Source: Hippasteria phrygiana
Taxonomy: Eukaryota > Echinodermata > Asteroidea > Valvatida > Goniasteridae
Direction: 5' to 3'
DNA length: 64,000 nt
Assembly: GCA_037893225.1 (NCBI GenBank)
Contig: JAZGUH010000195.1
Coordinates: 1,116,001 to 1,180,000, forward strand
The notes under the pieces were generated by a model. That model saw only the letters and a list, made by a program, of their open reading frames with translations. It ran no database searches and was not told the origin of the DNA. Below are positions 1 through 64,000 of this stretch, piece after piece. Position 1 is the stretch's first letter; the number at the start of each line of letters is the position of its first letter. The position numbers were made by a program, and so were the translations under genes.

Positions 1-667
1 GGTTGGCAGGGCACCGGTTCCCCGTAGTCACATATTGCGTGGTCCGGTAACTAGACGCAGGTCGTATGCACTGTTGGTCGATCTCGAACTTGTCTAGCAA
101 GGCACCATTCTAGGATAGTGTACGTACGTTGACGTGTGGGAAGCGTGCGTGTGTCTGATTGTCGCTTTTTCTAGTTCATCGATATGCACACAGTTGAATC
201 ATGTCTGCCAATTCGGTGATCATACAGTATGCATATGTTGGGCGCGATCGGTCGATTGTACTGCGCTATCAGTCGATTCTGACAGATATCTTGTACTTAA
301 AAAACAAAAATCCTCCAGAGCCGTGAATTAGAAAGAAAATAGCATCACGATCGACCGATAGCGCAGCACGATCGACCTATTGCGCACATCAACCAATTGC
401 GCCCAACACATACAAACTTTCACAGGTTTGTTCTTTCATAAATGTTAAATCACATTTTGTCATCTCCACTACTGCTGTCTCATATACATGTATACCTTTA
501 ACATTGTGAGTCCCCTTCAGATGTGCTTGTACGCACTATATGAGTGGCAGTTTGAATGCATATGAATTAACAATTTCTGTTGGTATATAACAAATGTTAA
601 CCGCCCCCAATGCGTCATGAGGCTCGCCTGCAACCAGTCTTAAAAACCGTATGTATTCATGATGAAT

Positions 668-800
668 GTGGAAGCGCCACGGCCTAGTGGTTTGGAGCAT
701 CAAATTCGTGGTCTGCGGGTAATTCTGCAAGTTGTGGGTTTGAGCCTTCGTGGGCTATGGCACTTCTATGCTTAATGGGTAGAGGCATTATTGACATTTG
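668..800 (+). repeat. tRNA-derived SINE, family A
   Basis: The sequence has a tRNA-like head with a box A-like stretch (GGCCTAGTGGTTTGGAGC) and a box B-like stretch (GTGGGTTTGAGCC), then a tail containing GGGTAGAGGCATTATT. The same head and tail occur on the opposite strand at 44800-44938, so it is an interspersed repeat and not a single tRNA gene. The extra arm between the boxes suggests a Leu/Ser-type tRNA ancestor, which is inference. Confidence 0.75.
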
Positions 801-1731
801 GCCCAGTCGTCGTTTGATGACCTAAAAGCATTTCAAGCAGTAAATATGGGAAACAAATTAAGGGCATTTCTCAAACCTGGCTTGGGCTTGGGCTTCGGCT
901 TCGCGTAATTTTATGGTCCCAGATTTGGCAAGATCTTGGATACTGTTTTTGCAACATGAACATTAAAGTCTTTTGTTTTAATCAAAAGCCAGAGCCTGTC
1001 CATTTATTTACGTATTCAAGGCTTCAGATTGGTAATGGGGCTGGGGATTAGCTGGAGATGAAGCCAAAGCCCGAGCCGAAGCCAAGGATTGAGAAATGCC
1101 CTAAATTGCTCAGCAAGATTCAGACTGGTGCCATAATGCAACCAGTATGCAACTGAAGTGCTTACAAAGGGCACCAGTCTGAATTTGTAATGGTTATGGT
1201 GACTGATTAGTAAAGGTGACTGCATGGACTTGGAACGAGACTGTTGAGCTTGGATACCTGCTGCAATCTGCATGTCTCACAGTGCCTGTGCTTGTCATGA
1301 ATCTCTTGACATGAGAAATGTATGACTCAAGTACAACTACGCATACTCCAGTTTCCAAAGGTCTGACTTCTTTTAACCAAAGCGTCATCCCCCAAAGTAT
1401 TCTTCATCAATGATTCCCAGACCAATGGTACATTTTCAAGGAATGGTCGTGTGCATTTTCTATTTTTCAAAGATCTTTTCAACCAAACCAATTTTTCAGT
1501 CAAATGCTTTTTGACCCAATAGGGTGCCTCCAAGGCAATGCATGCTTCAAGGAAACATACATGTGATTCCTTCATTACTCATTGATTCACTCATTTCTTG
1601 AGGGTAGAACGCAGAGCAGTTTTTCATAAGTCTGAGTCATACTGCTCTGTCCGGAGTTGCCTGAAGCATCTGTCATGGGACCTTTTAACATGAAATATAA
1701 TGTACAAATATTGGCTGCTTCGAATGGTGTA

Positions 1732-1852
1732 GTAAAACTAGCCTCCCGATCGAGGTGATTCATGGAGCTTATGGAGCATTCTATTTTTCCTGAGGCGAAG
1801 CTGAGGGAAAAATGGAATGCTCCATGGATCACCGAGGGAGGCTAGTTTTATC
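1732..1852. mobile_element. Fold-back MITE of about 120 bp
   Basis: An almost complete palindrome: the arm AAAACTAGCCTCCC at the left matches GGGAGGCTAGTTTT at the right, and homology continues through most of the element to a short GAGGCGAAGCTGAGG centre. This is the form of a miniature inverted-repeat element. It ends about 85 bp upstream of the QSOX exon acceptor. Confidence 0.75.
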
Positions 1853-1935
1853 AAGACACAGAATATCTTGGTGAGGTGTTATAATCAGAGTGCATGCAGA
1901 CATCGTACTCATGTAGCTCCATATCTTTATTGCAG

Positions 1936-2071
1936 TCTGGTGCTTTTTTGAAGAATGATGTGAAATGGGTCGGATGTCAGGGAAGTACATCTGTGTATCG
2001 TGGTTACCCATGCGGCCTCTGGGTTCTTTTTCACACACTAACAGTGAGCCATGCCAGTCTGGATTTGCATT
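1936..2071 (+). CDS. QSOX: QSOX exon (penultimate), ERV/ALR domain part
   Basis: Quiescin sulfhydryl oxidase makes protein disulfides in the secretory pathway, passing electrons to oxygen through FAD. This exon encodes the stretch with WVGCQGS and the [14 protein letters not shown] motif, which is the start of the ERV/ALR oxidase domain in the family. The acceptor is TTTATTGCAG just before 1936. I chose the GTAAGT donor at 2072 over an earlier GTGAGC at 2044 because it leaves one base over, and that matches the phase of the next exon at 3240. Upstream exons (thioredoxin and helical domains) are not visible in the window. Confidence 0.88.
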
Positions 2072-2114
2072 GTAAGTACATGTACATGTATTTAATACAT
2101 ATCTTTGTTCGCCC

Positions 2115-2275
2115 CCCCGAACAAAGACCACTGATGACAGTTTGGGAGGCCGCCAACATAGGGCAAGATAGCTCAGTTGGTAGAGCGCCGGTACGTATTC
2201 CGGAGGTCGCAGGTTCGAATCCCGCTCCTGCCAGTTTTCTTTGTTCACTTTGAAATTGTATGTAGTATTTGACAT
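2115..2275 (+). repeat. tRNA-derived SINE, family B
   Basis: A tRNA-like core at about 2162-2235 carries box A (TAGCTCAGTTGGTAGAGCG), box B (GGTTCGAATCC) and a CCTGCCA end. It is preceded by a conserved leader (CGAACAAAGA, TTTGGGAGGC, CCAACATAGGGCAAG) and followed by AGTTTTCTTTGTTCA. The same leader and core recur at 29660-29760 and 45695-45805, so it is a repeat. The anticodon stem pairs poorly, which argues against a working tRNA. It lies in the last QSOX intron. Confidence 0.8.
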
Positions 2276-2770
2276 ACATGTAGCGTAATCTTTTAATCTA
2301 TTTCTAAATGCTTCAAAAGCTAGCTGGAAGTTGTTGATGGCAGCTAACATTGCATACTTGATTATTCCCCTAAAGCAGTTTACACAAACTAGTCAGGAGT
2401 CAAATTTCATACAAATATCCACTAGACCATTGATTAGCTACATTTTTAGTAGCACAAGTGATCCACTTTGCAAGAATAGTTTCTACAAGACCACTGCCTG
2501 TCAAAATTTGCAAAAGACATTCTGTGTAGGTTTCCTGTCGGCAGTAATTTTTTTCAAGTGAAATTTTGTTTTAAAGTAGATGAAAATAAACAAGCCGTGC
2601 TTTATTTATTCAATGTGTGAAATCTGAGATTGATTTTATAGAAAAAGTCAGTTATTTGAAGAAAAAAAAGTCACCAGCTTATTTTTTGTATAAAGAGAAC
2701 AGTGCATGTCAAAAATTTGAAATGTACAGCACAGCATGTGACATTAATACTGCATCCCTCCGGAAGAAGC

Positions 2771-2834
2771 CTAAGGCCAAATAAAAAAAAATACATGTTT
2801 AGCGTCCCCGCCTGCTTCCTTTTTTGAAGCCGGC

Positions 2835-2867
<33 letters not shown>

Positions 2868-3110
2868 GAAGAATAATTGATCTTTTTCGAAAAAAAAAAA
2901 AAATCCCAAAACAAAAAGTCGTATTTTTAGACTCTAGCATCACCTGGTGTATGCTGGCGGCCATCTTGAAAAATAGCCCAGCCGGACGTCTTGGAAAATG
3001 TGTCGAGCGGCCATTTTGAAAAAAAAAAAAAAAAAAAAAAAAAGGGCCTCCTCCTTCCTATTTTTCAAAAAGGCAGGACGCTAAACATGTTTTTTTTTTA
3101 TTTTGCCTAA
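2771..3110. mobile_element. MITE in the last QSOX intron
   Basis: Terminal inverted repeats of about 35 bp pair CATGTTTAGCGTCC on the left with GGACGCTAAACATG on the right, extended by an A-run or T-run and GGCCAAAT / ATTTTGCC. Long T and A homopolymers (near 2838 and 3019) fill the middle. There is no coding capacity. Confidence 0.7.
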
Positions 3111-3239
3111 TAACCTGAATGCTGGAAGTCAAGGTATCAAAGCAAATTGTGTTATTGATATTACATGTACATGTATATGGATTTTGTATGTGTCGGCCAC
3201 TTTCAGTATAGCATTTACCATTTTTGTTTTTACATGTAG

Positions 3240-3802
3240 ATGCAGAATCTGACAGCAAGGAAGTACTTCAAGCAATGACGGGTTATATTCACTTCTACTT
3301 CAGTTGTAGAGTTTGCAGTGATCATTTTTCCAAAGAAAGTGCCCACCTTGAGTTCAGTGTGAGAACATTAGATGAGTCAATTCTTTGGCTGTGGCAAATT
3401 CATAATCGAGTCAATAAGCGCCTTGCAGGAGATCTATCTGAAGATCCCAAGCATCCAAAGATAGCATTTCCATCTCTTACTGATTGTCAGAAATGCCATG
3501 CACCCAGTCACTGGAACAACTCAAGTGTCTTATTTTTCATGAAGGAGTTATATGGTGTGAACAATATTGATGTCAGTGTTTCCGAAGTTGGACCTAAAGA
3601 ACATGATAGGATAACAGCTGCCCATCTCAAACATGTAAAGATTGACGTAAAAGCAACATATGGATACTTTAAACTGGGTATAGATACAACAGATATTGGT
3701 ATTTGCTTTGTTCTCTATGCTCTGTGTGTATTATTCTTAATTTTCATTTATGTTTACGTGAGACACAGAAGAAAGATTAAAAAAATAAAGTTCTTTTTCT
3801 GA
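3240..3802 (+). CDS. QSOX: QSOX last exon: ERV/ALR C-terminal half and TM anchor
   Basis: The exon starts after TTTACATGTAG and runs to a TGA stop. It encodes the redox CxxC (CRVC), the FAD-contacting LWLWQIHNRVNKRLAG signature and a second CxxC (CQKC), all in the family order. A hydrophobic segment (IGICFVLYALCVLFLIFIYV) then leads into a short basic cytoplasmic tail ending KKIKFFF. The first full codon needs one base from the preceding exon, which fits the 2071 donor. In animals the protein is a Golgi/ER-exported sulfhydryl oxidase; the TM segment fits a membrane-anchored form. Paralogue (QSOX1 or QSOX2) cannot be decided here. Confidence 0.93.
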
Positions 3803-4072
3803 AGATTCCTTAGTTTAAGGTATTGGAAAAATCATCCAAAAACAAATGTTGACCAGATTCCTATTAAGTTTTCTTTCAACAAATTTTGATTTGGGGAGAT
3901 TTTTTTCATCCAAATCATCGTCATAAATTTAATGAATCCAATGAAAATGATGTTTTCTTATGTAGTACTGAATGTAAATAATGTTTTTTTCTGACACCAA
4001 TATTTTGTAATTTTTAATTTTTTTTCTTCAAAAGCAAGTTGCATTTCTGAGTTTCAGGGATGGTGCAATAGA

Positions 4073-4760
4073 GCGTGTAAGTTGACTCCGAGAACGTACG
4101 AGAGTTTATGAGAAACCGAACTTCCAGGCACCTCGAATAGGAGCTTCAACGTGTAAAGCGAGTAGTTTTCTTGAAATAATTTGTTTGACGCAGTTCTTTT
4201 TACTGAAAGGTAAATAAAAACTTTTAGCAAAATATTATTTTTAATTTCAATTTACAAAATGTGAACGATATATCAAATTAGGGAAAAGGAGAACAAAAAA
4301 GTCTAGTACGTCATACGTGACACGACAAAACGTCATTCCCCATTGTTCTGGTGTTTCACGCGCCAGTCTTAATAGCGTAGACCATGTGCAGTATAAGGCG
4401 GTCATCGCATATGTTTGTACGTTCACTTACGTCCGCAGCGCGCGTATGCAGTACAGGGGTTTTGGGGGACGGGCTCTCTCTTCCCGACAACGAGCCAATC
4501 ACGTTGCAACCTGAAGCTCAGGTCAAACATTTTTTCCTACTTTTCTTCAATAATTTAGACAGTCGTGCATGTTTTCATATACATATTGTAAAATTAATTT
4601 TGAAGTTAACATCCATATTTATGGCCGTTTCATGGTTCAGATCTTCGTTAAAACAAAGTATTGTAGAAAACAAAATCAACCACACGTAAAAGTCCTATAG
4701 CCGGCGGCTCGGAGGTGCCCGGAAGTTCAATCGTGACCTTTATGTGCGAGACTTACACAG
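4073..4760. mobile_element. Non-autonomous TIR element, about 690 bp
   Basis: Degenerate inverted ends: GTGTAAGT...GAACTTCCAGGCACCTCG on the left and CGGAGGTGCCCGGAAGTTC...ACTTACAC on the right. The interior has no recognisable coding sequence. Boundaries are approximate because the arms have diverged. Confidence 0.5.
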
Positions 4761-5311
4761 TCTATTGCTATGAAAAAACACAGATGACTGCCATGTACAG
4801 TGTAGGTGGCATGTCTTGTATTTCTGTTTCCACATGCAATTTTAGGGCTCATATTGTCATTTGCCATAATCACAGCCCTCCAATGAACCTTTTTTGTTTG
4901 GGAAGATGATATTCCTCAAATCTTATTTTTTAATGTAATAAAACCAGTTGTAACTTTGAACGTTAACACTTTCTAATATCAAGCCTTATTTGTAAATCAT
5001 CCTTTTGCCCATCTTTAATCTAAGTTACTTCTCTTTCTTTGTCCAATTTTCCACTTTCAGTGAATTTAAAGAATAGTTCTGTCCTGCATCAGTTTGAATT
5101 ATTTGTACCAAATCGAGGGACCCTTATTAATTAGTCAATGGGTATGAATAAAAAGTAGCATTTGTTTTTACTTCAAGTTTTCTAGCTTTTACTGCAATCT
5201 GTATGAATAAAAACGAAGTAAAAGCTAGCAAAATGCTTAAAGTAAAAACTTTGACTGGTCTAGCATTTATATTAAAAGTTATTTTCTATTTTTGTGCCCT
5301 TTCCTAACAAA

Positions 5312-5690
5312 ATGTATGAAGCACTGTACATGTACACATATGCTCAGTGCTTTCCAAGAGCATGTGGGAAAAAAATTCACAGGCTTATTACTTGGGCAGG
5401 AATTGAACCCACGACCTGCTTACTAGTGCAGGTGTCCTAACTACTCGACCACCGAGCTTGCCGGCGCTAACTGGCCGATTTGAATCCAGATTTGTAGCAG
5501 TGGGTACCACGTAATCAGTGTGAAAATAGAATTTGCATCGGGGATGATCTAAATTAGAAGTGACTCTTTTTTTACTGAAAGCACTGAGCATACAGTGCTT
5601 CATACATTACGTTGGAAAAAGGGCACAAAAAAATGTCAGGTCTAATTTACATCATCCCCAATGCAAATTCCATCTTCACACTGGGCTAAC
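5312..5690. repeat. Composite fold-back enclosing a tRNA-like SINE unit
   Basis: A - strand tRNA-like sequence at about 5391-5463 has a box B equivalent (GGGTTCAATTCC read on the -) and a GGCAAGCTCGGTGGTCGAG head. It is bracketed by inverted arms, ATGAAGCACTGTA...GCTCAGTGCTTTC at 5312-5355 and its complement at about 5575-5606. A second pair of arms (GAATTTGCATCGGGGATGAT near 5528 against ATCATCCCCAATGCAAATTC near 5650) overlaps it. Confidence 0.6.
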
Positions 5691-6204
5691 ATTTACGATG
5701 TACTTGACTTGATTAAGTAGCACATGCTTTGTTCTATAAAAAGGGGAAAAGACTACAAATTACTAGCATGTAATGTTCATATGGCAGTTTTAAGGTTGCT
5801 CCAGAGCTAACTTGAATTAGAAGACACAATTGAGAGAGACAGTATAGGAATGTTAGATTTGTATCTGTTGAGGACCCCTACCGCTTTGAGGAGGAAAATG
5901 TGAAGTAAATAACTAACTTTCTTGAACAGTTTTTGGGGAGATACACATGGCGGGGCATTGGCAGCAAACGACAACTTGGTGTTTTGCTCCGCATAAATTG
6001 AACAAGACGACGTCGTGTTTGCATGAGGATTTATCATAAATTAACAAATGCAGTCCAACGCAGCCTGTCTTTTTGTTTTAAAGCTTCCATTTGATTTAGG
6101 CATCTCGACTTTATAAAATTAATTCCATGGGTTTTCAACAACTCCTTCACGCACACTAAAGCCCAACATCATGAGGGACATGTACTATTCAGACTAGCGC
6201 TACT

Positions 6205-6400
6205 CCTGTATAATGTGAGTTTGTATATGCCGGCAATCGTGGGCATAGACAAAGGGGTCCACATTTGACCTAACGTCCACGATTGAAAATCGTGTACAAA
6301 ACTAATGGGAGGCCTTCCGAAAAAGTTAGAGTATAAACAAAAGAGGAACAATGGGAGGTCCACGATTGCACCCGTTTACATGACTGGGTGTACATGTAGG
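6205..6400 (+). repeat. GT-bounded dispersed repeat, type A
   Basis: It contains the shared core GGCCTTCCGAAAAAGTTAGA followed by ACAAAAGAGGAACAATGGGA and GGTCCACGATTG. The same unit recurs at 56713-56905, 56985-57120, 59512-59697 and 59925-60120. No coding function is apparent. Confidence 0.7.
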
Positions 6401-7099
6401 TGTGTTCGTAATTGCATAAGGGCAGTATGGTTAAGCCATTGCAAAATTGTAAGAAAGCATAACACTCAGTTTTAGGTGGTAGGCCTACTTAAGGGGGGGG
6501 GGGGGTATACAAATTTAACACTTCTAGAGCATAAGGTTGCATTTTTAATGATACATTGTCCATTCCAACAAATTTGAAAATTTTTTGTTTCTTTTTTTTA
6601 TAACACATTTTTAAATTGTATGTCATATTTTAACTTTAAACTATTTTCATTTCAGCATCTGCAACCCTCTGGGGGAAAAAAGTCTTTTGTTGCTTAATAC
6701 ATAAAAATGTAGTATGGCCTCGGCATATTTTTTGGTTCAGTAGATCTGATGTAAAAAAAAAAAAACTTGTGTTGCCAGGAAAATAGCAATTTAAAAAGGG
6801 GGACAGTATACATGTATCTTAAGGTGATATGAAAATATTCCAATGACAAATGAACTTATGAGGCATCTCACGTCAAGCACATTTCACAGCAAAATAAACT
6901 ATAGGAAATCCTCTTTCCAAAGTTTCTATACAGATGCTTTTAAGTAAACGAAAATAGGACAAACATGATTCCTAGTAAAAGTATTCAGTATAAGCATCTG
7001 TATAAATTCTGTATCGAACATTATTTTACTGCACAGAATTAACAATTCTTTCATTAAGCAAATGCTTGAGCAGTTAAAGGGCATGGGACACCTGGGTTT

Positions 7100-7330
7100 T
7101 AACAATACTTGTACGAACACATCCTCACATAATTATGGGGAACCACTATTGTTCACCCTACTTTGCTACTTTTGTTCTCCTTTGTTCCTATTGAAATCTC
7201 AAACTCCACAGCATTTTTTTGTGGGGCCCCAATATTTCTACCTTGTGAGGTCCCATTGTTCCTATTGTTACCCATTGTGCGTGGGACCCCTAAGGCAGTA
7301 CTTGAACGAACACATGTACATGGACACCAC
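7100..7330 (-). repeat. GT-bounded dispersed repeat, type C, reverse orientation
   Basis: It matches in reverse complement the units at 27500-27660 and 28570-28745, sharing the stretch for GAGATTTCAATAGG and ACAAAGGAGAA. It is a dispersed repeat without visible coding content. Confidence 0.55.
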
Positions 7331-8439
7331 TACATGTACACAGCAGTCTGAATAGACATGTCCTGAGTGCTGGCGGGAACTGGCTCTGGAACTCGGAGAG
7401 CAAGCAAGAAAAATGTGTTAAATTGTTAAAAACACACGGGATTTAGTTTACAAAGTCACAGATTCCCAAATCAAATTAGAGATTTTTAGTTGCTTTATAA
7501 AAAGTTTTTACAATGGAGACAATCTCGGATTTAATGATTCCTTCATCCGTGCTTGCATTTGATTAAAAACTTATTTATTATAAGTCTTTATGCGAACGTG
7601 TTGTGTTTTGTTCAATTTAAGCGAATGGTTCTGTAAGCTGTCAGTGCCCTGTCATGTGTCTCCCCAAAACTGTAAAAAAAAGTTAGCCATCCACTTTACA
7701 AATTGGTAGGGCCCACAACTGCTAGTATCCAGCATCCCCCTACCTGCCTCAAGTAGAACATACATATCCCCCCCCCCCAAGAAATATTCTCAAAATTAGG
7801 CATCATCAATTGTCTTTCCATATTCCAATTCAAGTTTGATCTGGAGTAACCTTTTAAAAAATCAGCCGCAAATGCTTGTAATTTGTCTTCTTTTCTCTAT
7901 TTTATTTGTACAGAACGAAGCATGTGCTACATGTATTTAAGTTCATGCTTTAAAGTACAATGTATTAGCTTTTACTTTGGTTTTATTCATGCAGATTGTA
8001 GTAAAAGGTACGACCCAATCAGGACCCCCTCCATGGTGTCAGGACACTGCATTGTTCAACCACTGTGTCACATCCATCTGAATTTATAAGCCAGTTAGGT
8101 ATCTCAAAGGTTATTCGGGATAAAATTGCTGACGTAATGTCATGCCATGTTATGCGGACGCCCATTCTGATTGAATTCAACTCGTGCGCGTTGTGCGACC
8201 ACCTTTTGTGTTCACACGAGCGCGTTAGGTCACACTGGTCATTCGGGATAAAATGTCACTGCACATACCGAACTGGCTTATTTAGCAGTGGACATTATTT
8301 TTCCTTTCAATATTATTGGGCTTTGCTTTCATGTGAAGGTTTTCTCTAGATTTTTGGCCCGTTTCTGCCTATTTAATTGTGGGGATTCCGATAACCATAC
8401 GCTCCCATTAAGCTAACATAAAACATGTACAGGGTGTCT

Positions 8440-8700
8440 GTACAAGATTCTGGCCCGTAGGTCATTGATGTCTTTGGGCTGTGACGTGTAAACTTTGTCC
8501 TTAAGATGCCCCCACAAAAAAGTCACAGGGCTTGAGGTCCAGGGACCTTGGTGGCCACTCAATCTCATGGTTCAAAGCAATTACTCTCATGTTAAATAGA
8601 CCTGTGGTGCATCTGGTGCAAAGCCATTTCTAACATGGTCCGTTGCACAACTTTGTGCTTAGTCATCCGTGATGGTAGCATGGATTTCTTGGTGTCATAA
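8440..8700 (-). pseudogene. Tc1/mariner (IS630)-type transposase relic
   Basis: Read on the - strand, the piece near 8460-8570 gives WPPRSLDLKPCDFF, then after a one-base slip a stretch like KDKVYTSQPKDINDLRARI. This is the third catalytic-acid region of IS630/Tc1/mariner transposases (xSPDLxPxDFFLW type). Stops and at least one frameshift make it dead. No ends were found. Confidence 0.65.
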
Positions 8701-9248
8701 GAAAGAGGACATCATTAAGTAATAGATGGTGGTTACCATTTTAAACAAAATTGAGCAGTATCTGAGAAATAAACTGATTAATCTCGCAATATTACAGGGT
8801 ATAGATGCCATAGTGCTTATAATGGGTATCGGGAGACTACAATTTTTACCGAATGTAACTTAGGGTGGGAACTCAACTGTTTTATATTATATCTTGGTCA
8901 GGTGTACCCAGAGTTGGTTTGGGGTCTGGTGCTCTGTACATGTCGCTCTGCTCGTTTATCTAATGAGTGACTCGTTTGCCCCAAAAACTTTGGTATCTGG
9001 CACTACAGTTAGTGAATAAATAGTTCTTGTCAAGCATTTGTCAAGGTTGTGGTGTGAGTTCAATAGTTATTTTGTATTCCTCAGAGTATATGTATATCAG
9101 AGTTCCTTTTAGGGCTTGTATTTGTCGGATACTTGGTGTTGCAGCACCCTCATTACACTGTGAACAAGTAACAATGGATTGTCATTGTTAGTGCACCGTT
9201 TTTCTTTTGTTAGATGTTCATAGTGTTATGGGCTGAGAACACATTTGC

Positions 9249-9370
9249 ATTAGCCTTTTTGGGATATAGCAGACACAATAGGACGGCGCTATTTGAATTA
9301 GGTATTAAACCTTTACCCATTCAAATAGCACCCTCCTATTGTGTCCACCATATCCCAAAAACGTTAATTG
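9249..9370. mobile_element. Fold-back MITE of about 120 bp
   Basis: Inverted arms: TTTTTGGGATATAGC, GACACAATAGGA and GCTATTTGAAT on the left are mirrored by ATTCAAATAGC, TCCTATTGTGTC and ATATCCCAAAAA on the right. The loop is about 20 bp. Confidence 0.75.
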
Positions 9371-10539
9371 GTGTCTCTTCTTAAAGCAAATCTGCTAAGC
9401 TAGAGTCTGATTTTAGTGTGTATGCTATAGCCTCAAACAGTCGTATGAGTCGGGACTCCCAGCTGTAACGTCACAAATCATTTTTATATATATGTCAGCC
9501 GGAAAAGAAAAATCCAGAAGAATTTCCCTAATTATAAATACGAAGCGCTCAAAATCTTAAAATGAGACTGTTATATATTAGTACACTCTACACTTTCAAA
9601 TATATTTTATACAAATGCCGCTCCCCACTGAACTCCCTCTTTAAGTTACATGTAGCTCTGGAGCTACATTGAAATACATGTAGGACTAGTCTTTGCTGTA
9701 ATTCATACAGAACAATGCAAAAAGTATTAGGTTTTACGAATAGAGAGGGTATCCAGCAAAGGCTTAGTTTTAAAAGTAACAGCATATTCATTTTTATCTT
9801 TTCACCCTTAAAACCATTATTTGTTAAATGTTCCACAAATAAGCACAAACTGACAAATTTCTCTTCTCGCAAACCGGACACGATATAATTGATTATCAAC
9901 ATCTAACAAATCCAATATGGCGGGAAAGTTATCAAACTTGTTGCATTAACACTGACTAGCATGGAGTATTTTCACAACACTGCACTGCCAGTTGAAGTAA
10001 ATGGCCTTAGACCAATTTCGTGGGTTTGCCAAGCACATGATTTTCAGCATTTTATAGAGACTCAGCTTTAAGCACAGGAAAGAGCTTACTAACTTCAGGG
10101 GCAATATTTGCTTAAAATGTGATGCAACAGTTGCTCAACTTGGGAAATGGTGCTTAAGCTTTCAATTTTTTTTCTGCTACATGTATAGCTAATAGCCCTT
10201 TCACACTATACTCTTACCCGGGTAATTGCGGGGTTAACAAAACAATTTACCATCAGTAGTGTGAATGCTCGCCGGGTTTTCTTTAACTCGGGTAGGTGGG
10301 TGCGCTTCATCTTGTTTTATCGGCCAGCTACATGTACTGGTAATTCATTTTGGCCAAAGAACATCCCCTTTCATATAGATTTGAAAACATCCCCCCCCCC
10401 CCCCAAGCCCAACTTTCATGATGTTCATGTCAATTTGTCTGCAGGAGGAAATCATTTTTTTGGGGGGGGGGGGGGTTGTCACTTTCGAGGGCTATTTCTT
10501 TCGAGATTCTGGATTCTGGATTCCCCTCTGTATATACAG

Positions 10540-11110
10540 GTTAGTTAAGCCCCAGTCCCACAGGGCTCCCGGTTCATGAACCGTGGTGAACCTGGGTGAA
10601 CTGTGTGTCGAACCGTAGCAATGCCTGGATGGTCCGTGGTGGTCCGTGAATAACCGTGAGCTGCCGCGGTGAACCGGGACGATCACCCGAACCGGGGTGG
10701 GCCTTAGTGGGATCGTAGTGGCAACAAGGTCGTCCAGGTAGAACCGTGCCGAACCGGGAGTTATTTTTAACCCCATCAATGCCACGGATCTTCACGGTGC
10801 AACTACGTATCACCCAGGAACCGCCACCGTAGTGGCGCCGGGACAAACCGTTGAGAACTGTAGCGATGCTGGGGTGAACCGTAGCTAAACCGTACTGAAA
10901 CCTTGTTCATCCGTAGTGCTGTCGGGGTGCTGCCGGGGTGGACAATGGTGATCCGTGTAAGAAACGTGGTGCAACCTAGACGACGGTCGTCGGTCGTGAT
11001 TTTCTTAAAAATTTGACCAAGAGGTCCCGGTTCACCACGGTTCATGGTCCGGGGTGAACCGTACTGTATGGGAGATGGGCTTACGGAATTTTGGCTTGGG
11101 CACATGCGGA
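10540..11110. repeat. Degenerate CCGTGGTGAACC-rich tract
   Basis: Over about 550 bp the words GAACCGTGG, GTGAACCG, CCGTAGTGG and CCGGTTCA recur in both orientations with irregular spacing. The stretch is much more GC-rich than its surroundings. Open frames in it are by-products of the repeat. I do not recognise the family. Confidence 0.6.
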
Positions 11111-12951
11111 CACCACGTAGCTAAGAATTCTGTGCTTACATGGTTAATAGCACAAAATTGCAGGCCGTCGGCACAGAATCCAAGAAATTAGGCCCGGGTA
11201 TTCAGGTTTATAAAATGTCTGTATTTCACCACAAATGCTCAGAATGCATCTAAAACATTTATACAAAATTCGTAAAAGCAGAAAGTCCAATTTACCACAA
11301 AACATATGTACAATAATACAAAAAACTACATGTAAACCAATTATTAAATGTGCAGTTTATGGCTCAACTTACCAATGTTTACAATGTACTATCAAAAATG
11401 GTACAACAATATGCACAAGTTGTGACCGGCACCCAATTTCACAAACAGACTGTTATTTGTGATGGTAAGGTTGTGATGCACCACATGAACCATTACACAC
11501 AACTCATCATCGTAGGCACAAGTGTATTTTCTAGCACACTGTTTGTCACAAGCAAAATGTCTTCGATTTTTGGGGGTTTTTTTTAATCTGAAGAAAATGG
11601 TAGTCAGTGATGATGTGTGATTTGCCTGGAAAATAATTGGCTAGCAAGAAACAATTGATTAGGAACTGCAACAAATACATGACTTCACTGTATCTTGCAT
11701 AGATAATTATATTTACATTAACACCTGTTTTTGGTAATGTTTTTCACTTGTGCTGTAAAACTGGCAACAAAAAAACCAGACTTCACAACTTACAAAACAC
11801 ACATGTGAAATGCACATCTTTTTCACTTCGCGTTTCAGACCCTTGTCAAGGTACTTAAGATGTGTTCGACACATTGTGTGGTTTGTACGACACTCCACAA
11901 CTTGCGATGTGATATGCATTGTAACTTGTGTTACGAGACGTTGCAGCACTTCATGAAATCAGTCCATTCACAAGTGAGACAGAAGTACATGTATGTGTGA
12001 ATGAGCTTATTCAATGGAGCAGTACGTGAAAGTGCATTATTGAGGCACATATCAGTCACAGCCTGTCCACAGAGATAGAGTTGAAACTTGTACCATTATA
12101 TTGGGATTGAAAATTACACTAAAATTCAGTTGCACAATGGATGTGCTTACTACAATTCTAAACAACTCATGCTATAGGAACAGTTGGGTGTTACAATGTA
12201 TACATGTAAGCTAATAAGCTGAAAATTGAGACCAAAAAAAAGAGTAAGAATATGTCTCAACTTAGGTGCCGATTTGAGACCAAATCCAACATCCACTGAC
12301 AATTTCATGTTTTGATCGTTCTGTTTCTTCATACAAGAGAATGTGTTACCGAGGCAAAACGCTTGATATTCTGAGCATAGTCTGTTTTTCATTGTTTTTA
12401 GAAAAGGCTGTTGATGCAGACACTGTTGGGCTGCCTATGTGATTAATGCATTGACAAGAGTACATGTACATATAGAATGCTGTTCTACCACAGTGCAGTG
12501 CTTTGGGTGTAATGTTTGAACCATTATTGTTGGGGGCCAAACAACTTTATAACTCTTCTGTACACCTCGGGCACTTTTCATGAAATGAAATTTGTTTTAA
12601 TTCTGACATAGCAAGAAGAATTCAAACAAGCCTGCTATTGCCATTTCCATGTGTACTTTTGTGACTAATGCATATCACTTTCAATTTTTATAATATAAAT
12701 GTAACCTATCAACACTAAATGACAGTATGAATCCCATGCTCTAATTTTACCTAACAGCTGAAATCCAAACTTGGTTCTTGATATTTAGATTCCATGTTAT
12801 ATTGTATTTACAACATTTACATCTTGGATCAATTTCATTTTGTCGTTCCATTCTTACAGTTTTGGTCTTAAGGCATTATAAGGTTTAGTTTATTTTTAAA
12901 CCCCTTTTGCTTATTTTACAAACTTGTGATGCCAAGTGAACATTTTACTCC

Positions 12952-13096
12952 TTAACTCTTTCACTACGGTATTATAATGGGGCTGTGACGTAATTGTTTT
13001 ACATAATGTTTACAACGAGCCGCTCTGAGCGGCTTGCCGGCAGGAATAGGCTTTTTTCGAGCCGCTATGAGCGGCGCGCCGTAGCGGAAGAGTTAA
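12952..13096. mobile_element. TTAA-flanked MITE, 145 bp
   Basis: It begins TTAACTCTTTCACTACGG and ends CCGTAGCGGAAGAGTTAA, so the ends are inverted and include TTAA. Internally GAGCCGCTCTGAGCGGC and GAGCCGCTATGAGCGGC are repeated hairpins. TTAA ends suggest piggyBac-type mobilisation, which is inference. Confidence 0.7.
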
Positions 13097-13957
13097 CAAC
13101 TTTGATAGGAAAGCTCTGGTTCTACAAAAATTACTACCAACAAAAATCATAATGTATGGAGGAAAAAAATGGTCTCAGGCTCACTTTTAGGTGACAGGTC
13201 ACAAAACAATCCCAGTAAAATTACCTTTCCAGTTTCTTTTATGTAACAATGTCATTTCATCATTCGTGACTCTTAATGATTAAACTGGTTCTACTTATTC
13301 TAATTTAGAATGAAAGAAGGCAATTACCATGAAAGGAATCACTGGAAATATCCACTGAAATAGAATGTATCATAACGCTATCAAAAACTTGTTATTAAAT
13401 CTGAAAAACACATTGCTGTTCATTTACTGACAATAACTTTCAATGCCACAGCAGATGAGCTTATCATCTTCTATCAAAGTAAGCACCATACTAGTGTTCA
13501 TTATTATCATTAGTGTTAAAATAACTTTTGAAAGTTAAACAACCTAAAATGGCTATCCTAGCAAGTAGTTTGACAACATATTTTGGGTGGATTGCCAGTA
13601 TGGGGAAGTAGCCAACCTCATTTTAACTCTCACTTTTGAAGGATTTGTTTTATTTTATATTTGTCTTTACAGTGATCAAGAATATTGTTTCATTCTAGCA
13701 AATATGGCCCATTAGTGCCCGATTATCGCAATACAGTGTAATAAGTTTTTTCACCCTACACAAGCTCCTACAAAAATGCAGACTCCATCACTTTAGCCAA
13801 GAGGACAAAGATGTCGTCTTCTCTCAGTGTAGCGGGTCCACAATCGGTCTACAGTAGACACAGTGAAGTACGAGAATATCCCCATCACTACGGTTTTGCG
13901 ACAACTCCCCACTAGGCATACTGTACCAGTCCCAGCTGCCTTTCGTCAAGTTAAGCA

Positions 13958-14077
<120 letters not shown>

Positions 14078-14377
14078 TTAGTCAAAATTAATTTGTCAAG
14101 TTAATGTTATAGTAATCTACACATTTCCTCCCTACCTCAAATATCACTCTAAAACGCCATACAGCCATACAAGACCAAATAATGTTAATCCTCATGAAGC
14201 CTTTCTTTTGTGCAAAACTGTTGTTAGCTACATGTACCATCTTTTAATATGTCAGCAAACTTCAAGGTCTGCATTCATGTTAAAATACACAACGTCAAAC
14301 AATTTAATCAAACCAACGACAAGGGAACAATTTGTAATAAAGGTTGCCTGGGATCTTTTTACTCTATTTTCAATATA

Positions 14378-15329
14378 CGAGGTGCGATCAACAAATTCCG
14401 AGACTGTTCCTGTTGCGAACGAACGGAGCGCAGCACAGTAATGTGCATATAGCAGGTGTAAGCAATAACTTTCGTGAGTAAGTACTCCAAGTAACAATGT
14501 ACATCGCTGGATCAACATCAGCACCTGTGTTACACGCACTTTTGTGACCACTGGTACGTGCGCATTTGTGATTTCACCATGGACCTGAAACTTGAGCAGA
14601 AGCAGCACCATGTCAAAGTCTGCGAGGATCTCCGTCAACAGGCCCGGGATGACCCAAACTTCATGTCAAGGATCATCAGCGGTGATGAGAGTTGGGTCTA
14701 CGGCTACGACCCAGAGACCAAACAGCAGTCTTCGCAGTGGAAGAGCCCGCAGTCTCCAAGACCGAAGAAGGCGCGTCAGCTCAGGAGCGCAACTAAGAGC
14801 ATGCTCATCGTTTTCTTTGACATTCGCGGGGTTGTGCACCGTGAATATCTCCCCCAGGGTCAGACTGTCAACGCTGAGTTCTACTGCACCGTTCAGAGAC
14901 GTCTGAGGGAGAACATTTGGCACAAACGGCCTAAACTATGGTGCGCTGGCAATTGGGTGCTTCAACATGACAATGCGCCCGTTCACAGCACATTTAAAAC
15001 GTGTGAGTTTCTCGTCCGCAACACCACAATCGTCCTCCCCATTCGCCGGATTTGGCTCCCTGCGACTTCTTTCTGTTCTCCAAAATTAAGTTCAAGCTGA
15101 AGGGTCGCCATCTTGACACTGTGGAGGAGATCCAGCGAGAATCGCAGATGGTGCTTGACGCGCTTATGGAACGGGATTTCCAGGGAGCATTCCAAGCGTG
15201 GCAGGAGCGCTGGGGGCGGTGTATCGCTGCACAAGGGGACTACTTTGAAGGGGATGGCGGCCAGATTTAAATCACGTACGTTTTTTGCTTGTTATAGGCG
15301 CAGTCTCGGAACTATTTGATCGCACCTCG
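14378..15329 (+). mobile_element. Deleted mariner (DD34D) element, copy 1
   Basis: The ends are inverted (CGAGGTGCGATC...AAATTCCGAGACTG on the left, CAGTCTCGGAACT...GATCGCACCTCG on the right) and flanked by TA. At 952 bp it is short for a mariner. The transposase-like frame on the + strand shows ISGDESWVYGYDPETK (first catalytic D), LQHDNAPVH (second D) and, in another frame, SPDLAPCDFFLF (third D). The N-terminal helix-turn-helix half is missing. It lies in the last WDR5 intron. Confidence 0.9.
14558..15270 (+). pseudogene. Mariner transposase remnant, frameshifted
   Basis: The frame 14558-15100 starts close to the first catalytic motif (GDESWVYGYDP) and continues to LQHDNAPVH. A frameshift near 15040 moves the last motif (SPDLAPCDFF, then KGRHLDTVEEIQ and a GDYFEGDGGQI end) into the frame ending at 15270. 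Family members are about 345 residues; roughly the first 150 are absent. Without a DNA-binding domain it cannot be autonomous. Confidence 0.85.
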
Positions 15330-15908
15330 TACATGTACAGTGTACATGTAGCTGGGTAATTTTATGACTGGTTATAATTGGTCACATTCCTAGTCAAAGA
15401 AGACCACCACTCTAATGCTAATGTTATAAGTATAAAGTGTCTATTTGTAAATATTATCCACAAACTCCATTTCCCAGCACAATGCAGTCCTCCTACAGCA
15501 TGGCTCAAAAAACCCTCTGCTGACATTTTGAGAAGTACATGTTTGTTTGAAAGGACAATTCGTGACATAAGGATAATTCAAATAAGATACCAGGTATCAG
15601 GTGACTCCTTGTACATGTATATTGTAGAAAGAAACAATGGCACAGTGTCTTGCTAAAGAACGCAAGTTTCATTGTCTCATGGCTGGGCACAAACCCACAA
15701 TCTGTGAAATTATATGTAAGATTTGGAGTTCATTATCCTTAAGATTTTGAGCTAGCTATGGCTGAGCCCCTTATCTCTTGCAGCCTTAAAGCAATGATCG
15801 AATCTATTAAAATGTATATAGATTTTGGTCTTCCTAAAATATGTTTATTGTACTTCTAGTAACGACTGATATGCATTAAAACTTGAAATAGGAGTGTCCC
15901 ACTCCTAA

Positions 15909-16058
15909 TAGACCCAAGATGTAATGATGTAATGACTTTGTTTACATGTACACTTTCCTATGGGAGCCAAGTCAGGACGCCAGACAATCATCCCCACCTG
16001 GCTCCCATAGGAAAGCGCACATGTAAACAAAGCATGACGTCATTACATCTTGGGTCTA
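15909..16058. mobile_element. Fold-back MITE of about 150 bp
   Basis: The left arm TAGACCCAAGATGTAATGA, with TTTGTTTACATGT and CTTTCCTATGGGAGCCA, is mirrored by TGGCTCCCATAGGAAAG, ACATGTAAACAAA and TCATTACATCTTGGGTCTA. It lies in the WDR5 intron about 200 bp from the exon at 16264. Confidence 0.8.
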
Positions 16059-16231
16059 TTCAAAGTTTGAAACTTATTATATACCTAACTTATCACTGGT
16101 TGATGTTTTTGTACATGTAGAATGTCTCATTGGAAAGTTCATGATGTATCTAAATACCATTAAATCAGCAATTCAATTGGAAAACTTATTTTTGGGCGAT
16201 ACATCCTAAAAGCACAAACATAAAAGATCTA

Positions 16232-16562
<331 letters not shown>

Positions 16563-17485
16563 CTGCAAGGTTGCATAAACCCTAAGATAAACAGATTAAA
16601 CCCACCATGGTATGGCGGTGTACCAGTGGAGGAGGAACCAGATCTGGTTATGCCACTGGGGCAGTGAAGAGGAGGGCTGCCCGACTGGTTCTGCCATCGG
16701 CCTGCAGCACATCCTTGAGATAACAGGTAAAGGTACTGGGAGACTTCCAGCGGCACACCTTTGAAAAAGGCCCAAGAGGTTGATGCACTGCGGATCTCAT
16801 GGGCATGTATTCTGGCAGAGGTAGGCCAAACAGACAGAGTGAGTCTTATGGCCAACACGACCCTGTGAGCGATGGTGTTACAAGATGCAGGTCGATGTGG
16901 TGCAACCGTGGTTATGAAAAGAGCCAGGTGGTTATTGCAGTCCGATAAAGGTACCACTTAAGGCCTTGAACGGGGCACCGTAGCTTGTCCTCTGGGACAG
17001 CCAAGAAGGACTTCAAGTCATGAATGAAGATATCAGGCGGGGAGAACGTCGCCGATTGGTTCTTCATGACGTGGAATCAGGAGGACCCCACCAGGCTCCC
17101 AACGCAGGTGTCCTTGACTGATGGTTAAGGCATGGCGCTCACTCATGCAGTGGGCTGTCGCCGCAGCTAGGAGGAAGGCTGTTTTCAATGAAAAATTGAG
17201 AAGGGTAGCCTGGCCGAGAGGTTTAAAAGGAGGCCGGGCGAGAATGCGGAGGACCTGCCCAAGATCCCATGATGGGACAAGCGTTCGCTGGGGAGGTCGT
17301 GTTATAAACATGCATTTGAGGAGATGTAAGAGGGCGGTGCAATTGGAAACCGAAGAACCATCCCGAAAATCTGAGTATATAGCAGCTATGGCAGATCTGA
17401 AGCTTTTAATAGTGCAAACTGCGAAACCAGACTGGTTCCACCATTGGAGGTGTGGACGTATATGCGCTGAACACGGTACCAGACG

Positions 17486-18642
17486 TTAGACAGAATGGGA
17501 CAGTGGACGAAAGTGGGCCAGAAGATGGATTTCAAGTGGGTGCATGTATAGGCGGCAGAACGGAACCACATCCGTTAGGCTCACCAGGAGGCCGCAAAAT
17601 CGCAACCAAGCCAAGCCTGGTGCTATTGGCTGTGCAAGAAGGGAAGCGCACTGGCACACATTGGCTATGCGCTCCAATGATGGGTAAGCCATGCCCCGAT
17701 GGAGGTTGAGGATGGCACTGAGGTAGGAGGGCCGTTGAGTCGGGATGGGGTGGGATTTGGGAAAACCCAGGCCTTCGGCAAGAGAGCGGGTCTGATGAAC
17801 TGCATGTGAGTCGCCGATGATGAGCCAGTCTTCGAGGGTACATGAACACCTGTAGACCTTGACAATGGAGTGCACTGGCTGCCGTCTTCATGAGTCTGGT
17901 GAAGACCCGAGGTGCTGTAGACAAGCCGAACGGCAGGGCCTGTAACTCGTTTGTGTTGCTTCGTAAGAAAATCTAAGGAACCGTCTGATCGGGGTGGATC
18001 GGGATGTGAAAATATGCATCCGTGAGATCCAGAGAGGCAGCCCAACATGGGGTCGGTAGGGAATCGAGGACAACTATGAGGGTGTCCATTCGAAACTGTG
18101 GGGGTTTTATAAAGTGGTTGAGGGGGCGAAGATTTAGGATTGGTTGCCATGACAGGCCATTCTCCTTGGGAGCCAGAAAGAATGTTGACTGAAATCCCGG
18201 AGTATAATGTCGCGGAGTGGTAGAACTTTGATAGCATTCTTCGCCAACAATGCGGCTCTCGTTTCCAAGCGCCCGGTGCTTGTGATGCGTGCCGAGCGGT
18301 CGAGTTAGGCACGCGTATGTGTCTGACACAGGCGATAACTGAGTGATACGGTGTCAAGTACCCACTGGTCGGAGGTGATGAGGCCCCAGGATCCGCCGAA
18401 ATAGGCCAAGTGCGGGCCTGCAGGCAGTCATCTCTGCCAGGCAGGCCGCTGACGAGAGGCAGTAGTGAATGCTGGGTGAGCGGTGGCCCACTGGTTCGTG
18501 GGGCGTCGAGCAGTGGTGCGAAATCCATGGCTGGACGGCTGTTGAGGGGGATGACTAGCTGGCTGGGGAAGGGGGGGGGGGGGGGGGGGGGGCACTCGAA
18601 ACTAAGAGCCACTAGAGGTAGCCAAAGGGCGACTGAAGGCAA
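17486..18642 (-). pseudogene. DIRS reverse transcriptase / RNase H remnant
   Basis: Frames on the - strand show LRPLNHFIKPPQFRMDTL, then DLTDAYFHIPIHP (first RT aspartate motif), STAPRVFTRLMKTAA, and LEDWLIIGDSH in the position of the YxDD box, where the first D reads E. SHPIPTQRPSYL and LRFCGLLVSLTDVVP follow as in DIRS pol. At least three frame changes occur. The longest single frame (17665-18642) is a shadow over much of its length. Confidence 0.8.
18571..18592. repeat. G-run of 22
   Basis: An uninterrupted run of G inside the DIRS element, just upstream of its RT remnant. It could form G-quadruplex structure. Run length may be affected by sequencing error. Confidence 0.9.
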
Positions 18643-18699
18643 CCCGGGATCTAGCCATGGTAGGGCCCCGTCGGGATTGGGAAGGCTGCTTGGGGCGAG

Positions 18700-19395
18700 C
18701 TTTTACCAAATTGATCTTCTCTGTACGGCCAGTCCAGAGGTCCTGCCCTTGGACAGAAAAATAGCATCCAGAATAGCTGCCCGTCGTGCCTCCATGCTAT
18801 GACGGCAAACCCGAGTACGTTCGTTGAGAACTGCTCGAAGTGAATTGTCGAGGCAGCTTAAAGCGGAGCCGAGCATATCAGCTAGAATGGTGGAATTGGA
18901 TTGGCACCCTTGCAGCAGGTACTCAGACAGCAGGAGGGAAAAGGCCGTGTGGGTAATACCCAAGCGAGCTGAGCCGTCAATGTGCTAAAGCAACCGTTCG
19001 TTGCGGTTGCGAGGGGCGTCCGAGAAGAGGGACGCAGACGAGGCCCAGTGACCGGAGTTGGCAGCAAGTTTGTCACGCACATCGTCTGTGATGGTAGGCG
19101 TGGTAAGGTACTGGGTCGTCTCGTCTGCCGTAAAGGAGCACATACTCCGACAACGGGGAGGACGACGCAGGTTAGGTTGGTCGAACACAGATTGGATTTG
19201 CTGGGAACAAACCCGATCAAAGGGAACAAACCCGATCAAAGGGAACCACCGGTATGGGGTCAGGGGCGACCAGCGCGTCGGTGACCGTGGCTGTGTAGTA
19301 GGTGCCGGGGTTGTAGGTTCTGGGAACTCCAATATATGAGCCACGTCCTGTAGTACCAAGCGATAAAGCGTGAACAAGAAGGCTGGCATGGTCAA
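18700..19395 (-). pseudogene. DIRS gag-like region remnant
   Basis: Overlapping - strand fragments give proline/threonine-rich sequence (EPTTPAPTTQPRSPTRWSP) and ARRAAILDAIFLSKGRTSGL, in the place where DIRS elements carry gag. I cannot match a specific domain. Assignment is by position only. Confidence 0.45.
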
Positions 19396-19999
19396 GGGAT
19401 CGTTGATTGGAAAAATTGTATGACGTTATGGAATACTTGATACCTAACGCGATCGTTGATTCGTTTAGTAAACTTCATCTCTGTAACAGCACTTCATCGC
19501 TCTGCGTACGTCGTGTAAATAGGATCGGACAAACGGGTTTATAAAACAGCTGGGAGCGTCTAAAAACAGAGCTACGAAGCCGACTTTAAAAGTGCCGATC
19601 TCAGGGCATTTCAGCAATGATATTTCCACAATTTCCCTAAAAAAAAAATCACCCTAGACCACCTCTACCCCCCAAATTTTAAACCGGATTCACATTGAAC
19701 TCGGAGAGGACATATTTTGGCCTCCAAAAAGCGGGAAACCGCGGAACGGCGGGAAATTCTCATGCCCGAGAAGGTGAGCGGCTTGCACTTCGTGCGACAA
19801 TACCCTAATCACTACGACACGAGTTACTTGCAGCCTGTGCGAAGCCTTACGCGAAATGGCCGTGAATTGATAAGGGGGAAGCAAGCAGCTTCCAGCATGT
19901 GCAAAGCCTCGTTCGTTCGGTACTGCGTGAGCTACTTGCAGCCTGTACGAAGCCTCACTCGGCTACAACCGCAAGTTCCGAAAACCAACTGAAACTCAG

Positions 20000-22900
20000 T
20001 CCCAAGGAGTTTGTCTGCTTTTGGTATTGTTGCTGTTATAACACAAAACTCCTTTTTGAATGCTAAGTGTTAGGAATGTAGAGTGTAGTTGTGCGCGCAA
20101 GCTGCACACTTTTTTCGCTCTGTATATTTCATGTATTATATCCTGCTATTCACATTAGTTTGTTGCATATTTTATATCACCCTGAAGAGCTAACACCAAG
20201 GAATCTTCTGGTGCTATCTACATGTTGTCATCTACTCTTCTAGTTGAAATATTGATGTTGGAAATCTTCAATTTTTGCTCACTGGAAGGTAATATTCATC
20301 AATGGGCTTTTCAGCCATGCAAACCACGGATCAATGACTCATCAGCCAAGCCACAAGCCTGACCATGCTTGAACAATAAGAGGAGCTGCTGTTTGTCTCC
20401 TGCCCACTGCCTTATACAATGGAGGTGTTAACTTGGAGTTTCCTGTTTGCCCTTGTTCTGGTGTGTGATGTGCAGGGATTAGCAAGTGAACAGTCTGCCA
20501 GATATGCATACTCTCCAGCATATGGCCCAACATGGAAGAGATTGACCATCAAGTGTTACCTGAAAACACCTATTCCATACTACCAGAATTCTTCTTCAAA
20601 TTTCAACATTGCCCTGTTAATCTGTGGGGATATAAACCCCAACCCTGGTCCTGTTAGTGAAATAACTACAGCTGCAGTCATCAACAAACCTACTCATAGG
20701 TATGAGCGTGAGCATCTCCTGAGTATCGGTTTAAGATGTAAAACAATACCCGTTTCTCCAGCTACATGGTCCACCTTGAAAGACCTACGAATAAACACAA
20801 AGCGACCGTCACGTCGAGGAAACCGATCTGACCCCCCAACACAAGTGGTACATGCAATACCAACTGTATCCTCGGACAATGACCTGCATATATCATCAAC
20901 ACCGCCAACATCAACAGACAGTAGTCTGAAACAACCCATGCTCTCCAAACTGTGTGTCCTAAATGCCCAGTCTGTGTGCAATAAAACCAACCTACTGACT
21001 GACTACTTTATTGAACATGATTTTGATTTGATTGCACTGACTGAAACTTGGTTATCAGCTACTGATAAACATGATAAAATAATAGGTGAATTATGCATTC
21101 CTGGATATGACATGTGTCATGTACCTCGTCCAAATGGAACTGGTGGGGGTATTGCTCTCATATATAAGACTAATATCAAACACGGCCCAATAACATCACA
21201 CAGTAGTGGTAATTTTGAAAGTCTATGTTGTGATGTAACTGTCAAAGGAACTTTCTCATCCGTGAAGCTGGTAATCATCTATAGGCCACCATACAGCTCA
21301 AAGAATCGTATAACCCCTACAATGTTCCTTGACGATTTCTCCGAATATGTCAGTGTACTCTCGGCATCCCCAAGCAAGTTGCTGATTGTTGGGGATTTTA
21401 ATTTCCACTGGGATACAGATGATTCTGCTGCTCGCCACCTCAATGATATAATTCAAAACACTAACCTGAAACAGTTTGTATGTGCTCCTACACATGTGAG
21501 TGGCCATATATTGGACCTTGTCTTTGCACGACCCACGGACAACCTAATTGATTCAGTGGATGTTGCATGTTTTCTGACAGATCATGCTGCTTTGCATTGT
21601 GCACTGAATCTGACTAAACCTCAACCAACTAAGAAGCATATTTCCTATCGGAAATATGGATCTCTAGACCATGACAGTTTTTCCAACGATATTAGCCAGT
21701 CAAAATTGTTTACCAACCCGTCCAATGACCTCCAAACACTCATAGATCAGTACAACTCCACACTGAAGTCTATTCTGGAAAAGCATGCTCCACTGAAAAC
21801 TCGCTGTATTACCATTAGACCAGCCAATCCATGGTATTCCCCGGAGATTGCCGATGCCAAGAGACACCGCAAGAAATTGGAGAGACGCTGGAGGAAAACC
21901 AGATCAGAATCTGATAGAAACCAATTTAAAGCGCAACGACTCTGTGTTGTTAATATGATCAACAGTGCCAAATCATCATACATCAAAGAAAAACTAGCCA
22001 GCTGTGGGAACCAGAGAGAGCTCTACAAAATTGTTGAATCTCTACTCCACAACAAAGGAAAAACTAAACTACCCACACACGAGAATAAACAGGAATTGGC
22101 GACAACTTTTAGTGATTATTTCATAACAAAGATTCGGAACATTCGTAATAATCTTGACCGCGATCTAGATTGTATGCAGCCGTATACCACCGAGTCATCT
22201 CACTCTGATATTACACCATTGGAAGAATTCACACCAGCTCTGGATGAGGAAATCAGGAAAATCATCAAATCATCACCATCAAAGACGTGCGATTTGGATC
22301 CAATTCCTACCTGGCTCCTAAAGAACAATCTGAATATTTTGACTCCAGTTATCTCCAAAATTGTCAACCTGTCTCTTCAATCTTCTAAATTCCCACAGCA
22401 ATTTAGAAATGCCCTGGTGACTCCTCTGCTGAAGAAACCCACCCTCGATCCTGAAAACCTCAAGAACTTTCGTCCCGTATCCAACCTTTCATTCATATCC
22501 AAAGTAATAGAGAAGGTTGTTTATTCCCAAATTACTGATCATCTGACTGAACACAATCTACATGAACCATTGCAATCTGCGTATAGAAAACATCATGGAA
22601 CAGAGACTGCTCTTCTAAGAGTTAAGAACGATATTCTCCGGGCAGTTGACGATAAGCGTGGTGTGTTCCTTGTTCTCCTTGATCTCTCTGCAGCATTCGA
22701 CACTATAGACTATGATGTTTTATTCCACCGCCTTCAGTCCATCGGTGTTACTGGTCCAGCCCTGCAATGGATTAGATCATATATATGTCATCGAACACAG
22801 ACTGTAAACATCAATGGATCTTTATCATCTCCCATCTCACTTTCTTCTGGCGTCCCTCAAGGATCAGTATTAGGTCCCTTATTCTTCACAATATACTCCG

Positions 22901-23956
22901 AGCCTATTGCCGCTATTGTACGGAGGCATCAACTTCAAGTTCATTGCTATGCAGACGACACACAGATATATGGATCGTTTCATCTAGGAAACCAAGACGA
23001 CGAACATTCCGTGAGACAGCGTATTGAACAATGTGTTTGTGATCTTAAGCAATGGATGACCAGGAATAAATTAAAATTTAACGACGACAAGACTGAACTT
23101 CTAATTATCACTTCCAAACGTAGCCAGGATAAAATCAGATGCAACCAGATGCAATTTGGGACTTCTAATATTCAACGTTCTACGACTGCACGTAATCTTG
23201 GCATCATGTTTGACAGCACGATGTCAATGGAATCGCATGTCAAGAAAGTTTGCCAAACGTCATACTACCATATTAGAAACATCAACAGCATCCGCCGAAT
23301 CCTGACTGATGAGTCGGCTGCCATCCTTATCCATGCTCTCGTGACATCAAGGTTGGATAATGGCAACTCACTTCTGTTTGGAATCACCAACACTCTCATG
23401 TGCAAACTTCAACATGTTCAAAACACTGCGGCTCGTGTCTTATCCCGAACACGGAAATTTGACCACATTACTCCAGTCCTGAGAAATCTTCACTGGCTTC
23501 CAGTCAAACAGAGGATTGCCTTCAAAATAATCCTACTTACCTGGAAAGCCCTCAATGACAGCGCACCAACATATCTGCAGGATCTCTTCACCCAGTATTC
23601 CCCTAATCGCCACCTAAGGTCATCTGACAAACATCTTCTTGTGACACCAAGAACTAGAACATCGTATGGGGACTATGCCTTCTCAGTTACGGCGCCCACT
23701 CTATGGAACTCTTTGCCTCAGGAAATTCGTAGCTGTCAATCTTTACATACCTTCAAATGCCTTCTTAAAACATTCCTGTTTAACTCAACTTATAATTAGA
23801 TTGCTGGTTTTGTTTCAAGTATACATACATGTACATGTATATTTAATTTTTTGTAGAGTTCTGGACAGTTTCTTTTCTTCAAGCGCCTCGGAATATGTCT
23901 ACATAGATAGATGGCGCTTTACAAATGCTTGTATTATTATTATTATTATTATTAAT
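20000..23956 (+). mobile_element. Full-length LINE of the CR1/L2 type
   Basis: A 5' UTR of about 400 bp precedes an intact ORF (20419-23799). The 3' end carries GGCGCTTTACAAATGCTT followed by a (TTA)n tail at about 23931-23955, the usual end of L2/CR1-like LINEs, which have microsatellite tails instead of poly(A). It is inserted in the DIRS element. The 5' boundary is approximate; no target-site duplication was identified. It is the only large TE ORF in the window without a break, so the insertion is likely recent. Confidence 0.85.
20419..23799 (+). CDS. LINE ORF: signal-like leader, 2A-like motif, endonuclease, reverse transcriptase
   Basis: The protein is 1126 aa and unbroken from an ATG. 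Residues 1-20 are hydrophobic (WSFLFALVLVCDV) and signal-peptide-like. Residues 61-78 end in GDINPNPGP, close to the 2A consensus D(V/I)ExNPGP but with N for E at the third position. An APE endonuclease follows at about 178-400, with N182 in LNAQS, E209 in TETWL, D326 in GDFNFHWD and D388-H389 in TDHAAL. Reverse transcriptase runs from about 640 to 930, with LKNFRPVSNLS, LLDLSAAFDTID, SGVPQGSVLGPL and the catalytic YADD at 844-847. No separate ORF1 was found. All catalytic motifs are intact, so it may be active. Confidence 0.93.
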   Translation: MEVLTWSFLFALVLVCDVQGLASEQSARYAYSPAYGPTWKRLTIKCYLKTPIPYYQNSSSNFNIALLICGDINPNPGPVSEITTAAVINKPTHRYEREHLLSIGLRCKTIPVSPATWSTLKDLRINTKRPSRRGNRSDPPTQVVHAIPTVSSDNDLHISSTPPTSTDSSLKQPMLSKLCVLNAQSVCNKTNLLTDYFIEHDFDLIALTETWLSATDKHDKIIGELCIPGYDMCHVPRPNGTGGGIALIYKTNIKHGPITSHSSGNFESLCCDVTVKGTFSSVKLVIIYRPPYSSKNRITPTMFLDDFSEYVSVLSASPSKLLIVGDFNFHWDTDDSAARHLNDIIQNTNLKQFVCAPTHVSGHILDLVFARPTDNLIDSVDVACFLTDHAALHCALNLTKPQPTKKHISYRKYGSLDHDSFSNDISQSKLFTNPSNDLQTLIDQYNSTLKSILEKHAPLKTRCITIRPANPWYSPEIADAKRHRKKLERRWRKTRSESDRNQFKAQRLCVVNMINSAKSSYIKEKLASCGNQRELYKIVESLLHNKGKTKLPTHENKQELATTFSDYFITKIRNIRNNLDRDLDCMQPYTTESSHSDITPLEEFTPALDEEIRKIIKSSPSKTCDLDPIPTWLLKNNLNILTPVISKIVNLSLQSSKFPQQFRNALVTPLLKKPTLDPENLKNFRPVSNLSFISKVIEKVVYSQITDHLTEHNLHEPLQSAYRKHHGTETALLRVKNDILRAVDDKRGVFLVLLDLSAAFDTIDYDVLFHRLQSIGVTGPALQWIRSYICHRTQTVNINGSLSSPISLSSGVPQGSVLGPLFFTIYSEPIAAIVRRHQLQVHCYADDTQIYGSFHLGNQDDEHSVRQRIEQCVCDLKQWMTRNKLKFNDDKTELLIITSKRSQDKIRCNQMQFGTSNIQRSTTARNLGIMFDSTMSMESHVKKVCQTSYYHIRNINSIRRILTDESAAILIHALVTSRLDNGNSLLFGITNTLMCKLQHVQNTAARVLSRTRKFDHITPVLRNLHWLPVKQRIAFKIILLTWKALNDSAPTYLQDLFTQYSPNRHLRSSDKHLLVTPRTRTSYGDYAFSVTAPTLWNSLPQEIRSCQSLHTFKCLLKTFLFNSTYN

Positions 23957-24117
23957 GGCTGGAGAAAGACGGTAAAAGATCGAAACATGAGCGAAACTCG
24001 GAGCTCATAAAAACATGTCTTCTCCAATAGCACGCTATTAAGAGAAACGAGGAAGCACAATGGCAGGCGGGCCGCAAGGTACTATGGGGAATAAATCCAT
24101 CTAGGGAACAATGCATA

Positions 24118-24155
24118 TGTAGTGAGCTCTACGGGTAAGACGAGCGCAGTAGAAT
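24118..24155. repeat. Right terminal inverted repeat of the DIRS element
   Basis: TAGTGAGCTCTAC and AAGACGAGCGCAGTAGAATC are the inverted complement of the left end at 16526-16561. GAACAATGCATA just inside also pairs with the fold-back loop at 16470-16488. Confidence 0.7.
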
Positions 24156-24946
24156 CATTGAACAAAATATGAAAAAACATCTGCCTGCTCAAAATGATCT
24201 TTTAAGGCTACTGGTTTCTATTTTTACAATTGTTTCTTTGTGTACTTACAGCTGTTATGTAGGTTTCAGTGTAAAAATCAAGACCACTTTTTTTCTGGTC
24301 TTGGTACCCCACGGTCTCTGTAATGGTATTTGACAATGAAAGCCTCGATATCTGACTGGTCATAATTCTGTTTGCTGTATTTTTTTACTACACGTACATG
24401 TAATTTAAAAGGTCTTGGTCTCGGACCACCAGGTGTCAGACTTGGTCTCGACTACAACACTGGCACATTCATTGGTTCAAATTTACAGTACTGTTGCAGT
24501 ATCTTCAGAATCTGAGTTCTTAAATGATGCTGTGTCCTATCACCCTAATAACACTGCTGAATCCATCAATACAAATTTCCACACACCCTAGGGGTTAGGG
24601 ATAAGCAAGATTTGTGGCTTCACTGCTTCTCTTCACTCCAGAAACAAAATAGGTAATAGTCCAGCAAGAGTTGGGAATTGTGGTGGTATATTAACAGCCC
24701 ATAGTGTCAAATTGTTACAGTCAGACCATGCATGTTCCATAAGAATGTGCAAGTACCATATTTTAATTATCAATTAGGGATAAAAGAACAATAAAATATA
24801 ATTATTCCAGTAAAGTCGTTTTTCCATACGTGTATGTGTGTTTTCTCACAAGTTTTGTGTGCATTCACATTTGGCGTCTAGTTCCCACAGACCTAAAACA
24901 CCAAAATGCCAAAATGGACCAAAAACACATTGGAAATTTGATTAGC

Positions 24947-25135
24947 TTAACTCCTTGAGCACGGTATTTTACGGGAGACGCCGGGGTGTTGCGGCGGTTC
25001 TGGCAGTCAAGCATGACATACAAAATATTTAACGATGGATTGAAACTGCACAAACAGCGGCCAATGACGTCATCAGGCCTGGTGACACTGGGTTTTTTTT
25101 GCGCCATATGGCGTCATCCGTACGCATGGGGTTAA
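24947..25135. mobile_element. TTAA-flanked MITE, 189 bp
   Basis: It begins TTAACTCCTTGAGCACGG and ends CCGTACGCATGGGGTTAA. Ends and TTAA target resemble the 12952-13096 element, but the inside (GACGCCGGGGTGTTGCGGCG and similar) differs. Confidence 0.65.
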
Positions 25136-25139
25136 TTCA

Positions 25140-25568
<429 letters not shown>

Positions 25569-26699
25569 TTATAGTTCAATATTGTCAAAACAGAAGTTGT
25601 TCTTACTCTCCACAAGTAAAAAAAAAAATCATCACTTTATTAATATTATTTTATCAAAACATTTTGCCACACCAACTAAAATTCAAGGTCATTTTTTTTA
25701 TGAAAAACATGCAATTTGGTTGGCTACTGACTATTCTTGGTACAGGTCTATTTCATTTCTTGTAATGACCTTTACAAAATATGTTGGGGTACTGAATTAT
25801 TTGCTCTTTATATTTAAAACTATGTTTACCTGAATAATAAAATGTCGGCTCGGATTTTATTTCTTCCATTATCTTCACTTAGCGTGGTCAACATGTCTAT
25901 ATGGAACAAAATCAAGCTTCACAATTCCATTTGACTATTAAAAATTGTGGTACATGTATTTAGCAGTACATGACTAAATGAATTAGAACCAGATTAATCA
26001 TTTCTGGGTTTTTAGACATGCAACTTCTGCATGAATCTACTGATTTCTGAATTTTAAAGAGGATGTTGATTGTTGAGAGAAGTCTGCATCATGTTGCAGT
26101 TTTACTTACATTGCGTATTGTAAAATAAAACAGCCAATTATTTCTGCCATGAAATAACAAAAAAGTGACTTTTGAGAGCTATTTTTATCAAGTCCCCTCT
26201 AGCACAGCATAGCCTGCTGGGGCCATTTCTCTAAAAGTTGTTGCTGCGGGCAGCAAACAAATCGGACGTCATCAGACGAACTCCCCTTTTGTGCCTAGTT
26301 GTAGACACAAAAGCGAAGTTTGTGTTATGATGTCTGATTTGTTTGTTTTTATGCAATTTATGTAAACCTGCAAAATGACGACTTCTCTCATCAATGAACA
26401 TCATCTTTAAGAATCCATTACAAAAAAGCATTGCACAAATGTACCAAGGGTGGTTTGTAGACATGCACATTGCACTATTTTTCTGTAGGTTCAAAACCCA
26501 AAAAACAATATTGTCATACATAAGAGAAAAAAATCTACACATGTATCTCATCACCAACTATTAAAAGCCTGTGTGCTGCAGTCCGTGAAACATGAAGTTA
26601 AAAAAAATCTAAATGCTTATTTTGAGGTTTTGGTTGTAATTTTATCTTGATGTCTCATATCTGCTACAGATCGAATGTACATATTATACATTGTAATAT

Positions 26700-27420
26700 A
26701 AAGTGTTTTACTTTGAACATCCGCTAACCCTGGAAGTAAAGCTCAAACAAAAAAAACACTTCCAACCAAAAATGTATATCAAGATATACATTGTATATTA
26801 TCACCAAATGTAAAAACATTGTGCAATATGTTTAAAAATGGTGGTTAATTTGTGGCTTTGTGCATGTAACTTGACCTTGATGACGTGATGACATCACTAC
26901 ATCAACAGCTGAGCATGTCACCCAACCTATTATTCAAAATACGTAGTCATCTTCAGGAGCCAGGCCCAAACCAGATTCATATATCTCTTCCAATCCGACG
27001 TTGTAAACGTTTCAATTTGAACTTCCGGTAACCCCGGAAGGAAAGGTCGACGAAAAAAAAGAACTACCAACCAAAAATGTAGATCAAAACATGATAAATC
27101 TGATCACGAAATATACGTCATTCACTAAAAACGATATACCTTTTTTTAAATATACACTTTTTAGTAATTTTACACTTGATTATGTCATGACGTCACGATA
27201 TCATCATAAACACTTAGCATACTTGCATTTGTTTGCATGCATGTAAAGTCCATGCCACCGACCCCTGAAATGGTTCTAGGGTCCCCGTATGGGTAAAAAG
27301 TCTGATTTTGTGATTGTTTGAGTTTGACCTTCCGGTAACCCTGGAAGGAAAGGTCATATAAAAAAATGAACACAACCAAAAATGTAGATTAACATAATGA
27401 CGTCGGTACATTTTGACACT
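26700..27420. repeat. Three diverged tandem units of about 300 bp
   Basis: The block (CTTCCGGTAACCCYGGAAG, AAAGGTC, then an A-run and ACCAAAAATGTAGAT) appears near 26718, 27017 and 27329, so the period is about 300-312 bp. The first unit is the most diverged. There is no coding content. It lies in a WDR5 intron. Confidence 0.75.
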
Positions 27421-27499
27421 CCTTCAATATGGTTTTCATGTGTCAAGTTTGAACTTGATGTGAGTATGCATGTTCTTACATTACTCTCCTTGCAGGATA

Positions 27500-28860
27500 C
27501 ATGGAAGAAAGGTTAACAATGGGGACAATGCTACCCCGCAATTGGGTCTTTAGAAATCGACCTACCCCACAAAGTTAACGTTATGGCTTTTAAGATTTCA
27601 GTGGGGACAAATGAGAATTAAAGAAGGAAAGTATAGTCTACAATAGATGTACCCCGTATGTGTACATATGTGATGATATGTGTAGTCAAATAGTTCTGGT
27701 AAAAGAAAAACAAGGTGATTCTTCCTCTGGACCTGATAGTTCATTCTGTTGTTGAGCAGGCCGAGATAGGTAGTTTATCGTACCGCAGCACAGTGACTCA
27801 GACTCCGCACATGATAGTGTTGTGTGTGAACTTTGTGATATATCATGATCACAAACAAGTTAGTGTCTAATAGTATACTGCTTTTGCAAACTTCATGCCA
27901 TAAATAATAGTATGTTTATTCTTTATAGTACGTTTATTCTAAGCAAATGATTGATTATTCAAAACACATGCTGTAATGAGTGTTGCCAATCCAGTAATGA
28001 AATTGGTTTTAGTAGGCTGCGGTTTCAAAAATAGAAGGACAGGGGACTTTTTCACTTCTAGTTTTAGATCTAGTTTAAGATCATTTTTATAGGATTATTT
28101 CAGAATTTACAAGTGGGAAAAAAAAGGAAAAAGGGAGCAAATTGAATATGCTAAACATGTTTGGTTTTCAATTTGCCCTATGGGACAACATTTTATACTG
28201 CCAAGGGTTGGGACAACTATGGTTTTCAGGGATGTCAGTCTTTAGGCAATTGCCTGATTTCAGGCTTTAACAAAATTTGAAATCCTGTACATTTTCAAAA
28301 TTTGACTGTAAATCCATTCATCTTGGCTTTAATTTCAGGCCCTGAAGAGAAGTCCGCCTGGCATTCCTGGGTTTTGTGTGTGTGGGTTTGTTTTTGCATT
28401 CAATAGGGGACGTTTAACAAAAGAGGACAATAGGGTCCCCAGTTGAGAAAGGTCCCCGTTTGAAATTAGTGTACAAAACCAATGAGGGTCCTTGCCAAAA
28501 AGTGTTAAAGTATGAACAATAGGAGGTCCCCGATCGAAGGTGTTTACACACTTGTGTGTTCCCACATATATATGGGTAAAAATGGGGACAATGGTGCCAG
28601 ACGAGGAAGTCTTTAGAAATCTAGGTGCCCCACGAAGAAAACGCTATGGAGTTTGAGATTTCAATAGGGACAAAGGAGAATAATGGAAGGAAAGTAAAGT
28701 CTACAACAGAGGTACCCTGTAAGGGTGTATATGTGAAGATGTGCTCTAACCTTGCATACTCGATGTGGACCTGTGAACAAAAGAGGTCCACACGAAGCAG
28801 GAGATTAAACCTTATGAGGACTGGCACAAAAGAGGAACAATGGTAAATCCTCGGTATACA
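27500..28860. repeat. Cluster of GT-bounded dispersed repeats (types B and C)
   Basis: Type C units lie at 27500-27660 and 28570-28745 (GTCTTTAGAAATC, ATTTCAATAGGGACAAAGGA). A type B unit is at about 28425-28560 (CAATGAGGGTCCTTGCCAAA, AACAATAGGAGGTCCCCGAT). A (GT)n run and a G-run of 13 follow at 28876-28923. Confidence 0.65.
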
Positions 28861-29126
28861 CCATATACAAGACTATGTGTGTGTGTGTGTTGGTTTTTTG
28901 TATTTTTTAAGGGGGGGGGGGGGTTGGGGCAGCAACAATGGCACTGCACAAGCCCAAGTTCTGGGCAACCACGTGACAGTAAAATACTGTTGTGGCATTT
29001 ATTAACACAATAATGCAACATTCTAAGCAAAGTCCAAGATTTCTTGAACCCTTTTTTGTCTTCTATACAAACCTGAAATCTTCTGATTTATTTCTGATCC
29101 ATATCCTTTGATTTCATTCCAACTTA

Positions 29127-29312
<186 letters not shown>

Positions 29313-29429
29313 CTATACTGAATCACTACTTCCCTTGTCTTGCTTTTACTGGCAAGGTTTTTACATGTTTAAATTGCTGGCTGGATGGCAGTTCCAAAAG
29401 TGTTTTCTTCAGTGGCATGGAGGAAACTT

Positions 29430-29760
29430 GCCCCTATCCCTCATGCCAGTTTTCTTTCACTTTGAAAATGTATTCACAATTTACCTTGTCAGTTTCCCTT
29501 GTGGTTTGTTTGACGAATTATAAGTTAAAACGTTGTATCCTCATTGAGTGATCCCCATAATGTCGCTTCCCAGGTTGTATCGTAACATTGGGCGTGATCC
29601 CTGGTTATGATACGGCATTACGGGTTTACGACTTCTGACTAGCGCCCACCCGAACAAAGATACTGACAATTTGGGAGACTGCCAACATAGGGCAAGATAG
29701 CTAAGTTGGTAGAGTGCCTGTACAGTATTCCGGAGGTCGCAGGTTCGAATCCCGCTCCAT
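29430..29760 (+). repeat. tRNA-derived SINE family B, possible dimer
   Basis: A tRNA-like core (ATAGCTAAGTTGGTAGAG, GGTTCGAATCCCGCTCC) at 29690-29760 is preceded by about 230 bp that itself starts with CATGCCAGTTTTCTTTCACT, the normal downstream flank of a core. The same order occurs at 45470-45805, which suggests a two-headed or tandem SINE. Confidence 0.65.
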
Positions 29761-29792
29761 ATAAGATATGTACCAAAATGATCCTGAATAAA

Positions 29793-29895
29793 TGTGACCC
29801 ACTCTGCAGAAAGGGCAATTATGTTGCAAAATTTCAAAAATAGTGTTTTATATATAGCTGGAAAGGCCATTTGATAAGCTTTCATATGTATATGT
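29793..29895 (-). mobile_element. Split TGTGACCC element, first part
   Basis: It starts TGTGACCCACTCTGCAGAAA and matches, in reverse complement, the right-hand part of the intact copy at 57932-58377. The match stops at the CACTA insertion point and resumes at 33564. Confidence 0.8.
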
Positions 29896-31034
29896 CACTA
29901 TGAACATCTTCATCCCTTAAAAATTCGTTAAAGAGCCACTTTTCCCTTAATTTACCGTGAGCCAAAATTGTCACGGTTTTTTCAACATATTAGGGAGATT
30001 AGGAGTCCGTGAAAACACCCTTAGAAAAGTCCTTTGTTTAGCCGTCCGTGAAAATCCGGTGACTTCAGCCACTAGCCATGCCAGTGCCAGATTGTGTACC
30101 GTTAGGTTTTTCACGGTGTTGTGGAATCCGTGAAAACTCCCGTATTATAATCTTGTGGTTGAGATTGGCAAGTCTGCTGCCTGGCCCTCCAGATAAGTGT
30201 TTAGAATGTTTACAATGGAGAGTTTATTGACTCCAGGTTTGAGCTTGCCCAACCGACCGAGCGCGCTATTAATTGTTGCCAAGAAAATACGTCTTATGAA
30301 TAAACATGAACACGGAAGGCTAATACTGCATTCAGAACTTGCAAACCTTGCATGCTTGTCGGGATGGCGAGTAACACAATCTGGAGGGTTTTTCGAGGGA
30401 AAAAAATGAACAACGAAACGCTAACGTAAAGCGTTGAGGCATACTTTTTTGCGTTGTCATTGTGTTGTCATAGGCCTATATATTGTAGAAGTATTTATTA
30501 ATAACAATTTAATTGCTTATTACGTATGGGTGAATCTGTAAAAGAAAAAAAGCTGTAGAAGGTCCTCCGTTCCTGCCCAATTCTGACATCATTATTAATA
30601 TTATTAATAACACAGTATTTTGGTAGGTACTACACAGCGGGATGCTTGCGGGGGACGTATTAAGCCATGAACCCCAAACATGGCGGGCAGCGCCGGCACT
30701 CTGCCCTTAACTTTGCAGTGAAATCACCACTTAACATGAGACAGGCGATCTATTTATAGTCTACAAAAATGGTGTATTTCCTATCCATGGTAGCAGCTTG
30801 AAAATGATAATTTTCACCTAAATTTGACCAAATTATTCCGATTGTATTGCAAAGAAGTTGTTTTCAAAACTTAAACTATTGTTGTTACCCTTTTGGTTAC
30901 CCCCGGTGTAATTGTCATAATTTGACCCTTAAAACTTCTCAAAATGTGGTTTTTTGTACACTAAGCTATATTTAAATCTATGCAAATTAGTGGGCGTATC
31001 CATTTCAACCGTTCATTGAGAAATGCTTCTCTGC

Positions 31035-32012
31035 ACTTGGGGTAGTCTAGGTTCCAAGACGTTCTTAGCGGTGCAACGTATAGCGGCCGACAGCGCCCTC
31101 TCGCTACACACACACACGCCAAGGCCAAATCGCTAACAACGTCTGGGGAATTTTGCAAGTTCCGCTCGCGAAATCGCGAGCAGAACTGTGTGGCATTTGC
31201 ATGCGCGTGTGACGTCACTGTATTATCGCATGTAAATAGCCAACACTCACTAGTCTGGTTTCTGTACTCACGTGGGGTTTACGTGTACGTACGTATGAAC
31301 GTGCAGCGCAGTACCAAGCCATTCGTTGTTTGTTGGAAAAAATGTCTGAGCGCGTGGATGGACCAAGCCATCGATTTTACAGCAAACAAACTGGGCTTTG
31401 GAAAGCTAAAAAGTCATCAGATCAGTGCCATTCATCAATTTGTACGTGGCCATGATTTGTTTGTTAATTTACCAACGGGATTTGGCAAGAGTGTAATTTT
31501 TCAAGCTGCTCCATTGGTCTTAGATTTCTTGAACGAAGTAACCGAAGGTATAAAACAGGAGAAACGCTTGTTATTGTCGTCGTGCCATTAAAAGCCCAGG
31601 CCGTTGATCAGTTACATCATGGAGAAATAAGACATTTCTCCATGGTTACATCGTGCTGAACATCTGGGACTGAAGTCGGCAGATATAACGTCTGATATTC
31701 CAGATCACATTTTGGAACAATTATCCGAAGATTTCTCAATCCTGTTTGCCAGTCCAGAATCACTCTGCTCAGAACGTTAACAGACTAGTAAGTTATTACT
31801 TAAACATGAGTTTCCTCCAGTGCGCAAGTGCGATTATTCGTTTGACCCGCCTGTTAAATTATGCATGAGCAGGTCGCGCGCGCTCCCTTGCGAAATGCCC
31901 AAGACGTTCTTAGCGATTTGGCCTTGGCGTGTGTTTGTGTGTAGCTAGAGGGCGCTGCCGTTCGCGCTGTACGTCGCACCGCGATAAGAACGTCTTGGAA
32001 CCAAGACTACAC
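31035..32012. repeat. Large hairpin: inverted arms of about 130 bp around the helicase fragment
   Basis: The left arm (about 31035-31176) and right arm (about 31876-32012) are complementary over GGTTCCAAGACGTTCTTA, GCAGCGCCCTCT, GCCAAGGCCAAATCGCTAA and beyond. Each arm itself has CCAAGACGTTCTTA...GAACGTCTTGG at its ends, so each resembles a small palindromic element. About 700 bp lie between them. Confidence 0.8.
31358..31790 (+). pseudogene. RecQ-like DNA helicase fragment (N-terminal motifs)
   Basis: From the ATG at 31358 the frame reads MDQAIDFTANKLGFGKLKSH, then QISAIHQFVRGHDLFVNLPT and GFGKSVIFQAAPLV. This is the RecQ family Q-motif region and Walker A (PTGFGKS). The frame stops at 31591, but a shifted frame continues with VVVPLKAQAVDQL and later FSILFASPESLCSER, the motif Ia to Ib region. 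Motif II and the rest are absent. It is therefore a 5' gene fragment with at least one frameshift. Capture by a transposon is inferred from the surrounding hairpin and CACTA ends. Confidence 0.8.
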
Positions 32013-33563
32013 TTGGGGCTGCTCGCACGTGGTTCGTGCCTCCTGCCTGTAGCTCTAAATAAATCAGCTGATTCTCATCTCGCGGAATGATGACTCTTGG
32101 TACGTATCTACACAATTCGCTGGTACCCGTCGCTAGTCTAATGGGCGGGCTGAAATAAAATATCCTCCACCCCAAGAGCCCTGAAACCTTTTAAAGTGAT
32201 TGACAGCTCAACTTTTGCCAGGTATAGATTATTTATACATTGTAATACTATGTAACAAAATGTATACAATGGGTTTAGCTCCAGAGGTTCTTTGTGTAGG
32301 CCGCCCCTGGACTGCAAAGCCTGCGAAAATAAAACAAAAAATATTCCATGCCAACCACACGCGGCATCGGCCTGGGAAGTACCGGTACATTTATCCAGCG
32401 GGCATTATCACCAGCGAGGTGATGGAGAGATCGAAGTATTGCACAAATCCAGCCAGGTGGAGCTCGACTACCAGTATTTAAAAGTCATCCTGAAGGTTTC
32501 ATTAAAAATATTTAAAATTGTCCATCTTTAAAAGGGGAACAAGGGAAATTCTCTGGTCACATCGAACATACCGATTATTATATAACGTACTAGTGGCCTT
32601 CTATTTTTTTTTTCTTATCTGACGAAATCTTGTGGTTAAAAACTCTAGAAGTTTTAGCCAACATTTTGTTTTCGGTTCGGGATCATTCTTTTAATAAATA
32701 TGTGATTCGCAACTCGCAGAAAAATAAATAGGGGAGAAAACTATTTTTTTGGTTTTAAGTATAAGTTTAGAATAATGGACAAGCTGTCAGTAAATCTGGG
32801 ATAAGATGAAAAATATATTAAAACGTTCTAAATAAAGTATACAATCAGCGTACTCTGCTGACTCTGCAGACCCCGCAGACAGCACTTCATTGTAATAAGA
32901 AAGGGGCCTATTGTTAAGCAGTTTCATTCACATGCAAATTAGCCACCTCAGCTCTGGCTGGTGGCGGGAACCATGAAAAGGCTTTGATCCAGATATCCGC
33001 AGACTAAGCTTAGACTACGCTGTTTCCCAATATTGATGGCGGGCCATAATATATTGTTTGAAGATGATATAAAAAAAACTTAAGTTTTGCAACAAATAGT
33101 TACGAAAAAATCAAATTGCGCCGGCGCCACGTTTCGGAATCTATCACCAAATTCTGATTTGACCTGAACTTATTGTAAGTCTAAAAAATGAAAGTCTCAC
33201 ACATTGGATTTGAACACACAAATACAATCTATTCAAGACTTACAGAAAGCTCCCTGCTTGTTTACTTGTTCCACCAGCAAAAGTGTTTACATTGTACTAG
33301 GGGTCGTAAAGGTCAAGGCAGTTACCTAATACCGTTATCTTAATTGAAACACCGTGAAATCTTCAGGGTGGTAGATGTTGTTTACCGTTATGTATGACCG
33401 ATGATAATCCTCAGTGGCCAGGGTCATTAAAAAACCGTGAAAAAACCCTTACGGGATTAGTGCAATAAGCCCCAGGTAAATATCCGTGAAACATCCCTTA
33501 GGGATTTATTTCACGGAAAAGTGGACTTTTAATGGGAATTTAAGGGATTAGATGTTCATAGTG

Positions 33564-33928
33564 TGTATATGTATATGTATATGTCTGAGGCCTGTAGCAT
33601 TTTGCATTCGCGAGATATTTGGAAATTTGCATGTTTGTTTTCAGGAATTTCTTGAATTGACTTAAGGAGAAACAAGCCATTTAAAAAAAGCAAAAAGCAA
33701 AGCAATAGATTGAAGCACTTGACACAAACACATTCTTTTTCCAACTTTATTCACTGAAATCAAAGATTTTGGTTATGAACTAGAATAATATAGGTATCAA
33801 AGATGCAAAAAATTCCCTCCCTTAAAAATCACTTGTTTGAAGAATTTTTCACCCTCTTCACATGAAACGGCCCATTACGCGTAAAAGCATACAGCGACTT
33901 ATGTGCCCTTTTTGCAGAGCGGGTCACA
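33564..33928 (-). mobile_element. Split TGTGACCC element, second part
   Basis: It continues the element interrupted at 29895 and ends GCAGAGCGGGTCACA, the complement of the TGTGACCC terminus. It aligns in reverse orientation to 57932-58280. A (TATATG)n run at 33565-33583 extends the junction. Confidence 0.8.
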
Positions 33929-35003
33929 AATAAGCTTTCTAAACAACTATTTCATTAATTACCAATTTGAGAGAAAGTGGTAAAAAACAAGCAATATTTT
34001 CTTCCCTTTCGCGAAACCACATTCAACTCCCCATTGAGAAAAAACGATACAACCCAAGCTAATTTTGCTGTCTCCTAAACTCTTCAGGCCTTCCGATAGG
34101 TAAAACTGTAATACACAGAGATGTGATTGGACTTTGGTAAAATAACCTGAAAAGTCTGGGGCAAGCACAGACATCGATCTGTGAAGCGCGAAGCCATTAA
34201 CAATTATTTAAAATGTAGATGCTCTGTGGTGCAAACTAAGCCTTTCTCTGACATCTTTTTAGCAACAATACATTGTATTTGCCAGATTTGTTATATTAAT
34301 TTAAATTTTTCAGAATATTATGTCTTATTTCAACATTATTATTGATTTGCTACAAACAATCTGGTGTCACCCTTGCATGAACAGCAGAAACATTTGTTTT
34401 TCTTTTTCTTAATCTAAAGCACATCCCATCTATGGAAAGCACGATTGGTATTGATATTTCGCTCATATTTTGTTCCAACAAGCCATGTTGGAACAAGCAT
34501 TCGAGCACGTTGCAATGTCGAGTAGAGTAGAAGTGTATGCACGTTAATCTATAATACGCATTAATGCGAAAAATTACCTTTATTCTAGACATAAAAAAAA
34601 TACATTATGGAAGTCACCACGACATCGTGAGATCGGGGCCACCGGGATCGGGCCCGCCGAAATTGAGCTCCGGTCCGCGCCGCGCCGCAGGATTGAGCTC
34701 AGATCGGCCCAACAAGATCGTGAATTGCGTATCGAGGCCGGCAAGCTACACTCGTTGAGTAGTTCAAGTACTAATGTTACGAGTAAAAAATACGACATTT
34801 ACACATGTACCTTAAGTTGGCTTCTTTACGGCATTCCAGAAATACGAGCGTTTGTTTCTATTCCGGCATTGTTGATTAGTAACAGCTGATTATCCTCATA
34901 ATTAATACCATGGACGATTCACACGTGAGCTGTCGAAAAACGATCGTATTGCATGTACTGTATGCATGCATAGTCTTGTACACAGACATTGGGCATGTAC
35001 TGT
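33929..35003. other. Intronic stretch with nothing recognised
   Basis: No exon, transposase or clear repeat was identified. A GC-rich patch near 34630-34720 contains GAGATCGGGG, GGATCGGGCCCGCCG and ATTGAGCTC repeated in a local context of AT-rich DNA. Confidence 0.5.
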
Positions 35004-35553
35004 ATGCATGCAATGCGCATGCGCCGCACATGTTTTAGTCTTTTCACAAGACAAAAGTTCGCAACGCGTTGTGGTATTGTACACTGTGAATAATGCGGTT
35101 GCTTGCACTGCACCAAGGCTACACCCACAATCCAATAGGCACGCGCAGGTTTCACTGAGTCATTGTACATGTACAATGCATGCAATGCGCATGCGCCGCA
35201 CATGTTTTAGTCTTTTCACAAGACAAAAGTTCGCAACGCGTTGTGGTATTGTACACTGTGAATAATACGGTGGAATTTAGTGCGGTTGCTTGCACTGCAC
35301 CAAGGCTACACCCACAGGTTTCACTGAGTCATTGTACATGTACAATGCATGCAATGCGCATGCGCCGCACGTGTTTTAGTCTTTTCACAAGACAAAAGTT
35401 CGCTACGCTCTCGCTGCATGTAGGTACACTGTACATTGTGAATAAGACGGTGACATCACTTGACCAAGACTAGACAAAAGTTCGCTACGCTCTCGCTGCA
35501 TGTAGGTACACTGTACATTGTGAATAAGACGGTGACATCACTTGACCAAGACT
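35004..35553. repeat. Tandem array with units of about 170 bp
   Basis: Units start GCATGCAATGCGCATGCGCC and contain TTTTCACAAGACAAAAGTTC and GTTTCACTGAGTCATTGTAC. Two near-complete units (from about 35004 and 35176) are followed by a variant unit (about 35346). A last partial copy of the variant (CGCTACGCTCTCGCTGCATG, GACGGTGACATCACTTGACC) duplicates about 83 bp. The units differ by internal insertions such as AATCCAATAGGCACGCGC. Confidence 0.85.
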
Positions 35554-35769
35554 AGACTACTCATAAATGGTTTGTACATGTACGTGTACATGTAGCCTTC
35601 GTGCATTAGTAAATTTCAGCATGTAAAACCCGATATGAATAATTAATAAGCATATTCTACCCCCCGATTTTCTCAATAGATTCACATGATTCACGTTGGT
35701 TGACTTTTGACGGCCACAAAACGGAATAGCAGGAAAAACGGAAAAACCACATCCCTGAATACGCTAACA

Positions 35770-35945
35770 TCAGTGGCGTAGCCAAGGGGGCATGGGGAGC
35801 GCACGCCACCCATAAAAAATCTTCGCGTCCCCCCACACACACTGAAAATATCGCAAATGCAGAAAATAAGTGTTATAAAGAAAAACCCATTGTGAAAGCC
35901 CCACCACCGTAACATACACCCCCCCCCCCCCCCCCCCCCCCAGGA
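35770..35945. repeat. AGTGGCGTAGCC-type repeat with C-run of 23
   Basis: CAGTGGCGTAGCCAAGGGGG, GCGCACGCCACCCATAAAAA and CACTGAAAATATCG match the pattern at 51520-51640 (GGGCGCACTTCCCCCCCC, ATAAAAATCATCGGGC, CACTGAAAATTCC). A run of 23 C closes it at 35919-35941. Confidence 0.55.
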
Positions 35946-36991
35946 TCAAATGCAGCGTTAAAACGTTATGGCCACAAATACAGTAGGGGGAAAGTGTTAG
36001 TTAAGGGGCCAAGAAATATGTACACGAGTGTAGGAGAATGTCTCCCAACTTTATCTTTTGCGGTAATCATCATCACTGGTATCATCTTCATAATCACCAT
36101 GAGCACCATCATCGTGTAGGAGAGTGAAAGTGGTTTGACTGACTTCGTTGAGGGCCCACATCCTTACGTAAATGCTGTGATAGAAATGCAGACGTGAAGC
36201 CGTGTCCTCAGCAGCAGACATCAAGACAGTTTAATACAATGAATACAATAGGTTTTATTTCAATACGACGAATAAGGGTATGTTTGAGTTGCAGGCACTC
36301 TCTCTCTGTGTTATTGCTATTCAGCCAAGATGCAAGGTGCTGGTGTTGTGGAAGACCATTCTCTTACACCTCGTCAAATAAGACAAGTGTATTTAATCAC
36401 CTATAGTCAAGCAAATGAGGCCCTAATTTCATCTCGGGAGGAGTTTGCAGAGGTGGTATTGCATGCTTTCCACCCAACGGAGGATGACACTGAAGTGGTG
36501 GTCCAGTGGGTATGTGCCCAAGAGACCCATTTGGATAGGGGTTTGCACTACCACATGGCGGTGAAACTTCACCAGGTTCAGCGATGGCTGCAGCTTAGGA
36601 ATTTCTTCGAGCAAGAGAACGGTATCCGGGTTTAATACTTTTCCTCCAATCATTGTAACTACTACAGTGCATGGAAATAGTTGACGAAAGATGGCGTGGC
36701 ATTCGCTCAATCCGAAGGCCATCCTAACTTGGCGAACGCTTTGGCCCCCAGAACCGCTCAGGCCTCCCAGGCACGAGACGGGGATCGAGAACCTGAAGAT
36801 GGTCACGCCCGCATGAAAGGGCAAAAAAACAATTGACGGCATTTAAAGTGTCCCAACTTGCTGTTTCTAGAGGCATCAAGACTCAGCTGGAGCTGTTGGC
36901 CCTTGCAAATCAACAAAAAATGGAGAGGAAAAGAGATTTAGCGGAGTTTATCACCAATATGTTACACAATGTTGTGGAGCATGCTATCCAG

Positions 36992-37288
36992 GTATAACTA
37001 TAAAAATATATATTCTATTTCTGTTTTCCGTTCCATTTCTCCTGCATTCAATCAGTCATCATTCATCCCTCCCTCCTATCTTCAGACATTCTTTAAAACC
37101 CTAACCCCCCTGGGTACATGCAAAATCATATTAAAATTGATGGATTTGGCAGGGTTAGGGTTGGAAATTGTATACATTGTTTTAATATTGTTTAGACAAT
37201 AAATGCTCAGATAAAAATTCCAGGTCTTTCTTTCTTTCATTTTATTCACCTCATCGAAGTAATTTGTATTTTACTTTATTTTTGGCAG
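36992..37288 (+). other. Spliceosomal intron of the Rep-like pseudogene
   Basis: The donor is CAG|GTATAA and the acceptor TTTTTGGCAG. Removal joins two coding pieces in phase 0 without disturbing the frame. AACCCTAACCCCCC and GGGTTAGGGTT inside it form a short inverted pair. Confidence 0.75.
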
Positions 37289-37472
37289 GACGGATGGGAG
37301 CCAGAAAATGCTGAGGAGACTTTGGAATGTTCTCGGATGAGTCAACTTGATTTGTTGTGTCAAGCGTCGCTCAGCGAATGCATTTGTGAAGGTCATTGGA
37401 AGACATGTGTCAAGGAGATCCTCCGAAACAACAGGGTGGAAAAGGCCACATTCGCTGAAGCCTGCAGAGAAT

Positions 37473-37623
37473 GTAAGCACTTATCCAGAACCACCAAAAT
37501 GACATCGTCATGTATTACTGAAAATGCACTAGGTCTTATTGAATAGGCACAAGGCCTTGTTGAATAGGTATACGGCGCGATGCGCGCGACGATGTCATTT
37601 GGTGGTTCTGGATAAGTGCTTAC
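37473..37623. mobile_element. MITE inserted in the Rep-like pseudogene, 151 bp
   Basis: Inverted arms of about 37 bp start GTAAGCACTTATCCAGAACC on the left and end with the complement on the right. GCAGA is present directly outside both ends, probably part of a target duplication. It separates the linker from the Walker A segment. Confidence 0.85.
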
Positions 37624-38339
37624 CGCAGATAACTCCTTGAGAACAGCCTTGAGTATCGCAATGTGATGATCATTGGCCCTGCTAACTGCGGGAAGACGTT
37701 CCTTCTCAACCCACTTAACAGCATCTACCGAACCTTCACAAACCCAGCAAGTTCTACCTTAGCCTGGGTCGGGGCCGAGAATGCTGAAGTGATTTTTTTC
37801 AAATGACTTTCGATGGTCACCATGTTTTTAGAGGGCCAGGTCATCCATTTGTCAGCACCCAAATCTTACGATGCCAGCAACCCCCTATTCGAGTCTGAAG
37901 CTCCCATCTTTGCAACCAGAAAACTTCAACTGGTGTTTGTCCGGGGAGGTGCTGTGGATGACAGAAAAACCGAAATGATGGCAGCAAGATTTCACCTTCT
38001 ACCAGATCCCAGAACAAGAACGAAATGTCGAATCGTGTGCGCATTGTTTTGCCACACTTATCCTGGGCTAACTAAAGAAACCATTGTGTACTTGAATAAA
38101 ATCATGTCCTTAAACGTACAATTTGGCTCTTCTTTATTTTTTTTACACATTTTGTGACGTCATCAGTAGAATGAAAAAAGAGACACAAATCGATTACAAA
38201 GAAACAAGTTTGTTTTGCACTTCCATTTGCTTCATTGATCATATTTGGAGGTACATGTATCTTTGTTAGAACAAAAAATAAGGTGGAACCCTGTACGAAC
38301 ATGCTTAGAAACCTAACACAGACTAGGGCAATTGATCCA

Positions 38340-38735
38340 TTGGATTAGATTTGTGGGCAAAAGAGGTGGCATCTAAACAGAATGCAATGCGATTTGTCCA
38401 CACGCGGGTATTCACGGCGCATTTTCTTGGCGAACCTCACTCATTTCTGCAGATCCAAATCCGTCACATGTCCCTTCTTACAAGCTTGCCTGTATTTGAA
38501 TCCAAGTCGATTCATGGCCAGGGGTGTGAGCTGAAAAAGCTGAAACAGCTGGAAAAAGCTGAAATTTTGGAAAGCTCCTATAATTTTGTACACAGCAAGT
38601 GTATAAAAAGAGCTGAAAGTCAAAACAAAAAAAGCTGAAATCAGCTTAAAAGCTGAACTCTCACATCCCTGCATGGTGCGTCTGAAGGTCCTGTCTGAGA
38701 CATGTGTCAGTCTGCATGCAGCCTTTAGTCTCGCC
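38340..38735 (-). pseudogene. Tc1-like (IS630) transposase relic
   Basis: On the - strand, TLARLKAACRLTHVSDRTFR (helix-turn-helix region) is followed, after an inserted MITE, by MNRLGFKYRQACKKGHVTDL. FAKKMRREYP and WTNRIAFCLDATSFAHKSNP come next, the region of the first catalytic D in Tc1-like enzymes. A stop falls between segments. It sits just downstream of the Rep-like pseudogene on the other strand. Confidence 0.75.
38519..38671. mobile_element. hAT-like MITE inside the Tc1-like relic
   Basis: The left end is CAGGGGTGTGAGCTGAAAAA and the right end CAGCTTAAAAGCTGAAC then CTCACATCCCTG. AGCTGAAA is repeated throughout. CATGG occurs next to both ends. The CAGGG-type terminus suggests hAT mobilisation, which is inference. 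Confidence 0.7.
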
Positions 38736-39601
38736 AAGGTAAATGACCCCCCCTCTGTTTTTCTCAGTTTTTGCACATTTCTCACCAAAAGGCACTCCTG
38801 ACGCCTGGCCAAAAGTCTTTTTCACCCACCTCTGCTACGGTGAGAATGGTCAACACGCCCGTCACTTGCACAAATGTGTTGAACCGAACTACGGGATACT
38901 TGGCACGTTGCCGCTATTTTTTCTCAGACAAATATATGCACGATTTTCGTTTGAAATAAAACCATAAAATATTATGCTGACAAATGTCTCTGTTGCCTTC
39001 TGCACCAACCATCCAATGCTTTAGTTCACTTCAATGTATTTTCTCAGCCCTACCAAGGCTGCAGTTTATCTCTGTCCACTCAACTTTTTACAGATAAACT
39101 AAGTGAACTTTTAGACAATCCCGGCCAAAATGCTTGGGCCACGTGACAATAAACATACCACCCCCATGCCCCCCCCCCCCCCCGGCCCCCGCCCCAGGCC
39201 CCCCCCCTACTCAATGTTCTTGTTGTAATCTCAAGTTGGAGCGCATACCACGCAATGAGAGCCAACATTGACTGGGGGAAGGGGGCCGGGGGCCCAACGA
39301 GATTTGGCCGGGATTATAACCTCTGGCACAACCATGATCATTGTAAATGGAAATACATTTTGGCCATATAAACCTTTTGAATATGGATTCCCTTTTTAAA
39401 ACGCCCTGTATGTCTGCCGCCCTGTATGTCTGGCGCCCTGTATGTCTGGCACCCCCGCCCCAAAAAAATAAAAATAAATAAAAAATAAGAAAACACACAC
39501 AAAATAAGCCTTGTCAAAGGGAATATATGTGATGACTGCAAAATAGCTAGAACTCAAAAACCGTTTTCTATCAATTTTCCATCACATGTACATGTACTTA
39601 C

Positions 39602-39648
39602 CAATTAATGTCTTCAGGCACTGGCCTGATGCTGTATCCCAGATTCGA
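39602..39648 (-). CDS. WDR5: WDR5 micro-exon (RIWDTASGQCLKTLI)
   Basis: A 47-base exon. The acceptor is TTTCTGTAG and the donor GTAAGTACATG. Both codons at its ends are completed by neighbours: C195 from the 45380 exon and D211 from the 29128 exon. Confidence 0.95.
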
Positions 39649-39993
39649 CTACAGAAAATGTAAGTGAACAAAATGGATATTTAAAAAGATGCAAGAATGC
39701 AAGTACAGAAATGTAAAAAGAGGGGTTTCATATGACACTGTGCTTTGCACTAAACAAAATCACTACTCTTACGACTTTTTCATGCAATTTAAATATTCAG
39801 TAACATTTTTGTAATAAAAAATCCCAAATTAAAACAAACACATCAAAAAGCAGCAAAGCTCTTGAATACCACTCTTTGACAGCTAAATATACATGTATGT
39901 AAAGCATGTGTACATGTATAAATGCCTGTTTTTTTTTTTTTTTTAAATACAGGTATGACATTTTGACTATTTTGACTATTAGTTGTACAAATC

Positions 39994-40052
39994 TGGGGTG
40001 GGGGTGGGGTGGTGGGGTGGTGGGTGGGGGAAGGGGGGAGGGAACTGGAGAC
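39994..40052 (+). repeat. G-quadruplex-prone tract
   Basis: GGGGTGGGGGTGGGGTGGTG and further G-runs of 3-6 follow one another over about 55 bases in a WDR5 intron, on the non-template strand for that gene's opposite. No gene is associated with it. Confidence 0.8.
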
Positions 40053-40147
40053 AATATGACACTTGGAGGCGCTGTTCACAATAAAAAGGTCTGGTTACCC
40101 TACATGTATGTAGGCTGTGTACATCTTAATGCAAATATGCACACTTA

Positions 40148-41040
40148 CGAGATGCGATCAAAAAGTTCCGAGACTGCGCCTATAACAAGCAAAAACCGTA
40201 CGTGATTTAAATCTGGCCACCATCCCCTTCAAAGTACATGTAGTCCCCTTGTGCAGCGATACACCGCTCCCAGCAATCCTGCCACGCTTGGAACGCTCCC
40301 TTGAAATCCCATTCCGTAAGCGTGTCAAGCACCCTCTGCGATTCTTGCTGGATCTTCTTCACAGTGTCAAAACGGCGACCCTTCAGCTTGAACTTCGTTT
40401 TAGGGAACAGAAAGAAGTCACAGGGAGCCAAATCCGGCGAGTAGGGGGGTGGGGAGCAACGATTGTGTTGTTGCGGGCAAGAAACTCACGTGTATTTAAC
40501 GCGCTGTGAGCAAGCGTGTTGTCATGTTGGAGCACCCAATTGCCAGCATGCCACAGTTCATCAGGCCATTTGCGCTGAATGTTCTCTCTCAGACGCCTCA
40601 GTACGGTACAGTAGAACTCAGCGTTGACAGTCTAGCCCTAAGGGAGGAATTCACGAATGTCACAGAAAACGATTAGCATGCTTTTGGTTGCGCTCCTGAC
40701 CTGAGGCGCCTTCTTCGGTCTTGGTCTCTGGGTCGTAGCCGCATACCAAATCTCGTCACCGCTGATGATCCTCGTCGACATGAAGTTTGGGTCATCCCAG
40801 GCCTGTTGACGGAGATCCTCGCAGACTTCGACACGGTGCTGCTACTGCTCGGGATTCAGGTCAATGGTGAAATCGTAAATGCGCACGTACCAGTGGTCAC
40901 AAAAATGCGTGTAACACAGGTGCTGATTTTGAATACTTACTCACGAAAGTTATTGCCTACACCTGCTACATGCACATTACTGTGCTGCGCTCTGTTCGTT
41001 CACAACAGGAACAGTCTCGGAACTTTTTGATCGCACCTCG
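40148..41040 (-). mobile_element. Deleted mariner (DD34D) element, copy 2
   Basis: It has the same inverted ends as copy 1 (CGAGATGCGATC...CCGAGACTG / CAGTCTCGG...GATCGCACCTCG) and TA on both sides. It is 893 bp long. On the - strand it keeps the final motif (APCDFFLFPKTKFKLKGRRF) and the GDYMYFEGDGGQI end at 40207-40431. A one-base loss in a C-run near 40450 breaks the frame before it. With that base supplied, 34 residues separate the last two catalytic acids, as in mariner. Confidence 0.9.
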
Positions 41041-41094
41041 TATGTCCCTATGCCTGACAACACAACGGTACATTTAAAATTATTGTAGTTTGTT

Positions 41095-41175
41095 TTCCAT
41101 TATGTCCGCATGGCCCATTACATGTATGTCCGCATGCTTTTTGCGGACACAATGGGGCGGACATAATGGGCCGTA
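41095..41175. repeat. Short palindrome
   Basis: CCATTATGTCCGCATGGCCC and GCGGACATAATGGGCC form inverted arms, with ATGTCCGCATGC and GCGGACACAATGGG nested inside. It lies directly outside mariner copy 2. Confidence 0.6.
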
Positions 41176-41445
41176 ACAAACGTGCTATATAGTAATTTCG
41201 TAGAGTGAAAATCCCCCAAAAAATAGGCCAATTGGACACTTTCTGCGGGGGTAATTTTTTTTTAATCGAACGATTATAGGTCATACATGAAAAAAAATCA
41301 TAAAACCTACATTATAGCAGAGGGGTGTAGCAAATCTCAAAATCAACCCCAGGACTATGAGGTGTAACACTTATGAATTCTTTTTTTCCATTGCCTACTT
41401 ACTTTATGGAACATATTACTGATTGAAATTTGCTGTTCCACATTA

Positions 41446-43766
41446 CCGTAATTTTCGGAATATAGGCCGCGGCTTATACGTTGATTCTCACGCTGAAAAA
41501 TGTCCCTGCGGCTTTTACTCCGGGCGGTTTATACGGCAACAGTTGAAGAATAAAATCAGTCACACAAGGTTCGAAATTCACGACGGCCACGGCGGCCAGT
41601 GCCATCGAGGCCCTAAGGCTTAGTTGCCGTGATGCCCCTTGTAAAAATGCACTATTCACGGCCAGTTGTGCTGTGCTCCTTTAATACTTTGGCCGTTGTG
41701 CCCTTCTTGCCAAACCAAACCCTCAAATTGCTCAATTTTTTAGTACCAAACCGTTGCCGGATCCTACAAAAAAGGCACTTTTCGATTGCCCGTGCGCGTG
41801 ATGACCGATCACGCTAGAGCCCGCACGGCACGTGCGCCCCATGTAAAAAACCTTCACAAAACCTTGATTCCCCAAGCAGACTGGTTCCCGTCCGTGCATT
41901 ATTTTTCTTCTTTCTCACTGGGGCGGGAACCAGTCACAGCCTAAAAACAAGCTCTGAATCCGCGGCCGAATCCACAGCTAGCTTTAGCCAGGTAGCTCTT
42001 ACTATGAACCCCCCAAAGCCGGCTAAGCCATGTGTGCGGTTTAGCGATGGTCCAGAGGGAGCAGCGTTGCCTGTTCAACTTAACGCAACGAACTCCCCTC
42101 GTGCAAACGATCGTGCATAGTGTGCATGTGTGCTGCGATGACTCGGACACGATTTATTCGACAATTATGCCTTGCATCGCTTAATTAATTAAAACGTTCC
42201 AGACAAATTGAACTCGACAAGTCGGATATTTTTAAGTGCAAGAATTACATGAATCATGATAAAACTAATTTCTGCCCCACGGAACCAAACTCATTTTTAC
42301 TGGGTGACTTGGAAAAGGAGATCGACAACGTTGACGCTTTTTCCGCCAGCGATATAGTGGCCCGTGCGGGGCGTGAACGCACCGTGGCCGGTGAAGATGG
42401 CGGCAACGCAGGGTAAAACCACTTATGCCGTCGCGCGGCATGCCCGGCACGGGCCGTGTTTCCTCCTATGACCATACAACTTAAAAGTTCAGGCAGTGAT
42501 GGAAATAAGAAAAAAAATGATTAGCAAATTATGCTAATCATATTGTCATTTGATTAGCAATGTGATAAAATTGACTAGCAAAAGAAAAACCGCGATAAAC
42601 TCAATGTTATTATTAATATGAATCATTCTTTTATTAATATTGATCGATGGGTGTGCTGAAGATATTAAAGCCACGTATTTAACAGTGCTACGCATTCCTT
42701 ATACTCTATAATTTCTAAGTGGTTAAGAAAACAAAACGCAAGCCGTAAGCTCAGTTTTCATTGTTTCTTGGCACCTTCCACATGTCTAAAAAATTCGCTC
42801 ACTGCCGTGAGAGACTAATTGTACAAATACACCAGTATGCAAGCAAGACCTTCATCTGGCCTTCGTGCCCTTATCAATTTTTGTCATTGGCCTTGGTGCC
42901 TTCATTAGTGGCCTTGGTGCCTTCATTAGTGGCCTTGGTGCCCCATGAAATGTTGACGTCACGAAGGCCAAAATGGCCTTGGCCCCCAGATTACGAATTT
43001 CGAACCCCGTGCCGTTTACGTTCGCTCTACTCACTTGTTGGAAATAAAGGAAACCAATCCAGAGGGACCGAATAGACTTGCAAATGTACCATAAGTACCG
43101 TTCACACCTCACAAATCGTGTGGTGCGTCTGTTCGTTTTTGTCTGTTTTATCGTTGTGTAATCCATGTTGTTTATTATTTCACTGGTCAATTGGTGACTG
43201 TTGAGCTCAGATTAGTGGTTAAAGTTGTCAGTCTTTTTTTATTCCCCCTGCCCCGTAAAAAAAAAAAGAACTGCCGCGCGGCCCACCCAGCCAGGACGCT
43301 CATCCAGCCCGTCAAAATTGGTAATTTCGAGGACTTATGAAAGTTTATTGGGCTCCGTGCTCGTCGAATGAGGGCGCTGTCCACAGATACTCGTATACCA
43401 CCAGTGGGATTGCTTTGTCTGTTTGCCGACTCTCGATAATGCCTTTTCAATAAGAATATCATAGCGGGAACCAGACACTTAAATTGAAGTCAGGTAAGAT
43501 GACGTCGATATTGAACCCAAACTCGCCTTTTCTTTCCGCCCATCTCGTTCTTGCGCTGCTTACACTTTAGGATTGCATGTGATTTTGATAGTGGAACCAT
43601 TTTACATATGAGCGCTATGCAGCACGATGACTTTTGTGGTCGGTCGTCAGCGCAGCGGTGCGGTTTATACGCCGGTGCGACTAATACGCCAACTTTAAAT
43701 CTTAATTTGCAGATTTTTGCGTGCTGCGGCTTATACTCCGCGCGGCCTATATTCCGAAAATTACGG
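41446..43766. mobile_element. Non-autonomous derivative of the SINHCAF-finger transposon, 2321 bp
   Basis: Ends are CCGTAATTTTCGGAATATAG at the left and the complement at the right, flanked by TA. The first about 60 bp equal the left end of the 46411-56004 element; the rest equals that element's right arm from about 53824 on. The join is at a shared CCCT, so this is a simple internal deletion of about 7.3 kb. The two right arms differ by point changes. GCCTTGGTGCCTTCATTAGTG has an extra repeat here, and a block of about 90 bp near 43235-43345 is absent from the other copy. No coding capacity remains. Confidence 0.88.
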
Positions 43767-44799
43767 TACTCTGTTCATGTAAAGTATATGTCAACAGTTT
43801 TTCCCTTGATCAAAGATGATGTTGATTGCTGAGAGAAGTCTGCCTCATTTTCTGCCATGAAATAACCAAAAAGTGACTTTTGAGAGGTATTTTTATCATT
43901 CAAACCACCTAGTGTGAGCGTTCCGAGCTTGTAGATGATGTGCTGTTCCATCTCCAAGCGCCGAGCGTTAGATGTTGTCATGGTCAGGATGCACATGCGC
44001 ATGTTGTCACACGTGTGCAGTGGCTTGGAAAAGTGGCGCGCCACAGGGTGTCCAGGATACAAGTTCCAAGAGAAAAAAGAACCGGGGCCACACAAAAACT
44101 GTTGGGCTGATCGCGATTTGGGGGTCTCGCGAACATGGTTTCAAAGGGATGGTGTGTAACTCCTGCAAGTGGGCCTCCATATTGAGGCAGATCTCAAAAT
44201 TCTTCTCTGCCCACCCCAACATTTTCACTGACATCTAAACCAATTAAACCTCTCACAAAATCGATCAAATCTGCCATGTTTCAAGCAGCGAACGAACGAC
44301 TTGAAAAACGTATAGCCATTGTATGCACGTACGTATCGCCGATCGCCGGTCAGTTCGATCTGCTGCAAACTAGCGCAACTGCACTGTACACATGTACATG
44401 TAATCACAGGTAAACACAAGGAGGCAGGGAACCATACCACCATTTCCGCGCACAATACAGGAAGTTGCATTGTTTACACAATGGTTTCCGCGTGGTCACT
44501 GTAGTTCTACATGGAGGGGCTGTTTCCACTGAACTTTTTATCTTCCCTGATGATTTTCCGCGGCCTCGCTTGGGCTGGTTGTTTTACGTCAAGGTCGCGG
44601 TAAGTTTACCGCGCGTTTCCATTGGACTTAATTTTTTCATTCTTTTTTTTTCTTTTTTTTATGCAAATCGCCCATCACAAGGTCTGGGCTACTGAGGAAA
44701 GTGTGGAAGAACCAGCCCCTCACATTGAAACAAGAAAAGATAATCTGATCTCTTCACAGTATAAATAGGGTCGGGGGGGGGGGGGGTAACTAGTCCACT

Positions 44800-44938
44800 G
44801 CAAGGCATTAATAATGCCTCTACCCATATTAAGCGTAGAAGTGCTATAGCCCAGGACTGGACTCAAACCCACAACTTGCAGAATTACTCGCAGACCACGA
44901 ATTCAATGCTCCAAACCACTAGGCCGTGGCACTTCCAC
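44800..44938 (-). repeat. tRNA-derived SINE, family A, second copy
   Basis: The reverse complement matches 668-800: GTGGAAGTGCCACGGCCTAG, GAATTCGTGGTCTGCGAG, GTTGTGGGTTTGAG and the tail TGGGTAGAGGCATTATTAAT. Confidence 0.8.
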
Positions 44939-45131
44939 AAAAGAAAGAAAAGTCGTGGTAGATTGACAAAAATAAGTCCAATGGAAACACGGCTAATGAC
45001 AGCCAGATAAAAGGGGTTAAAGGCCAGAATGAACCTTTGGCTAACATGAATTTTTCATTGCTCCACAGTCTTGCTTCCTCCATATTATTTCTTTTTCCTT
45101 TGAGAAAAAAAATCACTAGCAAATGTCCAGC

Positions 45132-45219
45132 CCTTGGTACTTTCACTACATGCATATTAAAGGACTCCCTTCACAGATCTGTGTGGGGAGTCCTTCAGGC
45201 ATAGTGAAAGTACCAGGGG
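45132..45219. mobile_element. Fold-back MITE of about 88 bp
   Basis: CCTTGGTACTTTCACTA and AAGGACTCCC on the left are mirrored by GGGAGTCCTT and TAGTGAAAGTACCAGGGG on the right. Confidence 0.7.
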
Positions 45220-45379
45220 TTGGAGTGCCCTTGGTGAGGGCAGTTTTCTCCACTTCAGTTCAATGACAATGAAAGTAAAGCATGCCTGCTCATGCCTATT
45301 ATAACAGAGCAAAGTCTCTGTTGGACAGAATTTATGATGAATTAGTTAACACTAACAATATCACTGACGAGTCACTTAC

Positions 45380-45435
45380 CATAGCCCATCATAACTGCTG
45401 GATACAATAAGTGACCCATCTCGATTGAAATCAAC
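45380..45435 (-). CDS. WDR5: WDR5 exon (Y191 blade)
   Basis: It encodes VDFNRDGSLIVSSSYDGL plus two bases of C195. Y191, a WIN-site residue, is here. The acceptor is TTCATTGCAG and the donor GTAAGTGAC. It is 56 bases long. Confidence 0.97.
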
Positions 45436-45464
45436 CTGCAATGAAAATAAATATACAAGCATAA

Positions 45465-45805
45465 CTGTAAAGGTCACAGTTTAAAATCCCGCTTGTGCCG
45501 ATTTCTTGTTCAATTTGGAAATTGATTAAATTTACCTGCTCAGTTTCCTTTGTGGTCTGTTTGATAATATGTTTAAAAAAATTGTACCCTCGATTGCACT
45601 GTACAGTTGAGGCGTGATCCCTGGCTATACAGCATTATGGGTTTTATAACATCTGACTAGCAAAGTGACATGTACTTTAATATTATTAGAAGCCGCCTGA
45701 ACTAAGATACTGACAAATTGGGAGATGGCTAACATAGCTCAATTGGTAGAGCACTGGTATGATAACCTGGAGGTTGCAGGTATAAATCCCACTCCTGCCA
45801 GTTTT
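45465..45805 (+). repeat. tRNA-derived SINE family B, two-headed copy
   Basis: A degenerate box B end (TTAAAATCCCGCTTGTGCCG) at about 45480 starts a body of about 230 bp shared with 29430-29690. The leader (TGAACTAAGATACTGACAAA) and the second core (TAGCTCAATTGGTAGAGCAC, CTCCTGCCAGTTTTCTTT) follow. It starts about 30 bp upstream of the intron end on the WDR5 strand. Confidence 0.65.
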
Positions 45806-46707
45806 CTTTATTTAGTAAAAAAAAAAAAGTTGCAATAGACGAATTTCACATCAGCCTCAGTGCACTTCCACATTGAAAATGAGACTCTTAGTGTCAAACA
45901 AACTCAGTGCCAGTACATGTACTTCACAAATGAATGAATAACAGCATATGACACATTCTTAATCAACATGATGCTGGACTATTTCACAGACTGATTCTCA
46001 ACAAATTAGATTATATTTTTGGATGACTCGAACCCGCAAAATTCAAGAAAATGTCCCTGTGTAATGAACGTGACATAAGTTGCTTATTAGCAACAAGAGC
46101 CTCACATTGAAACAGGAAGTGGGCAGGTGGGTGCTACTGTCATCTATCTAGATTTGTCTAAGTGCCACTTGGGGGGGGGGGGGGGGGGAAACAAAATTTC
46201 CATAGCAGCTAAAATGTAGTAGGATTAACGTATTGAATACGATTGCTGGCCATAGCCATGATTTGAAAAAGAACACCTGGATGGTTGATGTCCATACGAT
46301 ATTCTTCCCTGTATTCAATCCATTGCTTGCCATTGGCATACCGACACTCCATTAACCCTAACGTCCTAGGCATTCACTTGAGGTACAGTACACTGTACTA
46401 CAAAATACTACCGTAATTTTCGGAATATAGGCCGCGGCTTATACGTTGATTCTCACGCTGAAAAATGTCCCTCACGGTCCTCCGAAGCGCGATTTCAAAG
46501 GGCGCGCTCTATCGGATCCCCAGGGACAGTCAATTAGCATGGTGCCTTGTGTACAATTAAACGGGTTAGATACAACGCTGGTGATTCGGGGACGCGTCTT
46601 GTTGCATGTCATATCTGCCACATGTGCCAGCTTAGCGATTTCCAGCGATTGTGCTCGAAGGATATCACAGTTTTTAGTGAAAAGTTACGTATATTGCTAG
46701 ATTAAGA

Positions 46708-49617
46708 ATGCCTCGTGAGGTTAGAAAACAGTGTTGTATTTGCAAAACAGGAGTAAGTTGTAGATTTTATTCATCTAGTGTTTATCAGGACGATATCAAA
46801 CCTTGTTTTTTGCTTCAAGATGATCGTGAAGGTGATTTGTGCACCTCGTGTAAAACGTCCATTGTTAATTTTCGGGCAGACAAATCAGTAAATTTCGCGC
46901 ATCGCGTAGATAGTAAGCTTCAGTTTGGTGCGTTTCCTCAACGAAAAAATCGGCGGCAAACGTGAAAGAAAACTAATAGAGCAAGTGGAAAAAAGCGTAG
47001 AAAAAGAACGTGATGAAGCACCCTCAAGCGAGGTTGAAGAATTAAAAGGGAAAATTGAAACTCTTGAAGCAGAAAACAAGAAACTCAGAGAATTCAAGGA
47101 AAATGTAAAACACCATCTAGGAGTTGATAGGACATGTGAGGTACATCAACTGAAAAATTCTGCACTACGGCATATTTCAGCTACCTCAGGGACGGGGGAT
47201 AAAGATATCTTAAAAGTTCAGAGCAAACATGGGCGTCCAAAGGTTTTTGTTAGGGTTCCTGTTGCTGTGGTGGGAAGTTCTACTTGTACGAAAGAGAGTC
47301 TCCGTAAAAGGAGCCAGTTGATTGAAAAGGTAGAAAAAATCCAATCTGGAGGTATGTTTCCTACAAGTTCAACTTGCAGTGCTGGTTCACAGTCAAGCTC
47401 TGGTAGGACTACTCCCTCAGCGGCAGGAACACGTCCCTCAACCCCAGTGCTAGCTTCTTTGGATGATGTTGCTGCTCAGCGCGCTTGGAATATAAAGCAA
47501 AAAAAAGAGGAGTATGCAACAGCATCCCAAGCAGCAGGCTTAAACGTTTGCACTCAGTTCTCAAGGAAAACAATAAATGGGTTGCGTAGCCTCATGCCAG
47601 AGACCATGTGGGTTTTTCTTTAAAAAACCCTAGAAAAAGAAACGGGGCAAAAGTTGTTAGGAACGCGACAAGCAATGAGATCTTCAACAGAAGTTCCTGA
47701 CAAGTATGAGTTTGGTTCTTTCCAAGGAAGTGGGGGGAGCACTGTTCACTTCAGCCGAGTTATGGATGTTGGAAATCTGATTAAACACGTTGTCACAGAA
47801 TCTGTTGAAACAAATATGATGGTGAAAAGCTTCGATGATACATTATGGTTCCATGTTTCCGGGGATAAGGGTGGTAAAAGTACAAAATTTGTCATCCAAA
47901 TTCTGAATGTCAAGGACAGTCACTCTGTCAAATTGCTCAACTTGTTGGGAATATTCGAAGGTGGGAAAGATGACAGGATCAACATTGAAGCAGCATTCAA
48001 CCCTGTTTTTGAGAAACTTCTAGAGATTACTGGGGACATCTCAAAGCTGCAGCTCCCAAAACCAGATATTCATGACAACCTGTTCACAGATGAAATGGTT
48101 CAGGCAGGGGTGGATGAGAAATTAGATTTCACTCCTCTGGAAAAAATTGATCACAGTAACAGGTTCATCAGCCCCAATTGCAGGTACTGCCAGCAAGCTT
48201 CATCTTCATTCGGGGCAGAACAAGATCAGTCTAGTTCAAAAATGGAAGACCCTAAAATTTACACAAAGTGTAAACTGACATGGGGCGGTGATTGGGAATG
48301 GATAGCAAAAGTACTTGGATTGACAGGTCCCAATGGTTTTCATTTTTGCCCCCACTGTCTTGCCACACTAAATGACCTTCAGCGCGGTAAGCCTCATGCT
48401 TTACATGTCATGGAGGAATACAAAAATGAGGATGAAGATAATGGTGTACCTGCATACAGTCAGCAAAGAGACCTGGCAACCTGTCATGCGAAGGCCCAAG
48501 ATTTCATTGCAAGAGGTGCAAAAAAGGAACAGGCTAAGCATTTTGACAACTGCATTCAACATCCACTTATAGGCACCAAGGATCGGGTCATTGAGCATGT
48601 GTCAGTCAGTCCCTTGCATATAGGTTTAGGACTGGGGTTACAGATGTTTGAGATTGTCGAGAAAAATGCACAACAATTAGACAAACAAATCCTCATAAAT
48701 AATGGGATGCATAATGCTGTAGATGATTTGTATGCGCGCGTTGCAGATTTGGCTAAGGAACAAAATGAGTTGCGCGATTCCAAGAGAGAACTTGAAGATG
48801 ACCTTGGCGCTAAGCATGACCAGGTTGCTCAGGTACAGTCAGATAATCCTAATCATTTTTCCAAAACGGATCAGAAATTAAATGACAACAGTCTACAAGC
48901 TAGGAATTCTAGGAAGCAGGTTCAGCAGCTGAATAGTCAAATCAAGGGACTTGAAAAAAGAAATCGAGGCATTGACAAAGAGATTGGTAGCAATGAAAAG
49001 GTACAGGCTGAGGTTAGAGATGAAATTCAGAGGGTTCCAGGACCATTTATGAGTAGGTTTAGCACAGCCATAGAAGGATTAGGCATTAGGAGACAGTCAT
49101 ATCATGGTGGATCATTAATTGGGGGTGATGTACACAAGATGTTGAAAGATGCCAACTACAACCAGTTTTCTGAAATTTTTCTTCCTTTCAGTCTCAACAC
49201 ACCCACTGGGCTCCAAACATTTGGGTCCAAAGAATTGTCTGAGAAAATCAGTGCAATGTTTGACAAATATAAATCCTGTTATGACTTGTACACTGTACAT
49301 AGATTGTTGTGTAAGCATGAAGTCGAGTTGCTAGCCTTGCGGTGTTCCGAGTTTGGTTGCTGGTTCCCAATCAACTTTCCAACAGAAAACCTTAAACGAA
49401 AATTTCATCTTCTCACAGTTGAAGTCCCAAGGCAGGCTAGGATATTAGGAACTGTTGGCATGATGTCTGAACAGGCCACAGAGAGCATTCATGCATATGC
49501 GAATAAATTAGAGCGTATGTTCGTCAGTGTGCGCGAGCCTGCTAAGCGACAAAAACTTGTGCTCAGACAACATGCCATGTACAGCTCCCCTCAGTTGCGA
49601 CATCTCAAAATGTAGAA
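46708..49617 (+). pseudogene. Transposase-like gene: SINHCAF-like zinc finger, coiled coils, DDE-like core (three frames)
   Basis: Frame 1 (46708-46965) encodes a zinc-finger-like block with CCICK, RF, a Y..D...CF stretch, GD.C..C (C9, C12, C33, C45, C48) and HRVDSK, very close to the SINHCAF/FAM60A domain. A frameshift near 46945 leads to frame 2 (to a TAA at 47623) with a coiled coil (VEELKGKIETLEAENKKLRE) and a Ser/Thr-rich linker. The same frame resumes to 49615 with 653 more residues. These include GDKGGKSTKF (D71), WGGDWEWIAK (D213) followed by FCPHC (a CxxC), SPLHIGLGL, a long coiled coil (357-460) and MMSEQATESIHAYANKLER (E606/E610). I infer D71, D213 and one of the E residues as a DDE triad with a coiled-coil insert, as in the KDZ group. 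Only two breaks in about 970 codons suggest recent decay. Confidence 0.72.
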
Positions 49618-49778
49618 CTAAGAACAGGATCTTGACTTATAAGTTTAGGAAGGGTTTTACTTAAAAATTCCAGTGCAGGCCAGATTTCAATTATAAATAA
49701 ATATTAGCAGGATCTTAACATTCAGTCTTAGGTAGGATTTTTAGTTTCAGGATTCAATGTAAGCATAAGCCGGATTGT

Positions 49779-50033
49779 TTATGGTGACAGTTGGTCTAGA
49801 GCACTGAATTGGGTTAATGACAAGTCTTGGGGTATCCAGTTGTCATTAAACACCAAATGAAGCAATCTAAACCAACTGTTTCCAAATTAATGTTTTTTTG
49901 TAACTAATGGTAAGGGTGATTTAGCTTAGATTAATAATGTTTGTAGTGACAATTGGTCCAGAGCACTGAATTGGGTTCATGACAAGTCTTGCGGTATCCA
50001 GTTGTCATTAAACACCCAATAAAGTAATCCAAA
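49779..50033. repeat. Two direct repeats with period of about 159 bp
   Basis: TCCAGAGCACTGAATTGGGT, TCATGACAAGTCTTG and TATCCAGTTGTCATTAAACA occur at 49779-49870 and again at 49938-50033. Each can form a hairpin between TGACAATTGG and CCAGTTGTCA. They follow the transposase stop and would lie in its 3' UTR. Confidence 0.8.
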
Positions 50034-53000
50034 TTAGTATTTTTTGTAACTACATGTTATTGCAAGGATGATTTAGCTCTAACCTCTAGGGTGCATGCAA
50101 AATATACTACTAAAATAAATTAAAGGAACAGACATTTGCATTTGAAAGTTTTCAGCCAGATGTGTACCTCATTGATTTTACTTATTGTACACTGCTGCAA
50201 TTGTTTAGTTATGCAAAATAAAATGTGAGATGATGCAATTGCTTTGTCATGTATTTTAAAGTTCAGTTGACTGCAGGGTTAAAAATACTAATACATCAGT
50301 CTGTTCCTTTAATTATTTCGAGTAGTATAGCATTGAATTTGTTGGATTTAGCAGGGATAGGGTTTGTTGATTTATTTGATTACATGTAGAATTACTTTAG
50401 TTTGCAGTTATTGGTAGCTGCCTACGTCGCGAGTGGGACAAGACCGCCACTGCCATAATTGCAAACATGTAGGCCGTTCAAATCCAACATTTTCTTCAGC
50501 AAACTGTAAACTTAAAATAAGTAAATACTAACAGGTTGCATGGACATTATTTTTTTTTAATTCAAGGTTCATTACAAAATCAGATCATCACTATTTGTGT
50601 GGGCTTTGAACAGGTGAAATAATTAGTTTCTCTAATAATTTGTCATTTACCCAAACAAATTGTGGGTGAACTTGTAAAATGTTTTCACACATCAAACTTG
50701 AAATTGAAAATTGTACTTTCTTGAAAAATGAAAGGTTCATCAACCTAAGGGGAGGGGGGGTTATGAAATTTGCCCAATAAAGTGATTCCCAAAAGGTTTT
50801 GTCTGCGAAAACATGTACAGGGGGGGGGGGGCTGATAAACTTTCTCACCGTTGGTGTCATTTAACCTTATTTTCTTCACACCCATAGGCAAAATAAGACC
50901 TGTATTTGCAAGGCATAGGTTCCTACAAGCAGAAAAAAAAATGGCAACGAACAAGGGGGGGGGGGGTGTTTCGACCCCCAAAACCCCTCTGGATCCGCGC
51001 CTGTTGGGTAATCGAGTTATGAAAGGCAATGGTATTGCAGTCTGGTCAAGTGGATACATGATGATTTACAAGGATCTCTTCTCATGGGTGGGTCAGATCT
51101 TCGAGTCATTTGCTGTGTTTAAAGACATGGTTGTGATAAGAGGATCCATGATAGCATCTACCCAGAGATCAATACATTGTATCTGAGTCCACGTCAAAAC
51201 CACTGCAACATGAACACAGTGGCATAACGGGTTTAACTTGGGCGGGCGGGTGGGGAGGGGGGGGGTTACTATTAATGGGTGAACAAATATTTCAGGGAGG
51301 GGGGACTGAAGCCAACAATGTAATTGTTTTACTCGAGATTTTAAATGGGGAGAGCAAGAGGCATGTATGCCCCATGCTTGTACTTTTAACATTTGCCGCA
51401 ATTTTTTTGTCGAGTGCCAATTCTTCAAATAATCAGATGGCATATGATGACTGGCGTCTTTCTTAAGCATCCCCATCTTTCTTAGTTGGCCATGAGTGTG
51501 GTACTTTTGAAAACAAATAAGTAGCTCCGGGGGGGGGGGGGGGGGGGGGGGGGGGGCCTTCGGGGGCGCACTTCCCCCCCCCCCCCCCATAAAAATCATC
51601 GGGCCCCCTCCCCCACTGAAAATTCCACACACGCATAAAATAATGGCATTATCAAGAAAAATAACTGAGCAGCCAGCCCCCCCCCCCTTCATGAAGAGAG
51701 CCCTGGCTACTGGTAACCAGACGACTGAGGATCGGATGCCTTTCTTCGGCACTGTTTGATGGTGATCACTGCTGTTTCATCAGAAAAAGAGTACTACTTC
51801 TCTTTGATGCAGTCTGCTTTATTTTTTCATCAGTAAACAGGAATGGTAAAGAAATCAGAATTGGGGGTCCTTTATTAATTATTTGAAAAATAAACAAACA
51901 GTTTTCTTCATACTTGGATTTCAGGTACTATGCATATATTGTGGAAGCTCAGGTAATCAGGATCTTTGGGTGGGTGGAAGGGATTAATCCAGGGGTGGGT
52001 CTAGTTTTAGCTGAAAAGGGGAGAAAACGTGGGGGTGGGGACTGTTAACAATAACAGGTATGCACCACTTTTGTCTGCATATAAAACCTGCTTCCTTGAG
52101 TTACATCAAATGGGTTATTTATGCAGACAAAAGTAGCATGTCTGCCCCCTGCATGCCCTCTTCCATTACCACAGAAAGTATCTCCCCCTTAATGTTGGAT
52201 CTGCCCCAGTGATATTTAAACGGAAAGATTTTAATTCAACCCCACAGTAAAATCTCGGAAAATAATTAACTCTCCTTGCTAAAAAATTCTCAAAATATGT
52301 GGCTGAGCCTGTTATTTCAAGATTTGTCAGAAAAATCTGTAAAAATGAGGCAGAAATTAACATGTAAGCACTTTAAGTGGGCAAACACTGTGACTGTAGC
52401 ACAAAACATCTACATGTAGCACAAATAACACAAAAGTTTCTTCCCCTATATTGCACAAACATTTCCTAAGTAAGTTCTTAAAATTAAAGGTTGTGCCAAG
52501 TGTTTTAAAATTCTAAAAACAGACGGATGATTATTGTCAAAAATTTGCTTTCCCTGACCGATTTTTGGTAGGATGTATTAAAGTTTCCGTTTAGTGTTTA
52601 CAGAAATACCTGTAGAATTCATCGTGCATTTTTGCTATGCATGCTCACTACGGTTATGCATATGAATGATATAGCCTATATAGGCCTATGTTGTGCATGC
52701 TTTTGCCTCATGCAGGCCAACTTACATGTCGAAATTATGCCGATTTAACACCATCACCATGTCGATGTACGCTGAAACTATTCTACTTCCTGTCCTTTTA
52801 ACCACAAATACGACCAATCTGTGAATACATTCATTTTCCACGTCCAAAACACCAACAGAGAATCAACGCTGCATTTCCCGCACGCACAATGTTGCCACGT
52901 CAGCCATTTTTAAATACCCACTGAACGTCAGCACGTGCGAAGACGCACACAAATCACCAGGATTCAGTGGGAAAAATGCTCCTTTTAAAAATATTGGCAT

Positions 53001-53800
53001 GGGGCAAATGGACTAAGCCAATGTTTTTATGCAGATTTTAGATGTTCAGCTATGTCTTACAGGTATAATTGAAGTGAGTATTGAAGCCATTCGTCGAGAA
53101 ATTTTTTTTGGTTGCACGACAGCTGTTCTTCATCTCGGGAAATTCCAGGGGTATGAGTCATGCATTTTGACCTTGGCATACACAATGAAGTCGTGTGATC
53201 AGGGGACGCGGAGTATTTTAGCCGAATCACTTCGGGGTTGTTGCCAAAGAGTTCCTCCACACACACAAAATAGATTTTGGCCCCAAAAATCCTTGGATCT
53301 GGTCTATCTAAAACATTTTGGGGAGGGATAAATATCGATGACGTCATCACTTAGCAAAAAGAAAGTCAGCAGAGGCAATTTTTGTGCAGATTTTTCTCTT
53401 TTAGTGGCCGGGAGCACCAGCTGTTTATGTCATGATCGTGCCATAGACGAAGGTTGAAAGGTCACATACAAGAGAGGGAAAGCTGAGTATTGAGCTATTT
53501 CGGTAGTTTTGGTGAAAAAGGGGGATTTTTTGTAGGCCCAATAATTTATTTTTAATAAGTAAATTTCTTAACTTATAATTCGATTATCTGAAGGCCGATT
53601 TTCACCATTTTTTAAAGGTAGAGTTCGGAACTTATGCATATTCATTACATAAATTTCCCGGATGTAGGGTGTTCCCCGTGAGGAGAAATCCATTCATGAA
53701 TTTTGTTATGTGTTTTTGGAAATCCGAGTCGGCACATGTAAACAACAAATAAAAGGGCGCCCTCTGTTGATTTGCACAGTCGAGTTCAGTTTGTACGCGC
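50034..53800. other. Interior of the large transposon, no gene recognised
   Basis: No protein family is recognisable. There are several G-runs (near 50821, 50956, 51260 and a run of 28 at 51529-51556) and C-runs (51570, 51680). The words CCCCTCTGGATCCGCGCCTG near 50985 look like the end of a further inserted repeat. The long frame on the - strand at 51093-51752 is proline-rich only because of the G-runs. Confidence 0.5.
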
Positions 53801-53819
53801 GAAATACAAACTGGCGGAC

Positions 53820-56004
53820 CGTGCCCTGCGGCTTTTACTCCGGGCGGCTTATACAGCAACATTTGAAGAATAAAATCAGTCACACAAGGTTCGAAATTCA
53901 CGACGGCCACGGCGGCCAGTGCCGTCGATGCCCTAAGGCTTAGTTGCCGTGATGCCCCTTGTAAAAATGCACTATTCACGGCCAGTTTTGCTGTGCTCCA
54001 TTAATACTTTGGCCGTTGTGCCCTTCTTGCCGAACCAAGCCCTCAAATTGCTCAATTTTTCAGTACCAAACCGTTGCCGGATCCTACAAAACGGTGCTTT
54101 TTCGATCGCGCTGGTAATTGCCCGTGCGCGTGATGAGCGATCGCGCTAGAGCTCGCACGGCCCGTGCGCCCCATGTAAAAACCTTCACAAAACCTTGATT
54201 CCCCAAGCTGACTGGTTTCCGTCCGTGCATTATTTTTCTTCTTTCTCACTAGGGCGGGAACCAGTCACAGCCTAAAAACAAGCTCTGAATCCGCGGCCGA
54301 ATCCGCGGCTAGCTTTAGCCAGGTAGCTCTTACTACAGTAACCCGAACCGCCCAAAGCCGGCTAAGCCATGTGTGCGGTTTAGCAATGGTCCAGAGGGAG
54401 TAGCGTTGCCTGTTCAACTTAACACAACGAACTCGCCTCGTGCAAACGATCGTGCATGTGTGCTGCGATGACTCGGACACGTGGAAACCGAAGCGTTTTC
54501 TGTTTGCGATTTATTCGACAATTATGCCTCGCAGTCGCATCGCTTAATTAATTAATTAAAACGTTCCAGACAAATTGAACTCGACAAGTCGGCTTTTAAG
54601 TGCAAGAATGACATGAATCATGATAAAACTCATTTCTGCCTCACGGAACCAAACTCATTTTTACTAGGTGACTTGGAAAAGGAGATCAACAATGTTGACG
54701 CTTTTTCCGCCAGCGATATAGCGCACCGTGATTTCCCGAATGGCCCGTGCGGGGCGTGAACGCAACGTAGCCGGTGAAGATAGCGGCAACGCACGGTAAA
54801 ACCACTCATGCCGTCGCGCGGCATGCCCGGCACGGGCCGTGTTTCCTCCATGACTATACAACTTAAAAGTTTAGGCAGTGATGGAAATAAGAAAACAAAA
54901 ATGATTAGCAAATTATGCTAATCATATTGTCATTTGATTAGCAATGTGATAAAATTGACTAGCAAAAGAAAACCGCGACAAACTAAATGTTATTATTAAT
55001 ATGAATCATTTTTTATGAATATTGATCGATGAGTGTGCTGAAGATATTAAAGCAACATATTGAACAGTGCTTCGCATTTCTTACTCTTTAATTTCCAAGT
55101 GGTTAAGAAAACAAATACGCAAGCCGTGAGCTCAGTTTTCATTGTTTCTTGGCACCTTCAACATGTCTAAAAGTTTCGCTCACTGCCGTGAGACTAATTG
55201 TACAAATACACCAGTATGCAAGCAAGACCTTCATCTGGCCTTCGTGCCCTTATCAATTTTTGTCATTGGCCTTGGTGCCTTCATTGGTGGCCTTGGTGCC
55301 CCAGGAAATGTTGACGTCACGAAGGCCAAAATGGCATTGGCCCCCAGATTATGAATTTCGAACCCTGGTTGCCGTTTACGTTCGCTCTACTCACGTGTTG
55401 GAAATAATGGAAACCAGTCCAGAGGGACCGAATAGACTTGCAATGTACCGTAAGTACCGTTCACACCTCACAAATCGTGTGGTGCGTCTGTTCGTTTTTG
55501 TCTGTTTTATCGTTGTGTAATCCATGTTGTTTATTATTTCACTGGTCAATTGTTGACTGCTGAGCTCAGATTAGTGGTTAAAGTTGTCATTGTCTTTTTT
55601 ATTGGGCTCCGTGCGCGTCGAATGAGGGCGCTGTCCACAGATACTCGTATACCACCAGTAGGATTGCTTTGTCTCTTTGCCGACTCTCGATAATTGCGTT
55701 TTCAATAAAAATATCATAGCAGGAACCAGACACTTAAATTGAAGTCAGGTAAGATGACGTCGATATTGAACCCAAACTCGCCTTTTCTTTCCGCCTATCT
55801 CGTTCGTGCGCTGCTTACACTTTAGGATTGCATGTGATTTCGATAGTGGAACCATTTTACATACGAGCGCTATGCAGCACGATGACTTTAGTAGTTGGTC
55901 GTCAGCGCCGAGGTGCGGCTAATACGCCAACTTTAAATATTAATTTGCAGATTTGTGCGTGCTGCGGCTTATACTCCGCGCTGCCTATATTCCGAAAATT
56001 ACGG
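53820..56004. repeat. Right arm of the large transposon, shared with 41505-43766
   Basis: It starts CTGCGGCTTTTACTCCGGGC and is nearly identical to the derivative over about 2.2 kb. It includes tracts that read as open frames on both strands but whose reading frames are not conserved between the two copies, so they are probably non-coding. Confidence 0.85.
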
Positions 56005-56125
56005 TACTCAATTCGCATACGCCAGTGTAGTAAAAGTACTGCATACTACAGTTTACTCAAGTAGTATTTTGTAGTATTCAGTGATGTTAGGGTTAACAGC
56101 CAGACAGAAGGGGTTAACCCTTTCC

Positions 56126-56277
56126 TTACCAATGTCAAGTTTACTCACAGGCCACAGCACCCCTATGCTTACCAATGTCAAGTTTACTCACAGGCCACAG
56201 CACCCCTATGCTTACCAATGTCAAGTTTACTCACAGGCCACAGCACCCCTATGCTTACCAATGTCAAGTTTACTCAA
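56126..56277 (+). repeat. Tandem repeat, 43-bp unit, 3.5 copies
   Basis: The unit starts TTACCAATGTCAAGTTTACT and continues CACAGGCCACAGCACCCCTA TGC. Three complete copies are identical by eye, followed by a partial copy. Confidence 0.95.
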
Positions 56278-56689
56278 CAAGGAAACCACACATAATAAGC
56301 CGCGTCCACATTGGAATCATTTCAGTTAAACAAAAAGAGACTCTTGTCAACTTAACAAAATTTAAGTCCCGTGTGGACAACCGTTAAAGTTGACAAGTTT
56401 TGGTCACTGATTGTGAGTTGTACCCTCTGCAGTGGTTAGATTAACAGGACCAACTTGTTGAGGAAAACAAATAGTTAGTTTAACATTGCTAAAAAGTCCT
56501 GTGCAGATGGGCTTCCTCAACTTGTCAGATTACTTATAAATGTACATGTACAATGTATGCCTCCCAAAAATAAGTAACGTACGTTTTAAAAGGTATATGA
56601 ATTGTTTTGGCAATTTTAGAGAATGTTGACCTAAAATCAGAAATTAGAAATTGTGTGATGTATTTGCTTGGGGATAGACGACGTCACTA

Positions 56690-57150
56690 AGGGAGTTACC
56701 ATTGTGTGTGTGTGTGAGTATGTATATAACGGCAATCGTGGACCTAAGACAAAAGAATTCGGGCGTAGACAAAGGGTCCACGTTTGACCGAACGTCCATG
56801 ACTGAAAATCATGTACAAAACATATGGGAGGCCTTCCGAAAAAGTTAAAGTATAAACAAAAGAGGGACAATGGGAGGTCCGCGATTGCCGGTGTATACAC
56901 ACGTGGGCGCGTTGGGGTATTCAACCCGTGGACGAAAAATGCCGGAGAACAAAAGAGAACAATATCGTCCGCGATTCCCAGCATACATGTACACTGTACG
57001 TCCGCGATTGGGATTGTGTACAAAACCTATGGAGGTCTTCCGAAAAAGTTAAAGTACAAACAAAAGAGGAACAATAGGACGTCCCGTTTTGGAGGTCGAT
57101 ACACGACTGTCTGGGTGTGTGTGTGCATTGTATGGGTATCCATGTACACC
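56690..57150 (+). repeat. GT-bounded dispersed repeat, type A, two units
   Basis: Units at about 56713-56905 and 56985-57120 share the core GGCCTTCCGAAAAAGTTAAA and AACAAAAGAGGGACAATGGG. GT runs lie on both sides. Confidence 0.75.
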
Positions 57151-57931
57151 GGCATGCATAAGTACAAGTATTTATGTAACAGATGTGGGATTTCCCATTA
57201 TAAAGTTTGCTTATAAATATTGTGATTGTTCAAGAAACTACGAAACCTGTGTCTTGTTTCATCATTTTATTCAGTAAACGTCATATTTTAAACATTCAGT
57301 ACATGTATCTTTTCCTTCATGGAAAAACAGCTACATGTACATGTAGCTTTACAGGACCATTTTGCGACATACATTTTTTTGTACATGTAGGTAAATCACC
57401 ACACATGCCATATTGAAAATATTATCCGTACATTGATAGCAACTGCAGGCACATTAAGACAAAAGCCCATAAAATAAATATGTATGAGGTGTATCCCAAA
57501 ACCCGGCTATGGAAATGAGACGCATGCAAATGCTTGCCTGTGAACTTGTGCCAGCGGTTGGTGACGTATGTTCGAAAATTATCCTGTATATGATGAAAAA
57601 GGTATGGCTGTGGGCATGCCAGAAGCAATGTTTATAAGGAAAAAGCATGGCTGACTAGCATTGACAAGAAATTTATTGTTGAAAGATGATTTTGCAAACA
57701 ACATCAAGCCAAATTATCCCGAAGCATGTCAATTCAAGAGTTGAAAATGACTGCAATCAGGAACGACAGTGTTGGTTTTATGTGTGACCTGATCGTGATC
57801 CGCCTTACATGTACATGTACAGTGTAGCCCCAGCCAAGTGGACCAAACCAAAACACGTTTCAGAAAAATGCTGAGTTGGTAATCACAATTTGTTTGTATA
57901 AGCAGGGGAAGAGCTTTAAAGTAAGCTTATT

Positions 57932-58513
<582 letters not shown>

Positions 58514-58896
58514 TCAATTTGTAACTAAAAAGATAGAATTCTTTCCTTTCCTTATGCCAGCTGTTGAAGACATCTTGATGTAGCAACATGTGTCTGGGTG
58601 TGGTGGGCACTTACAACTTCTTGTATCAAAGTCAAGCCATGTGCTCAAAAGGCACTTGGTGCACACAGTCAAATTCAAACTTGTGCTGAGTTACACTAGT
58701 GTTAAGTGTGGGTTACACGACATACAGCCATTTTTGCATTATTACTATAATGTCAACAGATTTCATACTCAATGAACTTAAATGTAGTGTACAACATTTG
58801 CAAACATCCAAAAACAAAACTACTGATTTATTACGAAATACCTTAATAGACTGAGTAAATAGCAGTCTCAAGCATCCTGTGAAATCATGGCACCTG

Positions 58897-59106
58897 GTGT
58901 GCCATGATGCACGATATGGGGCAGAGAGAACCCCCCCCCCCCCCCTCTTTTGTACTGGTCATTGTGTTCCCGGAATCTCAGGAATTCTTTTCAGATCTCT
59001 AGGGGGGATGTGTTAGGTAACAATAGTCTGGAAAGTGTATAAATGTAGGGTATAGGGACAAAAGGGGGGTACCCCTCTGCCCCATATCGTGCTGGGTATA
59101 TGGTGT
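58897..59106. mobile_element. MITE of about 210 bp
   Basis: Inverted ends: GCACGATATGGGGCAGAG at 58909 and CTCTGCCCCATATCGTGC at 59075, extended by GGTGTGCCATGAT / ATATGGTGTGC. A C-run of about 15 near 58931 lies inside. Confidence 0.75.
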
Positions 59107-59504
59107 GCTATTGTTTTTCAAGGAAAGTGGAAATTTATATCGTTTTCCAACAATTGTCGGCCGACAATCGTTGGAAATACTCTAGATCCCTGACCGGATA
59201 ATTCCCCGACATCTATAAATTGCTCTAGACTACTAGAACAGTTTTTTTTCTGTGTTTTCCCAGCATCTATGCACACAAAACTTTAAACAGGTCAGTCACA
59301 GTGTTACAGTATTTGTTAGCTCGCTATAAAATACGAACCCCCAAATCCATTTATTTCTGAAAATTACAGCAAAAGCAAATGGTGTATACCACCTTTAAGC
59401 TTACAGTTCACTACATGAAACCCAATACCACTTTGTGCCTCTTGCCAGTATACGTGTTGGTTACCAACTAAAAAGATCTCAAAGCGTGTGAATGAAAAAC
59501 GTGA

Positions 59505-59689
59505 GTTTGTATATGCCGGCAATCGTGGACCTAGGACAAAAGAATTCGGGCGTAGACAAAGGGGTCCACGTTTGACCTAACGTCCACGATTGAAAATCGT
59601 GTACAAAACCAATGGGAGGCCTTCCGAAAAAGTTAGAGTATAAACAAAAGAGGAACAATGGGAGGTCCACGATTGCACCCGTTTACATG

Positions 59690-59725
<36 letters not shown>

Positions 59726-60330
59726 TGCAAGCAATATATCTCCGAGGACAAGAGAAGAAAGGAAACACAAAGAATCCTTTCAGTCCTCGAACGTAGAGTC
59801 TTTTGTTGAAATCGGTCCTCGAACGTAAGGATACGTGCTTAGTCTATGGGGTTTGGCTATATCAAGGGAACAAAAGGAAACACAAAGCTTCGTCCTCGGA
59901 CGTAGTAGGGAAGTACGACTGTGTGTGTGGGCGCGTTGGTGTATTCAAACCGCGGACGAAAAATGCCAGAGAACAAAAGAGAACAATATCGTCCGCGATT
60001 CCCAGCATACGTCCGCGATTGGAAGTGTGTACAAAACCTATGGAGGCCTTCCGAAAAAGTTAGAGTATAAACAAAAGAGGAACAATGGGACGTCCGCGTT
60101 TGGAGGTCGGTACACGACTGTGTGTGTGTGTGTGTGTGTGTACATTCAATATTGGACCTTTAACAAGAGAGGACGTACAATTGGGTCCCCGGTTGAGAAA
60201 GGTCCCCGTTTGTAAACCGTGTACTAAAACCAATGAGGATCCTTGCCAAAAAGTTATAAAGTATGAACAATAGGAGGACAATACATGTAGGAGGTCCCCG
60301 ATTGAAGGTGTTTACACACTTGTGTGTGCA
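59505..60330 (+). repeat. Cluster of GT-bounded dispersed repeats (A, A, B)
   Basis: Type A units are at 59512-59697 and 59925-60120 and a type B unit at about 60150-60325. (GT)n runs sit at 59694-59723 and 60118-60140, and (GT)-rich ends bound each unit. Type B differs by CCTTGCCAAAAAGTTATAAA and GGTCCCCGATTGAAGG. Confidence 0.8.
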
Positions 60331-60735
60331 CAGTGCAGTGATTTGTAGTGATCTACATGTATGCAGCTCCACTCGCCTGGTCGGCAAACTTGGGTGTTGT
60401 TCTATTCATTTTTTTTTTTTTTTTTTTAAACATTCAATGCAACATTTTCATAAGCAACACAATTTTATCAAACATGTGCATGGTGTTTACATTATGTGGG
60501 GCCTGTACAGACATCATATGTATACACAATGAAGAGGGAAACCTGCGGCCCGGATATGATGGGCTCCCAGATAATGTGAGGTTTTTTGTAGGCCCGGAGG
60601 ACCTCTTATTAACAAGGTAACCATGTACATTTATTTTATTCAAACATTTTTTTTTTCATATCAATAAAAAAAATTAAAAACAGTGTACTTGTACATGCGT
60701 CAAAAAAAGAAGATTCATTTGGTGCATGTTTTTTA

Positions 60736-60876
<141 letters not shown>

Positions 60877-61326
60877 TCAAGATTAAAATCAGATTCAGAT
60901 CATTTTCAGAGTGAACACATATTTTTACAAGTGCAAGACTCATGCTTGGACCTCCTGAACACTGTTCCTCAACTGAGTAATCATGTTGTCTGTGTCAGGG
61001 TACTATACACAATTGATAAACCCACAGTGCAGTATAGTCAGGAATCACGCCCCTACTTATACAACTTGGTAACCAGCATGAATACAATTTGTATCACATT
61101 TTATACAACACCTGAATAAATCCCCGCCATCCGATTGGTGGATCGTCGATCACGTGCATTGAATTATTCGACCCATCACACGACGCGAACCCGCACTGCC
61201 CAAAACGTTCTATCACATGGTTCTATCAAACGGTGCGCGCGCACTGATAGAACCAAAAGAACTTCCCTAATTTCACGGTCACTATTGGTGGCGCTACAAC
61301 ATTAACAGGGCTGTCATTCACACAAC

Positions 61327-61550
61327 ATGGCGGCCGAGTTTCCCAAACTGCCGCGGTTTGTTCTCCTAACAGACGACGAAATATTGGAACTCGTAGGCGA
61401 TGCTGACGCTCCAAATACAAAGAGACAAATCAAATATGCAGTGAAACGATTAGATGAATTTGCAAGACACGCAGGAACAACAATTGAAGCTTTAACTGAT
61501 TCAGAACTCAAAAAAAATTTGTCGCGGTTTTATGCGGGACTGAGAAGGTA
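61327..61550 (+). CDS. First exon of a Crypton/DUF3504-like tyrosine-recombinase protein
   Basis: From the ATG the frame encodes FPKLPRFVLLTDDEILELVG, DADAPNTKRQIKYAVKRLDE and FARHAGTTIEALTDSELKKN, then LSRFYAGLRR. The pattern (LTDDEILELV, NTKRQIKYAVKRL, L...F) is the N-terminal helical domain of Crypton-derived DUF3504 proteins. A donor AG|GTAAAC follows at once, so this is probably a first exon. No second exon was found in the remaining 2.4 kb. It is on the opposite strand to WDR5 and inside its upstream intron. Whether it belongs to a host gene, a Crypton or a lone capture is open. Confidence 0.65.
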
Positions 61551-61613
61551 AACGGCACGTTGTAACGTTACACCAAGAAATCCATGCATGCAATCTGTCA
61601 GATTTATTCAGGC

Positions 61614-61797
61614 GTTGTATAAAACAAATAATGAATGTTTCACATTCGTGCAATGGTAAGAATAATTTCATTCGGTGACAGATGGAATGTCCCATTCCAC
61701 TCGGCTTCGCCTCGTGGAATGGAACATTCAATCTGTCACCTCATGAAATTATTCTTACCATCGCACTCATAAACATTCATTATTTGTATAATATCAT
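61614..61797. mobile_element. Fold-back MITE of about 180 bp
   Basis: Long inverted arms: AAACAAATAATGAATGTTT, AATGGTAAGAATAATTTCAT, GGTGACAGAT and CATTCCACTCGGC on the left, all mirrored on the right. The loop is only a few bases. It begins about 60 bp after the Crypton-like exon's donor. Confidence 0.85.
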
Positions 61798-62716
61798 CAA
61801 ATAAAATCACAATGGAAACTGACTATGTTATCTAATCTGTCACTCTTTAACATAAAGCTGCAGCCGTTTGGGAATTACAAACAGCCCAAATACCCAGTAC
61901 ATTTTTTTCAACAACAATGTTCGGTAAGATTTGTACACACAATTTTGGGGCCAAGGATGGTGTTCGGTATAGCGGTGTTCGGTATAGCTGTGTTCCACTG
62001 TATAACCTTTTATTGATTAATTCACATTAGCCCCGTCTGCGCACTTCCATGTTGAAACCGAGGATCTCAGTGCTTAACAAACACAACTATTCAATAAATT
62101 CTTTCATGCATGAATGAATCACTCCATAAATGGCAGCACAGCACATGTTCAGCAGGGTAAGTTGTTTACTTAGCCTCGCTCACAAACACGAAAGTGTGCA
62201 GATCGGTGTCATTTTCGTCAATTCGGAAATTTCCGTCTATTGTAGGATCCAAGTTTGATCAATATTCAAGAGACATGGTTTGTCACTGCATGAAATGACA
62301 CTGAACGACATATTCAGCCTTGTTGAGATATGTTGCACGCTATGAAAATTAATTTTCTTCCAGCAGTCAGATAAATGGGTTAACCACCTGCAGGGAACTC
62401 CTGGCCATTTTTTTTTATTATTTCATAAATGAATGCAACTTTAAGTACAGTACTGTACAGTAGGATCTTTGAAAACCTAGTCTCAGATGCCAGGAAATGC
62501 CTAGATTGCACCAGAGAGCATCTACAATCCGAAAACTTCCGGGGCCCTCAGGCGGACCCCATGCCATTTGGGGCAAGGACTCACTGCCGCCTACTTTCAT
62601 CCATCTGCCTGCTACTCTCAAACAATTTGAAACCCCTGCATCACCACGCGATTATCACAAAAAGATTACAATAGACAGATACACGTAAACCATTCTAAAA
62701 ATCTAACTCGTTTTTC

Positions 62717-62937
62717 TTAACCCTAACAGCCCAAGGCTTTTTACTAGAATCCTTCCCTAACCACACAAACTCCAACACTGTGTAGTAAACCAATGGCACA
62801 TTCTTTGTACTTGGACAAAATCAGGGCATCAAGTCCCATGCAAAGTGATGGTGCCAAGGCTCTACAGTACCCAATCACACAAAATTCAACACAAATGGGG
62901 TGTTTGATTTTGGCAGGTTAGGGATGGTTAGGGTTAA
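62717..62937. mobile_element. TTAACCCTAAC-ended MITE, 221 bp
   Basis: It begins TTAACCCTAACAGCCCAAGG and ends GGTTAGGGTTAA. The ends match the split element at 46352/56096. TTAA is part of the ends, as for piggyBac-type targets. Confidence 0.6.
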
Positions 62938-62969
62938 TGTGTTTACAATCGATGCAACAATTTTAACTT

Positions 62970-63068
62970 ACGTTTAAAACCGCTTTGGGACCTAGAAGCG
63001 TGATAATGACCCGAGCCAAAGGCGCGGGTCGTTATCAGCGTCCAGATCCCAAGGCGGTTTTGAACGTA
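62970..63068. mobile_element. Fold-back MITE of about 99 bp
   Basis: ACGTTTAAAACCGCTTTGGG is mirrored by CCCAAGGCGGTTTTGAACGT, and GTGATAATGACCCG by CGGGTCGTTATCAGC. The loop is GAGCCAAAGGCG. Confidence 0.8.
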
Positions 63069-64000
63069 CTTTTTAAAAAGTGGCCCAGCACATTTATTCC
63101 CATTCATAAAATACTTGTATAATTCAGCAAAACCTCCAAAAATTCTGAGTTTGCAATGATTTTGTTTTATTTGTTTTACCTTGGTATTAACACCCCTTTA
63201 GCTATTTAATGGTTCGAGTCTCATGGAGGTAGTGCTCAAAATGTCCTTATATGGAAATTGACATGTGGCGTGATGTGGCGCAGAACACAGCAGTGCCGGT
63301 GTAGTGTGAAATTATGGACTCTAAATACGGACGCAACGGTAGTATTGCGCTGGTGTAATTGGGAGAGTGACTGTCCACTCGCGTTCAACCAATAAAAGGA
63401 ACCAGATTTCATAGTCTAAATTTCATGTGACACCAGAAAAGTGTTTAAAACTGGCTGGTGTTTTATCAGCCGTTTAAAACCACCCACGTGAAGGGCTTTC
63501 GATCAATAGAAACAGGTAAACCGTCTTACGTATTTATGAATGCTAGTTTAATGCAAGCGGAACTTTACCACGAGGCATATAATCCTGTCAATGTATATTA
63601 GGTAAAATCAGGTAAAAAAAAGTCGTTTTCCAACTTTAAATTACTTTAAGCAATATTTAATATACCAAATTTGAGTTGTAATTTACCTTGGTACAGGTCT
63701 GTACATGTTACTTCGTAAAGGAGTTACCCTAGCACAATTGCGGTAAATTTTAGGCACAGATTAACATCTCTGTGTTTGTCTTTCCAACACATTTAAAAAC
63801 CCATGACACGAAGTACAAGCCATGTACAAATGTATGTTGTGTATACGGATCATAAGTGCCCTACCATTTTTTCCGCAGGGTTTGTGACATGTGCAGATGG
63901 GATGCGCACAGAAGTACATGTACTTGCGGTTGTTACTCCTATTGTGTCCACCACATACATGTACCTGTACATTGTATGTCAAGAAGGCTCATTACACTTC
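63069..64000. other. Right end of window, nothing recognised
   Basis: No exon of WDR5 (residues 1-118) or other gene was found here. TACATGTA-type palindromes are frequent from 63700 onward. Confidence 0.5.

Follow-up and report, generated by a model that had tools for sequence, protein, structure and literature searches.

The window, i.e. the whole 64,000-nt stretch analyzed here (C195:1116001-1180000), contains a dead HUH/SF3 Rep-like gene at 36330-38073 (+), recognized from its ORFs and motifs. Elsewhere in the genome, intact relatives of this gene are paired with a transposase inside repeat-bounded elements. We put at roughly 64% the probability that what survives in the window is the dead remainder of such a two-gene composite transposon, in which Rep would use a hairpin origin within the direct terminal repeats (DTRs) to generate circles or concatemers and a DDE transposase would integrate them, the estimate applying jointly to the remnant and to this mechanism of replication and integration.

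The remnant covers at least 35942-39316, an interval that also holds a right terminal repeat and, on the minus strand, a decayed transposase, and the extent of 36330..38071 proposed by an earlier, sequence-only reading of the window is too short. By blastn, it aligns with positions 1425 to 6144 of an intact copy (L031/L032). On the left, the element is broken off at a poly-C run, with its terminal repeat and initial ~1.4 kb missing, and what remains of the left part, 5' of the Rep start, lies at 35942-36329 (+; element positions 1425 onwards). Rep exon 1 begins with the 101-aa HUH piece that carries the HYHM motif (36330-36632, +; 87% identical to an intact copy) and continues at 36633-36991 (+) as two pieces in different frames (36681-36833 and 36797-36991), the reading frame being lost at the tyrosine motif and shifting again before the intron. 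The predicted GT-AG phase-0 intron (36992-37288, +; cag/GTATAA...GGCAG/gac, with slashes at the boundaries) is 297 bp long vs 804 bp in the intact copy L023, part of it having been deleted in the window. Exon 2 opens with the start of the SF3-like helicase region (37289-37472, +) and is then interrupted by a MITE-like inverted-repeat insertion of 151 bp (37473-37623, unstranded) with 26-bp perfect arms and near-identical 8-mers, GCAGAGAA and GCAGATAA, one base beyond each arm, which we take to be hAT-like. The Walker A piece (GPANCGKTF; 37633-37803, +) and the C-terminal piece with CxxC (37807-38073, +) follow, and an additional stop splits the helicase part.

Downstream, residues 1-202 of a 389-residue Tc1/mariner (IS630-type) transposase persist as four decayed fragments at 38329-39065 (-; E = 2.4e-31, 3.7e-14, 1.5e-12, and 1.1e-5). 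The C-terminal half is deleted, with ~1 kb (element positions 4283-5322) absent near 38334. The transposase remnant is further interrupted at 38519-38671 (unstranded) by another small insertion, whose inverted ends, CAGGGGTGTGAG and CTCACATCCCTG, are imperfect. The right terminal repeat (CAATCCCGGCC...GGCCGGGATTA; 39116-39316, +), a candidate both for the origin hairpin of Rep and for an end used by the transposase, is followed by TAA, so that the TA is present and the CTAG context is absent. The features that the sequence-only reading had named (HYHMAVKLH, YYSAWK, the intron, GPANCGKTF, and CxxC) are all found in the order it gave, within 36330-38073 (+), and the copy is dead as it supposed, by stops, frame changes, the 151-bp inverted-repeat insertion, and deletions. 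Its tyrosine motif needs amending: YYSAWK is present, but the invariant YxxK-type motif of the relatives is YV[TL]K, directly after it. Synonymous divergence between the window HUH piece and an intact copy is 0.19, while no more than 12 SNPs separate intact copies across as much as 4.9 kb (indels excluded), and the window insertion is therefore much older than the intact copies.

A search of the genome (944 Mb, 1285 contigs) with the HUH piece returns 76 rows, the window's own included, some of them pieces of one gene. The best non-self matches are 87% identical (E = 1.2e-53) with open 234-aa frames, and 22 further rows are at least 80% identical across the whole piece, also with open frames. 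These rows and the intact relatives bear out the proposal of an intron-bearing Rep-like family resident in this genome. GT...AG signs are found at one codon position in all five Reps compared, i.e. family A, C2, C361, C14, and C598, the position of the 297-bp intron predicted in the window. As the C14 and C598 Reps have nearly the same sequence, C2, C361, C14, and C598 count as three further subfamilies. The HYHM and Y.SAW.YV.K blocks are invariant in the five aligned Reps, and the Walker A and B blocks, GPAN[CT]GKTF and EVIFLNDF, are common to four Rep sequences. All HUH and SF3 motifs that the sequence-only reading expected in one reading frame are present in relatives, but in two exons joined in phase. 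The HUH/SF3 feature is not due to chance, given the number of genome rows, their open frames, and the GT...AG signs at the same codon.

The Reps of CRESS-DNA viruses and plasmids have an HUH plus SF3 motif layout. The gene described here is like these in its probable domain order, in its HxH motif followed by a YxxK-type motif, in its Walker A and B motifs, and in the hairpin as a candidate origin; it is unlike them in its intron, its C-terminal CxxC, the lack of a capsid, its profile matches below cut-off, and its DDE-type ends. Specifically, PF23343 (a Rep family) is the top profile for five out of five exon-1 pieces, with E-values of 5.6e-4 to 0.033 that are below cut-off. For exon 2, the first profile is papillomavirus E1 (PF00519; E = 3.9e-4) in family A, Parvo_NS1 (E = 0.010) in C14, and a generic AAA model in C361, where Parvo_NS1 comes second (0.025). 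RNA_helicase models are also among the best exon-2 matches, and the 57-aa Walker piece of the window is topped by generic P-loop families, all again below cut-off. When compared with known structures as a single sequence, exon 2 of family A matches two Rep-named entries (E = 0.012 and 0.018). A profile built from four exon-2 sequences places Midasin first and E1 at E = 0.14 in the PDB, with those Rep-named entries absent, and the exon-1 profile returns chance rows alone there, with no meaningful match. Histone rows for the exon-1 profile and a de novo design matched by the HUH piece, both in the PDB, were taken as chance, and the fold prediction for the window HUH piece is uninformative (pLDDT 48). 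Checked against HUH_Rep and SF3 profiles, as had been suggested, the two halves are not assigned to unrelated families, with all matches below cut-off. We consider it likely that the Rep module belongs to the HUH/SF3 group.

Comparison of the extracted loci (eight insertions from the close family plus a ninth from the next family) yields an intact element of ~6.14 kb with the order DTR, Rep (two exons, +), transposase (-), and DTR. The DTRs are direct repeats of 171 bp, each forming a hairpin with inverted ends, and intact relatives are ~99% identical to each other. For example, the C965 copy spans L031:4786 to L032:929 and its two DTRs are identical (171/171). Between the left DTR and the Rep gene of this element lies a ~440-bp imperfect palindrome with 205-nt arms (87%; L031:5214-5653). 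In the C125 unit within L023, the ORFs of at least 150 aa are those of the Rep exons (open stretches of 234 and 248 aa, +) and one of 389 aa (-), with no other ORF of this length and none of capsid size. The 389-aa protein matches IS630 in NCBIfam (E = 1.1e-29) and DDE_3 in Pfam (E = 8.5e-13), both above cut-off, as well as the structures of Sleeping Beauty (SB100X) and Mos1 (E = 1.4e-6 to 3.7e-4). Counted by eye, 34 residues separate its last two presumed catalytic residues, the DD34E spacing. On these matches, the protein is an IS630/Tc1-type transposase. The search for full-length relatives, element ends, and a partner ORF that the sequence-only reading had recommended leads to ~6.14-kb elements with DTRs, a CTAG target, and a convergent transposase.

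It could be argued that these units are endogenous viruses, i.e. integrated CRESS-DNA or parvovirus-like genomes, since an HUH plus SF3 Rep, a hairpin, and tandem integration resemble the biology of such viruses and the sub-threshold Parvo_NS1 and papillomavirus E1 matches point the same way. We hold this to be highly improbable. The intact unit has no ORF of at least 150 aa besides the Rep exons and the transposase, it encodes its own transposase, and every copy inspected has intron-like GT...AG signs at the same position. Moreover, no Rep relative is found in viral contigs by pattern-based scans that need short exact peptide matches, nor in phages with the HUH piece or exon 2. Plasmids give chance-level matches with exon 2, prokaryotic genome contigs give no relative with the exon-1 alignment, PHROGs give weak matches that are mostly of unassigned function, and NCBIfam gives none for exon 1 and chance-level ones for exon 2. 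A viral ancestry of the Rep gene itself may still apply.

The ends of the element point to the transposase. Inside each DTR, terminal inverted repeats of 15 nt (ACAATCCCGGCCAAA and TTTGGCCGGGATTGT) are 100% complementary. Full or array copies read CTA/CAATCC at 7 of 7 left outer ends and GGATTG/TAG at 7 of 7 right ones (slashes mark the element boundary), a count in which two sites, both on C307, have common flanks and C397 lacks a right end. All six inner array repeats that were read have TCAGA/CAATCC...GGATTG/TCTGA, without TA. Among repeat copies without a scored partner, 11 of 14 have CTA and TAG at both sides; L054 is a left-hand end, with CTA on its left and an inner junction on its right, and L046 and L053 are right-hand ends, whose left side is an inner junction and whose right flank is not TA. 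Judged from the flanks of inserted copies, TA appears to be duplicated within CTAG at most copies read. Such inverted outer ends at a TA within CTAG are the signature of a DDE enzyme, and the AC or TTAC end suggested earlier is not what these copies have. The 171-bp repeat had 838 candidate places in the genome in a first look, of which 40 were scored, and solo copies also move or are left behind. One solo copy (L050) has flanks that are inverted copies of each other, and so seems nested in another inverted-repeat element.

A diverged subfamily (C2 type) keeps the Rep-transposase pair at five loci, with ends read at C2 alone. At C2 (L039/L040), the DTRs are 206-207 bp long and identical at 205 of 206 aligned bases, the ends read CTA...TAG, and the inner junctions (TTAGA/CAATC and GATTG/TCTGA) are like those of family A. 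C2 itself has a frame-broken exon 2 and one stop in its transposase; C939 and C318, of the same subfamily, have stop-free transposase frames. When A is compared with C2, Rep exon 1 has a dN/dS of 0.11 over 218 codons and the two parts of the transposase, of 169 and 183 codons, have values of 0.08-0.11, all of them approximate because dS is 1.5-2.1 and near saturation. By this codon-based estimate of ~0.1, Rep exon 1 and the transposase are both under purifying selection. The A and C2 DTRs are identical at 126 of 155 aligned columns, which with the gap costs used is not clearly above shuffles (mean 0.70, maximum 0.81), so their kinship rests on the common junctions. The DTRs are identical or nearly so within an element and diverged between subfamilies, as if renewed each cycle.

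Tc1/mariner transposons normally encode a transposase alone. The element is like them in its DD34E transposase, TA duplication, and inverted ends, and by its tested features it is a Tc1/mariner member; it is unlike them in the added Rep gene with intron, hairpin-bearing direct terminal repeats, and arrays. One could see an ordinary Tc1/mariner element that carries Rep as cargo and is moved by the transposase alone, with two 171-bp MITEs as its DTRs on either side of the cargo, much as insertion sequences flank a composite transposon, and with arrays and solo copies arising by recombination between them. The ends, the TA duplication, and the transposase would suffice for its movement, the many candidate places of the 171-bp repeat are what a MITE family would give, and arrays exist also without this transposase. 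We nevertheless find this account rather unlikely: Rep exon 1 is under purifying selection alongside the transposase, the DTRs are near-identical within an element and different between subfamilies, and both subfamilies have similar inner DTR junctions that lack TA, a pattern that two independent MITE insertions would not produce.

To assess linkage, all 76 HUH rows were set against 80 transposase rows, from a transposase list in which 106 of 283 candidates were scored. At least 28 of the 76 have a convergent transposase whose start coordinate lies 2.0-4.0 kb downstream. These include 26 of the 28 rows with at least 67% identity over most or all of the HUH piece, one of which is the window's own; a single C1125 gene, present as two fragments, accounts for the remaining two linked rows. 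Two rows at or above 67% are unlinked, one truncated (C397) and one with the transposase upstream on the same strand (C261). A further 46 rows have no convergent transposase within 8 kb among the matches listed, and all of these are at most 56% identical, bar one short 70% fragment. Weak transposase partners could be missed here, because 106 of the 283 candidates were scored.

Those 46 rows, together with several transposase-less Rep subfamilies that form tandem arrays (C361, C14, C598, and C564 were read as transposase-less Rep rows), would suit a Helitron- or replitron-like rolling-circle transposon in which Rep is the sole mobilizer and the transposase a passenger. For families A and C2, this explanation is largely refuted, and overall we give it very little credence, because the outer ends of full copies lie at a TA in CTAG with inverted ends, a DDE signature, and the transposase is intact and conserved. 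The sequence-only reading had favored a rolling-circle transposon or a captured viral gene; intact relatives are indeed transposons, but their ends and second gene are of the Tc1/mariner DDE type, and both of its alternatives pass over the main point, i.e. that these are two-gene elements with Rep and a transposase.

Folding either strand of the DTR gives a long, imperfect hairpin (z ~ -6; 0 of 200 shuffles as stable). The core consists of a C-rich arm, CAATGTTG, a loop, CAACATTG, and a G-rich arm, with one base varied per octamer. Families A and C2 both have it, and the C361 stretch contains it once; the same pattern was not found in the C14, C598, and C564 stretches. Since the core recurs in C361, near which no relative of this transposase was found, the hairpin more likely serves Rep, and we infer that it is the Rep replication origin.

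HUH rows recur at an even spacing of 5.8-6.0 kb in C125 (six), C367 (five), C186 (two), and C1125, and at other spacings elsewhere (6.4 kb in C361; ~8 kb in C14 and C1283; 13-13.5 kb in C598 and C364; 14 kb in C203; 25 kb in C77). In the head-to-tail arrays, as assembled, one DTR is common to both units at each junction, and the TA pair is found at the outer array ends alone (two arrays: C186, and C125 with its left end beyond the contig). Side-by-side separate insertions are unlikely because six inner DTRs are without TA. The two C186 units have 0 SNPs between them over 4.9 kb, leaving indels aside, and hold private alleles in common, and differ from every other unit by 2-12. The C125 units have one private allele in common, with 0-3 SNPs within the array and 1-10 to other loci, ranges that overlap. 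This pattern fits a concatemer from one template and, equally, local recombination after insertion. Because Rep subfamilies that lack this transposase form tandem arrays too, recombination could account for arrays. In L055 and in C83, C354, and C361, Rep units that are 6.44 kb long and lack this transposase lie head-to-tail beside a repeat of ~6.2-6.7 kb, which also occurs alone at many places and joins at (ACCC)n-like runs. L055:1-416 was considered as a C361 terminal repeat and rejected, its coordinates showing that a different ~6-kb repeat ends there. In C598, the ~13.5-kb tandem unit includes a transposase of piggyBac type (L057:9190-9999 and L058:3-887; PF13843, E = 2.6e-25 and 1.4e-52) and also a second Rep helicase fragment.

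The composite transposon that we favor, whose anatomy is read directly from the loci and whose replication we infer from it, would work as follows. Rep would nick the DTR hairpin and, with the help of its SF3 helicase, copy a circular or tandem template by the rolling-circle mode, yielding concatemers. The transposase would then pair the left edge and the right edge of two different DTRs and insert the stretch between them into CTAG. A single-unit insert would thereby have two identical DTRs and a longer one would form an array, and a transposase pairing both edges of one DTR would move the 171-bp repeat alone, giving solo copies. Integration would thus resemble that of a Tc1 transposon, and copying that of a CRESS or plasmid Rep replicon. 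Whether the element goes further, as an autonomous eukaryotic transposon that unites a Rep rolling-circle replicon with a DDE integrase, two mobility classes that are usually separate, is copied extrachromosomally from a hairpin origin within its long DTRs, inserts concatemers of one unit or more into CTAG, and renews its DTRs each cycle, seems to us evenly balanced.

Known systems share parts of this arrangement. Teratorn combines a DDE transposon with a partner replicon, reportedly a herpesvirus. According to the available text on it, Teratorn is a 180-kb composite with a piggyBac-like DDE transposon (PMC10175614); the element is like it in combining a DDE transposon with another replicon, and unlike it in size and content, 180 kb there and 6 kb with Rep alone here. 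The closest precedent, clear but partial, is a geminivirus-like transposon of the truffle Tuber melanosporum, which likewise has Rep and transposase in one element and is described, in the part of the paper available, as having a Rep-like ORF, transposase ORFs, terminal inverted repeats, and recent amplification (Liu 2011, PMC3198968). That description rests on a consensus in which the ORFs are interrupted, the inverted repeats measure 37 bp, and a target duplication is not obvious, and in its available part mentions no direct terminal repeats, arrays, or intron; unlike the truffle element, the one described here has intact genes, TA/CTAG ends, and direct terminal repeats (PMC3198968).

Like Helitrons and replitrons, the element is a eukaryotic transposon with an enzyme that is likely HUH. 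Replitrons, as characterized in the accessible sections of one account, have direct terminal repeats of 5-11 bp and no inverted repeats, and Helitrons have neither target duplications nor inverted repeats (PMC10741241). The element described here is unlike the former in its direct repeats of 171-207 bp with inverted ends, and unlike the latter in its TA duplication and inverted ends. Rotifer Terminons, in the portion of a review that covers them, are retroelements with Rep-like ORFs, an association called transient (PMC5718144). They too represent uptake of a Rep-like ORF by an unrelated transposable element; here, unlike in Terminons, Rep and transposase remain paired across two subfamilies. 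In the open literature as available, with subscription journals and Repbase outside its scope, we found no intact Rep plus Tc1/mariner element with hairpin DTRs and arrays. Compared with the truffle precedent, the intact Rep with a Tc1/mariner transposase, the hairpin direct repeats, and the arrays may therefore be new, an earlier report in print being possible.

DNA transposons are usually sorted, as the same review puts it in its available part, into cut-and-paste (DDE), rolling-circle (Rep/HUH), and self-synthesising types (PMC5718144). Intact DDE and Rep genes kept across two subfamilies would show a replicon borrowing a transposase, or the reverse, and the element offers a path between the Reps of ssDNA viruses or plasmids and transposons. 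If true, terminal repeats renewed each cycle would be a DNA-only analogue of retrotransposon LTRs. The young, near-identical copies are material for direct tests of circle formation and array growth.

Two other features of the window are worth recording. An open 1139-aa ORF of a non-LTR retrotransposon, with endonuclease and reverse transcriptase, lies at 20380-23799. At 46910-49615, two adjoining ORFs of 237 and 663 aa stand in one frame with a single stop between them, and the second (663 aa) matches DUF1280 (E = 1.4e-13).
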